From Actinomycetota bacterium (GTDB taxonomy: Bacteria > Actinomycetota > Acidimicrobiia > Acidimicrobiales > Poriferisodalaceae), in contig JABABU010000003.1 in assembly GCA_014238065.1 (NCBI GenBank), positions 1-64,000 on the forward strand: a stretch of 64,000 bases of DNA, written 5' to 3'. Each line of letters begins with the position of its first letter. Positions within the stretch are counted from its first letter, which is position 1. Shown here in pieces: positions 1 to 64,000 of this stretch. The notes beneath the pieces are model-generated. The model ran no database searches, was not told the origin of the DNA, and saw only the letters and a list, made by a program, of their open reading frames with translations. The position numbers and the translations under genes were made by a program.

Positions 1-114
1 GTCGCCTGGGACGGCGGCGTATTCAACTTCGCCACCGACCTGGACTTCCTCGGAAGCCTCGGCGGCATCGTCCTCGAAGCACCAATAGTGGGCGTGGTAC
101 CACTACCTTCCTGA
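1..114 (+). CDS. C-terminal end of a secreted beta-propeller repeat protein (5' truncated)
   Basis: An open frame enters from the left edge and ends at TGA 112-114, giving 37 residues. It contains DGGVFNFATDLDFLGSLGG, which is the same repeat unit (DGGxFxFGxxxFxGSxGG) that occurs several times in the protein at 5474-6811. It is therefore the last repeat of a paralogous extracellular repeat protein whose body lies outside the window. Nothing can be said about other domains. It is followed by 89 bases with no gene before the converging membrane protein gene. Confidence 0.75.
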   Translation, partial: VAWDGGVFNFATDLDFLGSLGGIVLEAPIVGVVPLPS

Positions 115-203
115 CCACATGAGACCACAACACAACACCGTGAAGGATTCCCCCAAACCGACGACTCAGGGCTGGAGGCAGCGCTGTGCCCGTCGCGAAA
201 CGA

Positions 204-1739
204 TCAACGAACCCGTAACACCAACGCGTCACCATTGATCAACACCATCGCGTGATCTTTGGCCTCGGCCCAAGCCAACACTTCGTCGAGTTCGAGCCAC
301 TCCCAAGCTCGCGGAAGAATGACGACGGCTACTCCGGCCGCATCGAGCAGCTCGTCCCGCTCGTCGGTGGGAAAGTCGGGCATGAAAATTTCGTTCGCCA
401 CCGTCGCTCGCCGAACCTCGTCGGAGAAGTTGAGCCAGCGAAGGGGTGAACCGTAGACGACCTTCCGCTCAGCGAGCGCCTCGACCCACCAACCCACAGG
501 GGCCCCCCGAACCGATGGAATCGCCACGATCTCGTCTGGAGTGGTGTTGCTTCTCGCGGCATCGATCGCAAGCACCAACCCTGGGCTCATCGCTGTGTAG
601 AAGTAACGCTGATTGTCGAGTTGGCGGATTCCGGCGAACATCTGGGCCACGATGGCGAGGCTGGCCACGCCGACCAGCGCCGTCTGACGGAACCCGCCGC
701 GATCGACACGAACTCCGCGACGCTGTGCCTCTGCCAGCCACAGGGCCACGCTGAGCATCGACAGCGTCGGAATGAGATAGAGGTATCGCCCTTCCCTGGT
801 GATGATCACGACGAACGCGAGCGCCACGAACATCGCTCGCACGATCCCCACGAGCGACGAGCGCCCCGACGACCACGAGATGAAAGGTGAAACCACGGTC
901 AGCGGCACAAGGACGCGCCACAGGATCGGCGCGTCGACGTAGATGCCCTCGAGTCGATCGAAAAAGTTCGAAGTCGACAGGTTGTCCAGATCGGAGAATG
1001 GATTCGGATCGACGAACACCGCATCGATCAGGTCGATGTAGGTGCCGACCAGCCAGATACTGGGAAGAATCAGCAGCGGAAGCCAGCGCAGTACAGCCAC
1101 CAGCGGAGCGGCGCTGCGCATCGCCACCACCTTGACTCCGACCAGGACGACACCTGCAACAACAGCAACGGGAGCAACAAAGTGCGATGTCGCCAACATC
1201 AGCATCACCACCGACCCCGCCATCAGTGACGTCGCTCTCCCCGGCGCTTCGACGAACTCACTGACGAGAACAACAACGATGGGGAGCAGCCCCATTGCGA
1301 TCAGCTGAGGGAACCCGCCCCAGCTCGCAGCCTCACCGACCGACCCGACGCCGAGGAGCGCCAAGGCGGGAAACAGGCGGCTGCGCCCGAACTCCAGCCG
1401 ACCCAAGGCATGGAACACGCCACATCCCGGAGCAATCGCCGAGAGCGACGCGAACAGCGAAACACCGCCGGTCAGGCCGAAGATGCCGACAGCGGCACTC
1501 ACGCCAGCCGGGACGACGGGAGGGTACGAGATGGACGAATCGCGTACATCGCCGCCGAGCAGCGAATCACCGAACGCCAGCCAGTTTCCCGCGTCGATCG
1601 TCGGAGGTGCCCCGTCGCTCGCGAACACGACATAGCGGATCACCACCATCGTGGCCGCTACGGCCCAGAACAAGGCCGTCTGGGACGCTCCGCTCACGAA
1701 AAGCGAGTCCAGGTGTCTACGCACGTCGGATCGCTTCAA
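204..1739 (-). CDS. Polytopic membrane protein, GT-C glycosyltransferase-like
   Basis: 511 residues with about ten hydrophobic segments in the first 360 residues and a soluble C-terminal domain. Asp49 lies in the loop after the first membrane helix (IDAGNWLAF), followed by YPP at 72-74; an acidic residue in this loop is the catalytic mark of GT-C lipid-sugar transferases, but the overall match is only by topology. A role in adding sugars to a cell-surface polymer is inferred. The start is uncertain: TTG at 1739, or GTG at 1724, which overlaps the stop of the upstream oxidoreductase by 8 bases. It is the last gene of a minus-strand group with the MocA oxidoreductase and acetyltransferase. Confidence 0.6.
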   Translation of the reverse strand: MKRSDVRRHLDSLFVSGASQTALFWAVAATMVVIRYVVFASDGAPPTIDAGNWLAFGDSLLGGDVRDSSISYPPVVPAGVSAAVGIFGLTGGVSLFASLSAIAPGCGVFHALGRLEFGRSRLFPALALLGVGSVGEAASWGGFPQLIAMGLLPIVVVLVSEFVEAPGRATSLMAGSVVMLMLATSHFVAPVAVVAGVVLVGVKVVAMRSAAPLVAVLRWLPLLILPSIWLVGTYIDLIDAVFVDPNPFSDLDNLSTSNFFDRLEGIYVDAPILWRVLVPLTVVSPFISWSSGRSSLVGIVRAMFVALAFVVIITREGRYLYLIPTLSMLSVALWLAEAQRRGVRVDRGGFRQTALVGVASLAIVAQMFAGIRQLDNQRYFYTAMSPGLVLAIDAARSNTTPDEIVAIPSVRGAPVGWWVEALAERKVVYGSPLRWLNFSDEVRRATVANEIFMPDFPTDERDELLDAAGVAVVILPRAWEWLELDEVLAWAEAKDHAMVLINGDALVLRVR

Positions 1740-2727
1740 GTACGTCCGAGGTCAGATTCACCACCGCCAGAGCGGACTCGATACTCACCGGCGACTCACC
1801 GCCAGCAGCGACGGCTCCGAAGAATTCCTCGAGAAGACGGTCGTGACCCCAGTACTGACGTCGCATCGCCCGTCTCGCTCCAGTCGCAGCGAACCCGGCA
1901 ACATGGCCGACCGTAGTTCGCAACGAAGTTCTCAACACTTCCAGTGCCGAATGGCCACCGTCGGATCCCGTTGCGACAGTGACATCCCTGAAGAGGTCGA
2001 CATCGACCACCGATCGATCGGTCACAACTGCAACGTGCCACTCGGACACCGGACTGCCGAAGACGACTGTGACACTCCCCGACGCCTCGCTACCGCTGAG
2101 GAGAATCTCACACGTCCTCGGCTCGCTCGTCCGTGTTCCCCAATCGGTTCGCACATCTTCGATCTCGACCGACCCGCCGAGCATCTCCGATGCCACATAG
2201 AGAACGTGAGGTAACTCGTCGTGCAACAGGCCACCATCGAGCTGATCGGACCACGCCGGCAACCGCCGACCGTCCCCACTCAGCTGAACGGCGAGCAGGT
2301 GCCGGACAGATCCTGACTCGGCCAACGCAGCCCGAGCAGACTGCATCGCGTTCGACCACAAGAAGTTGTGTGAAACACACAGAATTCTTCCGGCGGCCGC
2401 GGCGGCGGCAGCCATGGCATTGGCGTCGGCCACCGACGTGGCCATCGGCTTCTCACAGAACACATGGCAACCGCGCCCCAGTGCCTCGATGGCGAGATCG
2501 GCATGTGTCCACGGCGGCGTGCAGATCACCACGGCATCCAACTCGTGATCGAACACCGTCGAGAGGTCATCTGTGGCCACCGCACCTCTCGGAGCCCGGG
2601 CGCGCGCGTTCGCGATCGAGTGGTCGTACACGACGGTGACATCAGCGGCGGACGACCGCGCGATGGAAGGGATATGTCGATCGGTCGCGACCCAGCCGGA
2701 GCCGAGCACGCCGCAACTGATACTCAC
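1717..2727 (-). CDS. Gfo/Idh/MocA family NAD(P)-dependent oxidoreductase
   Basis: 336 residues from a GTG start that has GGGGGAGG 4-5 bases upstream; the open frame extends further upstream but with unrelated composition. The N-terminal Rossmann fold carries GVLGSGW (residues 6-12), CTPPWTHADLAIEAL (about 69-83) and the family EKP signature at 92-94, whose Lys normally acts in catalysis. The family oxidises or epimerises sugars, often nucleotide sugars. Placed between a GT-C-like membrane protein and a hexapeptide acetyltransferase, it probably makes a sugar precursor for a surface glycan; the exact substrate cannot be read from sequence. Confidence 0.85.
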   Translation of the reverse strand: MSISCGVLGSGWVATDRHIPSIARSSAADVTVVYDHSIANARARAPRGAVATDDLSTVFDHELDAVVICTPPWTHADLAIEALGRGCHVFCEKPMATSVADANAMAAAAAAAGRILCVSHNFLWSNAMQSARAALAESGSVRHLLAVQLSGDGRRLPAWSDQLDGGLLHDELPHVLYVASEMLGGSVEIEDVRTDWGTRTSEPRTCEILLSGSEASGSVTVVFGSPVSEWHVAVVTDRSVVDVDLFRDVTVATGSDGGHSALEVLRTSLRTTVGHVAGFAATGARRAMRRQYWGHDRLLEEFFGAVAAGGESPVSIESALAVVNLTSDVLEAIRRA

Positions 2728-2783
2728 AGCCTCCCCCGTCGGCAGCCTGGTCCAGCACCTTACGGGTGACTGCTGTTTCCCGG

Positions 2784-3410
2784 CTAGGGTCGGCTCCAAG
2801 CCTCGCCGTCGTGTTGCCTGACGACCTTGGCCGGTACGCCTGCGACAACGCTGTTTGCCGGGATCGTGCCTCTGACAACGGAGTTTGCAGCGACCACGAC
2901 GTGCTCTCCGATATCGGCACCGGGCAAGATGATCGCCCCTGACCCGATCCACGAGCCAGAGCCGATCCTGACAGGCTCATCCACGGGATGCTGCCGACCG
3001 ATCGGCGTATCGATGTCATCGTAGGTGTGGTTCTGATCGGTGATGTAGACGTTCATGCCGGTGTACACGCCATCGCCGATATCGATGCGAAAGTGAGAGA
3101 CGATCGCGTTTCCCCTGCCGATCACACAGTCGTCTCCGATGCTGAGCACCGGATCGGACACCATCTCTTGTCCCGGAATCATCCCGACACTCAGCGTCAC
3201 ATGATCGGCGAAAATCGTGTTCGACCCGACATGCATGTACTTCTCGCCATAGATCGTGCCTGTCGGAAACCCGATCAGTGACCCGTCACCGAAAGCCCCG
3301 AACCGCCTCGCCCTGCGGTCACCGGGAAAGATGATCCCGCGCCACGTGACTCGCTCCCACATCCAATTGATCAGTTCCGACACCGGCCGTCTGAAACGCG
3401 GAAACTTCAT
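2784..3410 (-). CDS. Left-handed beta-helix (hexapeptide) acyltransferase
   Basis: 208 residues from ATG 3410; a GTG directly before it is an alternative start. The imperfect hexapeptide periodicity runs from about residue 60 (GSNTIFADHVTLSVG, IGDDCVIGRGNAIV, IGSGSWIGSGAIILPGADIGEHVVVAANSVV) and ends in the family PANSVVAGVPAKVV signature. His128 in DQNHTYDD is the expected catalytic base of the WbbJ/NodL-type O-acetyltransferases. A cytoplasmic enzyme transferring an acetyl group from acetyl-CoA to a sugar is the likely role; the neighbouring MocA and GT-C-like genes suggest the target is a surface polysaccharide precursor. Confidence 0.8.
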   Translation of the reverse strand: MKFPRFRRPVSELINWMWERVTWRGIIFPGDRRARRFGAFGDGSLIGFPTGTIYGEKYMHVGSNTIFADHVTLSVGMIPGQEMVSDPVLSIGDDCVIGRGNAIVSHFRIDIGDGVYTGMNVYITDQNHTYDDIDTPIGRQHPVDEPVRIGSGSWIGSGAIILPGADIGEHVVVAANSVVRGTIPANSVVAGVPAKVVRQHDGEAWSRP

Positions 3411-3499
3411 CACGGCAGAGCACGGTATCCGCGTGGGGCGAACCGTGCCGGTTGGGTCCGCCGCTCATCACGGCGACACGAGACATCATCTGACCCCGA

Positions 3500-4423
3500 C
3501 TATCCGTACAGCGCAAGCACCCGGCGAGCAGCCTCGGCACCCATCGACGCACGATTGTCAGGCGAGATCACCTCGGCATCAGGACCGGCACGAAGCAAAA
3601 GTCTTTCCAGAAACACATCGCCGGCAACGTCGAGTGTCACGAGCCATCCGCCGTCGGGAGTCGACTCGACCGTCGTTGTCGGATAGGTCTCGACGATCCA
3701 CCGGCCCGTCTGCGGCAGCTTGAGCGTGACCGACTCGCCGTCGTCACCCGGCCCGAAACGGGGCGGGACAAGATCTGGAGGCGGACCGTCGAACTCGACA
3801 CCCATCTCCTGAGCGGCCTCGATCCGATCGACCCGAAAGGTTCTGACTGCTTCGGCTCGGTGACACCAAGCTTGAACGAACCAGTCACCGTCATGATTGG
3901 CCACGGAATACGGATCGATCTCGCGTGTCGTGAGCTCGTCGCGGTACGCCGTGTAGTAATCGATCTTGACCCGACGACGGTTCTCCACAGCATGTTCGAC
4001 GACCTCGAGCAACTCGGGTCGATCGAGCTCGATCTGCACCGAGCTCCTGTCGCCAAGTGCCACCTCGAGCTTCGCCAATGCGTTCGAGAGCGCTCCGCTC
4101 TCATCGCCGACCGCCGCCAACGCGGCGCGGCCGGCAGTCAGCAGCCCGAACCCTTCCTGGGGTCCAAGCCGAAGCGGACGGGCCAGCATCGCTCCCGGTT
4201 CGACGAGCACCTCATCGTCAACCACCACGATCCCGAGCGTGTGATCAGGACCGTAGGGAGGAATCTCACAGCACTGGACCAATGAGAGGTCTCCGAGAAC
4301 GTCCGAGGGTGGCAACGAGAAGCGCTCGGCGACCTCAGCTATCGTGGCGCCCTCCCGATCGACGATCCACGGAATGATCACGAGCAGTTGTGCCAGTCTG
4401 AGTTCGGCAGACGGTCGGGCCAT
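3500..4423 (-). CDS. pafC: WYL-domain transcriptional regulator, PafC-like
   Basis: 307 residues with an N-terminal winged helix-turn-helix (about 1-65, RLAQLLVIIPWIVDREGATIAEVAERF) and a WYL domain (about 145-210, IDYYTAYRDELTTREIDPYSV, then NHDGDWFVQAWCH and TFRVDRI). In actinobacteria PafB and PafC form a heterodimer that activates the RecA/LexA-independent DNA damage response. Its ATG overlaps the stop of the upstream pafB-like gene in TGATG, so translation is probably coupled. No proteasome or Pup genes are in the window, so the usual Pup-ligase neighbourhood is not seen here. Confidence 0.82.
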   Translation of the reverse strand: MARPSAELRLAQLLVIIPWIVDREGATIAEVAERFSLPPSDVLGDLSLVQCCEIPPYGPDHTLGIVVVDDEVLVEPGAMLARPLRLGPQEGFGLLTAGRAALAAVGDESGALSNALAKLEVALGDRSSVQIELDRPELLEVVEHAVENRRRVKIDYYTAYRDELTTREIDPYSVANHDGDWFVQAWCHRAEAVRTFRVDRIEAAQEMGVEFDGPPPDLVPPRFGPGDDGESVTLKLPQTGRWIVETYPTTTVESTPDGGWLVTLDVAGDVFLERLLLRAGPDAEVISPDNRASMGAEAARRVLALYG

Positions 4424-5388
4424 CAGCTGACCTCCGCCAGCGCACGGAGCCAGTCGACGACCTCGGCGCGAAGATCGTCGGGAGACAGCACAACGGCGTG
4501 CTCACGCAGACCGAGAACCCACGAACGGAACGCGTGGTGATTCCTCACCGGAACATTGACGACCACCGAGCCGTCGTCGTTCCGCTCGACCACATTGTCG
4601 ATGCCGCGTTGTCGCACTACGCGGCCGGCGAGAGCCGGATCGATCCACACCCTCGCTTCGACGGACTCATCGCCCCCGATCAACAGCGGATCGCGGGGCA
4701 TCGTGGCCGTCGGGTCGAAGTCGACTGGTAGCTCGTAGGACGTGTCGTCCTGTGGCGCGACATCGCCGTCGATGCGATCGACCCTGAAGGTCTTCACCGT
4801 GCCGTCGTCGTTGCCGGTCATGTACCAGTTTCCGTCGCGGTAGAACACGCTGTAGCAGTTGACGATGCGTGACCGGCCTGAATACTCGAACCGTACAGAG
4901 TTCTTCGTCCGCATCGCACCGTGCAGCACGGGCAGCGCCTCGAGCGCAGGGATCTCTGCAACCACCAGCGGCGGAGTTGCTCCCTCGCCACCGAGCTTGG
5001 CAACGGCCTGCTCGTCCCACGCCTCATCGAGTCGAACGACGGAAGCGGCGAGTTGCAGCGCGAGCCTCTCCGATTCGGTCAGGTCGAGGTCCGGGAGGAA
5101 ATAGTCCTCGGGTTTGATGGTGTACCTCGTGGCTCCCGACGATGGATCGATCTCGGTCGTGATGTCGATGCCGAGGTGCCTCAGCAGCGACTTGTCTCGT
5201 TCGAACGACTTACGGGAGCTCTCGCCCCGGTCGTTGTAGAGCGATGTCTGACCAACGATGTGGTCGAACGTGACAGGGTGCTGCGTGTCGAGCAACAACA
5301 TGAGCAGCTCGGTGATGCGTTCGACTCGATCGGCCACAGGTTGATCGTACGAGGCGGAGAGGAGCGGAGCGGCAACGAGTCGATTCAT
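4423..5388 (-). CDS. pafB: WYL-domain transcriptional regulator, PafB-like
   Basis: 321 residues: winged helix near residues 18-85 (VERITELLMLLLDTQHPVTFDHIV), a linker, and a WYL domain (about 150-215) with VRFEYSGRSRIVNCYSVFY, DGNWYMTGND and TFRVDRI. It pairs with the adjacent pafC-like gene and is expected to bind DNA as the PafBC complex during the mycobacterial-type DNA damage response; single-stranded nucleic acid is thought to be sensed by the WYL domain. The ATG at 5388 has GAAGGA directly against it, so GTG at 5337 is a possible alternative start. It is divergent from the secreted propeller-CAP gene, with 85 bases between them. Confidence 0.82.
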   Translation of the reverse strand: MNRLVAAPLLSASYDQPVADRVERITELLMLLLDTQHPVTFDHIVGQTSLYNDRGESSRKSFERDKSLLRHLGIDITTEIDPSSGATRYTIKPEDYFLPDLDLTESERLALQLAASVVRLDEAWDEQAVAKLGGEGATPPLVVAEIPALEALPVLHGAMRTKNSVRFEYSGRSRIVNCYSVFYRDGNWYMTGNDDGTVKTFRVDRIDGDVAPQDDTSYELPVDFDPTATMPRDPLLIGGDESVEARVWIDPALAGRVVRQRGIDNVVERNDDGSVVVNVPVRNHHAFRSWVLGLREHAVVLSPDDLRAEVVDWLRALAEVS

Positions 5389-5473
5389 TCCTTCGTGGCA
5401 CTCCTGGCGATGTGACAGATTTTGGACCGAAAACTCGCAATTCCGTCATCAATTTGTAATACTGAGTCACCGA

Positions 5474-6811
5474 GTGGAGAACGGGACGTTACAGAGAGTG
5501 CACGACAGCGCGAGAACATCGAGCCGAATCGCGCGGGCCCTTCTTGTGGGACTGCTGCTGCTTGCAGCGCTTGTGTTTGTTGCCCCTTCGAGCAATGCCT
5601 TGGCATCTGAGATCATCGATATCGCCGCGGTTCCCGGCGGTTCCGGCTACTGGCAGTTGCACGAGAACGGCAATGTCAGCAGTCATGGTGGCGCGCCCTT
5701 CCATGGCAACGGCAAGAGCCGCGCAGCAGCATTTGCCGTCACACCAGACGGAGGCGGATACTGGATCATCGGAGCCAACGGCGGCGTCGAGGCGTTCGGC
5801 AACGCCGCCGATGTTGGCGGATTCGACCATCTTCAACTCGCCAGCGGTGTCGTCGACGCGGCAACAACACCCTCAGGCGCCGGGATCTGGATCGTTGCAG
5901 GTGACGGCGGCATCTTCACCACCGGTGATGCACAATTCTTCGGTTCCACCGGCGGCATGCAACTGGCAGGGCCGGTTGTCGGCATCGCGCCGACCGCTTC
6001 AGGAAACGGCTACTGGCTGGTCGCCGAAGACGGCGGCATCTTCACCTTCGGCGACGCGGCATACCTCGGCTCGATGGGCGGCACGACCCTGGATCAGGAC
6101 GTCATCGCCATCGTCACCGCGTCCCACGGCGTCGGCTACATGATGATCGCTGCCGATGGCGGCGTGTTCACCTTCGGAGCCAACGACTTCCACGGATCGC
6201 TCGGTGGACAAGGAAGAACCGACGTTGTCGGCATCGCCCCCATCCTCGATGGCACCGGCTACTTCATGACCACCATCACCGGAGCGGTGTTCGGCTTCGG
6301 AAGCGCTGTCGCTCCGCCACCGCCGACACCGGCACAAGGCAAAGAAACCGTCGAGAATACGATCGGCCGCGAGATCTTCGACAGGATCAACACCGACCGC
6401 GCGCTTCGCGGCCAACCTCCGTATCGCTGGGACACCGAGCTCGCCGACGTCGCCAAGTCGTGGAGCGCCACGATGTCATCGACAGGATTTCGGCACAGCA
6501 ACCTCGATGTCGTCATCGGCAACCTGTCGACAATTCACTACACGCTTGGGGAGAACATCTACTGGGGCACAGGCCCGCATGGGAACTCTGCGGTTGCCCA
6601 CCAGACCCTCATGGACAGCAGCGGTCACAGGACTGCCATTCTCGAGACGGCGTACACGACCCTCGGAATCGGCATTGTCTGCACCGGCGGCCGGGTCTGG
6701 GTCACCGAATTGTTCGGCCACCCAAGTATCGACGGACCGGTGAACAGTCAGGGCTGGCAACCGAGAAGTCCCCAGGTCGACTTCTCGGCCACCCCGTCGA
6801 CCGGTTGCTGA
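5474..6811 (+). CDS. Secreted beta-propeller repeat protein with C-terminal CAP (SCP/PR-1) domain
   Basis: 445 residues from GTG. A signal peptide or anchor covers about residues 18-43 (ALLVGLLLLAALVFVAP then SNALA). Six repeats of about 42 residues follow (about 45-280), each with GxGYW and then DGGIFTFGDAxFxGSxGG. A proline linker (PPPPTP) leads to a CAP domain at about 295-430 with GFRHSN, LGENIYWG and SSGHRTAILE, which supply the usual His/Glu cavity residues. It is predicted to act outside the cell. The last repeat of a paralogue ends at position 114. The function of such propeller-CAP proteins in actinobacteria is not known to me. Confidence 0.8.
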   Translation: MENGTLQRVHDSARTSSRIARALLVGLLLLAALVFVAPSSNALASEIIDIAAVPGGSGYWQLHENGNVSSHGGAPFHGNGKSRAAAFAVTPDGGGYWIIGANGGVEAFGNAADVGGFDHLQLASGVVDAATTPSGAGIWIVAGDGGIFTTGDAQFFGSTGGMQLAGPVVGIAPTASGNGYWLVAEDGGIFTFGDAAYLGSMGGTTLDQDVIAIVTASHGVGYMMIAADGGVFTFGANDFHGSLGGQGRTDVVGIAPILDGTGYFMTTITGAVFGFGSAVAPPPPTPAQGKETVENTIGREIFDRINTDRALRGQPPYRWDTELADVAKSWSATMSSTGFRHSNLDVVIGNLSTIHYTLGENIYWGTGPHGNSAVAHQTLMDSSGHRTAILETAYTTLGIGIVCTGGRVWVTELFGHPSIDGPVNSQGWQPRSPQVDFSATPSTGC

Positions 6812-6842
6812 TCACAGCACCCCCGCCGACAAGCCTGAACCG

Positions 6843-7646
6843 ATGCCCAGCTTCTCCACCGAGACCGACATCGAACTCCACTATCGACTCGAGGGTGCAG
6901 GCCCTCGCCTCGTGAACATCAGTGGTAGCGCCGGCGATCTTCGCGGTCCTTCGATCCTGCGCGACGAACTCGAACGTCACTTCACCGTCCTCAGCTGGGA
7001 TCAACGCGGCCTGGGTCGATCGAGTAAGCCAGACCGACGGTTCTCAATGGCCGACTATGCCGATGACGCTGCGGCGCTGATGACCCACGTCGGATGGGAC
7101 ACCGCAAAAGTCGTCGGCGCCTCATTCGGCGGGATGGTGGCCCAGGAACTCGCGGTGACCGACTCTGCCCGCGTCGAGCGCCTCGCCCTGATGTGCACTT
7201 CGAGCGGAGGAATGGGTGGCTCGAGCTACCCGCTCCACGAGCTACCCGACCTGCCCCCGGACGAGTTGATGATGTTCAGGATGGAGATCATGGACTCGCG
7301 GCGCGACGCTGCATGGCGCGAAACAAACCCGGACCATCTCGCCAAACTCATCGCCGCGACCAAAGCAGCCGGAATCGGCAAAGAAGAACCCGGTCGACAA
7401 GCCGGAATTACCCGGCAGTATGCAGCCCGGGCCGAACACGATGTCTGGGACCGTCTGCCGTCGTTGGACGTTCCGACCTTCATCCTCGCCGGAAAGTACG
7501 ACAATCAGGCACCGCCGCCCAACCAACTCGCACTGGTGTCACAGATCCGTGGATCGAAGCTGCAGATGTACGAAGGAGGTCACCTGTTCTCGGTGCAGGA
7601 CAAGCACGCGATCCCTGACCTCGTCGAATTTCTCCAGAGCCACTGA
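6843..7646 (+). CDS. Alpha/beta-fold hydrolase
   Basis: 267 residues, standard length for the family. The nucleophile elbow is GASFGG with Ser94; the oxyanion region is ISGSAGDLRG (27-36); DQRGLGRSS follows strand 4; the acid is probably Asp in AGKYDNQAPP and the catalytic His is in EGGHLFSVQD near the end. It is a cytoplasmic serine hydrolase without signal peptide. It lies 31 bases after the propeller-CAP gene on the same strand and could be co-transcribed. The substrate cannot be deduced. Confidence 0.82.
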   Translation: MPSFSTETDIELHYRLEGAGPRLVNISGSAGDLRGPSILRDELERHFTVLSWDQRGLGRSSKPDRRFSMADYADDAAALMTHVGWDTAKVVGASFGGMVAQELAVTDSARVERLALMCTSSGGMGGSSYPLHELPDLPPDELMMFRMEIMDSRRDAAWRETNPDHLAKLIAATKAAGIGKEEPGRQAGITRQYAARAEHDVWDRLPSLDVPTFILAGKYDNQAPPPNQLALVSQIRGSKLQMYEGGHLFSVQDKHAIPDLVEFLQSH

Positions 7647-7673
7647 CCGGCTCTACTCGCGGCCGAAGGCCAC

Positions 7674-8486
7674 CTATTTTCGCCCGAACGCCGACTCGAG
7701 TTCGGTGCCGAAGCCATCAGCAACGGTGCCCTGCACCACGTACCAATAGAGCACCGTCTGGAAGATGGCGTTCAATGCGGCGAGACCGGCCGACACCACC
7801 GCTATCCACACGACAGCAGCGGCGATGAACACCACAGCTCCGATGCCACCGAGACTTATGCCAACGGCGATGAGCAGAATGGCCGGAATCATCAAACCGA
7901 TGCCAAGCAGCCCGAAACCGACACGCGCCGCGAGATTCTCGCCCCAGGTCTTCTTGAAATACGCACTCGACTTCTTGACAGCATCGATGGGGCCGAGATC
8001 CTCGATGATCATGATCGGCATGACGAGGAAGGTGAGGACCTCCCACGCCCCCTGCGCGAGTGCTCCGATGAAGTTGCCCAGGGGCAGGCGTTCTCGGAGG
8101 ACCCTGATGATGAGGTTCACCGTGACGACCGCCAGAGCCCAAGGAGCCAGCCGATGCACCCGCCCCATAGCGCCCTTCACCGCGCTGGACACCGTCGGGT
8201 CACCGCCCGTGAGTCGCTCGTTCGCTCCATGGACGAGCGCGCCCTGGAAAAACACGCTGGTGAACGTGAACACCAGTACTCCGACGGCGACGAGCAGCAT
8301 TCCAAGCCCGCCAAGTCCGCCTTGGTCATCGGCCGACAACGCAGCCGGTACGAAGAAGATCGCGGCGGCGGCAATGCCGATGAAGAAGGCCATCACCGGC
8401 AAGAGCGCGAGTTCCTTGTCCTTCTTCAGCACCTCCCACGACGACTTTGCGAGGCCCCAACTGTTACGAATCCTGTCCATGAACAT
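7674..8486 (-). CDS. DUF6159 family membrane protein
   Basis: 270 residues. The N-terminus (DRIRNSWGLAKSSWEVLKKDKELALLPVMAF) matches the actinobacterial DUF6159 membrane family. Five to six membrane segments follow, with a short polar segment around IEDLGPIDAVKKSSAYFKKTWGEN in the middle, a feature also seen in other multi-span stress-envelope proteins. ATG at 8486 is taken as the start; ATG at 8480 fits a TACCGT box upstream slightly better. Function unknown. It converges with the hydrolase gene and shares no overlap with neighbours. Confidence 0.7.
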   Translation of the reverse strand: MFMDRIRNSWGLAKSSWEVLKKDKELALLPVMAFFIGIAAAAIFFVPAALSADDQGGLGGLGMLLVAVGVLVFTFTSVFFQGALVHGANERLTGGDPTVSSAVKGAMGRVHRLAPWALAVVTVNLIIRVLRERLPLGNFIGALAQGAWEVLTFLVMPIMIIEDLGPIDAVKKSSAYFKKTWGENLAARVGFGLLGIGLMIPAILLIAVGISLGGIGAVVFIAAAVVWIAVVSAGLAALNAIFQTVLYWYVVQGTVADGFGTELESAFGRK

Positions 8487-8542
8487 TCAACGGTACTGAG
8501 CGCTGGGCGGTTCCTCGACCACAGCGCTCGGAGCCTCGTCGG

Positions 8543-10039
8543 TCACGGCAGTACTTCGCCCTCACTGAGCCGATGTTTCTGCACCTTACCGAGCGCGTTT
8601 CTCGGCAACTCGTCGACGAGATGAACCCGGCGAGGTCGCTTGTACGGTGCGAGCGCTTTACCGACGTGGGCTTTCAACTCCTCGACAGTGACGGGCCCTC
8701 CAACGACGTACGCTGTCACCTCCTCACCCCATTCATCGGACGGGGTTCCTGCGACGGCAACGTCGTCAACGCGGTCATGGGTTCGGATCGCGTCTTCGAC
8801 CTCGCGTGGGTACACGTTGAAGCCGCCGCTGATGATGAGTTCCTTCGACCTGCCGTCCAGAGTGAGATAGCCGTCGGCGTCGAGCGACCCGAGATCGCCG
8901 GTGCGGAACCATCCTTCCTCGAACGCATCAGCGTTGGCGTCGTCCCGATTCCAGTAGCCACGGAAGACATTCGGACCTCTGACCTGGACTTCCGGCGGCT
9001 CGCCGACCAGTCGGACCTCGACGCCCGGCAGCGGGATTCCGACCGAGCCGCCGCGCCGCTCAGCGTCGTATGGATTCGACACGAGCATCGCCGTCTCGGT
9101 CATCCCGTACCGCTCGAGAACCTTCGATCCTGTGAGCTGGAACATTCGCTCATGGAGTGCTGCAGGCATCGGCGCGGATCCGGACACCATCAGCCGCAAC
9201 GTGGTGAGTTCATCGGCTCTGGCCGACTGAGCAAGACGGTGGTACATCGTCGGCACGCCGAAGAAGAGAGTCGCGTTGTGCTCGGTGATTGCTTCGAAGA
9301 CGGCATTCGGCTCGAAACCCTGGAGCAATACCGCACTCGCACCGGCCGCGAGCGTCCCGTGGAGTCCGACGCCAAGCCCGTGCATGTGGAACAGCGGCAG
9401 GCAGAGCACGAGTCGATCAGACGCAGTCCAGCGCCAACTCAACAGGAGGGCATTCACGCTCGCCAGAAGATTCGCGTGGCTCAGCACAGCGCCTTTGGGC
9501 CTACCAGTGGTGCCAGAGGTATATCCGATCAGCGCTGGATCGCCAGCGCGCAGCGTGGGTGGAGCGAGGTCGGACGGTTCGAAGTCGATCGACGGCGACG
9601 TGATGATCACCGCGCGGTCGGCAGCCGCGATGTGCGCTGCACGTTGGTCGTCATCGACAATCGCGAAGGTCGGCTTCGCATCGAGCACGATGTGTTCCAG
9701 TTCACCGCGGCCGTACGCCGCGTTCGTCGGAACCACCACCGCTCCGGCACGAAGGCACGCGATGTGGGCGACGACGAGGTCGAGAGTGCTTGCCGCGCTC
9801 ACGATGACGCGATCACCAGCCACCAGCCCACGCCCGAGAAGCCGCGATGTCGCCCCCGCCACCAGTGCTTCCACCTCGGCGCCCGTGGTCCACCCGCGCC
9901 GATCGTGGATGACCGGCGCGTAGGGCGCCGCTGCCCATCTCCGGGCCCACAACACCGGAAGGGTTCCGCCGCGGCCGAGATCGACCGTTTCGGGGTCGAC
10001 GCCGTCGGGTATGTGGACGCGCCAGTCGGGAACGCTCAT
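8543..10039 (-). CDS. AMP-dependent acyl-CoA synthetase (MatB-like)
   Basis: 498 residues of the ANL superfamily. The phosphate-binding motif YTSGTTGRPKG is at 173-183, PLFHMHGLGVGLHGTL and FFGVPTMYHRL follow, then ERYGMTE, the hinge/adenylate motif WFRTGDLGSLDADGYL, RSKELIISGGFNVYPREVE, and the catalytic Lys in RNALGKVQKH at the end. The PLFHMHGLG region and the length recall malonyl/methylmalonyl-CoA synthetases, but the substrate is not certain. Reaction: carboxylic acid + ATP + CoA to acyl-CoA + AMP + PPi. Ten bases separate it from the upstream enoyl-CoA hydratase gene, so the pair is probably one unit of acid catabolism. Confidence 0.85.
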   Translation of the reverse strand: MSVPDWRVHIPDGVDPETVDLGRGGTLPVLWARRWAAAPYAPVIHDRRGWTTGAEVEALVAGATSRLLGRGLVAGDRVIVSAASTLDLVVAHIACLRAGAVVVPTNAAYGRGELEHIVLDAKPTFAIVDDDQRAAHIAAADRAVIITSPSIDFEPSDLAPPTLRAGDPALIGYTSGTTGRPKGAVLSHANLLASVNALLLSWRWTASDRLVLCLPLFHMHGLGVGLHGTLAAGASAVLLQGFEPNAVFEAITEHNATLFFGVPTMYHRLAQSARADELTTLRLMVSGSAPMPAALHERMFQLTGSKVLERYGMTETAMLVSNPYDAERRGGSVGIPLPGVEVRLVGEPPEVQVRGPNVFRGYWNRDDANADAFEEGWFRTGDLGSLDADGYLTLDGRSKELIISGGFNVYPREVEDAIRTHDRVDDVAVAGTPSDEWGEEVTAYVVGGPVTVEELKAHVGKALAPYKRPRRVHLVDELPRNALGKVQKHRLSEGEVLP

Positions 10040-10049
10040 CGAAACCGGC

Positions 10050-10865
10050 TCAGCGGCCCTCGAAGCGAGGATCTCGCCGCTCCATGAACGCTGTCACCGA
10101 CTCCTTGAAGTCCTTCGTCCTGAACAGCGCCATCGTCTGCAACAACACGTGGTGCGTATGCGACTCGAAGTCCTGCGTGAGACCATGACGGAACAACCGC
10201 TTCATCGACGAGATGGCAAGCGGGGCGTTGCCTGCGATCTCGCCGGCCCAGTCCTTCGCGACTGCAACGAGGTCTTCATCGGCGACGACATCGTTCAGCA
10301 GCCCGATGTCTCGGCTCTCGTTCGCATCGAGATCATTCCCACGGAACGAAACCTCAGTGGCCTTTGCCCACCCGATCAACCGAGGCAGATACCAGGTGCC
10401 TCCAGACTCGGGCACGATTCCGCGCTTGGCGAATCCGGGAAGGAGCCTGGTCGACTCACCGCCGACTCGCATGTCACAACCAAGCGCTAGATCGAGACCG
10501 TATCCGGCTGCCGCGCCGTTGATGGCGGCGATCACAGGAGTGTCGAGGTTGAAGAGGATGTTCGTGGGCAGTGTCCGCGTATGAGGAAGTGCCGCCCCGG
10601 CATCGGGATTGCCGCCGATGTCGGAGCCGGCAGCGGCTTCCTTCATGTCGAGGCCGCTGCAGAAGCCTTGGCCGGCTCCGGTCAACACGATGCATCGAAC
10701 GTCGACATCGTTGTCGGCGCGCAGGAACGCATCACCCAACTGCTGCAGCATCTTGGCCGTGATGGCATTACGCCGGTGCGGCCGATTCAACGTGATCGTC
10801 GCGATGCCGTCTCCGACCTCATACAGGACCTGTTGCTCGTCCGCGCTGACCGTCTCTTCGCTCAT
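10050..10865 (-). CDS. Enoyl-CoA hydratase/isomerase family protein
   Basis: 271 residues from the second ATG of ATGAAGATG, because GAGGAG sits 6 bases before it and directly against the first. The crotonase fold shows DGIATITLNRPHRRNAIT, an oxyanion-hole segment GAGQGFCSGLDMKE, and AAINGAAAGYGLDLALGCDMRVGGESTRLLPGFAKRG split by the usual helix; the second catalytic position lies at PESGGTWYLPRLIGW. Reactions of this family are hydration or isomerisation of enoyl-CoA thioesters. Co-directional with and 10 bases from the acyl-CoA ligase. Confidence 0.85.
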   Translation of the reverse strand: MSEETVSADEQQVLYEVGDGIATITLNRPHRRNAITAKMLQQLGDAFLRADNDVDVRCIVLTGAGQGFCSGLDMKEAAAGSDIGGNPDAGAALPHTRTLPTNILFNLDTPVIAAINGAAAGYGLDLALGCDMRVGGESTRLLPGFAKRGIVPESGGTWYLPRLIGWAKATEVSFRGNDLDANESRDIGLLNDVVADEDLVAVAKDWAGEIAGNAPLAISSMKRLFRHGLTQDFESHTHHVLLQTMALFRTKDFKESVTAFMERRDPRFEGR

Positions 10866-10966
10866 CTTCATCTCCTCGGCTCCAACTCTGGCGAACCGGC
10901 CAGAACCATGCGTGCAGACCACTGAGACTATGCGTCGCCGCGTAAAGCAACGACATGCGGCAAACC

Positions 10967-12316
10967 TCAGAACGCGGCATCGATCGTTTCGAGCGCGTCA
11001 ACGATTCCGCTGTTGCCGTTTGATACTGCCTCGCCACGTTCGAGAAGCACAATCCTCACCGCCGGCGGCGCGAGTTCGGACCAGTGCTCACGCGACTCGG
11101 TGGCACGCGACATGACATCCAGGAGCGACAGTTCCAGCAACGACAACCGGAACAGATCCTGACCGCTGGCAGCCGACTGGAAATCGGGCACATCACTGTC
11201 GCCCTGGGCTCCTCTTCGATCGTCAGCGAACTCCGCGCTCCCGAGGTACTGGATGAGCGACCACACCTCGGCTTGGTCGACTCGCGAGACCGCGTAGGTG
11301 ACATCGGCGATCACCGGGACGTTGCCCCGTGGTCCAGGGAACAACGCGACATCGATGGCGTCAGGTGTTCCGTCGGCAAAGCGGGTTCCTTCGGGGAAGG
11401 ACTGCGCAACTTCGACGCCTCCGTGCACGAGGTGACACGAGCGATCGAGAAGGCCAACGGCTCCTTGCAGGACCTCTGGCTCGTCCTCGCCGACGTTCTG
11501 CTCCTCTTCGGGAATCCCGAATCCGACGTCTTTCGTGGCCCAGAGGTCGCGCATCTTGGTCAGATCGCCGAAGATCTTCCAGTCGGTATACGAAAGTTCC
11601 TCGGCCAGAATCTGGTCGTAGACCGACACGTCATGACTGCGAACGATGAGCTCGAAGGTCCAGTCGACGAACGATCGAGTTCGCTCAGCATCATCGTCGA
11701 ACCCGCAGAACGGGACCCGGTCGTCGTCGATCATCTCCTCAGCGAGGTTGACGAGCTGGTTCCAGGTCTCCGGCACATCGTATCTGCCACCGTCGAAAGC
11801 GGCTGGCTGAAACCACACCAGCGATTCGATCGAACTGTCGATTGGAGCCCCGTAGAGCGCATCGCCGAGCCGAGCCGGAAGTGTCCAGGTAACACCCCAG
11901 GTGTCGCTGATCGCGGTGTCAACAGCTCTAGGAATCACGACCGCGGTGCGATCGATAGCGGCCTGCCGGAGAAGCGCTCCGGAGTCGATCAGAAACACAT
12001 CCCCAGGAAGATCCTGCGCAGATCGCCGACCGAACTCGCGGTTCGGGTCATCCACTGCGATGTACTCGATCGATGTGCCCGTTCTCACTGCGTGCAGTCC
12101 GATGGCGTGCTCGATCGCGCCGAGGTCGGCTCCGATGCCGGCAGGCCCGATGACCAGAATCGGTTGCGGAGCTGTCGACAATGTCGGTGGCGCCGTCGTC
12201 GTCGGCGCAGCGGTGGTGCTCGAATCGGCCTTGGACGGGCCCGGCGCTGCGGTGCATGACACCGTGATCAACACGGTCGCTGCAGCGATGACACCGATGC
12301 GTGCGCGGTGCAACAT
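10967..12316 (-). CDS. Lipoprotein resembling an ABC solute-binding protein
   Basis: 449 residues. A lipoprotein signal peptide is clear: basic start, hydrophobic core and lipobox ITVSC with Cys21 as the lipidated residue, followed by a Ser/Thr/Pro-rich tether (about 22-50). The rest looks like an extracellular sugar-type solute-binding protein (segments such as YGAPIDSSIESLVWFQPAAF and ETWNQLVNLAEEM). No permease or ATPase genes are nearby, so partner and substrate are unknown. The ATG begins at the last base of the tRNA-Glu 3' CCA, leaving no leader; the next in-frame candidate is a TTG one codon later. Expression from the tRNA transcript, leaderless after processing, is inferred. Confidence 0.75.
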   Translation of the reverse strand: MLHRARIGVIAAATVLITVSCTAAPGPSKADSSTTAAPTTTAPPTLSTAPQPILVIGPAGIGADLGAIEHAIGLHAVRTGTSIEYIAVDDPNREFGRRSAQDLPGDVFLIDSGALLRQAAIDRTAVVIPRAVDTAISDTWGVTWTLPARLGDALYGAPIDSSIESLVWFQPAAFDGGRYDVPETWNQLVNLAEEMIDDDRVPFCGFDDDAERTRSFVDWTFELIVRSHDVSVYDQILAEELSYTDWKIFGDLTKMRDLWATKDVGFGIPEEEQNVGEDEPEVLQGAVGLLDRSCHLVHGGVEVAQSFPEGTRFADGTPDAIDVALFPGPRGNVPVIADVTYAVSRVDQAEVWSLIQYLGSAEFADDRRGAQGDSDVPDFQSAASGQDLFRLSLLELSLLDVMSRATESREHWSELAPPAVRIVLLERGEAVSNGNSGIVDALETIDAAF

Positions 12317-12391
12317 GGCACCCCCAACGGGATTCGAACCCGTGCCGCCACCTTGAGAGGGTGGTGTCCTAGGCCGCTAGACGATGGGGGC
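12316..12391 (-). tRNA. tRNA-Glu (anticodon CUC)
   Basis: Read on the minus strand the gene folds as a full cloverleaf. The acceptor stem is GCCCCCA with TGGGGGT (first pair G-U), the D arm contains CTAGCGGCCTAGGAC, the anticodon stem is CCACC/GGTGG with loop CTCTCAA (anticodon CTC), and the T arm is CGGG-TTCGAAT-CCCG. The discriminator is G and CCA is encoded. The last A is also the first base of the lipoprotein start codon. It is downstream of tRNA-Gln and gltX on the same strand. Confidence 0.95.
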
Positions 12392-12456
12392 AAGCTGCGG
12401 ACAGCAGCTGCTGATCATAGCGTCAACGCGCCCAGAACACAGGGCCCGAGAACGAA

Positions 12457-12480
12457 GAAGAGGCCCGTGAAGGCCTCTTC
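12457..12480 (-). terminator. Hairpin between the two tRNA genes, possible terminator
   Basis: Perfect 9-bp inverted repeat GAAGAGGCC / GGCCTCTTC with a 6-base loop, followed on the minus strand by a T-richer stretch (TTCGTTCTC). It sits after tRNA-Gln and before tRNA-Glu. The weak T tract means it may only attenuate or act as a processing site. Confidence 0.45.
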
Positions 12481-12493
12481 CTGACTGCTGTTG

Positions 12494-12565
12494 TTCGGGG
12501 AGGAGGACTCGAACCCCCAACGACTGGACCAGAACCAGTTGTGTTGCCAATTACACCATCCCCGA
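12494..12565 (-). tRNA. tRNA-Gln (anticodon CUG)
   Basis: 72 bases without encoded CCA. Acceptor stem TCGGGGA / TCCCCGA with U1-A72 as is usual for tRNA-Gln, D arm TGGTGTAATTGGCAACAC, anticodon stem ACTGG/CCAGT with loop TTCTGGT (anticodon CTG), and T arm with GGTTCGAGTCC. The discriminator is A. It lies between gltX and tRNA-Glu, which fits misacylation by a non-discriminating GltX and repair by GatCAB. Confidence 0.95.
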
Positions 12566-12639
12566 AAGAAACGACTGAAGTGCAATCGTCCCGAGGGCGC
12601 CTGTGATCGTAGCGGAATACCGGTGGATTCCGAACCGAA

Positions 12640-13947
12640 TCAGCTGGGCAGATCAGCCAACATGGCCCTGGCAGCACCGAGTCGCCGCAGCGTCTCAGCG
12701 CGCCCGAGCAGCTCGAGCGACTCGAACAGCGGTGGACCGACTGTTCTGCCCGTCACCGCCACCCTGATCGGGGCCTGGGCCTTGCCGAGCTTCAGATTGT
12801 TGGCTTGTGCCAATTCGAGCGTTCTCGCGTGAAGCGCGTCGGCCGTCCACTCGACGACGCCATACGCCTCGACAGCTGCATCGATCATCGGACAAGCAGC
12901 CTCGTTGGTGGCGAGCGCCTTCTCGAAGCTGGCTTCGTCGAACTCGGGTTCGTGGAGAAAGAGGAAGTCGACGATGTCGGGCGCCTCCTCCAGGATCTTG
13001 GCCCGTTCGCGAACGAGCGGGACCACAGCGAGGAGTTGCTCGTCGGAGACGCTAGCTCCCCACGACTTCGTGTCGACATACGGTCGAATCTTCGCAGCAA
13101 GATCGGCGTGGTCAAGCATGCGGATGTACTCGGCGTTCACCGCGGTGAGTTTCTTCACGTCGAAGGCCGCGGCAGCCTTGTTGATGTCGCTCAGCTCGAA
13201 CATGTCGACGATTTCGTCGATGGGACGAACCTCGATGTCGTCAGGAGGACCCCAACCGAGCAGCGCAAGGTAGTTTCGCATCGCTGCGGGCAGGTACCCC
13301 CTGGCTCGGTAGTCCTCGAGCGCCACGTCGTCTCGTCGCTTCGAGAGCTTCTTGCGTTGCTCGTTGACGATCAGTGGCAGATGAGCGAACGTCTGCGTCG
13401 TTGCCTCACCGAGCGCGTGCCGGAGCAGGATGACCTTCGGCGTGACATTGACGAGGTCTTCGCCCCGAACGACGTGCGTGATGCCGAGGTCGAGGTCGTC
13501 CACGGCGTTGGCGATGAAGAATGTCGCAGAGCCGTCACTTCGCCTGATGACGAAGTCCTCCACATGCTCGTTCTCGAACGTCACATGGCCGCGGACAACG
13601 TCGTCCCACGAGGTCACACCCGTTTCTGGAACCCTGAAACGGACAGCGCCGTCGTCCTGGTATGCCCGGCCCGAGACCAGTAGCTGCTCGACGGCTTCGT
13701 TGTAGAGGTCACGGCGCTCGCTCTGACGAACCGGCTCGCCGTCCCAATCGATGCCGAGCCAATTCAGCGAGTCGTAGATGTTCTCGATCAGTTCAGGGCT
13801 GGCGAGTTCGGCGTTCGTGTCCTCGATGCGAAGGATCAGCTCGCCACCCATGTGCCGTGCGTACAGCCAGTTGAACAGCGCTGTCCGTGCACTGCCGAGG
13901 TGGAGGTATCCGGTGGGGGCCGGTGCAAACCGAAGTCGAATCGTCAC
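12640..13947 (-). CDS. gltX: Glutamate--tRNA ligase
   Basis: 435 residues from GTG 13947; an upstream TTG would add ten unrelated residues. The class I signature is RFAPAPTGYLHLGSARTALF (HIGH motif as HLGS), with LRIEDTN, the FAHLPLIVNEQRKKLSKR block carrying the KMSKS-type motif KLSKR, and a C-terminal anticodon-binding domain. It charges tRNA-Glu with glutamate and, in bacteria lacking GlnRS, also mischarges tRNA-Gln. The two cognate tRNA genes lie immediately downstream on the same strand and gatCAB is elsewhere in the window, which supports the non-discriminating role. Confidence 0.95.
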   Translation of the reverse strand: MTIRLRFAPAPTGYLHLGSARTALFNWLYARHMGGELILRIEDTNAELASPELIENIYDSLNWLGIDWDGEPVRQSERRDLYNEAVEQLLVSGRAYQDDGAVRFRVPETGVTSWDDVVRGHVTFENEHVEDFVIRRSDGSATFFIANAVDDLDLGITHVVRGEDLVNVTPKVILLRHALGEATTQTFAHLPLIVNEQRKKLSKRRDDVALEDYRARGYLPAAMRNYLALLGWGPPDDIEVRPIDEIVDMFELSDINKAAAAFDVKKLTAVNAEYIRMLDHADLAAKIRPYVDTKSWGASVSDEQLLAVVPLVRERAKILEEAPDIVDFLFLHEPEFDEASFEKALATNEAACPMIDAAVEAYGVVEWTADALHARTLELAQANNLKLGKAQAPIRVAVTGRTVGPPLFESLELLGRAETLRRLGAARAMLADLPS

Positions 13948-14014
13948 GCCATCGAGGTTACGGCCGGCCGACGACAATGCAGCCTGCCATCTCGGGTCCC
14001 CTTCAGCCCAGAAG

Positions 14015-14587
14015 TCAGTCAGGGTCGCGGCCGAGGAGGTTCAGAAGGCACGCTTGGCGGTCTGCGTCCGGGGCCGGTTCGACGGCTGGTTCGAAGTACT
14101 CCGGCAGTTCTGCGAGTCGGGCGGCGAATGGACGGACGTATTCGGCGAGGGCGTCGACCAGTTCGTCGTCGAGACGGTCGTCGACGCCGATGGCGGCGGC
14201 CAGGTCCCATGCGTGGACGGCGAGGTCGAGAACCCGCTGGCGGACGTATTCGAAGGCCGGTGTTGGTCCTGACGACAGATACACAGTCCTGTCGAGGTCG
14301 GCGTCGTCGACAGCTTCGATCGCCTGAGCGCGTGCGTCCTCCCAGACAGACAGCGCGTCTTCACCGAGCACGTCACCGTCGAGCCCTCCGACATCCTCGA
14401 CCCGCATTCCCATGAGCAGTGGTGACACCCACATCGATTCTGCAACGTTGTGGTTCACGAGCTCAGCAACGTCCCACTCGTCACAGGGAGTTGACGCAAT
14501 CCACCATTCGGGAAGGATTTGGCGAACTCGGAAGTCGAACTCGGCGTTGGCTAGGCGGTGCAATCGCTTCCATGCGTCGTGGCTCAT
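14015..14587 (-). CDS. TIGR03086-like DinB/mycothiol-dependent family metal-binding protein
   Basis: 190 residues. The N-terminal helix bundle contains TPCDEWDVAELVNHNVAESMW, in which the conserved W-xx-xx-LVxHN pattern supplies a metal-binding His, and later RVLDLAVHAWDLAAAIG supplies the second His motif (VHxWDLA). These are the marks of the actinobacterial maleylpyruvate isomerase/TIGR03086 group, many of which use mycothiol. The substrate is unknown. It lies 14 bases from the next gene upstream on the same strand. Confidence 0.8.
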   Translation of the reverse strand: MSHDAWKRLHRLANAEFDFRVRQILPEWWIASTPCDEWDVAELVNHNVAESMWVSPLLMGMRVEDVGGLDGDVLGEDALSVWEDARAQAIEAVDDADLDRTVYLSSGPTPAFEYVRQRVLDLAVHAWDLAAAIGVDDRLDDELVDALAEYVRPFAARLAELPEYFEPAVEPAPDADRQACLLNLLGRDPD

Positions 14588-14600
14588 GAGCGGGCATTCA

Positions 14601-15188
14601 TCAGCATTGACCGATTGCGCAGTTGTCCTCTGGCACGAGTTGGAGACCTCGGTTTCGACCGAAGCGGGCGAGCACGACGTCTTCGGGCGTCATCTCAGCA
14701 GGCTCACATGGCTCGAGGTCCGGCCAGACGCGAAGATCGCTCGGTCCCACGCCGAGCAGTCGATCGATCAGGATGTCGTCGAGGCCGGCTCCCGCAAAGA
14801 TCGCTTGCTGCAGGTCATAGCCCAGGACGGTGAGCTCAGCGATCCTTGCCCAGAACTGGTCACGCCGGGTCGGCGCGAACCCTGCCGAAGTCTCGAGACC
14901 AGACACGACGGTCAGGATCGTTCGAATGCTCTCCGTCACCGCCGCTATCGGGTCATCGCCGACATCGACGGCTGCCGGAATGGGTTGTCCGCTCAGATCG
15001 GCTGCAAACTCGAGGTTCCCTTCGACGACCCTTCCGAGGAGATCTCGAACGAGCCGATCGTCGAGTGGCGCCCGTAGCCGAGCGTCGAGCTGATCCCAGC
15101 GGGGTAGACGCATGCGGGCGGCCATGTCAGTGCAAGCTCGGCGGTGCAGTCTGACGAGTTCCTTGTCTGCCGGTTGCGTCACGGACAT
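14601..15188 (-). CDS. Uncharacterised alpha-helical protein
   Basis: 195 residues starting at an ATG that overlaps the upstream stop in TGATG; a much longer open frame exists but antisense/upstream sequence is not protein-like. The chain is mostly helical and acidic (ARMRLPRWDQLDARLRAPLDDRLVRDLLGR, TRRDQFWARIAELTVLGYDLQQAI). No cofactor motif is evident; a distant relation to DinB-like bundles is possible but not demonstrable by eye. It appears translationally coupled to the 171-residue protein before it. Confidence 0.55.
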   Translation of the reverse strand: MSVTQPADKELVRLHRRACTDMAARMRLPRWDQLDARLRAPLDDRLVRDLLGRVVEGNLEFAADLSGQPIPAAVDVGDDPIAAVTESIRTILTVVSGLETSAGFAPTRRDQFWARIAELTVLGYDLQQAIFAGAGLDDILIDRLLGVGPSDLRVWPDLEPCEPAEMTPEDVVLARFGRNRGLQLVPEDNCAIGQC

Positions 15189-15703
15189 CACGCCAGATCG
15201 AGCAGCGACCGCCAGTCGGCGCGGTGCGCACTGGCCACGGCTTCGGGCGATTGGCGAAGAGTTGCGGTCGGCACCCTCGCCACGAGCGACCGCATCTCGC
15301 TCCAATGGTGCGGGTTCTCGACCCCCGCGAAGCACTTCCGCGCTGTGATGAGTTCGTCGTCGCATTGGTCGAGAAAACCCCACACTCGCAGCGCGATCTC
15401 GAGGTCGTACACCACCGGTGCCCGCCCGTAGGACGAGGCTCGCTTCATGGCGATCTGGACTGCGCCTGCCATCACGTCCTCGGCATGCTCTCCTTCGGCG
15501 AGTACGAGCCGATCTGCGAACAGATGGCACAACGTGAGCGCGTAGCCCTGATCGGGGCCTTGGTGTCCGAGAGCCGGGCCAACGGGCTGGGCCACACCGA
15601 GGGCTGCGGCTCGATCAGCGGTCCAGCCGGCAGGGACGACATCGGGTGACTGATAACTCGGAACTGCGTTCGGGTCGGTCGGTACGTGTTCGGGAGCAGC
15701 CAT
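15188..15703 (-). CDS. Uncharacterised protein
   Basis: 171 residues. The first 35 residues are proline-rich (MAAPEHVPTDPNAVPSY, then PAGWTADRAAALG), followed by a helical body (DQGYALTLCHLFADRLVLAEGEHAEDVMAG, YDLEIALRVWGFLDQCDDELITARKCFAGVENPHHW). No signal peptide, membrane segment or known catalytic motif is seen. Its stop overlaps the start of the next gene, and it is the first gene of the short minus-strand run that ends with the DinB-like protein. Confidence 0.6.
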   Translation of the reverse strand: MAAPEHVPTDPNAVPSYQSPDVVPAGWTADRAAALGVAQPVGPALGHQGPDQGYALTLCHLFADRLVLAEGEHAEDVMAGAVQIAMKRASSYGRAPVVYDLEIALRVWGFLDQCDDELITARKCFAGVENPHHWSEMRSLVARVPTATLRQSPEAVASAHRADWRSLLDLA

Positions 15704-15798
15704 GGGTGGACGATGTTACCGGCCACCCGCGACCCGAACCTACGCGGAGGCCGTAAGTACCATCGAGATCGTTCAGGTCCTATCAGCCACCGAGACGG

Positions 15799-17427
15799 TC
15801 AGTCAGATGTCCGGCCTTTCAGGAGCCCGTAGTAGAGACCGTCGCGGAGGGCGAGCCAGCTCGCCTCGATGATGTTCTCCGACACGCCGATGGTGGTCCA
15901 CAGCTCGTCGCCATCTGACTGGTCGATCAGGACGCGGGTGACTGCAGCTGTTGCCTTATGCGTTTCGAGCACACGGACCTTGTAGTCGGTGAGGTGGATC
16001 TTCCCGATCTCCGGGTAGAACTCGCCGATTGCCTGTCGAAGGGCGCTGTCGAGTGAGTTGACGGGGCCATTTCCTTCGCCGACGGAAACTCGACGCTCTT
16101 CACCGACCAGCACTTTGACCGTTGCCTCCGTGTCGAAGCTCCGGTCAGTCCTACGGTCGGTGACGACGCGGAACGACTCGACCTCGAACCAGGACGGTTC
16201 CCAACCGGCTGCTTCTCTCATCAGGATCTCAAGCGAAGCGTCGGCGGCCTCGAAGTGGTACCCCTCGTGCTCGAGCCGCTTCAACCGGTCGACCATGTCC
16301 CCAACCGCTGCGCCGTCGAGATCGATTCCGAGCTCGTCAGCCTTCAACTGCACTGTTGCTCTACCGGCCAGATCCGAGATCAGAAACCGAGTGTGATTGC
16401 CGACCGCCTCTGGCTCAACGTGCTCGTAGCTGTCGGGCCGCTTGGCAATGGCGCTGGTGTGGAGGCCGGCCTTGTGCGCAAATGCCGACATGCCGACGTA
16501 TGGCTGCTGATGCATCGGAGGCATGTTCACGAGTTCAGCCACGTGATGGCTGACTGCCGTCAGCTTCTCGAGTCGGCCCTTCGGCAGCGTCTCGATCCCC
16601 ATCTTCAGCGTCAGGTTCGGGATCAGCTGTGTGTTGTCGCAATTGCCGGTACGTTCGCCATATCCGTTCATCGTGCCCTGCACCTGCGTGGCCCCCGCCA
16701 CGACAGCTGCCACCGAGTTCGCCACCGCACAACCGGTGTCGTTCTGGGTGTGAATACCGATGGGAACGTCACCGAAGTGGGTGACGACCTCGCGAACGAT
16801 GCGCTCGACTTCGAAAGGCAAGGATCCGCCGTTGGTGTCGCAGAGCACCAGTGCGTCGACTCCGTTCACTGCAGCAGCCTCGAGCACGCGGAGTGCAAAC
16901 TCAGCGTTCCGCTTGTAGCCGTCGAAGAAGTGCTCGGCGTCGAAGAACACGCGCAGGTCCCGCGACTTCAGATAGCCGACGCTGTCACCGACCATCGCCA
17001 CGCCTTCGTCAAGCGTCGTCTGCAGCGCCTCAATCACGTGATAATCCCACGACTTGCCGACGATGCAGGCCGTTCCTGCTCCTGACTCGACAAGGGTCTG
17101 CAACGTCGGATCGACATCGACCTTGCCTTGAGGACGTCGCGTCGACCCGAACGCGACCAGCTGTGCGGTCTCGAGTTCGAGTTCGGTCTTGGCTCGATCG
17201 AAGAAATCGCGATCCTTCGGGTTGGCTCCCGGATAGCCACCCTCGATCCAGTGGACACCGAGAATGTCGAGCTGACGGGCGACCTTGAGTTTGTCCTCTG
17301 CGGTGACAGAGATGCCTTCGAACTGGACGCCGTCACGCAGCGTCGTGTCGAAGATCTCAACGGCCGCCGGCCACGACGGATCACGTCGTCCGACCCTGTC
17401 GACCGGTGGCGTTTCGGAGCCGGTCAC
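15799..17427 (-). CDS. cimA: (R)-citramalate synthase
   Basis: 542 residues. The HMGL-like TIM barrel starts with EIFDTTLRDGVQFEGISVTA (catalytic Arg and metal Asp), WIEGGYPGANPKD, then HTQNDTGCAVANSVAAV with the metal-binding His/Asn region and QGTMNGYGERTGNCD. Length, the EGGYPG motif and the C-terminal LeuA-type dimer/allosteric domain (about 400-540) match citramalate synthases rather than 2-isopropylmalate synthase. Reaction: pyruvate + acetyl-CoA to citramalate, opening the threonine-independent route to 2-oxobutyrate and isoleucine. Its start overlaps ilvE by 4 bases (ATGA), so it is the third gene of leuB-ilvE-cimA. Confidence 0.9.
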   Translation of the reverse strand: MTGSETPPVDRVGRRDPSWPAAVEIFDTTLRDGVQFEGISVTAEDKLKVARQLDILGVHWIEGGYPGANPKDRDFFDRAKTELELETAQLVAFGSTRRPQGKVDVDPTLQTLVESGAGTACIVGKSWDYHVIEALQTTLDEGVAMVGDSVGYLKSRDLRVFFDAEHFFDGYKRNAEFALRVLEAAAVNGVDALVLCDTNGGSLPFEVERIVREVVTHFGDVPIGIHTQNDTGCAVANSVAAVVAGATQVQGTMNGYGERTGNCDNTQLIPNLTLKMGIETLPKGRLEKLTAVSHHVAELVNMPPMHQQPYVGMSAFAHKAGLHTSAIAKRPDSYEHVEPEAVGNHTRFLISDLAGRATVQLKADELGIDLDGAAVGDMVDRLKRLEHEGYHFEAADASLEILMREAAGWEPSWFEVESFRVVTDRRTDRSFDTEATVKVLVGEERRVSVGEGNGPVNSLDSALRQAIGEFYPEIGKIHLTDYKVRVLETHKATAAVTRVLIDQSDGDELWTTIGVSENIIEASWLALRDGLYYGLLKGRTSD

Positions 17428-18338
17428 ACCAGCTCGTTCCAGCGTTCGTATCGCGGCAGCTCGCCACGTACGGCAGCAAAGAAGGTCTCTTGGACCCTCG
17501 ATGTCACAGGGCCACGACTGCCGATGACCCGATCGTCGACAGAACGAATCGGAACCACCTCAGCAGCCGTGCCTGACAGGAACGCTTCGTCTGCGGTGTA
17601 GAGGTCGGATCGAAGAATGTTGCCGGTGACGTACGGGATGTCGAGGTCCTCGGCAATCGTACGGACCGCATCCTGGGTGATACCACCGAGCGCTCCCGCC
17701 GAAACGGGAGGGGTGACGATCGTGCCGTTCTTGACTATGAAGAGGTTCTCGCCGGTGCACTCGCTCACAAACCCCTGTGGCGACAACAAGATCGCCTCGT
17801 CGTACCCGGACTTCACCGCTGCGACCTTGGCCATCTGCGAGTTGATGTAGTGACCAACGCCTTTAGCAGCGGGAGGCATCGCGTTCGGGTCGTGACGCTG
17901 CCACGACGAGATCATCATGTTCACGCCGCTCTCAAGGCTCTCTTCACCGAGGTATGCGCCCCACGGCCACACCGCGATCGCAACATTGGTTTCGCATGGA
18001 AGCGGATTGAGGCCCATCTCGCCGTAGCCGAGGTAGGCGAGCGGTCGGATGTAACAGCTCGGGAGACCGTTGATACGCACCGTGTCCTTGGTGGCTTCGA
18101 TGAGTTGGTCGACCGTGTAGGGAATGTCGATCATCAGGATCTTGCAGCTGTCGAACAGCCGCTGAATGTGTTCGGTGAGGCGGAACACAGCTGTTCCCTT
18201 CGGCGTCTCGTAGGCACGAATGCCTTCGAACGCGCCGTTCCCGTAGTGGAGGGTGTGGGTGAGGATGTGCACTTTGGCATCGGCCCACGGCACCATCTCA
18301 CCGTCCATCCAGATCTGATCTGATGCGTCGATCGGCAT
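17424..18338 (-). CDS. ilvE: Branched-chain amino acid aminotransferase
   Basis: 304 residues, a fold-type IV PLP enzyme. THTLHYGNGAFEGIRAYETPKG is near the N-terminus, the Schiff-base Lys is K159 in AAKGVGHYINSQ, and ECTGENLFIVKNGTIVTPP is the phosphate/cofactor region typical of IlvE. It performs the final transamination to Leu, Ile and Val with glutamate as donor. AAGGGG precedes the ATG by 6 bases. It follows leuB by 57 bases and overlaps cimA by ATGA, placing it under the leuB attenuator. Confidence 0.93.
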   Translation of the reverse strand: MPIDASDQIWMDGEMVPWADAKVHILTHTLHYGNGAFEGIRAYETPKGTAVFRLTEHIQRLFDSCKILMIDIPYTVDQLIEATKDTVRINGLPSCYIRPLAYLGYGEMGLNPLPCETNVAIAVWPWGAYLGEESLESGVNMMISSWQRHDPNAMPPAAKGVGHYINSQMAKVAAVKSGYDEAILLSPQGFVSECTGENLFIVKNGTIVTPPVSAGALGGITQDAVRTIAEDLDIPYVTGNILRSDLYTADEAFLSGTAAEVVPIRSVDDRVIGSRGPVTSRVQETFFAAVRGELPRYERWNELV

Positions 18339-18395
18339 GTCGTTCCCCTTGTCATCCTATGTTTCGATGTCATGTGGTTGTTCGTGAATTGGCAC

Positions 18396-19370
18396 TCAGA
18401 GCGCAGCGATGACCGCCGCCGCCATCGTGGCTGTGTCCCCGTCGTCTGAGGCCATGGCGCAAGCTCGTTTGATTCGCGCCGCTGCTTCGTCCTCGCCAAG
18501 AAACTCCAGCATCATGGCGGCGCTGAGGATGGCCGCAACGGGGTTGGCGATACCTTTCCCCGTGATGTCAGGAGCCGATCCATGCACCGGCTCGAACAGC
18601 GAAGGACCGGTGCGATCGGGATTGAGGTTCGCCGAAGCGGCCCGGCCGATACCGCCAGAGATGGCTCCTCCGAGGTCGGTGAGAATGTCTCCGAACAGGT
18701 TGTCGGTGACGATGACGTCGTATCGTTTCGGATCTTCGACGAAGTAGATGCAAGCGGCATCGACGTGGTTGTATGCGGTCTCGACGTGCGGGTAGTCGGC
18801 CGCAACTTCATTGAACGTCCGCTGCCACAGATCGCCGGAGAACGTCAGCACGTTGGTTTTGTGAACGAGGGTGAGGTGCTTGCGAGGCCGCGAGCTGGCC
18901 AGTTCGAACCCATACCTGATACACCGTTCGACGCCCTTGCGGGTGTTCACCGAACCCTGGGTCGCGACCTCGTCGGGTGTGCCTTTCTTGAGGAAGCCAC
19001 CTTCACCAGCGTAGGTCCCCTCGGTGTTTTCGCGAATGACCAGAAACTCCTGGCCGCTGTCGAGTTCGAATGGTCGAAGGTTGATGTATGTGTCGAGGGC
19101 AAACCGAGCTTTCAACAGCAGGCCACGCTCGATGATGCCTGGCGGAACCTCGGGATTCCCGACGGCGCCGAGAAGGATTGCGTGAAAGCCACGAAGCTCC
19201 TCGAGGATCTCATCGGGGAGAACAGTGCCGTCCTCGAGGTACCTCGCTCCACCCAGGTGAAAGTCAGTGGTGTCAAGCTCGACTCCGGCTGCGGCAACGA
19301 CGTCGAGAGCGACAGTGACGACCTCGGGACCGATGCCGTCTCCACCGATGACTGCGACTCTGTGACTCAC
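18396..19370 (-). CDS. leuB: 3-isopropylmalate dehydrogenase
   Basis: 324 residues from GTG 19370. It begins [15 protein letters not shown], has [18 protein letters not shown], the substrate segment [30 protein letters not shown] with the catalytic Lys, VDAACIYFV and the metal-site Asp in [21 protein letters not shown], then [28 protein letters not shown]. It oxidatively decarboxylates 3-isopropylmalate with NAD in leucine synthesis. It is the first structural gene of leuB-ilvE-cimA and lies behind a leader peptide and terminator at 19422-19515. Confidence 0.94.
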
Positions 19371-19421
19371 TGTTTGGCACTCCAGTTCGGGATTGGCCAC
19401 GACCAGCCTGGCCGTCACACG

Positions 19422-19447
19422 AAAAAACCGTCCGCATCTGCGGACGG
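19422..19447 (-). terminator. Attenuator terminator before leuB
   Basis: On the minus strand CCGTCCGCA / TGCGGACGG forms a perfect 9-bp stem followed at once by TTTTTT. It lies between the leader peptide and leuB and points towards leuB, so it must be read through for leuB expression. This is the position and form of an attenuation terminator. Confidence 0.85.
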
Positions 19448-19453
19448 CTGAAT

Positions 19454-19477
19454 GCGCACCTGGACCTCCAGGTGCGC
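19454..19477 (-). promoter_or_regulatory. Leader hairpin 1 of the leuB attenuator
   Basis: A perfect 11-bp inverted repeat GCGCACCTGGA / TCCAGGTGCGC with a 2-base loop. Its first base is the last base of the leader peptide stop codon. Its 3' arm (GTGCGCAT, 19459-19452) can pair at 7 of 8 positions with ATGCGGAC (19437-19430) in the 3' arm of the terminator, so it could serve as an antiterminator strand. The exact switching order is inferred. Confidence 0.7.
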
Positions 19478-19515
19478 TAGCGAATGACGACGACGCTCAA
19501 GGCGCTGCAACGCAT
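19477..19515 (-). CDS. Leader peptide of the leuB-ilvE-cimA operon
   Basis: A 12-codon frame, [12 protein letters not shown], ends at TAG. It carries one Leu, three consecutive Val codons and one Ile codon just before the first hairpin, as expected for a ribosome-stalling sensor of branched-chain aminoacyl-tRNA. A box GACACT ends 6 bases before the ATG, so the transcript probably starts at the A of ATG (leaderless). The same length and layout recur before ilvB. Confidence 0.8.
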
Positions 19516-19521
19516 GCACCT

Positions 19522-19550
19522 AGTGTCATGCACAGGCGGAGTCAGGTCAA
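19522..19550 (-). promoter_or_regulatory. Promoter of the leuB leader
   Basis: TTGACC (19550-19545) and GACACT (19527-19522) are separated by 17 bases on the minus strand, a good sigma-70/SigA-type match. The predicted start point coincides with the leader peptide ATG at 19515. Confidence 0.65.
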
Positions 19551-19558
19551 CACATCGC

Positions 19559-19564
19559 TACCCT
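19559..19564 (+). promoter_or_regulatory. -10 box of greA
   Basis: TACCCT fits TANNNT and ends 7 bases before the greA ATG, consistent with a leaderless greA transcript. No Shine-Dalgarno sequence precedes greA. No clear -35 is seen. Confidence 0.5.
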
Positions 19565-19571
19565 TTCTCTC

Positions 19572-20042
19572 ATGGCCGAGACCCAGCGACTGTCCCAAGC
19601 TGCATACGACCGCCTCGTTGCGGAGCACAAGGATCTCAGCACACGCGGTCGCATCGACATCGCGGACAAGATCGAAGTAGCCCGTCTCATGGGTGACCTC
19701 AAGGAGAACGGCGATTACCACGCCGCCAAAGAGGAACAGGGGAAGATGGAAGGCCGCATCACGATGTTGGCCGGCATCATCGAGAACTCCGAGATCATCG
19801 GAGACTCCGACGATGGCACCGTCCAACCAGGATCCGTGGTCGAAATCCGCTACGAAGGAGACATCGACACCGAGAGGTTGCTCTTCGGTTCGATCGAAGA
19901 GCAACGCGATGGGCTCGACATCTGCTCGCCGGGCTCGCCTCTCGGACAGGCCCTCGAAGGAGCGACTCCGGGGTCGACGGTGACTTTCGCCGCGCCGAAC
20001 GGGGCAGTACTCGAGGTCGAGGTCGTCACGGTCGAGGCCTGA
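19572..20042 (+). CDS. greA: Transcription elongation factor GreA
   Basis: 156 residues, the family length. An N-terminal coiled coil (about 1-78) carries the acidic tip GDLKENGDYHAAKEEQ that reaches into the RNA polymerase secondary channel and promotes cleavage of backtracked RNA; the C-terminal FKBP-like domain ends SPLGQALEGATPGSTVTFAAPNG. It is divergent from the leuB leader, sharing a 36-base promoter region with it. Confidence 0.95.
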   Translation: MAETQRLSQAAYDRLVAEHKDLSTRGRIDIADKIEVARLMGDLKENGDYHAAKEEQGKMEGRITMLAGIIENSEIIGDSDDGTVQPGSVVEIRYEGDIDTERLLFGSIEEQRDGLDICSPGSPLGQALEGATPGSTVTFAAPNGAVLEVEVVTVEA

Positions 20043-20171
20043 ACTGGCCGCCCGACTGCTTCTGAGCACTCGCTCGGTGAAGAATCAGTGCTTGCCGGGA
20101 ACCGATCGCCTGGCTGAGAACGTCAGAATTGTGACGGCGCGGGCGCGACGTCAAGGACACGGCCACACCAC

Positions 20172-21062
20172 ATGACCTCCCGAACAGCGGCAGACGTGAC
20201 TCCATCGATCCCGGATCACGTCACCCTTCCCCCTGGGCGATTGATCCCCCTCGCGGACCGCGGGTCTGCTTTCGTACGGCATACCAAAGGCCCGTCGGGC
20301 GCTCCAACTGTTGTGTTGCTTCACGGATGGGGAGCAACGGCCGACCTGAACTGGTTCCGGAGCTACGGAGCACTGATCGAGAAGTACTCCGTTGTGGCCA
20401 TGGACCACCGCGGCCACGGTCGCGGTATCCGGGCTGACACTCGTTTCACATTGCGCGATTGCGCAGACGATGTCGTCGCCTTACTCGACACCCTCGGCAT
20501 CGACCGAGCGATCGTCGTCGGGTATTCGATGGGCGGCACCATTGCCCAGGTGTTGTGGAGACAACACCCTGACCGGATGCGCGGGATTGTGCTGTGCGCA
20601 ACGGCGGCAACATTCCGCAGCACGGCGCGGGAGCGGGCCATGTTCGCCGCCATCATGCCGACGACGGCGATCGGCAAGCTCACGCCCGCACGACTCAGAA
20701 ACAGCGCGGCGTTGAAGATCATGTTGTCGAAGGACGATCGCGAGCTTCGTCTGTGGGCTCAGGCCGAAATCGCGAAACACGACTGGATGCGCGTCCTCGA
20801 GGCAGGCAGGGAGATCGGCAACTTCGACAGCTCAGGCTGGATCAGCGGCGTCGATGTTCCTGCCGCGCAAGTGATGACCATTCACGACGAGATCGTCTCT
20901 CTCCTACGTCAGCAGCAGCTCGCCGACCTCATTCCACAAGCGTCGCTGCATCTCGTCCCCGGGGGGCACTCGGTGTGCATCGAGGGGCCAGAGGCCTTTG
21001 TTCCAGCGCTCGTCAGGGCGATCGACTCTGTGGCGGTGAAGCCGCTCTCGGGCACGATCTGA
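20172..21062 (+). CDS. Alpha/beta hydrolase
   Basis: 296 residues. LLHGWGAT (49-56) forms the oxyanion region, MDHRGHGRG follows, the nucleophile is Ser119 in GYSMGG, and the catalytic His is in VPGGHSVCIEG near the C-terminus. It is a soluble serine hydrolase of the haloperoxidase/lactonase-like group; substrate unknown. The 129 bases between greA and this gene hold only a weak hairpin (AGCACT/AGTGCT). It converges with the ROK kinase gene 3 bases downstream. Confidence 0.82.
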   Translation: MTSRTAADVTPSIPDHVTLPPGRLIPLADRGSAFVRHTKGPSGAPTVVLLHGWGATADLNWFRSYGALIEKYSVVAMDHRGHGRGIRADTRFTLRDCADDVVALLDTLGIDRAIVVGYSMGGTIAQVLWRQHPDRMRGIVLCATAATFRSTARERAMFAAIMPTTAIGKLTPARLRNSAALKIMLSKDDRELRLWAQAEIAKHDWMRVLEAGREIGNFDSSGWISGVDVPAAQVMTIHDEIVSLLRQQQLADLIPQASLHLVPGGHSVCIEGPEAFVPALVRAIDSVAVKPLSGTI

Positions 21063-21065
21063 GCG

Positions 21066-22013
21066 TCAGTCACCCGACAGTGCCTCTGCTGCCAGCAGCG
21101 CAGCTCCGATGGCACCAGAGTCGGAGCCGAGTTCGGCCAGGGTCACTTCGACCCGAGGCCGATGTTCACCACCAAGAAGCAGCCGGTCGAGCCATCGTTG
21201 AGTGCCGTCCTTCAGTGGCGTGCCGATCTCGGCAAGACCACCGCCGACGACGACAAGTTGCGGATCGAAGATCACCGCCAAGTTCGCGATTCCGCGTGCC
21301 ACCTCGCGACAGAATCCGTCGAAGATGGCAGACGCATCCGCATTATCGACCACGAGCGCCTCTGCAACGTGATAACCGGTGATCGACGCTACATCGCCTG
21401 CCAACTTGATCCCTTTGGCGAACGCGCCGGACTGCGCAGCTTCTCTTGCCATCCTGCCGAGCGCTGTTCCGGAGGCAAAGTACTCCCACGGTCCACGCTG
21501 GCCGGTACGGTGCGCCGGCCCGTCCATGTCGACAACCATGTGCCCCGATTCGCCAGCGAATCCGTTGGCGCCAGTCATCAAGCGCCCGTCAGCAACGAAG
21601 CCAGTGCCGATCCCGGTGCCGAGAGCAACGTAGATGAAGTCGTCGGCTCCTCTGCCGGCGCCGAACTTGGCTTCAGCCCATGCTCCAGCTGTCGCGTCGT
21701 TACCGACCACCACAGGCACCCTGGATGCCGCTTCGACTTCAGGTCCGATGGGGAACTCGATCAGATCAGGAAGATTTGGCGAGTAGTGGATGGTTCCGGA
21801 GCGACTGACCAAACCGGCGACTCCGAGACCGATTGCCTCGACACGACACCCGTACGTGCGCTCGAGGTTCGCCACCATCTCGAGGACTTTCGCGACGAGG
21901 GCAGGACCGCCTCCAGCCGAGCCGTCCCGAGAACTGTGGAGGACCTGACCAGTAGAGGGCTCGACGAGCAGCGCTCTGGCGTTGGTACCACCGATGTCGA
22001 ATCCGGCGAGCAT
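21066..22013 (-). CDS. ROK family sugar kinase (glucokinase-like) without the zinc cysteines
   Basis: 315 residues from ATG 22013, supported by a TACCCT box 8 bases upstream; GTG 22037 is the longer alternative. AGFDIGGTNARALL is the ATP phosphate-1 motif, GLGVAGLV and GNDATAGAWAEAKFG surround the catalytic Asp, and ALGTGIGTG plus GESGHMVVD follow. The usual CxCGxxGCxE zinc motif reads HRTGQRGPWEYFASG, so every zinc-binding Cys is absent. Phosphorylation of glucose by ATP is the likely reaction, but other hexoses are possible. Confidence 0.82.
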   Translation of the reverse strand: MLAGFDIGGTNARALLVEPSTGQVLHSSRDGSAGGGPALVAKVLEMVANLERTYGCRVEAIGLGVAGLVSRSGTIHYSPNLPDLIEFPIGPEVEAASRVPVVVGNDATAGAWAEAKFGAGRGADDFIYVALGTGIGTGFVADGRLMTGANGFAGESGHMVVDMDGPAHRTGQRGPWEYFASGTALGRMAREAAQSGAFAKGIKLAGDVASITGYHVAEALVVDNADASAIFDGFCREVARGIANLAVIFDPQLVVVGGGLAEIGTPLKDGTQRWLDRLLLGGEHRPRVEVTLAELGSDSGAIGAALLAAEALSGD

Positions 22014-22087
22014 GGGCACGCAGGGTATTGCCGTCACGGCCGTCCCGAAACGCGGACCCGATGGCGAGCACGCCCTGAATCGATCGA

Positions 22088-22750
22088 TCAGCCGAGCAGC
22101 ACCGACACTCGGCGGGCGGCCTCCGCGACCACGTTGCCGTAGCGGCTCCCAGGGTCGTCCGTGGTTCTCTCGACGGGCCCCGAGACGCCGAGCGCGGCCA
22201 CGACCGCTCCAGTCGCATCTCTCACCGGTGCGCTCACAGAAGCGACACCAGCGGCCCGCTCTCCGACGCTTGCGACCCAGCCGGAAACGCCTTCTACCCC
22301 ACGGAGGGCCGCTCCGGCCGACCCCCTGTCGAGCGGAAGTCGGGCTCCAGGAGCGACGACAGTTCTCAGCTCATCGGGGGAATCGAGTGACGCGACACAT
22401 CGTCGCTGAGAACCATCGCGGACGTACATCTGCACACTCTCACCGGTCTCGTCACGGAGGTCGGCGAGAACCGACATCGCCAACTCGACCAACGCGTCGC
22501 CGCTCTCGGCCGCGCGGCCCAGAGTCACCAGCTTCCACCCGAGGGCGTACCGGCCTCGCTCGCTGCGACGCAACAGGCCGTGCGCCTCCAGCGAAGCCGC
22601 CAGCCTGTGCACCGTTGCCCTACTGAATCCAGTCGCCTCGACGAGTTCGGCGAGCGATCGGTCCTTGGCAGCAACCACATCCAGGATCGACACGGTCTTG
22701 TCGATCACCCCTACAGACGTCGTAATGACTCGCGCTAGACTCGATTCCAC
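22088..22750 (-). CDS. IclR family regulator of leuCD (NdgR/LtbR-like)
   Basis: 220 residues from GTG. The winged helix (about 12-65) has KTVSILDVVAAKDRSLAELVEATGFSRATVHRLAASL; the C-terminal effector domain has RGSAGAALRG and SAPVRDATGAVVAALGVSGP. In actinobacteria the IclR protein divergent from leuCD (NdgR or LtbR) controls leucine and other amino acid synthesis, and the position here is the same. TAATCT lies at -12 to -7 of the GTG, so the transcript is probably leaderless and its promoter overlaps the operator-like repeats. Confidence 0.88.
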   Translation of the reverse strand: MESSLARVITTSVGVIDKTVSILDVVAAKDRSLAELVEATGFSRATVHRLAASLEAHGLLRRSERGRYALGWKLVTLGRAAESGDALVELAMSVLADLRDETGESVQMYVRDGSQRRCVASLDSPDELRTVVAPGARLPLDRGSAGAALRGVEGVSGWVASVGERAAGVASVSAPVRDATGAVVAALGVSGPVERTTDDPGSRYGNVVAEAARRVSVLLG

Positions 22751-22780
22751 AATGCAAGATTAGTATCTCACTATGTAAGA
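22744..22780. promoter_or_regulatory. Operator-like repeats between the IclR gene and leuC
   Basis: On the minus strand TCTTACATAGTGAGAT (22780-22765) and TCTTGCATTGTGGAAT (22759-22744) match at 12 of 16 positions and start 21 bases apart, two helical turns. GTGAGAT-ACTA-ATCTTGC (22771-22754) is also an imperfect inverted repeat. The region spans the IclR -10 box TAATCT and a TAGTAT box facing leuC, so it is the likely binding site for the divergent regulator. Confidence 0.55.
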
Positions 22781-22823
22781 CGCGATCAACATGATACGTC
22801 GAGCACTGTGCCGAGGAGGAGCC

Positions 22824-24227
22824 GTGGCATTGAAGACTCTGAGCGAAAAGGTGTGGGACCGCCATCTCGTCCACAGTGGCGAAGGAGAACCCGATCTGCT
22901 GTACATCGACCTTCACCTCATTCACGAAGTGACATCACCGCAGGCGTTCGACGGTCTCAGGATGTCGAACCGAGGCGTCAGGCGACCGGACCTCACCATC
23001 GCCACCGAAGACCACAACGTTCCGACCAGTGACATCGATCAGCCCATCGCGGATCCGATCAGCGCCAAGCAGATCGAAACGCTGAGGGGCAACTGCGACG
23101 AATTCGGCGTCACGAACTACCCGATGGGGCACCTGAACAGCGGCATCGTCCATGTGATCGGCCCTGAGCAAGGTCTGACGCAGCCGGGAATGACCGTGGT
23201 CTGCGGTGACAGCCACACCTCGACGCACGGCGCGTTCGGTGCTCTGGCGTTCGGCATCGGGACGAGCGAGGTCGAGCATGTCCTGGCCACCCAGACACTC
23301 CCCCAGCAACGACCAGGCACGCTCGCCGTCACCGTCACCGGCGAACTGCCGACCGGCGCAACAGCGAAAGACGTCGTCCTCGCCATCATCGGGCGCCTCG
23401 GCACCGGCGGAGGCATCGGCTCGATCATCGAATACCGCGGTCCTGTCATCGAGGCCCTCTCTATGGAAGGGCGTATGACGGTGTGCAACATGTCGATCGA
23501 GGCAGGAGCAAAGGCCGGACTGATCGCACCCGACCAGACCACGTTCGACTACCTCGAGGGCTTGGATCACGCCCCGAAGGGTGACGCCTGGGACGCCGCC
23601 ATCGCCGAGTGGACATCGCTTCACACCGATGACGATGCAGTCTTCGACCGAGAGTTGGTGATCGACGGGTCAGAGATCGGACCAAATCTCACCTGGGGAA
23701 CCAACCCGGCCCAAGTCACCCGAATCGATGGGAACGTGCCAGACCCGTCCAGCTTCGACGACGCCAACCTTCGTGATGCAGCGACACGCGCCCTCGCATA
23801 CCAGGGCCTCACAGCCGGCACACCGATCAAAGACATCATCGTCGACACGGTGTTCATCGGTTCATGCACCAACAGCAGGATCGAAGATCTGAGGTCGGCC
23901 GCCGCAGTCGCCGAGGGTCGCTCGGTCGCGGATGGTGTGAGAACTCTCGTCGTACCCGGTTCACATCGGGTCAAGGCCCAGGCGATCGAAGAAGGTCTCG
24001 ACCAGATCTTCGCTGCAGCAGGATTCGATTGGCGGGAACCGGGCTGCTCGATGTGTCTTGCCATGAACCCCGACAAGCTCGCACCGGGCGAACGATGCGC
24101 CAGTACGTCGAACCGCAACTTCGAGGGCCGTCAGGGAAGAGGTGGCAGAACCCACCTCGTCTCCCCAGCCGTCGCAGCAGCAACCGCCATCGCAGGGCGG
24201 TTCGCAACGCCGTCAGATCTGGACTGA
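22824..24227 (+). CDS. leuC: 3-isopropylmalate dehydratase large subunit
   Basis: 467 residues from GTG, chosen because AGGAGG lies 4 bases upstream; TTG two codons later is possible. It shows [44 protein letters not shown], and the 4Fe-4S ligands: Cys in [11 protein letters not shown] and the pair in [11 protein letters not shown]. With LeuD it isomerises 2-isopropylmalate to 3-isopropylmalate in the cytoplasm. leuD follows after 9 bases. Confidence 0.95.
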
Positions 24228-24236
24228 GGAGCAGCC

Positions 24237-24833
24237 ATGAAAGCAGTACACATCGTCTCGGGCACCGCGGTGCCTCTCGACAGAAGCGACGTGGACACCG
24301 ACCAGATCATTCCGAGCGACTGGCTCAAGCAAGTCGAGAGGACCGGTTTCGAGAAGGGCTTGTTCAGCGAGTGGCGCGACGACAGAGAGTTCGTGCTGAA
24401 CAACGAGGCCTACGCCGCCGCGAGCATCCTGATCGGCGGACTCAACTTCGGAACCGGTTCGTCGCGGGAACACGCGGTGTGGGCCATTCAGCAGTACGGA
24501 TTCGACGCGGTCATCTCGCCACGGTTCGCCGACATCTTCAGGAACAACTGCACGAAGAACGGGCTCGTACCAGTTCAGGTCTCTGTAGAACTCGGCCAAG
24601 CGCTGATGGAAGCCGTTCAGCACGATCCATCGCTCGAGATCACCGTCGATGTCGCCCGGCTCACCGTCGAGGCACCACAAGTCGGGCTCAGCGGTACCTT
24701 TCCGCTCGATCGCTCGACGCAGGAACGCTTCCTCGAAGGCCTCGACGACATCGGAATCACGCTCCGCACAGAGTCTGCGATCGGTGACTACGAGGCGGCT
24801 CGCCCGAGTTGGCTGCCAGCAGTGAGTTCCTGA
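24237..24833 (+). CDS. leuD: 3-isopropylmalate dehydratase small subunit
   Basis: 198 residues, normal length. VDTDQIIPSDWLKQVERTGFEKGLF gives the substrate-recognition start, NFGTGSSREHAVWAI is the swivelling-domain signature, and ISPRFADIFRNNCTKNGLVPV follows. GAGGAGC lies just upstream of the ATG. It forms the LeuCD isomerase with the preceding gene. A weak CCTGA/TCAGG hairpin follows but lacks a T run. Confidence 0.95.
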   Translation: MKAVHIVSGTAVPLDRSDVDTDQIIPSDWLKQVERTGFEKGLFSEWRDDREFVLNNEAYAAASILIGGLNFGTGSSREHAVWAIQQYGFDAVISPRFADIFRNNCTKNGLVPVQVSVELGQALMEAVQHDPSLEITVDVARLTVEAPQVGLSGTFPLDRSTQERFLEGLDDIGITLRTESAIGDYEAARPSWLPAVSS

Positions 24834-24928
24834 CAGCGCTATCAGGGGTTTCACATCACTGAACCGGTGCTCATCGCGGTCGACGGATCGATCAAGGCGC
24901 AGTAGCCACGCACGCGCCGTGAGCATTG

Positions 24929-26812
24929 ATGAACAACCAATCTGTCGAACTCAGCTATTTCAGCGGTGCCTTCATCCGACGTTGGCATCTCCCCCTCGGT
25001 CTCGCCGTCATCGGCGCGCTCATCGGGCTGCAACTTCGGGCCGAAGTCGGTCCGACGATGTACGAGGCTGAGACAAGGCTCCTGATCCGACCGGTCACAG
25101 ACTCGGTGTTCGATTCGAACATTCGCGTCGACCAGATCATCAACGAGGACACAGAGGCTCAACTCGCAGCATCGGAACTCGTGGTGGTCAATGCACTCGA
25201 ACTGCTCAGCACCAATGCCGCCGACGACCTCTCCCCGGCAACCATCGAGGAAGCTCTCAGCGTCAAGATCAGGTCCGACTCTCAGATCGTCGTCATCCGG
25301 TTCCGACACCAAGATCCCGACACCGCGGGAGCAGTTGCCAATGCCATTGCTTCGGCCTACCTCAGCCACAGGAGCAGCACCGCAGTCGCCGAAATGGACC
25401 GTCAGGTCAACCAGTTCGCCGCCCAGATCTCCGATCTCACCCGCGACCTCACCATCGCAAATGTCACCATCGCAACTGGCGCATCCGAACAGCAGGCACG
25501 GCGATTGCTGGAGCAGCGGATCGCGAAACTCGAGGAGGTTGTCGCCATCGCAGCGCTGCAGGGGGAACCATCCGCTGTGGTGGGTGACCCGATCGGCGAC
25601 CTGGTCGCCGAACTCTCAGCACTCGAGACAACCGTCGACCCTGTCGCACTTGCAGCAGCCAACACAAGCGCCGAGCTCATCACCGAGCAGATCTCCAATC
25701 TCCGCGAGGAACTGCTCACGTTGTTGACCATCGAAATCGATGGCGGCGAATCGATCCAGACTGCCGCTCGAGGTGAAGCCCTGCTGCCTCCGAACGACCT
25801 GGTCCGGCCGGCGATCGGCAGTCTTGTCGGACTGCTTCTCGGACTCGTGTTGGCCGTGATCGTCAACCGATCGGTCATCGCAAAAACGACGTCAGCCACG
25901 GCAACCGTCGGAGGTGACGCACAGAACCCCCCCGATGTCGGGAACCAGCGATCAGATGCGGGGACAGCAACTACCGATCCGATTACGGATACACAGCCGA
26001 TCCACGAACACGAATCCTCTCTAAAGGCGACCGAGTTCAAAGGGTCCGAGCCGATCTTCGACGCCGACAACGAACCCGCTGTCGGCGAAGCTGGTCGATT
26101 CGCTGCCCCTCGACCCGTCCAGGGCCGCGATGCGCGGAGCGGACTGCACACCAACGCCCATCAGTCGGCCGAATCGACGACATCTGCCAACAACACCGTT
26201 GTTTCACTTGCCGACATCGAAAAGATCCCGCGTTCCGCTACCCAGCCCATCGTGGTGACCGCGCCCCGATCGGAGGCAGCCTTGGCCCTTCGTCGAGTGG
26301 CCAGGGTCATTCAGAACGACGCAGCCGATCTGACGACTCCTTCGATTCTGATCACGAGCGCAAGGGAGCACGAGGGCAAGAGCACCGTCGCCATGAACCT
26401 GGCCGCCGCATTGCGCCAGGACGGCATGTCGGTCCTATTGATCACCGATGCTCACGCAGAGACCACCGTTCCCGGCGTTCACGTTCTGCCACCCGGAATG
26501 CAACTCGGCCCGGAACTGGTGTTCCCGGACACCGACCGCCTGAAGCAACTGCTCGCCGAAGCCCGCGATCTGGTGGATGTGGTGCTGATCGATGGTCCAG
26601 CAGTCTTGACGAACACCGAGGCTTCTCGGCTCGCAAGCGTCACCGATCACGCCGTCCTCGTCGCAGTGAACTCAAAGACCAGCGCCTCAGATGTCTCCGC
26701 GAGCGTAGCGATGCTCGAAGAGAGCGGAACCACCTTGTTCGGCCTCGTCACCACCTCACGTCCGTCATGGCTGGTCAGGCGTGTCACCGGCCCAGACACC
26801 GCCATCAGCTGA
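24929..26812 (+). CDS. Wzz-type chain-length protein fused to a BY-kinase-like P-loop domain
   Basis: 627 residues from ATG 24929 (a TTG directly before is possible). TM1 is at about 20-37, the periplasm-type helical domain runs to about 285, TM2 is at about 290-312 (IGSLVGLLLGLVLAVIV), a disordered acidic linker runs to about 430, and a P-loop domain covers 445-625. Walker A reads SAREHEGKST, the A' strand reads LLITDA and Walker B reads VVLIDGPAV. Such fusions control capsule or exopolysaccharide length. The C-terminus (RRVTGPDTAIS) has no tyrosine cluster and the P-loop domain is short, so kinase activity is doubtful. No other polysaccharide genes adjoin it. Confidence 0.75.
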   Translation: MNNQSVELSYFSGAFIRRWHLPLGLAVIGALIGLQLRAEVGPTMYEAETRLLIRPVTDSVFDSNIRVDQIINEDTEAQLAASELVVVNALELLSTNAADDLSPATIEEALSVKIRSDSQIVVIRFRHQDPDTAGAVANAIASAYLSHRSSTAVAEMDRQVNQFAAQISDLTRDLTIANVTIATGASEQQARRLLEQRIAKLEEVVAIAALQGEPSAVVGDPIGDLVAELSALETTVDPVALAAANTSAELITEQISNLREELLTLLTIEIDGGESIQTAARGEALLPPNDLVRPAIGSLVGLLLGLVLAVIVNRSVIAKTTSATATVGGDAQNPPDVGNQRSDAGTATTDPITDTQPIHEHESSLKATEFKGSEPIFDADNEPAVGEAGRFAAPRPVQGRDARSGLHTNAHQSAESTTSANNTVVSLADIEKIPRSATQPIVVTAPRSEAALALRRVARVIQNDAADLTTPSILITSAREHEGKSTVAMNLAAALRQDGMSVLLITDAHAETTVPGVHVLPPGMQLGPELVFPDTDRLKQLLAEARDLVDVVLIDGPAVLTNTEASRLASVTDHAVLVAVNSKTSASDVSASVAMLEESGTTLFGLVTTSRPSWLVRRVTGPDTAIS

Positions 26813-26872
26813 GCCGTTCCGCCTGATACTGACGTCCCGCGTAGCATCAGATCGCACTGATAGCGTGCCCAC

Positions 26873-27256
26873 ATGGCTGGCCTCATCCGTTCGCTCATTG
26901 CTCTCGTGGTACTCGCGTTCATCGCGAAGACGATCGAGCGCAAACGACACTCGGCACAGGCTGATGACGCGACACAGTGGCCGGCGTGGAATCAAGGTGC
27001 TTCAACACCAGGTGAATCAGCATCGAATGCAACAGTCCCAGAACCAGAACCAGAGCCGGTTTCGGTGGCGGCGTCCGAGTCATGGTCCGCCCCCATCGAC
27101 GGCGATTGCCCTCCCGGGTTTCCGGTGAAGGTCAAGCTGAGCAGTCGCATCTACCACGTCGAAGGAATGATGCACTGGGGTCGCTTACATGCCGACCGGT
27201 GCTACTCGAGCACGGTCGCGGCCGAAGCTGACGGGTTCAGGGCTTCCAAGATGTAA
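26873..27256 (+). CDS. Membrane-anchored protein with a C-terminal sunset-like domain
   Basis: 127 residues. A single N-terminal membrane segment (LIRSLIALVVLAFIAKTI, about 4-21) is followed by a polar, acidic linker (EPEPEP) and a C-terminal domain with CPPGFPVKVKLSSRIYHVEG and CYSSTVAAEADGFRASK. That pattern (HPxKxxxSSxIYHxPGxxxY... CFxTxxxAxxAGYRxSK) is found fused to many actinobacterial envelope proteins and is often annotated as a sunset domain; the identification is by memory of the motif. Function unknown. It lies 60 bases after the Wzz-like gene. Confidence 0.6.
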   Translation: MAGLIRSLIALVVLAFIAKTIERKRHSAQADDATQWPAWNQGASTPGESASNATVPEPEPEPVSVAASESWSAPIDGDCPPGFPVKVKLSSRIYHVEGMMHWGRLHADRCYSSTVAAEADGFRASKM

Positions 27257-27284
27257 CTACAGGGGTTCGGAAAATCGAGCCCTG

Positions 27285-28475
27285 TCAGCCGAGAAGACCG
27301 GCAACCCGACTGATGCCCTCGACCAGGTCATCATCAGACAGTGCAAACGAGAACCGGCCATACCCAGGAGCGCCGAACGCCTCACCAGGGACAAAAGCGA
27401 CCCTCGCCTCGTCGAGCACGACGTCGGCCAGCTCGAGGGTCGATCCGATGCTTCGGCCGGCCACAGTCCGTCCGATGAGGTCTTCGAAAGAAGGGAACGC
27501 GTAGAACGCGCCCTGCGGCTCTGGGCAGATCACGCCGTCGATCTCGTTCAGCATCCTGTGAATCGTCCGGCGACGTCTGTCGAAAGCCCCTCGCATCATC
27601 GCCACATCGTCAAGGCCACCCGTCAGCGCGGCAATACTGGCAACCTGACTGATGTTCGCCACGTTCGATGTGGCGTGCGATTGCAGGTTCGTGGCTCCGG
27701 TGATCACATCGTGAGGCGCGATCATCCACCCGACGCGCCAACCCGTCATCGCGTAGGTCTTCGCGACGCCGTTGAGCACGACGCACTGTTCGGCCAGATC
27801 GGGGACAACGGTGGCGATCGAGTGATGCTCGTTGGTGCCATAGACAAGGTGCTCGTAGATCTCGTCGGTGATGACCCATATGCCTCGTTCCACTGCCCAT
27901 TGGCCGATCGCTCTGATCTCCTCGAGCGGATACACAGCGCCGGTCGGGTTCGAAGGCGAAACGAACACGATCGCCTTCGTGCGATCTGTGGTCGCAGCCT
28001 CGAGTTGATCGACAGTGACCCGAAATCCGCTCTCGGCATCGGTTGGAAGCGTCACCGTTGTTCCACCCGCGAGGGCAATGGGTTCTGGATACGTGGTCCA
28101 GTAGGGGGCTGGAAGAAGGACTTCGTCGCCAGGATCGATCAGGGCCAGCATCGTGTTGTACACGGCATGCTTTCCTCCGTTCGTCACAAGAACGTTCGAC
28201 GGAGAGACCTCGAACCCAGAATCGCGTCGCGTCTTGTCGACGATTGCCTGCTTCATCTCGGGAAGCCCACTGGCAGCGCTGTACCGGTGATACTTAGGGT
28301 CCTGGCATGCCTCAACCGCTGCTTCGACGATGTGTGCCGGGGTCGCGAAATCGGGTTCACCCGCACCAAAACCGACCACTGACTCGCCGGCTGCCTTCAG
28401 GGCCTTCGCCTTGGCGTCCACGGCGAGCGTCGCCGAAGGGGCGATGGCTGCGATGGCCTCTGATACACGCTTCAT
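27285..28475 (-). CDS. Pyridoxal-phosphate aminotransferase, aspartate aminotransferase type
   Basis: 396 residues of fold type I, class I-gamma. [13 protein letters not shown] is at about 37-50, the PLP Asn/Asp/Tyr region is [10 protein letters not shown] and [11 protein letters not shown], and the Schiff-base Lys is K239 in [15 protein letters not shown]; the substrate Arg lies in [13 protein letters not shown] near the end. The usual Ser before this Lys is Ala here. It likely exchanges amino groups between aspartate and 2-oxoglutarate, although related enzymes accept other substrates. It stands alone, converging with the small membrane protein gene. Confidence 0.88.
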
Positions 28476-28579
28476 CGGATCTCGACTCCTGAGTTCTGCC
28501 GCTGGCGAACAGAGCTCGTGCGGCGGTTGCAGCTGACAGTGTGTCAGCCAGGATCGTCGAAGAGACGCACAATTTGACT

Positions 28580-29101
28580 TCAGGCTTCAGTGCCGAGCAG
28601 CGCAAATCGATCGTGGTCGCACCATCGTCCTCCTACCATGAGATAGCTCGGCGAGAATCCCTCGTAGCGGAACGACAATGCCTCTACCAGACGTCGCGAT
28701 GCCGAGTTGCCTGGCTGGATGTTCGCTTCGACGCGATGGAGGCCGAGCTCGCGAAACGCCCGCCTCAGAACCATCGCTACGCTCTCGCGTACCAGTCCGA
28801 GTCCTGCTGTCTCCGCGAACCCGTAATAACCGAGCGATCCGGACTGGAGCGAGCCCCTGAATATGTTGTTGATGTTCACCACACCGGCGAGTCGACCGTC
28901 ATAGGTGGTGGCTAGATGTGCCTCGACCGATGGCTTCTTGATGGCTTCCAGCCACATCTGGTACGCGACCGGTGTCCGCGGCGGATGAACCCAGCCATCG
29001 TGCAAGGCTTCGCTCGCTTCGACCGAAGCACAGAACCGCTCGAGGTCGGCGCCTGTGGGACGCCGAAGCACAACTCGGTCACCCCTGGCAAGAACGTTCA
29101 C
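28580..29101 (-). CDS. GNAT family N-acetyltransferase, RimJ/RimL-like
   Basis: 173 residues. [18 protein letters not shown] at the start, [23 protein letters not shown] as the beta-hairpin core, [47 protein letters not shown] as the acetyl-CoA binding and C-terminal half. This order matches the RimJ/RimL group that acetylates N-terminal amino groups of proteins or antibiotics; no substrate is implied. It is divergent from the selenoprotein gene with 58 bases between. Confidence 0.85.
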
Positions 29102-29159
29102 AGCGCGATCTTGTCAGCAGGACACAGCAAGACCAAGACGCGCCAACTAGGTTCGGCCG

Positions 29160-30260
29160 ATGCTCGTACGCGATGGCCACCCGATCGACGCAGACGTGTT
29201 CGCCCGCCGCACCGGTTGGTCGATCAGGCCCGAAGGCGCGTGTAAGGACGACACCTGCATTCCATTGCCGGACAGGCCGGTGACCGCCCAGAGCCTGAGC
29301 GAAAGACTCGGCATGGCCATTGCGACGTCTCCTGGAAACGACGTGATCGCCCTCGGTCCCCCCTCCATCGGCGGTCGGGCACTCGACAGCGTCACGGTTC
29401 CACACGACCTCGATTTCCTCGATTTCGATGACAACACCGTCCGGTTGAGAGACGTCAGAGGAAGCCGAACGGTTCTGGTGTCCTGGGCGCCATGGTGAGG
29501 CTGCGCCAACGATCTGCCCGTGTGGCAGTCACTTCATGAACAGGTCTCTCCTCACGGCGTGAACATCGTCTCGGTCTGTCTCGACACAGCAGGCACAGAA
29601 GCCGCCATGCCCCACGTCAACGCAGCCAGAGCAGTAGCGCAGGGCGAACCGCACCCGATGTTGTTCGACCCAGGTCACCTCGTCGATGAAGTCTTCGGGA
29701 TGATCAATGTGCCAAACGCCGTCTGGATCGACGGGTCAGGCAAGCTCGTCCGCCCCTCGGAGCCAGCCTGGCCGGCCGCGGCTCCGGAGCGGCCCGTACC
29801 TAGCGCTCCGCCCCCCGACGGCCGAATCGGGGCCATGATGGCCAACGCAGGTCAGATCGTGGCAGACAGAGCCGAGTACGCAGCAGCAGTCCACGACTGG
29901 GCACTCAAAGGCGCCAGCAGCCAATTCGTGCTTGCCGCCGACGAGGTCATTGGACGCTCGCTGCCCCGCGGACGAAATGAATCGCTTGCAGCTGCTCATT
30001 TTGAAATCGCGCAATTTCTCCACCGCAACGGAAGCGAGAGCGATGCGGTCGAGCATTTCCGTCGTTCGCACGAGTTACAGCCAGACAACTGGACGTACCG
30101 GCGCCAGGCGTGGTCGATGCAACCATCCGCGCTGGATGGCGGCCTCGAACGATTCTGGCAGGGCCCGATCGATGGGACGGATTGGCCTTATCGGGGTGAC
30201 TGGGTATCGGACATCGAACAGTCAGGCCCTGAGAACTACTACGGCCGGTTCGTCCCCTGA
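29160..30260 (+). CDS. Probable selenoprotein: thioredoxin-fold redoxin with Sec113 (in-frame TGA)
   Basis: Two frames of the same phase, 29160-29495 and 29499-30260, are separated only by TGA at 29496-29498. Together they encode 366 residues. The junction reads VSWAPW-[TGA]-GCANDLPVWQ, where redoxins have Cys, giving a U-G-C active site (Sec113, Cys115) on a TlpA/AhpC-like fold that continues with NIVSVCLDTAG and FGMINVPNAVWIDGSGKLV. Cys28 and Cys33 add a second pair. A TPR-like segment lies at about 275-310. A hairpin fitting a bacterial SECIS follows the TGA. TAGGTT 6 bases before the ATG suggests a leaderless start. Thiol or peroxide reduction is likely. The alternative is a nonsense mutation or read error; no Sec machinery genes are in the window. 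Confidence 0.75.
29511..29530 (+). promoter_or_regulatory. Candidate bacterial SECIS hairpin
   Basis: CTGCC-CGTGT-GGCAG forms a 5-bp stem, extended by GA/TC across a single bulged U (29513). The apical loop begins 21 bases after the TGA, has G as its second base and contains GU. In E. coli fdhF the bulged U lies about 15 bases and the loop GU about 20 bases after the UGA; here they are at 15 and 22-23. It lies within the coding sequence, as bacterial SECIS elements do. Confidence 0.65.
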
Positions 30261-30295
30261 AACCCCACCCTCTCGGAGCCAGTGCCTGACACGGC

Positions 30296-30802
30296 CTAGT
30301 TGAGCCGCGGGTCGTCGGGGAAAAGGCGGTAGCGCGATCGATCGTCTGGTTGGCGGCCGAGCACTCGATACCACAGCTCTTGTGGTTCGGGCCCGAAGAT
30401 GTCGTCGTCGTGCGCGTCGACGAGCCACCAGGCATCCTCCGCCAGCTCCATCTCGAGCTGGCCAGCCGACCATCCGGCGTAGCCCCGAAAGAGACGTACG
30501 GGACCGACATTCATCGGCCCGAGTTCGAGGTCGGCAGGACTGACGTCGCCTTCGCTGTTGCGTCCGACGCCGAGAACACCTGTCGGTTCGACAGGACCGC
30601 CTGTAAACAGCACCGTGGGCTCGACGGTTGCAACCTCCCATCCGGGGAACGACTCGGCGACCGTGACTTCGCTCGGTCGGTTGAGAACCACTCCGAGACT
30701 TCCAGCATCGTTGTGTTCGAGCATGAGGATCACCGTTCGGCGAAACGTGCGTTCCCCAAGCATCGGTGTCGCCACGAGTAGCTGCCCTGGGGCCGGTCCC
30801 AT
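30296..30802 (-). CDS. YqgE/AlgH family protein (UPF0301)
   Basis: 168 residues. GQLLVATPMLGERTFRRTVILMLEHNDAGSLGVVLNRPSEVTV at the start, FTGGPVEPTGVLGVGRN in the middle and FRGYAGWSAGQLEMELAEDAWWLVDA with the C-terminal acidic half are the conserved blocks. The family is widespread and of unknown biochemical function; a regulatory role was proposed for AlgH in Pseudomonas. It lies between the selenoprotein (converging) and the two-component genes. Confidence 0.9.
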   Translation of the reverse strand: MGPAPGQLLVATPMLGERTFRRTVILMLEHNDAGSLGVVLNRPSEVTVAESFPGWEVATVEPTVLFTGGPVEPTGVLGVGRNSEGDVSPADLELGPMNVGPVRLFRGYAGWSAGQLEMELAEDAWWLVDAHDDDIFGPEPQELWYRVLGRQPDDRSRYRLFPDDPRLN

Positions 30803-30840
30803 GACCTCTTTCTAGCGCCAAGCAGCCAAGCCGCGACCGA

Positions 30841-32010
30841 TCATGAGTCTGCCGCTGCCGAACGCGGGATCGAGATGACCACCTCTGCTCCTCCGCCGGC
30901 CTGATTACCAGCGATGATGTCGCCTCCGTGCACCTCGACGATCCGTCTCGCGATCGCCATGCCGAGACCGGTCGAACCCTTTCTGTCGCCGCGATGGAAT
31001 CGATCGAACACGTGGGGGATGTCACCGGTTGCGAAGCCGTCACCGTCATCACGAATGATGACCTGGCCGTTTCTCTCCGTCTGGTCGACCGAGATCGTGA
31101 CCCGGTTCGCTCGTTCGACCGCGTTACGAACGACGGTTGTCACCGCCTGGCGGAGCAGGCTGTAATCGGCGTCGACGACGACCACGAAACTCACGTCGGC
31201 AGAGACCACGGCATGGTCATGCCGCACACCGGCAGCCACCTCCTCGGCTAGCAGATCAAGTCGAAGCGGAGCAACGCGAGGAAGCGCCTGACCCGATTCG
31301 AGCCTGGCGAACTCCAGCAGTTCGTTGACGCCGACGCTCGCTCGATCGGCCGCAAGTGCTATCTCACTCAGCGACGCCCTGTACTCGTCTTCGCTCCGAT
31401 TACGTCCGAGCGTGTGACTCGCCGATGCTTGGATCACCGCAAGCGGCGTTCTGAGCTCATGGGCTGCATCTGCGATGAAATCACGTTGCTGGGCGAGCAC
31501 ATGGCGCGTCGGCGTCAACGATCGACCGGCGACGAACCATCCGATCGCGCTCGTGATGACGATCGCACCGACGGCTGCGAGCATGATGCGAAGACGAAGT
31601 GCCGAGATGTCGGCATTGAACTCGTCGAGCGCGATGAACGCCACGAAAGCGTCATCGACATCCTCCGACGCCCGGTGCGCAGCCGAGAGCCATTCGCCGT
31701 CCTGATTGAACCGGCCGTACGTTTCGCCGTTCCACAGGGCGTTCTGAGTCACGGTCTGCAGCGGAGGTTCGATCCACGCATCGCCGACAGCCTCCTCGTA
31801 GCCGTCGCCCTCGATGCTGACGTACCAGGTGTTGTTCGTGCTCTCGCCCGCCTGAGCCTCGAGAACGACCGAATCGGCCTCTCGCTCGGCAGAATCAAGG
31901 ATGCGCGAACGGCCGGACTCGGCCGCGACGAAGGCGAGCGCGCCGACCGCCACTGCCGACAACACGCCATAGATGACAGCCAGCTGCGTTCTCAGACGCC
32001 TGAGGTTCAC
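30841..32010 (-). CDS. Two-component sensor histidine kinase
   Basis: 389 residues. TM1 is at about 9-29, a sensor loop at 30-138, TM2 at about 141-161, then a short HAMP-like turn and the dimerisation box with phospho-acceptor His184 in DAAHELRTPL. The ATPase domain has VVRNAVERA (N box), IRDDGDGFATGD (G1) and GSTGLGMAIARRIVEVHGGDI (G2). It autophosphorylates and signals to the OmpR-type regulator encoded 27 bases upstream on the same strand. The extracytoplasmic loop gives no recognised ligand domain. Confidence 0.92.
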   Translation of the reverse strand: MNLRRLRTQLAVIYGVLSAVAVGALAFVAAESGRSRILDSAEREADSVVLEAQAGESTNNTWYVSIEGDGYEEAVGDAWIEPPLQTVTQNALWNGETYGRFNQDGEWLSAAHRASEDVDDAFVAFIALDEFNADISALRLRIMLAAVGAIVITSAIGWFVAGRSLTPTRHVLAQQRDFIADAAHELRTPLAVIQASASHTLGRNRSEDEYRASLSEIALAADRASVGVNELLEFARLESGQALPRVAPLRLDLLAEEVAAGVRHDHAVVSADVSFVVVVDADYSLLRQAVTTVVRNAVERANRVTISVDQTERNGQVIIRDDGDGFATGDIPHVFDRFHRGDRKGSTGLGMAIARRIVEVHGGDIIAGNQAGGGAEVVISIPRSAAADS

Positions 32011-32037
32011 TTCGCCGCCACTCCGGGAACGGTCGGT

Positions 32038-32706
32038 TCACGCATTGAGCCGGTACCCAACTCCCCTGACGGTCTCGATCACTCCGTCGGCACCGGGAAG
32101 TTCGAGCTTCCGCCGGAGGTTCGCAATATGAACGTCCACGACGTTCGACAAGCCGTCGTAGTTGGCGTCCCACACATGATCGAGAAGTGTGGTCCGCCGT
32201 ACGACCTCATCGCGGTGCTGCATCAGATAGTGCAAAAGTGAGAACTCCTTCGGCGTCACCGGCACGACTATCGCGCCACGCCAGACCGTGTGAGCCGCAG
32301 GGTCGAGTCGGATCTCGCCGATCTCGAGGATCGGCGTCAGCGACTCGGCAGGACGCCGAAGCAGAGCCCGCACACGTGCCGACAACTCAGGAAACGCGAA
32401 CGGCTTCGTCAGATAGTCGTCTGCGCCTGCGTCGAGGCCACCCACCTTGTCGCTGAGGGCGTCGCGTGCGGTCAACATCAACACCTTGGCACTGTGCCCA
32501 TCGGCACGCATCTTCGCGCACAGCGCCGTCCCATCACCGTCGGGCAACCCCAGATCGAGCACCACCAAGTCATACTCCTCGACCAGCAGAAACTTCTCGG
32601 CGGCGGCGACAGTCGAGGCCAGATCGACCGCATGACCATCCTCGGCCAATCCGCGCCGAAGCACAGCCCCCAACGCCCTGTCGTCTTCCACCACCAACAC
32701 CCGCAT
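32038..32706 (-). CDS. OmpR/PhoB-type response regulator
   Basis: 222 residues from the ATG at MRVLVVEDD; the open frame extends 11 codons further without support. The receiver domain has acidic pair Glu7-Asp8-Asp9, phospho-acceptor Asp51 in VVLDLGLPDGDG, Thr in LTARDAL and Lys in DYLTKPFAF. The winged helix at about 125-220 shows TPKEFSLLHYLMQHRDEVVRRTTLLDHVWD and VDVHIANLRRKLE. It partners with the histidine kinase that follows. Targets are unknown. Confidence 0.94.
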   Translation of the reverse strand: MRVLVVEDDRALGAVLRRGLAEDGHAVDLASTVAAAEKFLLVEEYDLVVLDLGLPDGDGTALCAKMRADGHSAKVLMLTARDALSDKVGGLDAGADDYLTKPFAFPELSARVRALLRRPAESLTPILEIGEIRLDPAAHTVWRGAIVVPVTPKEFSLLHYLMQHRDEVVRRTTLLDHVWDANYDGLSNVVDVHIANLRRKLELPGADGVIETVRGVGYRLNA

Positions 32707-32867
32707 CAACACATGCTGCCAGACGGTTGGTGAAGCCAAGATGAAGGTTCCGACGGAGAACGCCGAGCCTGAAACCGGCGATTTCGGGGCGCCGAGAAGA
32801 TAGCGAGTCTGGCGGGACGCAACCCGTTCAGTTAGCGGTTGCGCTCAGAGCTCTTCGGGACCGAAAC

Positions 32868-33902
32868 TCAGTCCACTGCGCCGCCGCTGGCGGCGGTGAT
32901 GTCCTGTTTGCCGGCGGTGATCCACGGCATCATGGCGCGAAGTTCACGGCCAACCTCTTCGATGGGATGGTCCATGCCCTCCTGGCGCTTGCGGAGGTAG
33001 TTGGGGCGGCCATTGCGGTTCTCGGCCATCCACTCCTCGGCGAACGTACCGTCTTGGATTTCGGTGAGGATCTTCTTCATCTCGGCGCGGGTTTCGTCGG
33101 TGATGATGCGAGAACCGCGCGACAGGTCGCCGTACTCGGCGGTGTCGGAGATCGAGAAGCGCATGCCGGCGATACCTGCTTCGTAGATGAAGTCGACGAT
33201 GAGCTTCACTTCGTGGAGCGTCTCGAAGTATGCAGACTCCGGTTGGTAGCCGGCCTCGACCAGCGTGTCGTAGCCGGCGCGGATGAGCTCGGTGAGTCCG
33301 CCGCACAGGACGACCTGCTCGCCGAACAGGTCGGTTTCGGTTTCCTCGAGGAACGTGGTCTCCAGCACCCCACCACGCGTGCCGCCGATGCCCTTCGCGT
33401 AGGCGAGGCCGACGGCGTGGGCGGTGCCTGTTGCATCCTGGTGGACGGCGATGAGGGCTGGAACGCCGCCACCTTCGACATAGGTCCTCCGCACGTTGTG
33501 TCCAGGGCCCTTCGGGGCGATCATCCAGACGTCAACGTCGTCCGGAGGCATGATCTGGTCGAAGTGGATGTTGAAGCCATGGGAGAAGGCGATGGACATC
33601 CCCGCGCTGAGGTTCGGCTCGATCGACTCCGAGTAGATCGAGCCCTGCTCGGTGTCGGGAAGCGCGAGCATGATGATGTCGGCTTCGGCGGTGGCGGCCG
33701 CCACCGACAGCACGCGGAGCCCTTCGGATTCTGCTTTGTCCTTCGACGACGATCCTTCACGAAGTCCGACGATGACGTTGACACCGCTGTCGCGCAGGTT
33801 CAGCGCGTGAGCGTGGCCCTGCGACCCGTATCCCAGAATGGCGACGGTCTTGTCGCCGAGGAGTCCGAGGTCGGCGTCGTCTTCGTAGTAGATGGTGGCC
33901 AT
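32868..33902 (-). CDS. ilvC: Ketol-acid reductoisomerase (NADP+)
   Basis: 344 residues, class [22 protein letters not shown] is the nucleotide-binding start, with [13 protein letters not shown] after it; [25 protein letters not shown], the metal ligands in [21 protein letters not shown], and [28 protein letters not shown] follow. It converts acetolactate and acetohydroxybutyrate to dihydroxy acids for Val, Leu and Ile. It follows ilvN by 63 bases, completing ilvB-ilvN-ilvC. The C-terminus is slightly longer than in many class I enzymes (about 330). Confidence 0.95.
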
Positions 33903-33965
33903 GTGTGTGTTCCCTGGTTCTTTCTCGAAGCTGATGGTTGAAGTCGTGTCTTGTCGCAGATGGTG

Positions 33966-34490
33966 CTAAGTCGTGCCGACGGCTTCGCGAGCGAGCCTGC
34001 GGAGCGCTACCCGACCGGTGCGCTGGATGTCGGTGATGCCATACTGTCTCATCATTGCCTCGCATTCGTCGAGACGTTCAGGTGCACCCGAGAACGAGAA
34101 CGTGATGTGATCTTCGTCGAAGTCGACTGCGAATCCATTGAACGTCAGGGCTGCCTCGACGACATCGTGAGCTTCCAGACCCTTTTCGACGGTGATGACC
34201 ATGAGCTCGCGTTCGATGGCGTCGTTCGGGTGAAGTTCCCCGATGTCGATGACATTGATGAGCTTGTCGAGTTGTTTGATGATCTGTTCGAGCGGGGCCG
34301 AGGCCACATCGACCACGATCGTGATTCTGCTGAAGGCCTCGTCGTCGGTCGGAGCGACTGCGAGCGAATGGATGTTGAACCCGCGTCGGGCGAACAGCCC
34401 TGACACACGGGCGAGCACGCCGGCCTTGTTCTCGACAAGCACGGTGAGAATGTGCAACTGCTGGCCGGCGGCACCGGTGAATTCGCTCAT
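33966..34490 (-). CDS. ilvN: Acetolactate synthase small (regulatory) subunit
   Basis: 174 residues from an ATG overlapping the ilvB stop by ATGA. The ACT domain (about 12-85) has HILTVLVENKAGVLARVSGLFARRGFNIHSLAVAPT, followed by LEQIIKQLDKLINVIDI; the C-terminal domain ends GRVALRR. It binds IlvB, raises its activity and usually confers valine feedback inhibition. The window annotation joins it to ilvB by translational coupling. Confidence 0.95.
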   Translation of the reverse strand: MSEFTGAAGQQLHILTVLVENKAGVLARVSGLFARRGFNIHSLAVAPTDDEAFSRITIVVDVASAPLEQIIKQLDKLINVIDIGELHPNDAIERELMVITVEKGLEAHDVVEAALTFNGFAVDFDEDHITFSFSGAPERLDECEAMMRQYGITDIQRTGRVALRRLAREAVGTT

Positions 34491-36244
34491 GATGGCGCAA
34501 CCCCCGACTTGGCGGCCTCTGCGTCGCCTTCTGGCCCGAGGATGACAACGTCGTTCGAGCCGCCAGCCGGCACCATCGGATAGACCTTCTCGAATTCGTC
34601 GACCCTGAAGTCGATCACCACAGGACGGTCGTTGATGCTGTTCGCCAGTTCGATGGCCGCATTCACCTCCTCTGCCTTGTCGACACGAATGCCGACGCAA
34701 CCCATCGACTCAGCCCAGAGGACGTAGTCGGGGACATCCGGCGAGAGATAGACCTCGCTGTATCGCTCTTCGTAGAACAACTCTTGCCACTGACGCACCA
34801 TGCCGAGGTACGCGTTGTTGAGGATGCAGATCTTCACCGGGATTTTCTCAGTGGAGGCTGTGATGAGTTCCTGGCCCGTCATCTGGAAGCAACCGTCACC
34901 ATCCACGGCCCACACCGTGGCGTCCGGCTGACCGACCTTGGCCCCGACGGCTGCCGGGACAGCGAAGCCCATGGTGCCGAGGCCACCGCTGTTGACCCAC
35001 GTGTACGGATGGTTGAAGTGCCAGAACTGGCTGGCCCACATCTGGTGCTGACCAACGCCAGAGACCACGATGGTGTCGCGTGGTGAATTGTCACGCAGTT
35101 GCTCGAGGACGAACTGCGGCTTCAGCGGAAACCCGGAGTCGGATTGGTCGTAACCCAGCGGGAACTGCTCTTGCCATCCGCTGACGGTGGAGTTCCAGGG
35201 CGTCCTGTCGATGTCGCCGAGACCAGTCGTGCGCAATGCCTCCGTCATCAGCAAGACGGCACGCTTGGCGTCGCCGAGGATGGCGACCTCAGGTTTACGT
35301 ACCTTGCCGTGCTCGGCGGCATCGATGTCGACGTGAATGACCTTGGCGTCAGGAGCAAAGAACTCGGGGTTGCCCGTGACCCTGTCGTCGAATCGGGCGC
35401 CAAGGCCGATGAGCAAGTCGGTCTGTTGGAAGGCCGTGATGGCGGTGTAGTTGCCGTGCATACCCGGCATGCCAAGGCACTTCTCGTGGTCGTCAGGAAA
35501 CACTCCCCGTGCCATCAGCGTCGTCACGACGTGAATACCGGTGAGTTCGACGAAGTCGGCGAGTGCGTCTGAGGCGTGGGCCTTCAGCAAGCCGCCGCCG
35601 GCGTAGATCACTGGCCGTTCTGCGGCGCGAATCAACTCGACTGCCGCGGCGATGTCCTCGGCTGATGGTTCGGTCACCGGCTTGTAGCCAGGGAGCAAGA
35701 TCGGATCATTCCAACCCGCTTCGATCGAGTCGTCCCACTCCATCTCCAGGTTGGAGATGTCCTTTGGCAGGTCGAGCAAGACCGGTCCAGGACGTCCTGT
35801 CGTTGCGATGTGGAATGCTTCGCGGACAAGTCTCGGGATGTCGGAAGGGTCAGTGATGAGTTCGTTGTGCTTCGTGACCGATCGGGTGATGCCGACAGTG
35901 TCGCACTCCTGAAACGCGTCGGTTCCGATGTTGGAGAGTGCCACCTGACCGGTGATGGCCACCAGAGGAACCGAGTCGATGAAAGCATCACACAGCGGTG
36001 TCACGATGTTCGTGGCAGCAGGGCCGCTCGTAACGATGATCACGCCAGGCTTCCCCGTCACCTGCGCGTAGCCCTGCGCAGCATGACCGGCGCCCTGTTC
36101 GTGGCGCACCAGAACGTGTCGGATCGGCGACTCGATGATCGGGTCATACACCGGAAGAATGGCCCCACCAGGCAGACCGAATACGACCTCGACCCCACAC
36201 AGTTCCAGGCTCTTGATGAGGACTTGGGCGCCGGTGAGTTTCAT
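34487..36244 (-). CDS. ilvB: Acetolactate synthase large (catalytic) subunit
   Basis: 585 residues. GVEVVFGLPGGAILPVYDPI and the catalytic Glu in RHEQGAGHAAQGYA open the PYR domain, GRPGPVLLDLPKDI is in the middle domain, and the TDP site is GDGCFQMTGQELITAS to NNAYLGMVRQWQ. It condenses pyruvate with pyruvate or 2-oxobutyrate. The gene begins the ilvBNC operon and lies behind a leader peptide, a hairpin and a terminator (36322-36414), so expression is probably attenuated by branched-chain amino acids. Confidence 0.95.
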   Translation of the reverse strand: MKLTGAQVLIKSLELCGVEVVFGLPGGAILPVYDPIIESPIRHVLVRHEQGAGHAAQGYAQVTGKPGVIIVTSGPAATNIVTPLCDAFIDSVPLVAITGQVALSNIGTDAFQECDTVGITRSVTKHNELITDPSDIPRLVREAFHIATTGRPGPVLLDLPKDISNLEMEWDDSIEAGWNDPILLPGYKPVTEPSAEDIAAAVELIRAAERPVIYAGGGLLKAHASDALADFVELTGIHVVTTLMARGVFPDDHEKCLGMPGMHGNYTAITAFQQTDLLIGLGARFDDRVTGNPEFFAPDAKVIHVDIDAAEHGKVRKPEVAILGDAKRAVLLMTEALRTTGLGDIDRTPWNSTVSGWQEQFPLGYDQSDSGFPLKPQFVLEQLRDNSPRDTIVVSGVGQHQMWASQFWHFNHPYTWVNSGGLGTMGFAVPAAVGAKVGQPDATVWAVDGDGCFQMTGQELITASTEKIPVKICILNNAYLGMVRQWQELFYEERYSEVYLSPDVPDYVLWAESMGCVGIRVDKAEEVNAAIELANSINDRPVVIDFRVDEFEKVYPMVPAGGSNDVVILGPEGDAEAAKSGVAPS

Positions 36245-36321
36245 GAGGTCGCTCTCTCGGTTTACTGATGGGTCATTTCAGCTTCGCGGTCCTGTATCCG
36301 TCGAGAGACAGGACTTCTTAT

Positions 36322-36350
36322 ACAGAAAGGCCTCCCCATTTGGGGAGGCC
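36322..36350 (-). terminator. Attenuator terminator before ilvB
   Basis: On the minus strand GGCCTCCCCA / TGGGGAGGCC is a perfect 10-bp stem with a 2-base loop, followed by TTTCTGT. It lies between the leader peptide and ilvB and faces ilvB. The T run is shorter than in the leuB attenuator. Confidence 0.75.
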
Positions 36351-36353
36351 GGA

Positions 36354-36377
36354 GACGCACGCTGTTCAGCGTGCGTC
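36354..36377 (-). promoter_or_regulatory. Leader hairpin 1 of the ilvB attenuator
   Basis: Perfect 11-bp inverted repeat GACGCACGCTG / CAGCGTGCGTC with a 2-base loop. Its first two bases are the GA of the leader peptide TGA stop. Arrangement, stem length and loop length match hairpin 1 of the leuB leader although the sequence differs. Confidence 0.7.
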
Positions 36378-36414
36378 AGGTCAGTACTACAAAGATGGCA
36401 AGATCTGCGCGCAT
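36376..36414 (-). CDS. Leader peptide of the ilvBNC operon
   Basis: A 12-codon frame, MRADLAIFVVLT, ends at TGA. It contains two Leu, one Ile and two Val codons, with I-F-V-V-L close to the first hairpin, so ribosome stalling on scarce branched-chain aminoacyl-tRNA is the expected signal. The predicted transcription start is within 2 bases of the ATG, so it is leaderless or nearly so. Length and stop-hairpin overlap equal those of the leuB leader. Confidence 0.8.
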   Translation of the reverse strand: MRADLAIFVVLT

Positions 36415-36422
36415 CGCGGACC

Positions 36423-36451
36423 ATTGTGTCGGCTCGCGGGCCCCATCGCAA
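36423..36451 (-). promoter_or_regulatory. Promoter of the ilvBNC leader
   Basis: TTGCGA (36451-36446) and CACAAT (36428-36423) with 17 bases between on the minus strand. The start point would fall at about 36416, next to the leader ATG at 36414. Confidence 0.6.
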
Positions 36452-36490
36452 CACGGAATACCCTGACGCACGCCCAACTGGAGGGAACCA

Positions 36491-37648
36491 ATGAAGGTCG
36501 GGGTCATGCTCGGACTCGCCGTCGCCCTGGCCGGGACCTGGTTGTTGTTCGTCGACTCCGACGGACGTCCTCCTGAGCTGGGAACATCCGCCGCATTTGA
36601 TCGGACGCTCAATCAGGCATGCGACACGCACGAACGGCCGCCGTTGCTTCGAGACCTCGTCCCATTGACGTCTTTCACCGTCGCGGACGTTGTCCAAGGC
36701 ACTGCGATGGCCACCAGCCGCGAGATGGCCTACGTGGGCACTCTGACCGGCATCGTCGTGGCGGTCGAGCCAGATGGGACCACACACGATGTCCTCGACA
36801 TCAGCGCCGACACGAGCGTTGGTTCCGACAGAGGGCTACTCGATCTTGTCGTTGCACCTGACGGTGAAACTCTTCTTCTGCTCCGGACCAACGCCACCGG
36901 AGACACCGAACTCACAGCGCACAAGCTCGACTCACCAACCGAGTCGGTGGTGCTCTTGACCATCGATCAGCCAGACCCGCGACACAACGGTGGAGGACTC
37001 GCGTTTGCGGCGAACGGCGACCTTCTCATCGGAATCGGCGACGGCGGAGGACAGGGCGACCCGAACGGTGAGGGCGCGAATCCAGCGACGAAGCTCGGCT
37101 CGATTCTTCGGGGAAGAGTCGACCTCGATACAGGCGAACTCGCTCCAGTCCGCGAACCGATCCCTGGGTTCGACGATCTCGTGTGGGCCTTCGGCCTCAG
37201 AAACCCGTTCCGGATCTGGTTCGGAGCCGAAGGAGACCTCTGGGTCGGTGACGTCGGAGAGCTCTGCAACGAAGAGGTGACCCGCATCGACGGTTCGGCT
37301 CACGGCCAGGACCTCGGATGGAACGCCTTCGAAGGGTCCCGACGGTTCGGCCAGTCCGATGGCAGAACCCCGATCGACCCGACAGTCGAGTGGACACATG
37401 CCGACGGTTCGTGTGCGGTCATCGGAGGGACGGAGTACCAGGGCGACATCGTCGAGCTGCGCGGTACCCAGATCGTGGCCGATCTGTGTACCGGTGACCT
37501 GTACTCCATCAATGAGACCTATTTGAGGCAGATTCCTGTGCGATTGGACTCCCCGGTCGATGTCAGTATCGGCCCCGATGGGGAGCTGTGGGTGATCGAC
37601 ATGGAACACGGCGTGCGACGAATCACCGCCACGCCGCCGACGCCATGA
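36491..37648 (+). CDS. PQQ-dependent sugar dehydrogenase-like beta-propeller protein
   Basis: 385 residues with GGAGGG 5 bases upstream of ATG. An N-terminal hydrophobic segment (GVMLGLAVALAGTWLLFV) acts as signal or anchor. The six-bladed glucose/sorbosone dehydrogenase (Gdh/YliI) fold is shown by the blocks RHNGGGLAFAANGDLLIGIGDGG, GSILRGRVDLDTG, WAFGLRNPFRIWFG, DLWVGDVGELCNEEVTRI and IGGTEYQG. An extracytoplasmic sugar or aldose dehydrogenase using PQQ is possible; PQQ synthesis genes are not in view. Its end overlaps the MATE gene by ATGA. Confidence 0.82.
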   Translation: MKVGVMLGLAVALAGTWLLFVDSDGRPPELGTSAAFDRTLNQACDTHERPPLLRDLVPLTSFTVADVVQGTAMATSREMAYVGTLTGIVVAVEPDGTTHDVLDISADTSVGSDRGLLDLVVAPDGETLLLLRTNATGDTELTAHKLDSPTESVVLLTIDQPDPRHNGGGLAFAANGDLLIGIGDGGGQGDPNGEGANPATKLGSILRGRVDLDTGELAPVREPIPGFDDLVWAFGLRNPFRIWFGAEGDLWVGDVGELCNEEVTRIDGSAHGQDLGWNAFEGSRRFGQSDGRTPIDPTVEWTHADGSCAVIGGTEYQGDIVELRGTQIVADLCTGDLYSINETYLRQIPVRLDSPVDVSIGPDGELWVIDMEHGVRRITATPPTP

Positions 37649-38958
37649 AGATTCAGCTCCGTTCGCCATACGACCGAGACATTCTCCGACTCGCGGTTCC
37701 CGCCTTCGGCGCGCTTGTCGCCCAGCCGCTATACGTGCTGACCGACACCGCCATCGTCGGTCACCTCGGCACGAGCGAGTTGGCCGGACTCGCACTCGCT
37801 TCTGCCGTGCTTCTCACGCTCTCGAGCATCCTGATCTTTCTCGCCTACGGCACCACCGGTACCGTCGGCCGACACCTAGGGGCGGGTGACGAACCGGGAG
37901 CGGCCCGTCACGGCGTCCAGGCCGTATGGCTGGCGCTCGGCATAGGCGGGGTGTTCGCGGTGCTGCTCGGATTCGGCGGCGAGGCTTTCATCGGCCTGTT
38001 CGGTGCGGAACCCGAGGTCGTGGAGTCCGCCAACACATACCTGACCATCTCCGCTGTTGGCATCCCAGCGGTGCTCGCCGTCATGGCTGGCACCGGATAT
38101 CTACGAGGCCTGCAGGACACCCGCACGCCATTGTTCGTCGCCCTCGGGACAGCAGCGTTCAACCTCGTCCTCGAGATGGTGTTCGTATACCCGCTCGACA
38201 TGGGGGTTGCCGGCTCTGCATGGTCGACCGTGATCGCCGAGTACGTCGCTGCCGCCATCTATCTCGGAACGATCTTTCGAAGAGCGGGCGAGGCGGGTGT
38301 CGGCCCGAAGCCGAATGTGTCTGCGCTCGGTGTATCTCTACGGGGCGGCTTGCATCTCTTCGTGAGGACGCTCGCACTTCGCGGCGCGTTTCTCCTGTCC
38401 ACGATCGTCGCAGCCCAGATGAGCACGACCGACCTCGCTGCCCACGAGATCGGCCTGCAGATGTGGGCGCTCTTGGCGTTGTCGCTCGATGCTGTCGCCA
38501 TCGCCGGTCAGGCTCTCGTCGCCAGATTCCTCGGCGCAGGCGACACCACATCAGCTCGCCACGCAAGTCAAAGAATGATCGTGATCGGTGTCGGGTTCGG
38601 TGTGCTGGTCGCGGTGGTGCTGCTCGGACTCTCGAGCGTGGTAGCCCAAGTTTTCTCCAATGATCCGGCAGTCGTGGACCTTGCTGCTTTCGTTCTGATC
38701 TGGGTCGCCATCACCCAGCCAATCGGAGGCCACGTGTTCGCCATCGACGGCATCCTCATCGGTGCTGGCGACCTCGCGTACCTCGGCAGGGCAATGTGGA
38801 CTGCCACCCTGGTGTTCGCAACCTGTTGCTCGGCAGTCGTGTTCGGCGACCTCGGCATCGGGTGGCTCTGGGCGTCGCTGATGATGTTCATGATGGCCAG
38901 GTCGGCAACGCTGCAGTGGCGCTTCCACACCGACAGCTGGCAGGTCACCGGCATCTGA
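37645..38958 (+). CDS. MATE family efflux transporter (DinF-like)
   Basis: 437 residues from an ATG in the ATGA overlap with the dehydrogenase gene. Twelve membrane segments are visible in two similar halves. The N-half carries DRDILRLAVPAFGALVAQPLYVLTDTAIVGHLGTSELAGLALAS and the C-half repeats the pattern. The conserved TDTAIVGHLG block and length match DinF-type multidrug/organic-cation antiporters driven by sodium or protons. The substrate is unknown. Confidence 0.9.
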   Translation: MKIQLRSPYDRDILRLAVPAFGALVAQPLYVLTDTAIVGHLGTSELAGLALASAVLLTLSSILIFLAYGTTGTVGRHLGAGDEPGAARHGVQAVWLALGIGGVFAVLLGFGGEAFIGLFGAEPEVVESANTYLTISAVGIPAVLAVMAGTGYLRGLQDTRTPLFVALGTAAFNLVLEMVFVYPLDMGVAGSAWSTVIAEYVAAAIYLGTIFRRAGEAGVGPKPNVSALGVSLRGGLHLFVRTLALRGAFLLSTIVAAQMSTTDLAAHEIGLQMWALLALSLDAVAIAGQALVARFLGAGDTTSARHASQRMIVIGVGFGVLVAVVLLGLSSVVAQVFSNDPAVVDLAAFVLIWVAITQPIGGHVFAIDGILIGAGDLAYLGRAMWTATLVFATCCSAVVFGDLGIGWLWASLMMFMMARSATLQWRFHTDSWQVTGI

Positions 38959-39042
38959 GAAAGGCACCGACAACCATTGCGGAACAGTCGCTGACAGTCG
39001 CGGTCCATGTCTTCGGGTTGATTGCAGACTGTCCCGGCCACA

Positions 39043-40173
39043 TCAGGATCTGTCGGCCACCCAGTTCGCGATCACATCGGCGACCTCGTCACGCGCACCC
39101 GTCGGCTCACGGAAGTAGTGGTCGCCGCGCATGGTGATCATCGTCGTGTCCGTCGCAGCAACTGCGGCCATGATCGCCAGCGAGTCCGATGGGAACACCC
39201 CCGAGTCACCATCGGCATCGATCAGAAGGGTCGGTACCTTCAGGCGGGCGAGATGCGGTGCTGCCTGACACTGCGAGTCCGCGAGGCTCCACATCGAGAG
39301 CCAGGTCCTGAGCGAGCTGACCAGCCCGACGCCATGGATGGACGAGTTGGCGCGTTGTGGATCCCCGAGGTAGCACGTGTTCGGCGTCCGCTGATTCGCG
39401 TCGATCGTCGGATCGACGAAACGGGGGTCGGCCCAGACTCGATGCGTCGTGAAGAGACGGTCGCTGAACCCGGCAGCCTGACATCGCTGGAGCTCTGCTT
39501 TTGCCCACTTGGTGATTCGATGGTTTCGCGCTACCTGGGCGGCGCGGTAACGACCGAGAAACTCCGCGGTGAACGGCGGACCATTCGATGGTTTGTAGAT
39601 GTCGAGTTCAGGATCGATCGCGAGCGGGTCGTTCTCGTCACTCACCGCACCATCCATCCAATTGGTGAAGATCTCCGGTCGACCGGGGTGCGCCGAAACG
39701 AAGACGAACAGATCCCCGCTGACAAGGTCGTCGATGCAGCCGAGCGGCCTGGCACCGACCGTCGGCTCGATGTTCGGCTCGACCGACTGCGATTGATAGG
39801 CACCCATCAGCGACCCGCCGCCTGAGTTACCGACGATCACGACCGTGTCCACACCGGCAACCTCTTTCAACCACCGGACACCAACTCCGATCTCGGCCAC
39901 CGCGTGGTCGAGAAGGAAGGTTCTCTCGGCGCCGCGGAACCGTGTGTTCCAACCCAGAAACCCGAAACCGCGCTCTGCCAGGTACTCGGCCAAGTAGTGC
40001 TCGGAGAAGTCGACGTTGTAGTGGGTGGCGATGAACCCGACCGTCGGCTTTGTCCCAACCGGTGTGTGCCAAATTCCCTGACACGGATGGCCACCGGCTC
40101 CGGACCGACCGACAATGGGCGAAGGGAGTCCGACGAACTGCCTGTTGATCCCAAATCCGCTCGTCACCCCCAT
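39043..40173 (-). CDS. Alpha/beta hydrolase family protein
   Basis: 376 residues, longer than a plain hydrolase because of an insert of about 130 residues between strand 6 and the acid. GFIATHYNVDFSEHYLAEYLAERGFGFLGWNTRFRG precedes the nucleophile elbow GNSGGGS with Ser117; LLIDADGDSGVFPSD holds the acid and MRGDHYFREP the His. No signal peptide. Similar proteins occur beside degradation genes in actinobacteria, but the substrate here is unknown. It is monocistronic, facing the MATE gene end. Confidence 0.8.
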   Translation of the reverse strand: MGVTSGFGINRQFVGLPSPIVGRSGAGGHPCQGIWHTPVGTKPTVGFIATHYNVDFSEHYLAEYLAERGFGFLGWNTRFRGAERTFLLDHAVAEIGVGVRWLKEVAGVDTVVIVGNSGGGSLMGAYQSQSVEPNIEPTVGARPLGCIDDLVSGDLFVFVSAHPGRPEIFTNWMDGAVSDENDPLAIDPELDIYKPSNGPPFTAEFLGRYRAAQVARNHRITKWAKAELQRCQAAGFSDRLFTTHRVWADPRFVDPTIDANQRTPNTCYLGDPQRANSSIHGVGLVSSLRTWLSMWSLADSQCQAAPHLARLKVPTLLIDADGDSGVFPSDSLAIMAAVAATDTTMITMRGDHYFREPTGARDEVADVIANWVADRS

Positions 40174-40366
40174 CGACGCAGAAGCTATCGGAGACCGTGG
40201 AACAACATCAGCGTGAGTGACGCCTCACCTGCTCGACGGCAAGTGCACCGATGGCGATCCGGTTGACCGATCCGCGACTTCACCGCCCCGACGAACGTTT
40301 CAGCCGGCTCCGGGGATCGCACCGATGTATGGTCGATCCACATCGACCGGGGGTCGCTACCACATG

Positions 40367-40385
40367 CGCCGGTGGGTTACCGGCG
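40367..40385 (+). promoter_or_regulatory. Hairpin directly before the Shine-Dalgarno of the DUF4332 gene
   Basis: CGCCGGT-GGGTT-ACCGGCG forms a perfect 7-bp stem with a 5-base loop and ends right before AAAGGAG (40386-40392). It could stabilise the leader or modulate translation. The 226 bases upstream of the ATG contain no other gene. Confidence 0.4.
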
Positions 40386-40399
40386 AAAGGAGCAAGTTC

Positions 40400-40810
40400 A
40401 TGACTGCAATCGCTCGCATCGAAGGTATCGGTGCAAGGTACGCAAAGAATCTCGTCGGGGAGGGCATCAACACCTGCGAGAAGTTGCTTGATGCAGGAGC
40501 CACGCGGAAAGGTCGCAAGGCGATCGCCGACAAATGCGGCATCAGTGACAAGCTCGTGCTCGAGTGGGTCAACCGCGCCGACCTCATGCGGGTGAACGGC
40601 GTGTCAACCCAGTACAGCGACCTGCTCGAGGCTGCCGGCGTCGACACGGTGAAGGAACTCCGTCGCCGCAACGCGGCATCGCTGACCGAGAAGATGGTCG
40701 AAGCGAACAACGCCAAGAAGAACCGCTTGGTTCGCCAATGTCCAGCGGAGTCCCAAGTCGGTCGCTGGATCGACCATGCCAAGACACTTTCTCCAGTCGT
40801 CAAGTATTGA
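40400..40810 (+). CDS. DUF4332 helix-hairpin-helix protein
   Basis: 136 residues from ATG 40400, which has AAAGGAG 7 bases upstream; the long upstream open frame is not coding-like. Two helix-hairpin-helix-type motifs are seen: IARIEGIGARYAKNLVGEGINTCEKLLDAG and LMRVNGVSTQYSDLLEAAGVDTVKELRRR. This is the DUF4332 layout, related to the DNA-binding HhH domains of ligase and the RNA polymerase alpha C-terminus. DNA or RNA binding is plausible but unproven. It stands alone and converges with gatB. Confidence 0.78.
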   Translation: MTAIARIEGIGARYAKNLVGEGINTCEKLLDAGATRKGRKAIADKCGISDKLVLEWVNRADLMRVNGVSTQYSDLLEAAGVDTVKELRRRNAASLTEKMVEANNAKKNRLVRQCPAESQVGRWIDHAKTLSPVVKY

Positions 40811-40819
40811 GAAGGGCGT

Positions 40820-42238
40820 TCAGCCTCGCTTCGATCTGAGCAATGCACCGACGGCCTTGCCGTCGGCCTGACCTCGGCTCGCCTTCATCACATGGCCGAC
40901 AAAGGCTCCTTGGACTTTGTCCTCCCCCTCGCAGAACTTCGCCCACGCTTCAGGATCGGCCGCTATGGCCTCGTCCACCAGCGTCTCGAGTTCAGAGCTG
41001 TCCATGGCCTCGAATCCACGGGCAGCCGCGATCTCCGATGGGACTCCACCGGATGTCGCCATCTCCGACAACACAGTCTTGGCCTGAGTCGAGCTCAGAG
41101 CGCCGGAGACTTCGAGAGAAATCAGGTCCGCGAACGCAGCGCCATCGAAGGCAGCACCGTCTTCGGCCAGGTTGTTGACGGCGTGATTGATCGCCTTTGA
41201 TCCATCGGCTCCCGCAGCTACCGCAGCGAGCACGAGTTGGTCGAGGCCTCGACCCACAACTGTCGCAGCATGCTCCTGCGATGCGCCGGCAAGGCTCATC
41301 AGCGCGGCTCGCCGCTCGGCGGGAAGAGCCGGCATCGCAGCCTCGATCTCGGCAACCCAATCAGCGTCAGGATCGATGGTGACCAGATCCGGCTCTGGGA
41401 AATACCGGTAGTCGTTCGCCTCCTCTTTCGAGCGCAGCGTGTGCGTTCTGCCCTCGTCCTCGGCCCAGTGGCGAGTTTCTTGATCTGGCGCCTCGCCATT
41501 TTCGTAGAGGTCGATGTGACGAGCGGCCTCATACTCGATGGCACGGCCGAGCGACCGGAACGAGTTGACGTTCTTCACCTCGCAACGAGTCCTGAGTTCA
41601 GTGTCCCCGCGCGGTCTCACGCTGACGTTTGCGTCGACCCGCATCGAGCCTTCTTCGAGCCGCGCGTCGGAGGCACCTGTTGCCAGAAGGATCTGGCGAA
41701 GCTCCTCGGCGTAGGCCCTCGCATCCTCAGCAGAACGAAGATCGGGGCGGCTGACGATCTCGAGCAGCGGAACGCCGGCTCGGTTGTAGTCGATCATCGA
41801 GTAGTCGGATCCGTGAATTCGTCCGCTGTCACCACCGATGTGCGTCGACTTGCCGGTGTCCTCTTCGAGGTGGGCCCGCTCGATTCCGATCACCGTTCCG
41901 TTCGGCAGTTCGAGAGATCCGTCACTACATATCGGCAACTCGTATTGGCTGATCTGGAAGTCCTTCGGCATGTCCGGGTAGAAGTAGTTCTTCCTCGCGA
42001 ACGTCGATGGCCTGATCTCGCAGTTCAACGCAAGACCAAGGCGAATCGCATGCTCGACAGCTCCCTTGTTGAGAACAGGAAGCGAGCCGGGCAAGCCGAG
42101 ACAGACCGGCGTGACGTTGATGTTGGGGTCATCGCCGAAACTGTTCGGGGCCGCGGAGAACAACTTCGTATTGGTCGCGAGTTCGACATGAACTTCGAGA
42201 CCGATGACCGTTTCCCAGTCGGTTCCTGCTTCAGACAC
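40820..42238 (-). CDS. gatB: Aspartyl/glutamyl-tRNA amidotransferase subunit B
   Basis: 472 residues from GTG, with AAGGAGGAG upstream, overlapping gatA by 8 bases. ETVIGLEVHVELATNTKLFS, NKGAVEHAIRLGLALNC, the zinc/kinase region FYPDMPKDFQISQYELPI, and DYNRAGVPLLEIVSRPDLRS form the cradle; the C-terminal YqeY-like tail covers about 320-470. It activates Glu-tRNA-Gln by phosphorylation and passes it to GatA-derived ammonia. Third gene after gatC and gatA. Confidence 0.95.
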   Translation of the reverse strand: MSEAGTDWETVIGLEVHVELATNTKLFSAAPNSFGDDPNINVTPVCLGLPGSLPVLNKGAVEHAIRLGLALNCEIRPSTFARKNYFYPDMPKDFQISQYELPICSDGSLELPNGTVIGIERAHLEEDTGKSTHIGGDSGRIHGSDYSMIDYNRAGVPLLEIVSRPDLRSAEDARAYAEELRQILLATGASDARLEEGSMRVDANVSVRPRGDTELRTRCEVKNVNSFRSLGRAIEYEAARHIDLYENGEAPDQETRHWAEDEGRTHTLRSKEEANDYRYFPEPDLVTIDPDADWVAEIEAAMPALPAERRAALMSLAGASQEHAATVVGRGLDQLVLAAVAAGADGSKAINHAVNNLAEDGAAFDGAAFADLISLEVSGALSSTQAKTVLSEMATSGGVPSEIAAARGFEAMDSSELETLVDEAIAADPEAWAKFCEGEDKVQGAFVGHVMKASRGQADGKAVGALLRSKRG

Positions 42239-43658
42239 GAACCTCTCCTCCTTCTGCTTCGAGCACAGCCGCGGCCTGAAACATCGTCGCTTCGCCCATG
42301 GCAGGAGCCAGCAGTTGCACGCCAACCGGCATCCCCGCTTCTCCCGTACCGAACGGAACAGACATCGCAGCGTCACCCGCGAGCGAAGATGGAATGGTGC
42401 AGATGTCGCATCGGTACATTGCCATCGGGTCGGCCTTGGCCCCGAACTCGAACGCAACCGATGGCGCAGTCGCGCTGAGCATCAGGTCGACCGATTCGTA
42501 TGCGGTGTCGAACTCCTGACGCACGAGCGTCCTCAGCTTCTGCGCCTTTCCGTAGAAGGCGTCGTAGTACCCGGCAGACAGCGCGAATGTTCCAAGCATG
42601 ATCCTGGCCTGGACCTCGGCTCCGAAGCCATCCGTTCTGGTATTTCGCATCATCGCCGTCACGTCAGGACCATCGACCCGATTGCCATAACGCACGCCGT
42701 CAAAGCGGGCCAGATTCGACGACGCCTCGGCGGGAGCAACGAGGTAGTAGGCCGTCAACCCGTACAGGGCTGCTGGAACAGACACCTCGACAACTTCCGC
42801 CCCGGCAGCTTCGAGTGCTTCGGCGGATGCGACGACACGGGCGGTGACGTCGGCGTCGGCCACACCATGGAGCTCCTTTATGAGCCCGACGCGCATCCCT
42901 TCGACGCCGCGCCCGAGGCACGAGGAAATGTCGAGACGATCGACGTCGATCGACGTCGAGTCCTTCGGATCGTGGCCGCCGATGACCTCCATGCTCAAGG
43001 CAGCATCAGCGACGTCGTGGGTGAAGGGGCCGATCTGGTCGAGTGAACTCGCGAACGCGATCAAGCCATATCTCGACACGGCACCGTAGGTCGGCTTCAC
43101 CCCGACAAGGCCGCAATACGCGGCTGGTTGCCTGATGGACCCACCGGTGTCGGATCCAAAGCCGACGCTGGCGAACCCAGCTGCCACCGCGGCAGCGCTT
43201 CCTCCACTGGACCCACCTGGCACACGCATGGTGTCCAGTGGGTTTTTGGTAGGACCGAACGCCGAGTTCTCCGTCGACGACCCCATCGCGAACTCATCGA
43301 GGTTCGTCTTGCCGACGAACACGGCTCCTGCATCACGCAATCGCTCAACGACCGTCGCGTCGTAAGGGGGCTTCCAACCTTCGAGGATTCGCGACGAACA
43401 CGTCGTGTCGATGCCCTCGGTGCACAAGTTGTCCTTGAGAGCGACTGGCACTCCCGCCATCGGGCCCGCATCCCCACCGGCCGCAACGGTTGCGTCGACA
43501 GCGGCAGCCATCTCGAAGGCCCGGTCGCGCATCACGAGGTTGAAAGCGTGAATATCGGATTCCCTGGCATCGATCTCGGCGAAGTGTTGCTCGAGAACCG
43601 AGACAGCAGTCGTACTCCCGGACCCCACAGCGGTGGCGATATCGACCGCCGATCTCAT
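42231..43658 (-). CDS. gatA: Aspartyl/glutamyl-tRNA amidotransferase subunit A
   Basis: 475 residues of the amidase signature family. The triad Lys is in VPVALKDNLCTEG, the cis-Ser in GGSSGGSAAAVAAG and the nucleophilic Ser in SDTGGSIRQPAAY. It hydrolyses glutamine and channels ammonia to GatB to turn Glu-tRNA-Gln into Gln-tRNA-Gln (and Asp-tRNA-Asn where used). It overlaps gatC by ATGA upstream and gatB by 8 bases downstream. Confidence 0.95.
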   Translation of the reverse strand: MRSAVDIATAVGSGSTTAVSVLEQHFAEIDARESDIHAFNLVMRDRAFEMAAAVDATVAAGGDAGPMAGVPVALKDNLCTEGIDTTCSSRILEGWKPPYDATVVERLRDAGAVFVGKTNLDEFAMGSSTENSAFGPTKNPLDTMRVPGGSSGGSAAAVAAGFASVGFGSDTGGSIRQPAAYCGLVGVKPTYGAVSRYGLIAFASSLDQIGPFTHDVADAALSMEVIGGHDPKDSTSIDVDRLDISSCLGRGVEGMRVGLIKELHGVADADVTARVVASAEALEAAGAEVVEVSVPAALYGLTAYYLVAPAEASSNLARFDGVRYGNRVDGPDVTAMMRNTRTDGFGAEVQARIMLGTFALSAGYYDAFYGKAQKLRTLVRQEFDTAYESVDLMLSATAPSVAFEFGAKADPMAMYRCDICTIPSSLAGDAAMSVPFGTGEAGMPVGVQLLAPAMGEATMFQAAAVLEAEGGEVRV

Positions 43659-43957
43659 GGTGCCTCTCCCAAGATCGGAGGCACGCGGAAACGGCCTCCC
43701 TCGGCGACGGGCGCCTGAGCGAGCACCGCGTCACGATCGAGCGTGGCACCGACGATGTCCTCCCGCATGACGTTCGTGAGCGACCGCGGATTCGTCATCG
43801 GCTCAACACCGTCGAGATCGAGATTCTCGATCTCAGATGCATGGTCGAGCACGCTGGCGAGGTGCTGGGTGAAGTGATCGATCTGCCCGTCGTCGAGGTC
43901 GAGACGGGCGAGACCGGCTACATGAGCAACGTCGTCGCGGCTGATGCGCTGCGTCAT
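43655..43957 (-). CDS. gatC: Aspartyl/glutamyl-tRNA amidotransferase subunit C
   Basis: 100 residues. ISRDDVAHVAGLARLDLDDGQIDHFTQHLASVLDHASEIENLDLDGVEPM and the C-terminal LAQAPVAEGGRFRVPPIL match the belt-like GatC that wraps GatA and GatB. Its ATG overlaps the stop of the upstream hydrolase gene (ATGA) and its stop overlaps the gatA start, so hydrolase-gatC-gatA-gatB are one coupled operon. Confidence 0.94.
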   Translation of the reverse strand: MTQRISRDDVAHVAGLARLDLDDGQIDHFTQHLASVLDHASEIENLDLDGVEPMTNPRSLTNVMREDIVGATLDRDAVLAQAPVAEGGRFRVPPILGEAP

Positions 43958-44700
43958 GACGTCACCTCCTTGATAAAGCCGAGCATTTCGGAGATCAGGA
44001 ATGCCTGATCGTGGTCTTGTGTGGCCACGTGGTAGCTGTCCTCGAGAGTGATCGTGCGCTGTGGACCGGTCACACGCGCCGCGAGCACCCGGGAGTTGAC
44101 CGGATCGATGACGTGGTCCTGCGGACTGGTCGCGATGAGCACCGGTACGTCAATTTCGCCAAGGCGCGGCGCCAGTTCTTCGAGCGCGGCTTGGATGCTG
44201 AGAAGTGGTCGCAACGGAGTGCCGTCGTACGCGACCTCGGCGACGCCGGGCTTTGCGATGTCTGGACCATCGCCGGGTGCCAACTCGATTCCCGAGTCGA
44301 TTGCGTCAGTGGCCTGGGCGATGAGGTCCTCAGGCAGTGGAAGAACGAAGGGGTTCACGAACATCAGGCCGTTGACCCGCCGTCGCAACGTCAGCCACGA
44401 CGCCCACCCGGCTCCTGCCGACAGGGCCACGATGACGAGGCGTTCGACACGCGATCGCAGATGCTCGTGTGCTTCCTCCAGATCCCCGGTCCAGTCGGCC
44501 CACTCGGTCGCCATCAGATCCTCGACACAGGTTCCATGCCCTGCGAGACGAGGAAGCTCGACGGTGTACCCCTCCGCGGCGGCGGCAAGGGCCATCGCCC
44601 GCATCGACGAAGGACTTCCGGTGTAGCCGTGCACGAAAAGCACGCCGATCCCATTGCCGGACACCGACAACGGCTCTGCGCCGGGGATCACCGCTGTCAT
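43954..44700 (-). CDS. Alpha/beta hydrolase (carboxylesterase-like)
   Basis: 248 residues from ATG 44700 with GAGGAG 6 bases upstream. VLFVHGYTGSPSSMRAMA forms the oxyanion start and LAGHGTCVEDL follows, as in Est30/monoglyceride-lipase-type esterases. The nucleophile elbow reads VALSAGAGWAS, so Ala replaces the first Gly of the usual GxSxG. The acid is in SPQDHVIDP and the His in EDSYHVATQDHD. It is translationally coupled to gatC, a location with no obvious functional reason. Confidence 0.82.
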   Translation of the reverse strand: MTAVIPGAEPLSVSGNGIGVLFVHGYTGSPSSMRAMALAAAAEGYTVELPRLAGHGTCVEDLMATEWADWTGDLEEAHEHLRSRVERLVIVALSAGAGWASWLTLRRRVNGLMFVNPFVLPLPEDLIAQATDAIDSGIELAPGDGPDIAKPGVAEVAYDGTPLRPLLSIQAALEELAPRLGEIDVPVLIATSPQDHVIDPVNSRVLAARVTGPQRTITLEDSYHVATQDHDQAFLISEMLGFIKEVTS

Positions 44701-44751
44701 GTCATGCTCCTCAACTCGATCTCCTGGGCCGATCTTCACGGCGCGGCGGAC

Positions 44752-45090
44752 TCAGTACGGGTCGTTGGTACTCAGTGGCTCTTCCCACCAGTCCTGTGGC
44801 GATGGCGTCCAGTTCTCGGCAGGAAGTTCGTAGATGCAGTCGACCGGACACGGCTCGATGCACTTGTTACAACCCGAGCACAGTTCGGGGAGAATGATGA
44901 CGTCGATGCCGTGATTGAAGATCGCGCCGAACGACGAAGGGCAGTATCGAATGCACGTGTCGCAGTTGATGCACTCGTCCATGTCGATGTACAGCGGGGG
45001 GTTCTTCCACTTGGGATTCCTCTCACGATTCTCGATCCGGCCGAACCGGGCCGCACTCGGGGCTGCCACAGCGGACAGCGTACAAGGCAC
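44752..45090 (-). CDS. 2[4Fe-4S] ferredoxin-type protein
   Basis: 112 residues. Two full cluster motifs are visible: CINCDTCIRYCP (about 40-51) and CSGCNKCIEPCP (about 70-81), each CxxCxxCxxxCP. Flanking segments are short, with an acidic, Trp-rich tail (WTPSPQDWWEEPL). It carries electrons between unidentified partners. The start is unsure: GTG 45090 or a second GTG seven codons later (45069); neither has a clear Shine-Dalgarno. It precedes the hydrolase-gatCAB operon by 51 bases. Confidence 0.82.
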   Translation of the reverse strand: MPCTLSAVAAPSAARFGRIENRERNPKWKNPPLYIDMDECINCDTCIRYCPSSFGAIFNHGIDVIILPELCSGCNKCIEPCPVDCIYELPAENWTPSPQDWWEEPLSTNDPY

Positions 45091-45144
45091 CCCGCCGCGG
45101 CCCGCCTACGATTTCGGTGTACAGCCGGTCCGACGAGGAGTCCC

Positions 45145-45564
45145 ATGGCCCACGCGTTTCTGTCCGACGAATGGCTCGCCGCCGTTCTCGCCCTTCGCGA
45201 TGAGTTTGATCAGGTAGACATGCCCGCCGAAGCGAGAATCGTGATGAACCAGGTCATCAGCGACGTGCCCTTCGGTGACGGCAAGCTCGAGATCTCTGTC
45301 GACACCACGAGTGGAGCCCTCGACATCAAGAAGGGCCATCTCGACAATGCCGACGTCATGGTGAGGACCGACTACGCCACCGCGAAGTCCGTGCTCGTCG
45401 AACAGGACCCGCAGGCCGTGATGCAAGCCTTCATGTCGGGGAAAATCCTCGTCGAGGGCGACATCGCGAAGCTCATGACAATGCACGCTTCAGCGATGTC
45501 GGCCGAGCCGCACCCTCAGCGCGACGAACCGTCCAGGAGGCTCAGGAACCTCACGGAGTTCTGA
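45145..45564 (+). CDS. SCP2 sterol-binding domain protein
   Basis: 139 residues from ATG with GAGGAG 4 bases upstream; a long upstream frame in the same phase is antisense to the ferredoxin and hydrolase genes and is not used. SDEWLAAVLALRDEFDQVD, LEISVDTTSGALDIKKGHLDNADVMVRTDYATAKSVLVEQDPQAVMQAFMSGKILVEGDIAKLM is the SCP2 fold with the hydrophobic lipid tunnel. A cytoplasmic lipid carrier role is inferred from the fold. It converges with the kinase gene. Confidence 0.88.
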   Translation: MAHAFLSDEWLAAVLALRDEFDQVDMPAEARIVMNQVISDVPFGDGKLEISVDTTSGALDIKKGHLDNADVMVRTDYATAKSVLVEQDPQAVMQAFMSGKILVEGDIAKLMTMHASAMSAEPHPQRDEPSRRLRNLTEF

Positions 45565-45573
45565 CACCCGACG

Positions 45574-47472
45574 TCAGCGTGGAGCGAAGAGCAGGACACC
45601 CTCGCCCGGTTTGAGCAGCGTCCCAGGCCGCGGATCGGAGTTCTCGACGATGTCGCCACCGCCACTGACCCCAGATCGAAAGAGACCTACCGACTCGAGT
45701 GCGGCCGTTGCTTCGTCGATGGTGAGTCCCTCGACCTCGGGAACAACGCGTCGATCTTGGCCCTTCGACACCACGACGGTGACGGTCGTCCCCCTGCTGG
45801 TCTGTTGACCACTTGCGATGTCTTGGCTGATGACGAACCCGACCTCGACGTCCTCAGAGAACTCGCGGTCGGTCTCGACGAGCGCTAGTCCCACCGCAGC
45901 CACCCGCGCCTGGGCATCTCCGATGCTGGCTCCGACGAGTTCGGGAACCGTTCGCGGGACAGGGCCTTCGGACACGACGAGGTCGAAACCGGTCCCGGGC
46001 TCCATCAGCACTCCCCCGGCAACCGAGGTTCCGCTCACCAAAGAGTCGATCACGACACCCGCTGGGACGATCTCGTCGAACCGAGGATCACGCGCGCCCA
46101 CAGCGAAACCTCTTGCCTCCAGCCGCAAAACCGCATCGTCGGCATCAAGACCGACGACCCATGGCGCCATCTTCAGCAGTGGACCAACGACCACGTCGAC
46201 CGACACCGAGGCTCCCGCCGAGAGTCGCGACCCGGCACCCGGTGACTGCCTGATGACCGAGCCGACCTCAAGGCTGTCCGATCTGACCTGGTCCTCATCC
46301 AGTGTCCAGCCGTTCGCGAACGCGACGTCCCTCACCTCGTCGATGCTGAGGCCGCGGAGTTCGTTGAGCTCTGTGGTGACGACCTGCACTGGCTCGACCG
46401 ACGACACCATGAACCCAGCGCCAACAGCTCCTGCACCGAGAATGACCAAGGCCGCGAGGATCCACCGAGCGGGGTGACCACTGCGGCGTGGAGGCGTGGC
46501 CTCCGGCGGGCTCGGGGGCTGGTCGGCTGCGTGCTGCGTCGAGGCAAGTTCGGTTGGCATCTCCTCGACCGATGCATCATCGAACACCGGCGTCGGTGTA
46601 CCGGTCTGGATCGCTCCGGCCAGCGGAAGCCGCGCGGGCGCATCGAAGAACTCGGTGCTGTGTACCAGTTCATGCATCAGCTGTTCGGCCGTCGGCCTGG
46701 CCTCGATGTCGACCAAACCAGCCCTGGTCAGGATCTCCCTCGCGGCTCCAAATTGCTCTGGGACCACGATCGGATGCTCGGCGCGGGTTGTCATGATGTC
46801 GGTCGACGAGCCTGCGGCGAGCGGAACGGAGCCCGTAACCGCCTCGACCAGCGTCACCAAGAGGCTGTACACGTCGGTTCGACCATCTGCAGTCCCGGCA
46901 TGGGCGCGCTCAGGAGCCGAGTATTTCACCGTGCCGATCACGACCCCATCTGGTGCGGTCAGCGAAGTCTCACTCAGTGCCTGCACAAGTCCGAAGTCAG
47001 CAACTCGGAGGCGACTGCCGGCGCCAAAGAGCAAATTCGCAGGCTTGACATCACGATGGACCATGCCTCGCCGATGCGCAGCGGCCAACCCGCTCGCAGC
47101 CTCGAGTCCCACCTTGACCGCTTGCGACCCCGACAACAGCGCACCAGTCGCGAGCAGGGCCTGAAGGCTGCCGCCGGCAAGATACTCAGTGACAAGGTAG
47201 GGCCCGACCTCGGTCTCACCCCAGTCGTGTACGGCGACCACATGAGGATGATTGAAAGCGGCTGCGGCTCGTGCCTCTTGTTCGAACCGGCGTAGGAACA
47301 CCTCATCGTGCGCAAGCGTCGGATGCAGGATCTTCACCGCAACCTGTCGCCGCAGCCTGAGATCGTCGGCCAAATACACCCGCGCCGAGGCACCGGCACC
47401 GATGAGCGCGACCAGCCGGTAGCGGGCATCGAGAACCCGCCCGATGCCATCATCGGTCCAGGTGACGGTCAC
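45574..47472 (-). CDS. Serine/threonine protein kinase with four PASTA repeats (PknB-like)
   Basis: 632 residues from GTG 47472. TACTGT lies 7 bases upstream, which supports a leaderless start there over the longer open frame. Kinase domain 1-270: GAGASARVYLA (P-loop), Lys47 in VAVKIL, HRDVKPANLL (139-148), DFG at 159-161 and SAPERA. A Pro-rich linker leads to TM at about 336-356 and then four PASTA repeats (about 360-632) facing outward, where they sense peptidoglycan-type ligands. It would phosphorylate cell-wall and division proteins. The kinase is not next to pbp/rodA genes as in mycobacteria. Confidence 0.93.
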   Translation of the reverse strand: MTVTWTDDGIGRVLDARYRLVALIGAGASARVYLADDLRLRRQVAVKILHPTLAHDEVFLRRFEQEARAAAAFNHPHVVAVHDWGETEVGPYLVTEYLAGGSLQALLATGALLSGSQAVKVGLEAASGLAAAHRRGMVHRDVKPANLLFGAGSRLRVADFGLVQALSETSLTAPDGVVIGTVKYSAPERAHAGTADGRTDVYSLLVTLVEAVTGSVPLAAGSSTDIMTTRAEHPIVVPEQFGAAREILTRAGLVDIEARPTAEQLMHELVHSTEFFDAPARLPLAGAIQTGTPTPVFDDASVEEMPTELASTQHAADQPPSPPEATPPRRSGHPARWILAALVILGAGAVGAGFMVSSVEPVQVVTTELNELRGLSIDEVRDVAFANGWTLDEDQVRSDSLEVGSVIRQSPGAGSRLSAGASVSVDVVVGPLLKMAPWVVGLDADDAVLRLEARGFAVGARDPRFDEIVPAGVVIDSLVSGTSVAGGVLMEPGTGFDLVVSEGPVPRTVPELVGASIGDAQARVAAVGLALVETDREFSEDVEVGFVISQDIASGQQTSRGTTVTVVVSKGQDRRVVPEVEGLTIDEATAALESVGLFRSGVSGGGDIVENSDPRPGTLLKPGEGVLLFAPR

Positions 47473-47555
47473 GCGAAAGACAGTACCGCCCCTTCGAAGC
47501 ATCCAAGCGCCGTTCGGGGGTTGGGGAACTGCCAAGCCCAGGCCATGATGGCCTC

Positions 47556-50054
<2,499 letters not shown>

Positions 50055-50113
50055 CTAGCGAGGGGGTCGGACGGTGACCCGAGTGTCAGCTGGTCCCGGT
50101 AGCTTGATCGCCG

Positions 50114-51013
50114 ATGAAGTCGCCGACGTGGAGTTCCGTGGCCCAGTGGCTCATGGTTGCGTTCTGGGTCGCTGCTCCTTTCACAACCGGGGAGCTGATC
50201 GACAGAACGCTCGTCGACGCTTCCGGACAGTTTCGATCGACAGTCGCCGTCGGCGCCTGGACGCTCTGGACTGCAACGCTCACCGCCGCACTCGTCCGCC
50301 GGCCGGTGACACTCACGTCGATTCGACTCGCGATGTCAGGGGCGACCGTAGCCGCGGTCTGGTCGGCGCTCGTCGCCGACGATGTTGCCACGACTGTGAT
50401 GGTCGCAGGCGTAGTTGTCCCGACATGCGCATCGCTGGTCTCGATGAGTTCCACCATCGGCGCGATGTTCATCGATGGCGCCTCCTATGGCCACGAGCGC
50501 CGGTTTTCCCTTCGTCCGCCAGCGGCGATCCTTTTCGGGCCGGCTCCCCTGGCCTGGGCAGCCACGATTTTCGGCGTCAGTGTTGGGCCACTCCTGCTCG
50601 CGGCCGAGGAGTGGGCCTGGGGAGCAATCGCCACCGTCGTCGGTGTCCCCGTGTCAGCTGCCGCGGCCAGGGCCCTCCACGGTCTCACTCGGCGGTGGCT
50701 CGTGTTCGTTCCTGCCGGAGCTGTCGTGCACGATTTCATGACGACCCGCGAGCCGTTCCTCATGATGCGCAACACGATCGCTTCCTTCGGTCCTGCATCG
50801 AGTGACTCGGAACTGGCCGGCGACGAACTGCTCGATGCGACTCAGCGGGCCGCAGGAATCGTCGTGATGATCGGGCTCGAGAAGGCCGTCGAGACAGTCC
50901 CCCTCCCCGCCAAGGGCGACACAGCACGTCTTCGGTTGGTGAATCGCGTCGCCATCGTGCCGACCCGACCCGGCGCCGCCGTCGCAGAAGCCCGCTCCCG
51001 CAACATCGGCTGA
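50114..51013 (+). CDS. Uncharacterised membrane protein
   Basis: 299 residues with five to six membrane segments in the first 195 residues (for example LMVAFWVAAPF, VATTVMVAGVVVPTCASLVSM, PAAILFGPAPLAWAATIFGV, AIATVVGVPVSAAAARAL) and a soluble C-terminal part of about 90 residues (DFMTTREPFLMMRNTIASFG). It is reminiscent of membrane proteins seen next to ligA and mnmA in other Acidimicrobiia, but I do not recognise a family. It converges with mnmA, 7 bases apart. Confidence 0.6.
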   Translation: MKSPTWSSVAQWLMVAFWVAAPFTTGELIDRTLVDASGQFRSTVAVGAWTLWTATLTAALVRRPVTLTSIRLAMSGATVAAVWSALVADDVATTVMVAGVVVPTCASLVSMSSTIGAMFIDGASYGHERRFSLRPPAAILFGPAPLAWAATIFGVSVGPLLLAAEEWAWGAIATVVGVPVSAAAARALHGLTRRWLVFVPAGAVVHDFMTTREPFLMMRNTIASFGPASSDSELAGDELLDATQRAAGIVVMIGLEKAVETVPLPAKGDTARLRLVNRVAIVPTRPGAAVAEARSRNIG

Positions 51014-51020
51014 CCTCACC

Positions 51021-52046
51021 TCACACCGCGATGGCGCCGCCGAGAACGATGTCGTCTGCGTAGAAAACGACAGATTGACCTGGCGCGACCCGGGGTTGAG
51101 GGGTGCTCCAGATGACATTTCCGGCCCCGTCGATGACGCCAGCAACTGGCTCGCCGTGAGCCGAGACCTGAACGAGCACCGGTCCGAGCACCGGGTCGGC
51201 CGCCCAGACATGGTTTCGCAACTCGACTCCGTGGCGTTCGAGTTCAGCGGCCGTGCCGACAGTGACACGCGCCGCCGGTACATCGACGTCGATCGCGAAC
51301 GTTCTGTCACCGGGCCCACCGAGACCGAGGCCTCTTCGCTGGCCGATGGTCACCAACTCGACCGATGCCACGGTGCTGACCTGCCGACCGGCGGTGTCGA
51401 CCACGACGCCCGGCGTCAGGGATGTACGCGCCGACAAGAAGGCCTCGCGTCCGTCTGATCTCGTGATGAAGCAGACATCCTGGCTTTCGGCTTTGTGTGC
51501 GGTGCGGAGGCCAAGCCGTTCTGCGTGGTCTCTCACCTCGGCCTTCGTCATCGACCCGACAGGAAACACGCACCGGCTGATGACCTTCGTATCGAGCATG
51601 TGCAGTACGTACGACTGGTCTTTTTCGGTGTCGACGGCCCTGGCCAGCCTCGGGCCATCCTGCGTCGAAGCGACCCGAACGTGGTGACCGGTGGCGAGGA
51701 TCTCGTACCCGAGAATGTCGGCACGGTCGAGCAACCGGTCGAACTTGAGGTGACGGTTGCATTCGATGCACGGGTTCGGTGTCCGACCGGCGAGGTGGTC
51801 GTTCACATAGGGGTCGACGACATGTGCGTCGAAGTCGGCTCCGAAGTTGAAGACGAAGTGGTCGATGTCGAGTTGCTGCGCGACGCGACGGGCGTCGTCG
51901 ACATCGCTGACCGAGCAACATCCCGAGTCGCTGTCGCCACCCCACAACTTGAGCGTGACACCGGTGACGTCGTGGCCCTCCTTGACCAGCAGGGCCGCAG
52001 CGACCGACGAGTCGACGCCGCCGCTCATGGCGACCATGACTTTCAT
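51021..52046 (-). CDS. mnmA: tRNA-specific 2-thiouridylase MnmA
   Basis: 341 residues. The PP-loop is VMVAMSGGVDSSVAAALLV; GVTLKLWGG, the Cys in NPCIECNRHLKFDRLL and the second catalytic Cys in ESQDVCFITRSDGREAFL follow, with GQRRGLGLGG in the central domain. It activates U34 of tRNA-Glu, -Gln and -Lys with ATP and transfers sulfur to form 2-thiouridine. Its ATG overlaps the stop of the cysteine desulfurase (ATGA), which supplies the sulfur. Confidence 0.95.
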   Translation of the reverse strand: MKVMVAMSGGVDSSVAAALLVKEGHDVTGVTLKLWGGDSDSGCCSVSDVDDARRVAQQLDIDHFVFNFGADFDAHVVDPYVNDHLAGRTPNPCIECNRHLKFDRLLDRADILGYEILATGHHVRVASTQDGPRLARAVDTEKDQSYVLHMLDTKVISRCVFPVGSMTKAEVRDHAERLGLRTAHKAESQDVCFITRSDGREAFLSARTSLTPGVVVDTAGRQVSTVASVELVTIGQRRGLGLGGPGDRTFAIDVDVPAARVTVGTAAELERHGVELRNHVWAADPVLGPVLVQVSAHGEPVAGVIDGAGNVIWSTPQPRVAPGQSVVFYADDIVLGGAIAV

Positions 52047-53185
52047 GCCAACGCACCTGTGGAGCTCATGGCCAACACAACATCAGGGATGACCTCGAGT
52101 GCGTGTGCGACTTCCTCGGGCGTCGAGGAGAAAGCCAGCGACAGGCGCAGCGCACCCGCGGCTTCTTCATCCGAACGGCCCATGGCACCGAGAACGTGAG
52201 AAGACTGAAGTGCACCGCTGGCGCACGACGAAGCTGCTGCGGCCATGACTCCTCGTTGTTCCAGCGCGACGAGGACGGCCTCGCTCTCGACCCCGAGCAT
52301 CGTGAGATGACAGATACCAGGCACCCCAGTTGTCCCGTCTACTGTGGCCACGACGTTGTCAGCCTCCGTCAACACACTTTCGAGCGTTGCTCGGAACGCG
52401 GCGATACGGGCACCTTCGACGCTCCGTCGCTGGTCCGTCACCTGTAGGGCTGCGGCAAACCCAACAGCGGCAGCGACGTTCTGGGTACCGCTACGGCGCT
52501 CGTGCTCTTGTCCCCCACCGAGAATCTGTGGCGCCAGTTCTGTGCCGTCGCGCACGATGAGCACGCCGCTTCCCTTTGGCCCTCCGAACTTGTGCCCGGC
52601 GAGACTCATGGCGTCGACATGGGCATAGACCTCGCGTAGGTCGAGCCAGTGGGCAGCCTGAACTGCGTCCGTGTGGATCACCACGTCTGGGCGTGCGTCT
52701 CTCACCATCGTCGCGAGTTCGCCGAGGGGCTGGACGACGCCAGTCTCGTTGTTCACGGCCATGATCGAGACGAGGCAGATGTCAGCGTGGGAGCGAACCA
52801 AGTTCCGAAGGTGTTCAAAATCAGCGATTCCGTCGTCGCGAACCCTGACCACGTGGCCTCCGGAGGCAACGACTGGGTCGAGGATCGCGTGATGCTCTGT
52901 GGCGAGACAGATCGGAACACCGCCGCGTGCAGCTGTCACGCCACGGACCGCGAGATTGTCGGCTTCGGTGCCTCCGCTGGTGAAGACCACCCCGTGTGGA
53001 TCGGCTCCGCAGATCTCAGCGACCATGTCACGCGATTCCTCGAGCCCTTGCCGCGCGCGACGAGCAACGGCGTGGGAGCCGCTTGGGTTGCCGTGATGCT
53101 CCGTCAAATACGGAAGCATCGCGGCCAACGCTTCGGCACGCAGTGGTGCCGAAGCGGCGCAGTCGAGATAGGCCTCGTCACTCAT
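52043..53185 (-). CDS. Cysteine desulfurase (IscS/NifS family)
   Basis: 380 residues. YLDCAASAPLRAEALAAMLPYL and GNPSGSHAVARRARQ start the chain; the PLP Lys is in SLAGHKFGGPKGSGVL; the persulfide Cys is in AAASSCASGALQSSHVLGAMG, a long flexible loop as in class I (IscS-type) enzymes. It converts cysteine to alanine and passes sulfur to partners, most directly MnmA given the ATGA overlap. No iscU is adjacent. Confidence 0.93.
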   Translation of the reverse strand: MSDEAYLDCAASAPLRAEALAAMLPYLTEHHGNPSGSHAVARRARQGLEESRDMVAEICGADPHGVVFTSGGTEADNLAVRGVTAARGGVPICLATEHHAILDPVVASGGHVVRVRDDGIADFEHLRNLVRSHADICLVSIMAVNNETGVVQPLGELATMVRDARPDVVIHTDAVQAAHWLDLREVYAHVDAMSLAGHKFGGPKGSGVLIVRDGTELAPQILGGGQEHERRSGTQNVAAAVGFAAALQVTDQRRSVEGARIAAFRATLESVLTEADNVVATVDGTTGVPGICHLTMLGVESEAVLVALEQRGVMAAAASSCASGALQSSHVLGAMGRSDEEAAGALRLSLAFSSTPEEVAHALEVIPDVVLAMSSTGALA

Positions 53186-53226
53186 AGGCCAAGGCTATTG
53201 GACCCGACGGTTGACAGCTCGTGGCG

Positions 53227-54180
53227 TCAAGTCGGTGGCGCGAACCCGAGATCGTCGGCATGTGGCGAGGCGTTCTCATCGGATGCCTGCGCCTCGTCGG
53301 TCTCCGCATGTTCGACATCGAGGGGTACCTCGACTTCGGAGAAAGGCTCTCGGGTCAGATCTGATGCCGTTTGCTCCGGAGCGACAAAGTCCAAGAGGAT
53401 GTCAGGCTTATGGAGCCTCGGGGACGACACCGGCTCTGGGCCTGTTGTTGGCCCCGACTCTTCGCCGTCCAACACCGCGTGGATGAAGTCGATCGCCTCA
53501 TCGCCACCATGTCTGACGTTGCCGAGTTGCGTATCGAGCCGGACCGCAACCCGCTCAGCGAGGTCGACTTGGGCACCTTCACGAAGTTGGGCACCGCGCT
53601 CCACCAGCATGCGCGCGGTTGCGACATCGTCAGCGCGGAGACGTCGCCGATCGAACTCGAGCGCACGAGCTCTCAGATCAGGTGTCAACGTCGGAGGAGG
53701 GCCAGGCTGCATCACAGGTCGGTCGAGCCGGATGACCATCGTTCCTGCTGCGAGATCCCCGAGTCGCTGGCCCCGCCGAGTCACCAACACCGATACCGCT
53801 CCGGCAAACCCGGTGGTGGCGAATCCATCGACGAGAAAGAGCATCGCCCTGATCGACGCGTGCCGAAGACCGATGGGTCCGCCATCGGTTCTGATCACTT
53901 TTGTGCCCGTTGCCCTGTGCCCGGGAGTTCGCCCTCCGCCATACACCTCGAAGCCGACGGGATAGCCGAAGACGACGACGAAGCCGACCAAGATCAAGTA
54001 GATGACGATCGGCGCGGCACTGCCGCTAACCAGCAGGACGAGTCCGACTGTCGCTGCTGCGTAGACAACGATCGCCATGAGGCTGAGATCGATGAGGCGA
54101 CCCATGGTGCGGGTTGCAAGCCCTGCAGGTCGGTAGTCGAGCAACACGCCCTCTGGCGTGACTACCCCAGTCTCATCCAC
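53227..54180 (-). CDS. RDD family membrane protein
   Basis: 317 residues. The RDD domain (about 10-150) starts DYRPAGLATRTMGRLIDLSLMAIVVYAAATVGLVLL and contains GRTPGHRATGTKVIRTDGGP and RRGQRLGDLAAGTMVIR, with three to four membrane helices. A C-terminal cytoplasmic part of about 160 residues is helical then acidic and low-complexity (EPFSEVEVPLDVEHAETDEAQASDEN). RDD proteins may act in ion or osmolyte transport. It closes the seven-gene MoxR/DUF58 run. Confidence 0.85.
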   Translation of the reverse strand: MDETGVVTPEGVLLDYRPAGLATRTMGRLIDLSLMAIVVYAAATVGLVLLVSGSAAPIVIYLILVGFVVVFGYPVGFEVYGGGRTPGHRATGTKVIRTDGGPIGLRHASIRAMLFLVDGFATTGFAGAVSVLVTRRGQRLGDLAAGTMVIRLDRPVMQPGPPPTLTPDLRARALEFDRRRLRADDVATARMLVERGAQLREGAQVDLAERVAVRLDTQLGNVRHGGDEAIDFIHAVLDGEESGPTTGPEPVSSPRLHKPDILLDFVAPEQTASDLTREPFSEVEVPLDVEHAETDEAQASDENASPHADDLGFAPPT

Positions 54181-54214
54181 GAACGGAACCTAATCGCTCA
54201 ACCCGCGGGTGAAC

Positions 54215-55198
54215 TCACGCCTGGTTCAGACGTCCGGTGTGGCCGTGAGCAGCGGCATGACGCCCGATGCTGAGCACCCAGATCCAGAACCCGGTTGCTG
54301 CCAGTACTCCGACGGCGATTCGAGATGGCGTCCCGAGCCCCGATGGTGTGATGAACGCTTCGATCAACGCAGCGAGCCCGAACGCGGGGATGAGTCCGAG
54401 AACGATGGTGACCGATCGTCCGCCTTCCTCGGCGAGCGATGTCGTACGCAGTTGATCTCCGGGAGCGACAATGCTCCATCCCAGCCCGAGTCCTGCGGCG
54501 CCGGCAACGATGATGGCCGACAATTCGAGTAGTCCGTGCGGAAGGATCAGACCCCAGAAAACGTCAGCTTGGCCTGCGTGATGAAACAACCCTCCCGCGA
54601 GTCCGGCGTTGGCCCCGTTGAAGATCAGGACGAACAAAGTGCCCAATCCGAGCGTGATGCCGGCGGCGAACGCGTAGAACGCGACCTGCACGTTGTTGAA
54701 GAAGACCTCAGCTGAGAACTGCTCTGCTGGCTGGCTCGAGTAATACGACTCGAAGTCGCTGTCGACGTAGGCGGCTCTGGTGATCTCGTCAGCTGTTGCC
54801 TCGATCGCAGCATCGCTGGTGGCGAGCCATGCTCCGATGATGAATGCGGGGCCGAGCAGGGCGACTGCCGCGATGACGATCCGAACCCTGTGAAACCACA
54901 CTGCTGCGGGAAACGTCGTCGAGAAGAAGGTCATGCACGAGCGCCATGCCCCGCGACGCGCTCCGTAGATGGCACCGTTCGCCATGCCGACAGTCGATGT
55001 CAGCGACGTCACCAGTTGCAGGTGAGGGTGATGTGTTCGCAACCACGCGAGGTGCGACGATGTCAGCAGGTACAACGACGTCAACTCGTCGACCTCTGCA
55101 CCGGTCAGTCCGCCGGCGCGGCTAGACGCCCGTTTCGCGAGGGCTGCGAGACGCTGCCAATCGTCGTCGTGGCGCGCGGTGAGGTCGTCGAGGTTCAT
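54215..55198 (-). CDS. Stage II sporulation protein M (SpoIIM) family membrane protein
   Basis: 327 residues. The cytoplasmic start WQRLAALAKRASSRAGGLTGAEVDELTSLYLLTSSHLAWLR precedes five to six membrane helices with FFNNVQVAFYAFAAGITLGLGTLFVLIFNGANAGLAGGLF, VFWGLILPHGLLELSAIIVAGAAGLGLGW, the diagnostic SpoIIM core. Outside sporulating firmicutes the family sits beside RDD and MoxR genes as here, and its role is unknown; it need not involve sporulation. ATGA overlap with DUF58. Confidence 0.88.
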   Translation of the reverse strand: MNLDDLTARHDDDWQRLAALAKRASSRAGGLTGAEVDELTSLYLLTSSHLAWLRTHHPHLQLVTSLTSTVGMANGAIYGARRGAWRSCMTFFSTTFPAAVWFHRVRIVIAAVALLGPAFIIGAWLATSDAAIEATADEITRAAYVDSDFESYYSSQPAEQFSAEVFFNNVQVAFYAFAAGITLGLGTLFVLIFNGANAGLAGGLFHHAGQADVFWGLILPHGLLELSAIIVAGAAGLGLGWSIVAPGDQLRTTSLAEEGGRSVTIVLGLIPAFGLAALIEAFITPSGLGTPSRIAVGVLAATGFWIWVLSIGRHAAAHGHTGRLNQA

Positions 55199-56505
55199 CG
55201 GTTCCTGGCCTTGGCCTCGAGATAGTGATCGACGAGCTCGGGCCCGAGACGGCCCGCTTCGACGTCGATGACCGCAGCGCCGGCTGAGACCAGTGTCCTG
55301 GCCGCCTTAGCCCGGTCTTCGGTCGAGATCACCGCAGCACCGGTCAGGTACGCGTGCTCACCATCAGTTGGACTTCGACGAGACCAGCCGGCCACCTCGG
55401 AGTTCGTGACCGCTCCTACGACGACTTGATGTCGCTTCGCCAGCGCAGCAACCGCGGGGGCGATCGAGGAGTCGACAACGGGCCCGACAAGATCGGTCAA
55501 GAGCACCACCATCATTCTTCGACGGAATCTGGCAAGAACCGTCGCCGCCAGACGGTCATAATCCGACTCGGAAAGACGCGGCTCGAGCGCGAACATCGTC
55601 TCAGTGAGCGCTCCCATGTGACGACGGCCTCGTCCCGGAGCAACGATCCGGTGCGGGTTGAGGTCGAACGTCACCAGGCCAAGCCGATCGCCAATGCGTG
55701 ACGAGACAGTTGCGAGCGCCATGACCGCGTCCATGCCGTGCTCGAGCCGAGTCACTCCGTCGGACTTCGCGGCCATCATCCTTCCGTTGTCGAGCAGGAC
55801 CACCACCGTCTGATGTTGCTCTGCCCGGTAGGAGCGGACGATCGGGTGACCGATTCTTGCCGTCGCCGCCCAGTCGATGTGACGGTACGAGTCGTCAACG
55901 GAGTACTCGCGGAGATGATCGAACTCGGTTCCGCCGCCGCGGGAGCGAACCGACCGAGCCCCGACCTCGAGCAATCTCGCTCGATGAAGTCGCAGTTCGA
56001 CTTCACGCCTGGACCGGAACACCGGCACCACCCTGAGCTCGGCCGCGATCTCCCTGTCGGCCTGCCGCGACACCAATTTCCACGGTCCATGGACCCTCAC
56101 CGTGAAGCGATTGACCGAGAACAGCCCCCGCCTCGCCGGCTGAAATGGCACCTTGACCACGGCAATGGCGCCCGGGGGAACCGTGGTACTGGCCCTTCGT
56201 TGTGCCCCGAGGCTCGGAGCCAGTTCGTCGGCGATGCTCACCATTGCCGGTCGCGATCCGCGGTTCGCGATCGTCCAGCGAAGTTCGCTGTCGGCATTCA
56301 TCACCACCGAGGGGGGGCAGTCGCGCTCGACACCGATGCGCGCCGCAGGCTGCGTTCGCAAAAAGTCGAAGACGACGGCAATGAGAGTCAACGCGACGGC
56401 CACGATCACACCCTCGATCCAGTTCTGGCGCCATTGCGCAACGAGAGCACCCACCGGCGTCAAGCCGGTGACGAGCCACCAGAGACGAGGACCGAGGGCG
56501 ATCAT
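55195..56505 (-). CDS. DUF58 domain protein
   Basis: 436 residues. Two N-terminal membrane helices (about 8-50), then VERDCPPSVVMNADSELRWTIANRG and a beta domain, then the DUF58 core GTEFDHLREYSVDDSYRHIDWAATARIGHPIVRSYRAEQHQTVVVLLDNGRMMA with a vWA-like fold (LDNGRMMA replaces the DxSxS MIDAS start). DUF58 proteins act with MoxR ATPases in cell-surface or stress pathways. Overlaps MoxR and SpoIIM genes by ATGA on each side. Confidence 0.9.
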   Translation of the reverse strand: MIALGPRLWWLVTGLTPVGALVAQWRQNWIEGVIVAVALTLIAVVFDFLRTQPAARIGVERDCPPSVVMNADSELRWTIANRGSRPAMVSIADELAPSLGAQRRASTTVPPGAIAVVKVPFQPARRGLFSVNRFTVRVHGPWKLVSRQADREIAAELRVVPVFRSRREVELRLHRARLLEVGARSVRSRGGGTEFDHLREYSVDDSYRHIDWAATARIGHPIVRSYRAEQHQTVVVLLDNGRMMAAKSDGVTRLEHGMDAVMALATVSSRIGDRLGLVTFDLNPHRIVAPGRGRRHMGALTETMFALEPRLSESDYDRLAATVLARFRRRMMVVLLTDLVGPVVDSSIAPAVAALAKRHQVVVGAVTNSEVAGWSRRSPTDGEHAYLTGAAVISTEDRAKAARTLVSAGAAVIDVEAGRLGPELVDHYLEAKARNR

Positions 56506-57470
56506 CTCGGGACAGGCACCGCCGTGAGGATCGAGTCGAGAATTTCGTCAGGTTCGACGCCCTCTATCAACACATCGGCCCTCAGCCGCAGCCGATGGCG
56601 TAACACCGGCTTCGCCATTACCTGCACCTCATCTGGCGTGACGAAGGTCATGCCGGACAACCACGACCACGCCTTGCTCGCATGCAACAACATGGCCGAA
56701 CCGCGCGGGGAGACGCCGAGCTCTATGGCCCCGTTCTCTCTCGTGGCTCTCGCCAGATTGACGATGTACTCGATCACCTTCTCGTCGGCGCCGACCTCTC
56801 CGACTGCGTTTCTGGCCGCATCGAGGTCGGCAGCACCAGCAACTGCGGTCACTCCCGCCGATGCAGGATCGCGGACATTCACGCCGCGGTGGTGGAGCCG
56901 CAAGATGTCAGCCTCCTGTTCCTCGGTCGGATAGCCGACGTTCAACTGAAACAGAAAGCGGTCGAGTTGCGCTTCCGGCAACGGATAGGTGCCCTCGTAC
57001 TCGATGGGGTTCTGTGTCGCGACGACGATGAACGGGTCCGGTAGAAGATGAGTGACTCCAGCCTGGGACACCTGTCGTTCTTCCATGGACTCCAGCAGGG
57101 CCGCCTGTGTCTTCGGTGGCGTCCTGTTGAGCTCATCGGCAACGAGCAAGTTCGTGAAGACAGGGCCCCGCCTGAACTCGAACGAACCTGACGGCGAGAG
57201 GGTGAGCTGCCCCGTCACGTCGCTTGGCATGAGGTCCGGTGTGAACTGGATACGTGCCATGTCGAGGTCGAGAGCCTTCGCGAGCGTCGTGACCAACAGC
57301 GTTTTGGCGACTCCAGGCACCCCTTCGAGCAGTACGTGACCCTGCACGAGCATCGCCGTCAACACGCCGGTGACGATTCCCTCTTGGCCAACGATCACCT
57401 TGGACACCTCGTCCCTCACCGCAACAATGGCCTGCCGCGGATCGGGTACCGCGCTTCGGGCATCGGTCAT
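56502..57470 (-). CDS. MoxR-type AAA+ ATPase
   Basis: 322 residues from the ATG with GGAGAGAAC before it; an upstream ATG at 57491 also exists and overlaps the DUF4350 stop. Walker A is EGVPGVAKTLLV, Walker B LLVADELNRTPPKTQAALLESMEE, sensor 1 VVATQNPIEYEGTYPLPEAQLDRFLF, and the C-terminal lid has SPRGSAMLLHASKAWS. It acts as a chaperone-like ATPase for the DUF58/vWA partner of the adjacent gene. Nothing indicates its substrate. Confidence 0.92.
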   Translation of the reverse strand: MTDARSAVPDPRQAIVAVRDEVSKVIVGQEGIVTGVLTAMLVQGHVLLEGVPGVAKTLLVTTLAKALDLDMARIQFTPDLMPSDVTGQLTLSPSGSFEFRRGPVFTNLLVADELNRTPPKTQAALLESMEERQVSQAGVTHLLPDPFIVVATQNPIEYEGTYPLPEAQLDRFLFQLNVGYPTEEQEADILRLHHRGVNVRDPASAGVTAVAGAADLDAARNAVGEVGADEKVIEYIVNLARATRENGAIELGVSPRGSAMLLHASKAWSWLSGMTFVTPDEVQVMAKPVLRHRLRLRADVLIEGVEPDEILDSILTAVPVPR

Positions 57471-57483
57471 GTTCTCTCCTGTA

Positions 57484-58569
57484 TCACTCATGAGTTCCTC
57501 GGATCGTTCGGCGCGCCCGAACGCAACTGCCGACGAGTTGGGTGAATCCCGCCTCGTCCTGTGGTACCGGGGCCGTCAGCGCGTCCCGTACGTGGGTTTC
57601 CTCGTCGTCGGCCAGCTGCAGGCGCCTCACGACAGAGTCGATCGGCTCGGCCTCGTCTAGCGCCCAACGTGTCGCGAGGTCGCGTCTCAACTGGCCACGT
57701 ATGGCCTCAACGACGTGGCCTCTGCCGTCGGCCTTGCGATACAACCTCGCGGTTGCTCTGACGAGTTCGCTGCCCGCTATCTCGACAGGATCGGTTTCGG
57801 TGACAGGTTGACCCAGTCGACGGGCTCGATGCGCGCCATAGGTGACGAAGGCAATCACCAGGAGAGCCAAAGCGGCCCACGCCGGTTCGCCGATCAACTC
57901 GACGAGCGTTCTGTCGCCGGCCCCCGGAAGCGCCTGAACGATCCTGATCTCGCCCTCGGTCATGGCGAGCACTCCAACAACGAGCGCGGCGTTGTGTCCT
58001 TCATCGATCCGTGAGTTGGTGAAGACGCGTGATGACGACAGCGCGATCACGCGCCCCTCACCCCGCGAAGTCACCGTCAGGAACCAGCCCGAGCCGACCG
58101 GAAAACAATTTCCCAGGTCACCGGCAACGAGCCCTGGGACGACGCCGACATCGATGTCGGCGACTGAGGTCAGCCCGCTGAGTTCGCACGCGATGCCGTC
58201 ACGCACAGTCGACGCACGCGATGCGGTTTCGACGAGATCGCTTCTTCCGTCAGCAATGACCAGGTCGGCTCCGTGCTCGACGCGGTCGAGCAGCCGTTCT
58301 CGCTCGGTGGCCTGCAAATTGTCGTCAAGTACCAAGAAGGTGTCTACCGGCGACGTCGCACTTCCGATACTCACCGAGCGGCCCTGTTGTTCGAGAAGAA
58401 TCACCGCGGCACGCGCCCCAGAGTCGATTGTGCTCCGCGGATCCAGAGGTGGCCCACTTCGGCGCGAGTCCGACTCACCGGTGACAAACGCGATGAGCAT
58501 CGCCACCACCGCTACGCCGACGAGCACCGCGATGGTTCCGATTCGACCTCTGGTGCCGGTCACGGTCAA
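57484..58569 (-). CDS. DUF4350 domain membrane protein
   Basis: 361 residues. One N-terminal membrane helix (about 10-28), then the DUF4350 domain in the extracytoplasmic loop (RSTIDSGARAAVILLEQQGRSVSIGSATSPVDTFLVLDDNLQATERERLLDRVEHGADLVIADG), a second membrane helix at about 233-252 and a cytoplasmic tail. The domain is normally found beside DUF4129 and MoxR, as here. Biochemical function unknown. ATGA overlap with the DUF4129 gene. Confidence 0.82.
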   Translation of the reverse strand: MTVTGTRGRIGTIAVLVGVAVVAMLIAFVTGESDSRRSGPPLDPRSTIDSGARAAVILLEQQGRSVSIGSATSPVDTFLVLDDNLQATERERLLDRVEHGADLVIADGRSDLVETASRASTVRDGIACELSGLTSVADIDVGVVPGLVAGDLGNCFPVGSGWFLTVTSRGEGRVIALSSSRVFTNSRIDEGHNAALVVGVLAMTEGEIRIVQALPGAGDRTLVELIGEPAWAALALLVIAFVTYGAHRARRLGQPVTETDPVEIAGSELVRATARLYRKADGRGHVVEAIRGQLRRDLATRWALDEAEPIDSVVRRLQLADDEETHVRDALTAPVPQDEAGFTQLVGSCVRARRTIRGTHE

Positions 58570-59159
58570 CCGACCCTGGTGACGTCGTTTTTGACCTGCG
58601 TTGCAAGGTCGGAGTCGGCTTCGACCCCGCCGTACCAGACATCCTCGAAAGCAACGGTGATGGCATCGAGTGCTGTCGCTTCGGCGTCAGAGGCTTCGCG
58701 AACCTCACGCTGCCACCGCCGCGCTGTCGCGCCGGGGTCGTCGACGAGGCGACCTGCTTCGACCAACCGAGTAGCTCCAGCGCGGTAGTAAGCCCGCACA
58801 GCCGAATTGTAATCGCCTCTGAGTTCCGCGTCGGCAGCCACCGTCAGCCAGTGAGACTCACCATGACGTTCCGAGATGTCGGCTGGAAGCGACCCAGAAC
58901 TTGAGCGGACGGCCGTCGTCACTTTGGCAGCACGAATGACCGCCCACACCAACAAGCCGGCCACGACGACGATGATGATCCACACGATGATGCCGCTGGA
59001 CCCACCTGGTAACGAGACCCCGATGCGGTTCAGCAGTGACGCGATCCAGTCGCCGATCCATCGCACCATGCGTTCGGCCATGGATTCACGTGGGGGCTGA
59101 AACTCTCGCCGCGACAGGATCTCGACGATGTCGTCTCGAAGTGTCGCCGGCTCGGTCAC
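58566..59159 (-). CDS. DUF4129 domain membrane protein
   Basis: 197 residues. A membrane helix at about 57-76 (SGIIVWIIIVVVAGLLVWAVI) separates a short N-terminal part (FQPPRESMAERMVRWIGDWIASLLNRIG) from the cytoplasmic DUF4129 domain (GHSWLTVAADAELRGDYNSAVRAYYRAGATRLVEAGRL), which is the conserved four-helix region. Its start and stop overlap both neighbours by ATGA. The domain is of unknown function and travels with MoxR/DUF58 clusters. Confidence 0.84.
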   Translation of the reverse strand: MTEPATLRDDIVEILSRREFQPPRESMAERMVRWIGDWIASLLNRIGVSLPGGSSGIIVWIIIVVVAGLLVWAVIRAAKVTTAVRSSSGSLPADISERHGESHWLTVAADAELRGDYNSAVRAYYRAGATRLVEAGRLVDDPGATARRWQREVREASDAEATALDAITVAFEDVWYGGVEADSDLATQVKNDVTRVG

Positions 59160-59950
59160 GCTGTTCGGCGAAGTCGCAGATCGAGGTCGAGCCCCTCGCG
59201 CCTCACCCGCAGATCGAGGTAGAGGTAGACGGTGGTGGCCGCGACAATCGCCTCAGTGACCAAGCTCGCAACCGCCTGTAACCCGGTCGAGACGATGACG
59301 AAGTTCCATCCACCGAGGAATGTTCCGACCAGTGATGCCGGAGCGATGACAAGCACGAGACCCAGGACGCTGTTCACCAGCATCAGCACGAGCAGCACGC
59401 CGAACACGTGGCCACGCGCGCCTTTGGTCAGATTCCAGGATCGACGAAACGCCGAGAGAATCGAATGTCCCGGCTCGGCAGCGAGTGCCGGCACCGTCAG
59501 CGCGAGAGCAACGGTAGCGATCAGGAATATTCCACCAACTGACGCGATGTGGACAACAACCCACAACGGGACCAGGATTTGCGCCCGCCTGACAGCAGCC
59601 CACAGCGCAGAAGCTGCCGACTCTGACTGTCCGAACAGATCACTGACGATGTAACGGGTCATCGCGAAGGCTACGACAGAGAACAGCATCGAGCCGATGA
59701 GAATCTCGACGATGAGCAGGCCGAAATTGACGTCGCCCTGATCGAAAGCCAACGACCCAACACCACCCGAACGAGACGCGACGTCCTCGGAGGCGTTGAC
59801 CCCCGCGAGAAACGAGAAAACGATCACGGGGACAACGGTGACTGCTGCGATGAGAGCGAGATCGCCGGTCCTTCTTCGCAACAGGGCTGCCGCGGCGTCC
59901 ACCAGCTCAAGAGCGCCCCGCGGACGAAGCAACACCGCTGCCGTTTCCAT
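59156..59950 (-). CDS. Membrane protein resembling the glycerophosphodiester phosphodiesterase membrane domain
   Basis: 264 residues from ATG 59950, where TAGTGT lies 8 bases upstream; GTG 59962 is the longer alternative. Six membrane helices are visible, with SAFRRSWNLTKGARGHVFGVLLVLMLVNSVLGLVL as the most conserved block, typical of the GPDPase_memb/DUF7544-type membrane domain. There is no phosphodiesterase domain. First gene of the seven-gene minus-strand operon that ends in the RDD gene. Confidence 0.68.
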   Translation of the reverse strand: METAAVLLRPRGALELVDAAAALLRRRTGDLALIAAVTVVPVIVFSFLAGVNASEDVASRSGGVGSLAFDQGDVNFGLLIVEILIGSMLFSVVAFAMTRYIVSDLFGQSESAASALWAAVRRAQILVPLWVVVHIASVGGIFLIATVALALTVPALAAEPGHSILSAFRRSWNLTKGARGHVFGVLLVLMLVNSVLGLVLVIAPASLVGTFLGGWNFVIVSTGLQAVASLVTEAIVAATTVYLYLDLRVRREGLDLDLRLRRTA

Positions 59951-60023
59951 CGCCCGAGACACTACCCGTGAACGCTTTGCACATAGGGCGCAGCGCGGGA
60001 CCGACCCTTGCCATAATGACGCC

Positions 60024-60812
60024 GTGTCAGACCCATCGCTCTACGGCAACTCGTTCGCCGACGTGTACGACGAGTGGTACGGCGACGTCAGTGATGTTCA
60101 GGCAACCGTCGACGTGATGACCGAGTTGGCCTCGGGCGGGGGCGTCCTCGAACTCGGCGTCGGTACAGGACGCCTCGCGATTCCTCTGGCCGCAACAGGG
60201 ACACCCGTGACGGGCGTTGACTCTTCGTCGGCGATGTTGAAGCAGCTTGCCGCGAATGACCACGGACGAATAGTCGCCGCCGTGGAGGCGAACATGGCAG
60301 AGCTGAGCATGGAACCGCAGTACAACGCCGTATTCGTCGCGTACAACACGATCTTCAATCTGACGACGATCGAAGAGCAGCAGGCGTGTTTCGCCTCGGT
60401 CGCCACAGCCTTGTTACCCGGTGGTCACTTCGCGGTCGAGGCGTTCGTACCTGATCTGTCGGCGTCAACACCCGACCGAGCCGTCACGCCGACGAGCCTG
60501 ATGGGCGAGAGCGCTGTCCTGACAGCAACCATCAGAGACCGTCAGGCCCAGTCGGTCACGGGCCAGCACATCGAATTGCGCCAAGACGGGACCGTGAAGC
60601 TCAGACCGTGGAAGATCCGCTACGCGAGCCCGGAGCAACTCGATGCCATGGCGATGGCGGCTGGGTTCTCACTGGTCGATCGCTGGGATGGTTGGTCGCG
60701 GGCCCCATTTTCCGACGAGTCACCTCGACATGTCACGATTTACCGGTTGAACCGGTCTGACAGTCAGCAACGCACAGCGGGGACCACCTCATGCACATCA
60801 ACGTCGCCGTAG
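60024..60812 (+). CDS. Class I SAM-dependent methyltransferase
   Basis: 262 residues from GTG; CATAAT 6 bases upstream suggests a leaderless start. Motif I is VLELGVGTGRLAIPLA, followed by GVDSSSAMLKQLAA, AELSMEPQYNAVFVAYNTIFNL and the ALLPGGHFAVEAFVPD motif III. Later residues (KIRYASPEQLDAMAMAAGFSLVDRWDGW) are usual for Methyltransf_25 enzymes. Methyl acceptor unknown. The end overlaps the SRPBCC-APH start by 22 bases in another frame. Confidence 0.85.
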   Translation: MSDPSLYGNSFADVYDEWYGDVSDVQATVDVMTELASGGGVLELGVGTGRLAIPLAATGTPVTGVDSSSAMLKQLAANDHGRIVAAVEANMAELSMEPQYNAVFVAYNTIFNLTTIEEQQACFASVATALLPGGHFAVEAFVPDLSASTPDRAVTPTSLMGESAVLTATIRDRQAQSVTGQHIELRQDGTVKLRPWKIRYASPEQLDAMAMAAGFSLVDRWDGWSRAPFSDESPRHVTIYRLNRSDSQQRTAGTTSCTSTSP

Positions 60813-61957
60813 ACATCGCAGCAGATCCTCAGCAGATCTGGACATATGTCCGTGACATCTCCGCGCACACCGAGTGGATGCACGATGCACTACGCATCGA
60901 CTTCATCACCGATCAACACCATGGTGTCGGCACCCAATTCGACGTGTTCACCAAAGTCGGTCCGCTCACCACCAAGGACAGGATGACGATCACCGAGTGG
61001 GAGGACGCGCGGTTGATGGGCGTCGAGCACTCAGGCATCGTCATGGGACATGGCCACTTCACCCTCGAGGACTTCGGTGATCGCACCACCTTTCGATGGA
61101 CCGAAGACCTCAAGTTGCCGTGGAGGTTCGGTGGTCCGCTCGGCGAAATCGCAGCTCGTCCGATACTGACTGCGATCTGGCGACGGAACCTCGATGGTCT
61201 CAAGCGTCGCATCGAGCGCGGTGCAGGACTTCCGACCAACGAGGAGGGCCTGACGCCTGGTGCGCTCATCGGTCAAGGTCGCGATGGAGATGTCAGGGAG
61301 TTCGGCCAGGACAAGGTGATCAGGGTCTCTCGCAGCGGAGCCGATCTGCGCGCACAGTTCGCTCTCATGCGCCATCTCGCCGACAACGGCTACCCGGTTC
61401 CGCGGGTTTATCCGCACCCTGACCCCAGCGTCGCGGTCATGGACCGCATCGACGGCGTGACGATGATGGCCGACCTCGCCGCGAAGCCATGGAAACTCCG
61501 CTCGCACGCCAAGACGCTCTACAAGCTCCACGAACAGCTCAGAGAGGTCGAGGCGCCGGCCGGCCTCAAGAGACTCGGCGATGGCAACGAACTCCTGCAT
61601 CTCGACCTCCACCCGAACAACATCCTCATCACAGCCAACGGTCCTGTGGTCATCGACTGGGATTATGCAGCTGTCGGCTCCGGCGACCTCGACGTCGCGC
61701 TCACGTGGGTGGTGATCAAGACCGGTCCCATAACGTCGAACCCCATCATCAAGCCAGTTCTGGTCGCGCTGCGCGAGCAGTTCGTGAAGGCATACGAGAA
61801 AGCCGCTGGCGAGGACCGGATTCGGGCCCACGCGACCGCGGCAGCCGAGTTACGGCTCCTCGACCAAAATCTCCTGGCCACCGAGCGCGACGAGGTCTTC
61901 CGTCTGGCCAGACAACTCCAGGACCGACCAACTCATTCGCGTACCGACGACGCCTGA
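60791..61957 (+). CDS. SRPBCC domain fused to an aminoglycoside-phosphotransferase-like kinase
   Basis: 388 residues. Residues 1-145 are a polyketide-cyclase/SRPBCC fold (AVDIAADPQQIWTYVRDISAHTEWM, FTLEDFGDRTTFRWTEDLKLPW). Residues 155-345 are an APH/choline-kinase-type domain: IGQGRDGDVREFGQDKVIRVSR (nucleotide region), MDRIDGVTMM, HLDLHPNNIL (about 269-278) as the catalytic loop and VIDWDYAAVGSGDLD as the metal site. The fusion suggests a kinase acting on a hydrophobic small molecule bound by the first domain. The APH family does not by itself imply antibiotic resistance. Confidence 0.82.
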   Translation: MHINVAVDIAADPQQIWTYVRDISAHTEWMHDALRIDFITDQHHGVGTQFDVFTKVGPLTTKDRMTITEWEDARLMGVEHSGIVMGHGHFTLEDFGDRTTFRWTEDLKLPWRFGGPLGEIAARPILTAIWRRNLDGLKRRIERGAGLPTNEEGLTPGALIGQGRDGDVREFGQDKVIRVSRSGADLRAQFALMRHLADNGYPVPRVYPHPDPSVAVMDRIDGVTMMADLAAKPWKLRSHAKTLYKLHEQLREVEAPAGLKRLGDGNELLHLDLHPNNILITANGPVVIDWDYAAVGSGDLDVALTWVVIKTGPITSNPIIKPVLVALREQFVKAYEKAAGEDRIRAHATAAAELRLLDQNLLATERDEVFRLARQLQDRPTHSRTDDA

Positions 61958-61960
61958 GCT

Positions 61961-64000
61961 TCAACGCCCGGCGAGCATCAACGCGCTGTTGATGAGACCG
62001 AGGTGCGAATACCCCTGAGGCACGTTGCCGAGTGCCTCGCCCGTCGCTGGGTCGTACTCCTCGGACAGCAGACCGGTGTGGCCGGCCAACCCGCACATCT
62101 GTGAGAACAGCGTCTCGGCATCATTGGTACGTCCGACCAATACGTAGGACTCGATGAGCCATGACGCCATGAAGTGCCAACCACCCTCTGTCCCCGGCAG
62201 ACCGTCATCCGATCGATAGCGATACACCGTGGGACCATCGCGCAAGAGTGCCTCGACCGCCTCGACGGTGTTCACGAACCGCTCATCACGCGGATCGATC
62301 ATGCCGGTCAGCCCGACCGCCAGGACCGATGCGTCCATGTCGGCGTCGTCGTAGGCCGCGGTGAACGCGGGAATTTCAGCCTTGTACGCGAACTCGGAGA
62401 CCTCGTCGACCAAGGCATCCATCTCCGAACGCCACTGCTCCACGAGTCTGTGCGTGTCTTGGCCTCTCTGACCAGACGAGGTGTCGAAATGTTCGGCCAG
62501 CTTCGCGGCCCTGTCGAGGGTGAGCCAACACATTGCCTTCGAGTGCGTGTGATGACGCGGCGGCTTCCGGATTTCCCAGATGCCATGGTCGGGGTCACGC
62601 CACCGACTCACCACGGCATTGGCCATGTCCTTCACCAAGCTCCAGTGCTCGCCTGACACCGGAGCGCCGGCGACGTGAAGTTGATGGACGAGATCGACGA
62701 CGGGACCGAACACGTCGAGTTGCACCTGGCCATCGGCAGCATTGCCCACCCTGACCGGTCGACTACCCGCGTAACCCGGCAGATCGGCCAACTCGGCTTC
62801 GGGCGGCAGGTGGCGACCCGAGACGTTGAACAGTGGTGCGATACGTTCGAGATCTCCTCGGCCATCGACGACACGAAGCACCCAATCGAGATATGCCACC
62901 GCCTCTTCTTGGCTGCCGAGCCTGACCAGTGCTGACATGCTGAGCGCTGCATCGCGAAGCCAGCAGTACCGGTAATCCCAGTTCCTCACACCGCCGATGC
63001 ACTCTGGGAGGCTCGTTGTGGCCGCGGCGACGACTGCACCGGTAGGCCCCTGAACGAGACCCTTCAGCAACAACGCACTCCGCTCGACCAGAGACGACTC
63101 ACGCTCACCGATCTCCAGCGAGCCGGCCCAATCGCTCCAGAACGAGGCGGTGCCGACCCTTCGCTCCGATTCGGTCAGCCGCTCGGCGAGATCGGATGTG
63201 CCTGATCGCATCTCCAACACGACATCCGACGGGCCGAGGTCGATGACGGCGAGCGCAGTGTTGTGAATGCCGTCTTCGGAGATGACCCAGTCGACGCCTG
63301 GCGAACGGAGCACGAGCACCGCTTGGGCGCCGACGACTTCGAGGCCGTCGACATGCTGAACGATCCTGGTCGGAACCCTGCCGAAGTCGAGCCGCGGCGC
63401 GAATTCGACAACAGCTTTCCCGCTGCCGGAGAGCACCCGAATCAGGTCCGTACGTCCCGCTACCTCGGTGGGTAACCCTTCGGAACAGTCGAGATAGTCG
63501 ACCACTGTCATTCGTGGCCATGTCGACTCGAGGACCATGGTCGACTTGAGATAGCGCTGTGAAGCCGGCCGGTCGCCTTCACTCGGTCGAACGGAGAAGA
63601 AACCCGCTGCAGGACCTCCAACGAGCTCGGCGAACACCGCGCCGCTGTCGATGCGCGGAACACACATCCACGTGATTCGTGCGTCCGGCGTAACAATCGC
63701 TGCCGTCCGTTGGTCTGACAGCAGCGAGTGGCTCTCAATCGGCACGGCAGCAGAACCCATCAACCAACTGCGGCGGTGATGGGACAACTTGGCCAGCAGT
63801 CGTGCGACCTCGTCGGTGCCGGCGATGCTGAACTCGGCAATCGTCTCGCTGTCACCGACCTTCACCCCGATGTCGGGACCCCCCAGTGTCGCGAAACCGT
63901 CTTCGTCGGTGAGGTCGTCGCCGATGAACAGCACCGCAGAAGCGTTCACCTGCCTCCGGATCTCGTTGAGCGCAGCGCCCTTGTTCTGCTCGACGAATGA
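61961..64000 (-). CDS. Trehalose-phosphatase / GH15 glucoamylase-trehalase fusion (5' truncated)
   Basis: 679 residues remain; the gene runs off the right edge. The first 75 residues are the C-terminal end of an OtsB-type HAD phosphatase: NKGAALNEIRRQ (motif III Lys), FIGDDLTDEDGFATL (motif IV metal Asps) and IGVKVGDSETIAEF. The rest is GH15: PDARITWMCVPRIDSGAVFAELVGG, GVRNWDYRYCWLRDAALSMSALVRLG, GIWEIRKPPRHHTHSKAMCWLTLDRAAKLAE and LSEEYDPATGEALGNVPQGYSHLGLINSALML with the second catalytic Glu. It may dephosphorylate trehalose-6-phosphate and hydrolyse trehalose or a related glucan. Confidence 0.88.
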   Translation of the reverse strand, partial: SFVEQNKGAALNEIRRQVNASAVLFIGDDLTDEDGFATLGGPDIGVKVGDSETIAEFSIAGTDEVARLLAKLSHHRRSWLMGSAAVPIESHSLLSDQRTAAIVTPDARITWMCVPRIDSGAVFAELVGGPAAGFFSVRPSEGDRPASQRYLKSTMVLESTWPRMTVVDYLDCSEGLPTEVAGRTDLIRVLSGSGKAVVEFAPRLDFGRVPTRIVQHVDGLEVVGAQAVLVLRSPGVDWVISEDGIHNTALAVIDLGPSDVVLEMRSGTSDLAERLTESERRVGTASFWSDWAGSLEIGERESSLVERSALLLKGLVQGPTGAVVAAATTSLPECIGGVRNWDYRYCWLRDAALSMSALVRLGSQEEAVAYLDWVLRVVDGRGDLERIAPLFNVSGRHLPPEAELADLPGYAGSRPVRVGNAADGQVQLDVFGPVVDLVHQLHVAGAPVSGEHWSLVKDMANAVVSRWRDPDHGIWEIRKPPRHHTHSKAMCWLTLDRAAKLAEHFDTSSGQRGQDTHRLVEQWRSEMDALVDEVSEFAYKAEIPAFTAAYDDADMDASVLAVGLTGMIDPRDERFVNTVEAVEALLRDGPTVYRYRSDDGLPGTEGGWHFMASWLIESYVLVGRTNDAETLFSQMCGLAGHTGLLSEEYDPATGEALGNVPQGYSHLGLINSALMLAGR

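What the first reader, a model, noticed from the sequence alone, without database searches (positions are those of the whole stretch)
29160..30260. Unannotated selenoprotein: redoxin with TGA at the active-site cysteine plus a SECIS-like hairpin
Seen: two same-phase frames meet at one TGA; the junction WAPW-TGA-GCANDLPVW places the TGA exactly where a redoxin Cys belongs, giving U-G-C. Coding sequence continues 253 residues beyond. A hairpin 13-32 bases downstream has a bulged U at base 15 and a G-U in the apical loop at bases 22-23, close to the E. coli fdhF layout. Known: bacterial SECIS elements lie just after the UGA with a G in the first two loop bases. Inference: selenocysteine is inserted here. 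An ordinary gene caller would split it into a short fragment and a headless protein.
Basis: partly seen in the sequence, partly recalled or inferred. Interest (0 to 1): 0.9.

Follow-up and report, generated by a model that had tools for sequence, protein, structure and literature searches.

The report
Selenium-containing redox protein gene
This gene has a stop-like TGA codon that the cell almost certainly reads as the selenium amino acid selenocysteine, making a redox protein of a selenoprotein family that is already catalogued, so it is a genuine but ordinary find.

Summary
In detail: one frame, 29160-30260 (+), interrupted only by TGA at 29496-29498 inside WAPW-U-GC, with a hairpin at 29511-29530. 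The genome holds tRNA-Sec (UCA), SelA, SelB and a SelD with its own in-frame TGA. At the site, 78 of the 80 closest named relatives have TGA and 2 have TAG; both TAG genomes carry a CUA tRNA-Sec, 5 of 5 TGA genomes tested carry UCA. The 5-bp stem is intact in 125 of 125 Sec members examined and 2 of 10 Cys relatives, with compensatory changes. The 'bulged U' does not generalise: relatives mostly pair that base. Best explanation: a probably cytosolic ResA-like thiol/selenol oxidoreductase. Substrate unknown; no recurring neighbours found. Sec insertion is inferred, not measured.

The parts
29160..30260 (+). selenoprotein gene, 366 residues with TGA read as Sec (U113), true stop TGA at 30258-30260
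   Evidence: NF041054 403.9 bits over residues 7-364
29496..29498 (+). TGA codon for Sec113 in WAPW-U-G-C
   Evidence: TGA 78/80 and TAG 2/80 in relatives
29511..29530 (+). bacterial SECIS hairpin: 5-bp stem 29514-29518/29524-29528, loop CGUGU 29519-29523, optional extension with U29513 bulged
   Evidence: stem intact in 125/125 Sec members examined, 2/10 Cys relatives
29241..29258 (+). Cys28-x4-Cys33 (codons 29241-29243 and 29256-29258), present in 87 of 88 long-family relatives (1 gap)
   Evidence: invariant in A2
29502..29504 (+). Cys115, presumed resolving thiol, two residues after Sec113
   Evidence: 88/88 relatives (one of the two search patterns contained this GC, so the count is partly by selection)
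29418..29750 (+). thioredoxin-fold (AhpC/TSA, ResA-like) core, residues 87-197
   Evidence: PF00578 and PF08534; Foldseek ResA 2f9s E 2.3e-8; PDB profile search
29868..30116 (+). C-terminal helical region with one TPR-like helix pair (residues 237-319)
   Evidence: AlphaFold2 model helices; TPR matches below the Pfam cut-off and weak single-repeat matches
28580..29101 (-). divergent neighbour, GNAT acetyltransferase (context only)
   Evidence: PF13302
30296..30802 (-). convergent neighbour, YqgE/AlgH (DUF179) protein (context only)
   Evidence: PF02622

Best explanation
29160-30260 is one gene for a selenoprotein. SelB carrying Sec-tRNA-Sec (anticodon UCA) binds the hairpin just after the in-frame UGA and inserts selenocysteine as residue 113 (inferred from sequence and comparison, not measured). 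The product is a ResA/TlpA-like thioredoxin-fold oxidoreductase in which Sec113 is the attacking residue and Cys115 (U-G-C) the likely partner for a selenenyl-sulphide; a conserved Cys28-x4-Cys33 pair in an N-terminal domain may pass electrons to it (speculative). Its N-terminus shows no hydrophobic leader by eye (no predictor run), so it probably works in the cytosol as a disulphide or peroxide reductase. Substrate and electron donor are unknown.
For: Over-cut-off match to the curated family. Own genome has tRNA-Sec 67.2 bits with UCA anticodon, SelB 271.8 bits, SelA 381.8 bits, and SelD 365.8 bits with an in-frame TGA. Codon at the site in the 80 best relatives TGA 78, TAG 2; both TAG genomes have CUA in their best tRNA-Sec match, 5 of 5 TGA genomes tested have UCA. 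Stem: 5 pairs intact in 125/125 Sec members; over six pairs (18-23/29-34) 17 double-sided changes among 119 distinct Sec segments against a shuffle mean of 1.4, and 99.3% of cells paired against 96.3%, neither reached in 2000 shuffles; 2/10 Cys relatives intact. Codons of residues 119 and 123 change together, e.g. CTG/CAG to TTG/CAA, CTC/GAG, GTC/GAC. Confident model, pLDDT 93.1, with ResA as nearest solved fold for the core.
Against: No protein-level evidence. The unconstrained fold of 48 bases prefers another structure (hairpin probability 0.03). The basal pair 18-34, standard in 92 of 95 long-family members, is U-U here. Two Cys relatives keep the stem, and G in the first two loop bases is found in 10 of 10 Cys relatives too, so that feature does not separate Sec from Cys forms. 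Of the 11 genomes over the family cut-off, G064 (62% complete) shows no tRNA-Sec at cut-off strength (best E 3.5e-7). tRNA-Sec is common in the phylum sample (203 of 296 over cut-off), so co-occurrence alone says little. Sliding the partners by +3 gives 13 double-sided changes, not far from 17, though with only 29% of cells paired. The sequences are related, so neither the shuffles nor the Fisher test is a true probability. Redox function is inferred from fold and motif only.
Confidence: 0.94

Rival explanations
1. The TGA is a genuine stop and the locus is a decayed or truncated redoxin gene, or a sequencing error at a Cys codon.
For: A TGA differs from TGC/TGT by one base, and the genome is a draft of 56 contigs.
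Against: The same TGA sits at the same residue in 78 of the 80 best named relatives and in 11 of 11 over-cut-off genomes (for G237 seen in L027); TAG replaces it in 2, both in genomes with a CUA tRNA-Sec; the frame is conserved for 253 residues beyond, with invariant residues.
Confidence: 0.03
2. Read-through of TGA by a near-cognate tRNA or a local code change puts Trp, Cys or another residue there, not Sec.
For: Recoding of TGA to other residues exists in bacteria (general knowledge).
Against: The gene itself ends in TGA, as do relatives such as L051 and L053; a complete Sec apparatus is present; the codon and the tRNA-Sec anticodon change together in Blastococcus; the hairpin is kept in the Sec forms and mostly lost in the Cys forms examined.
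Confidence: 0.02
3. It is a peroxiredoxin (peroxidase) and not a disulphide reductase (a rival on function, compatible with Sec at 113).
For: PF00578 AhpC/TSA is the best Pfam match (41.5 bits); PMC2398784 and PMC9312934 called the group 'UGC-containing Prx-like'.
Against: Nearest solved folds are ResA-like, with TlpA and StoA in the list; NCBIfam's PrxU model scores 15.4 bits against a cut-off of 270; the newer review lists a TlpA disulphide reductase family. The enzyme has not been assayed as far as I saw.
Confidence: 0.3

Closest known systems
NCBIfam NF041054 WAxxUGC_long, 'ResA-like WAxxUGC motif-containing protein'
   Same: Whole length (residues 7-364 on profile 6-352 of 354), 403.9 bits over the cut-off of 300
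   Different: Nothing found that takes it out of the family
Prx-like (UGC-containing) selenoprotein of PMC2398784 (2008; passages read), listed as 'UGC-containing Prx-like protein' in PMC9312934 and 'UGC-containing TlpA disulfide reductase family protein' in PMC13188914 (passages read)
   Same: pfam00578-type domain and UGC Sec motif
   Different: Their sequences were not compared here; that the groups are one family is inferred from domain and motif
AhpC selenoprotein with Sec-TAG in Blastococcus saxobsidens (PMC5330540, passages read)
   Same: Same genus as the two TAG relatives found here, redoxin type, CUA tRNA-Sec
   Different: That sequence was not compared here; the window uses TGA
Bacillus ResA / Bradyrhizobium TlpA
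   Same: Thioredoxin-fold core: 125 alignment columns (gaps included) to ResA 2f9s, TM-score 0.72 by target length
   Different: ResA has CxxC and is membrane-anchored outside the cytosol (recalled); here U-G-C, an added N-terminal CxxxxC domain and C-terminal helices

Membership tests
NF041054 WAxxUGC_long selenoprotein | whole-protein score over the curated cut-off (300 bits) | tested here: met
   403.9 bits, E 6.4e-121
NF041054 WAxxUGC_long selenoprotein | WAxxUGC motif with in-frame TGA at U | tested here: met
   WAPW-TGA-GC
Bacterial selenoprotein | tRNA-Sec, SelA, SelB, SelD in the same genome | tested here: met
Bacterial selenoprotein | bSECIS: 3-9 nt loop, 4-16 bp upper stem, G in first two loop bases, loop 16-37 nt from UGA (constraints as quoted in PMC13188914) | tested here: met
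   5-nt loop CGUGU, 5-bp stem, G second, loop starts at base 21 after UGA; bSECISearch itself was not run
Bacterial selenoprotein | Cys-containing homologues at the Sec position | tested here: met
   0 of the 80 best relatives; 10 in the shorter related family
Bacterial selenoprotein | selenium in the protein | not testable with these tools
   needs 75Se labelling or mass spectrometry
E. coli fdhF-type SECIS with bulged U (layout recalled) | unpaired U in the stem, 5' of the apical helix | tested here: inconclusive
   possible in the window (bulged form -6.8 against -6.7 kcal/mol without the extension) but not conserved: 9 of 95 have U, 8 of these 9 can pair it
ResA/TlpA thiol-disulphide oxidoreductases | thioredoxin fold with a redox pair at the start of the first core helix | tested here: met
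   model with helix 114-132 straight after U113, Foldseek
ResA/TlpA thiol-disulphide oxidoreductases | CxxC spacing | tested here: not met
   U-G-C, one residue between; so 'ResA-like', not ResA: PRK03147 34.7 bits against 170

The most novel reading that the evidence does not exclude
The UGC family uses a common SECIS class without a fixed bulge (six pairs 18-23/29-34, five-base loop with G second) kept across Actinomycetota, Chloroflexota, Acidobacteriota and Proteobacteria, and its enzyme is a selenol relay in which an invariant N-terminal CxxxxC reduces a Sec-Gly-Cys centre. I made no search for prior descriptions of such a relay.
Probability: 0.25. Interest if true: 0.4.

Novelty: new member of a known kind. 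Interest (0 to 1): 0.2.

Why it matters
It adds one well-supported member to a catalogued selenoprotein family whose function I found nowhere described, and shows that reading raw sequence can recover a gene that plain stop-codon rules would split. The comparison gives a clear test bed: a Sec/Cys switch that goes with loss of the hairpin in 8 of 10 Cys relatives, and a TGA/TAG switch that goes with the tRNA-Sec anticodon.

Tried and rejected
Pseudogene or sequencing error: rejected, the TGA is shared by 78 of the 80 best named relatives. General stop read-through or code change: rejected, see rivals. Conserved operon partner: looked for among ORFs within the fetched flanks (at most 2.5 kb) of 80 named loci plus the window; the largest cluster of neighbouring ORFs spans 8 of 81 loci and no window neighbour recurs in more than 2, so neighbourhood gives no function. 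The ORFs there are mechanical, and some cluster examples look like reverse-frame ORFs. Viral relatives: one scan of viral contigs found none. The string 'WAxxUGC' occurs in 0 papers of the library and 'selenoprotein' + 'Acidimicrobi' + 'selenocysteine' together in 0; NF041054 is not named in the main text of PMC13188914. Distance between Cys28/Cys33 and Sec113 in the model could not be measured: no coordinate file lies in the script box. My first motif script looked at one strand only and another picked wrong motifs in five loci (L142, L148, L157, L158, L164); both were redone.

Full report
The gene. At 29160 an ATG opens a frame that runs to 30260 with one internal TGA at 29496-29498. There are 112 residues before it and 253 after it. 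Base composition by codon position is alike on both sides. The junction reads WAPW-U-GC. Pfam finds AhpC/TSA (41.5 bits, residues 87-196) and Redoxin (31.4 bits, 89-197) in the read-through protein, whereas the piece after the TGA alone scores only 14.6 bits for AhpC/TSA.

The family. NCBIfam NF041054, 'ResA-like WAxxUGC motif-containing protein', matches from residue 7 to 364 with 403.9 bits against a cut-off of 300. In 296 genomes drawn from the phylum, 11 have a match over the cut-off, and 0 of 14 control genomes do. Ten of the 11 best pieces contain one TGA; the eleventh (G237) begins after the site, and its TGA is seen in locus L027, where the frame also appears to shift shortly downstream. 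Record titles among the 80 name Acidimicrobiia and other Actinomycetota, Chloroflexi, Acidobacteria, Alpha-, Beta- and Gammaproteobacteria, Deltaproteobacteria and Myxococcales. One relative from the window's own family (L178) scores 267.2 bits, below the cut-off; I counted it and its three sisters with the long form.

The machinery. The window's own genome (3.94 Mb, 56 contigs, 94.65% complete) has tRNA-Sec at 67.2 bits with a UCA anticodon, SelA (381.8 bits) and SelB (271.8 bits) side by side on the same contig as the tRNA, and SelD (365.8 bits), which itself carries an in-frame TGA. tRNA-Sec is over the cut-off in 203 of 296 genomes of the phylum sample. Of the 11 genomes with the family, 9 are in the printed rows over the cut-off; for G237 only the E-value 2.2e-12 was printed; G064, 62% complete, has only E 3.5e-7.

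The codon follows the anticodon. The two TAG relatives (L075, L085, both titled Blastococcus) lie in genomes whose best tRNA-Sec match (66.4 bits each) has the anticodon CUA, which ARAGORN labels tRNA-Pyl; the five TGA genomes tested all have UCA. CUA tRNA-Sec in Geodermatophilaceae, and an AhpC selenoprotein with Sec-TAG in Blastococcus saxobsidens, are published (PMC5330540, passages read), so this supports the reading but is not new.

The hairpin. Counting the T of TGA as 1, bases 19-23 pair with 29-33 around the loop 24-28. Among 125 Sec-coding members (95 long-family including the window, 30 of a shorter related family; 119 distinct segments) 125 keep the five pairs; of 10 Cys relatives 2 do (L142, L157). 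Fisher p is 2e-11 for all and 6e-7 within the short family, ignoring relatedness. G in the first two loop bases is present in 125 of 125 Sec and also in 10 of 10 Cys forms, so it does not discriminate. Over six pairs (18-23/29-34) the 119 distinct Sec segments show 17 cells changed on both sides, against a mean of 1.4 in 2000 shuffles, and 99.3% of cells paired against 96.3%; no shuffle reached either value. Sliding the partners gave 1 to 13 such cells with 23-72% of cells paired. The codons for residues 119 and 123 vary together: CTG/CAG 109, TTG/CAA 4, TTG/CGA 4, TTG/CAG 3, CTG/CGG 2, and CTC/GAG, GTC/GAC and TTG/CGG once each; in Cys relatives CTC/CAG 5, CTG/CAG 4, CTT/CAG 1. Not all is in favour: the 48 bases from the TGA on prefer another fold (hairpin probability 0.03), and the hairpin dominates (0.97-0.99) only when the first 12 bases, TGA included, are left out, as one may expect under a ribosome (the ribosome argument is inference).

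In the window it can bulge, with nearly no gain in energy (-6.8 against -6.7 kcal/mol). In the long family base 18 is U in 9 of 95; in 8 of these it can pair with base 34 (U-A 5, U-G 3), and 84 of 95 have C-G; the window is one of three of the 95 that do not pair it. The bulge is thus not a family feature.

Cys relatives. A search of 248 genomes of the order with the Cys protein of G166 found matches in 97. Ten rows cover the site with no stop and code Cys (TGC or TGT). Two of the 10 genomes (G429, G341) have a clear tRNA-Sec (68.0 and 64.6 bits); in the other eight the best match is 47.5 bits or less, four of them just over the cut-off of 47 with hits 71-86 bases long. One of the two Cys genes with an intact stem lies in G429, which has tRNA-Sec, the other in G427, which has no clear one. 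Four genomes of the window's own family with the TGA form all have tRNA-Sec at 66-67 bits.

What it does. A model from 28 sequences (window and 27 relatives) is confident (pLDDT 93.1, pTM 0.91). Its core matches ResA (2f9s, E 2.3e-8, 125 columns; 50 of 1293 matches printed). In the profile search of solved structures the three best rows are designed TPR repeat proteins, each built of single repeats of about 7-12 bits; below them come thioredoxin-family, ResA, DsbE, TlpA and StoA chains. Across 88 long-family relatives Cys28 and Cys33 are present in 87 each (one gap) and Cys115 in 88; position 113 was written as Cys in that alignment whatever the codon, and the GC after it was part of a search pattern, so those two counts are partly by construction. 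I infer a Sec113/Cys115 redox centre and, less surely, electron supply by Cys28/Cys33. The C-terminal part is helical with a TPR signal below the Pfam cut-off. Neighbours are an aminotransferase, a GNAT acetyltransferase, AlgH, a two-component pair and ketol-acid reductoisomerase; none of the window's neighbours recurs in more than 2 of 81 loci.

What is known. PMC2398784 (2008, passages read) lists 'Prx-like (UGC-containing)', pfam00578, 46 selenoproteins in 15 samples and 855 Cys homologues; PMC9312934 (passages) and PMC13188914 (passages) carry it on, the latter as 'UGC-containing TlpA disulfide reductase family protein'. That these are the same family as NF041054 is inferred from domain and motif; I did not compare their sequences. 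So the finding is a true selenoprotein on all evidence short of a measurement, correctly spotted, of a known kind.

Noticed in passing
L075:2498-2500 and L085:2498-2500 (Blastococcus): TAG at the Sec site of this family together with a CUA tRNA-Sec that ARAGORN labels tRNA-Pyl (L136, L135).
   Followed up: yes
L143-L170, L029, L031-L034, L171-L177: A shorter related family, Sec (UGC) in 30 and Cys in 10 of the loci examined; the two scored with NCBIfam (L143, L034) reach 218 and 190.9 bits on NF041054, below its cut-off, and no other listed model reaches its cut-off.
   Followed up: partly
L035:1600-1602 (+) and L043 (- strand): A UTC variant (SSWUTC, ATWUTC) in two more distant relatives with in-frame TGA.
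   Followed up: no
G000:C53:88268-89185 (L049): SelD of the same genome has an in-frame TGA, so it is probably a selenoprotein itself.
   Followed up: no
window 4509-4601 (-): ARAGORN reports a tRNA with a four-base anticodon (cggt) that has no Rfam match at gathering score; probably a false positive.
   Followed up: no
L058, L060, L079: Metagenome-assembled records titled Bifidobacterium breve (L058, L060; sequence around the site like L059, titled Acidimicrobiaceae) and Klebsiella pneumoniae (L079) carry this gene; the titles may be wrong species labels.
   Followed up: no
G237:C1:422945-423958: A second family copy with one TGA and one TAG in frame; may be decayed or a sequencing fault.
   Followed up: no
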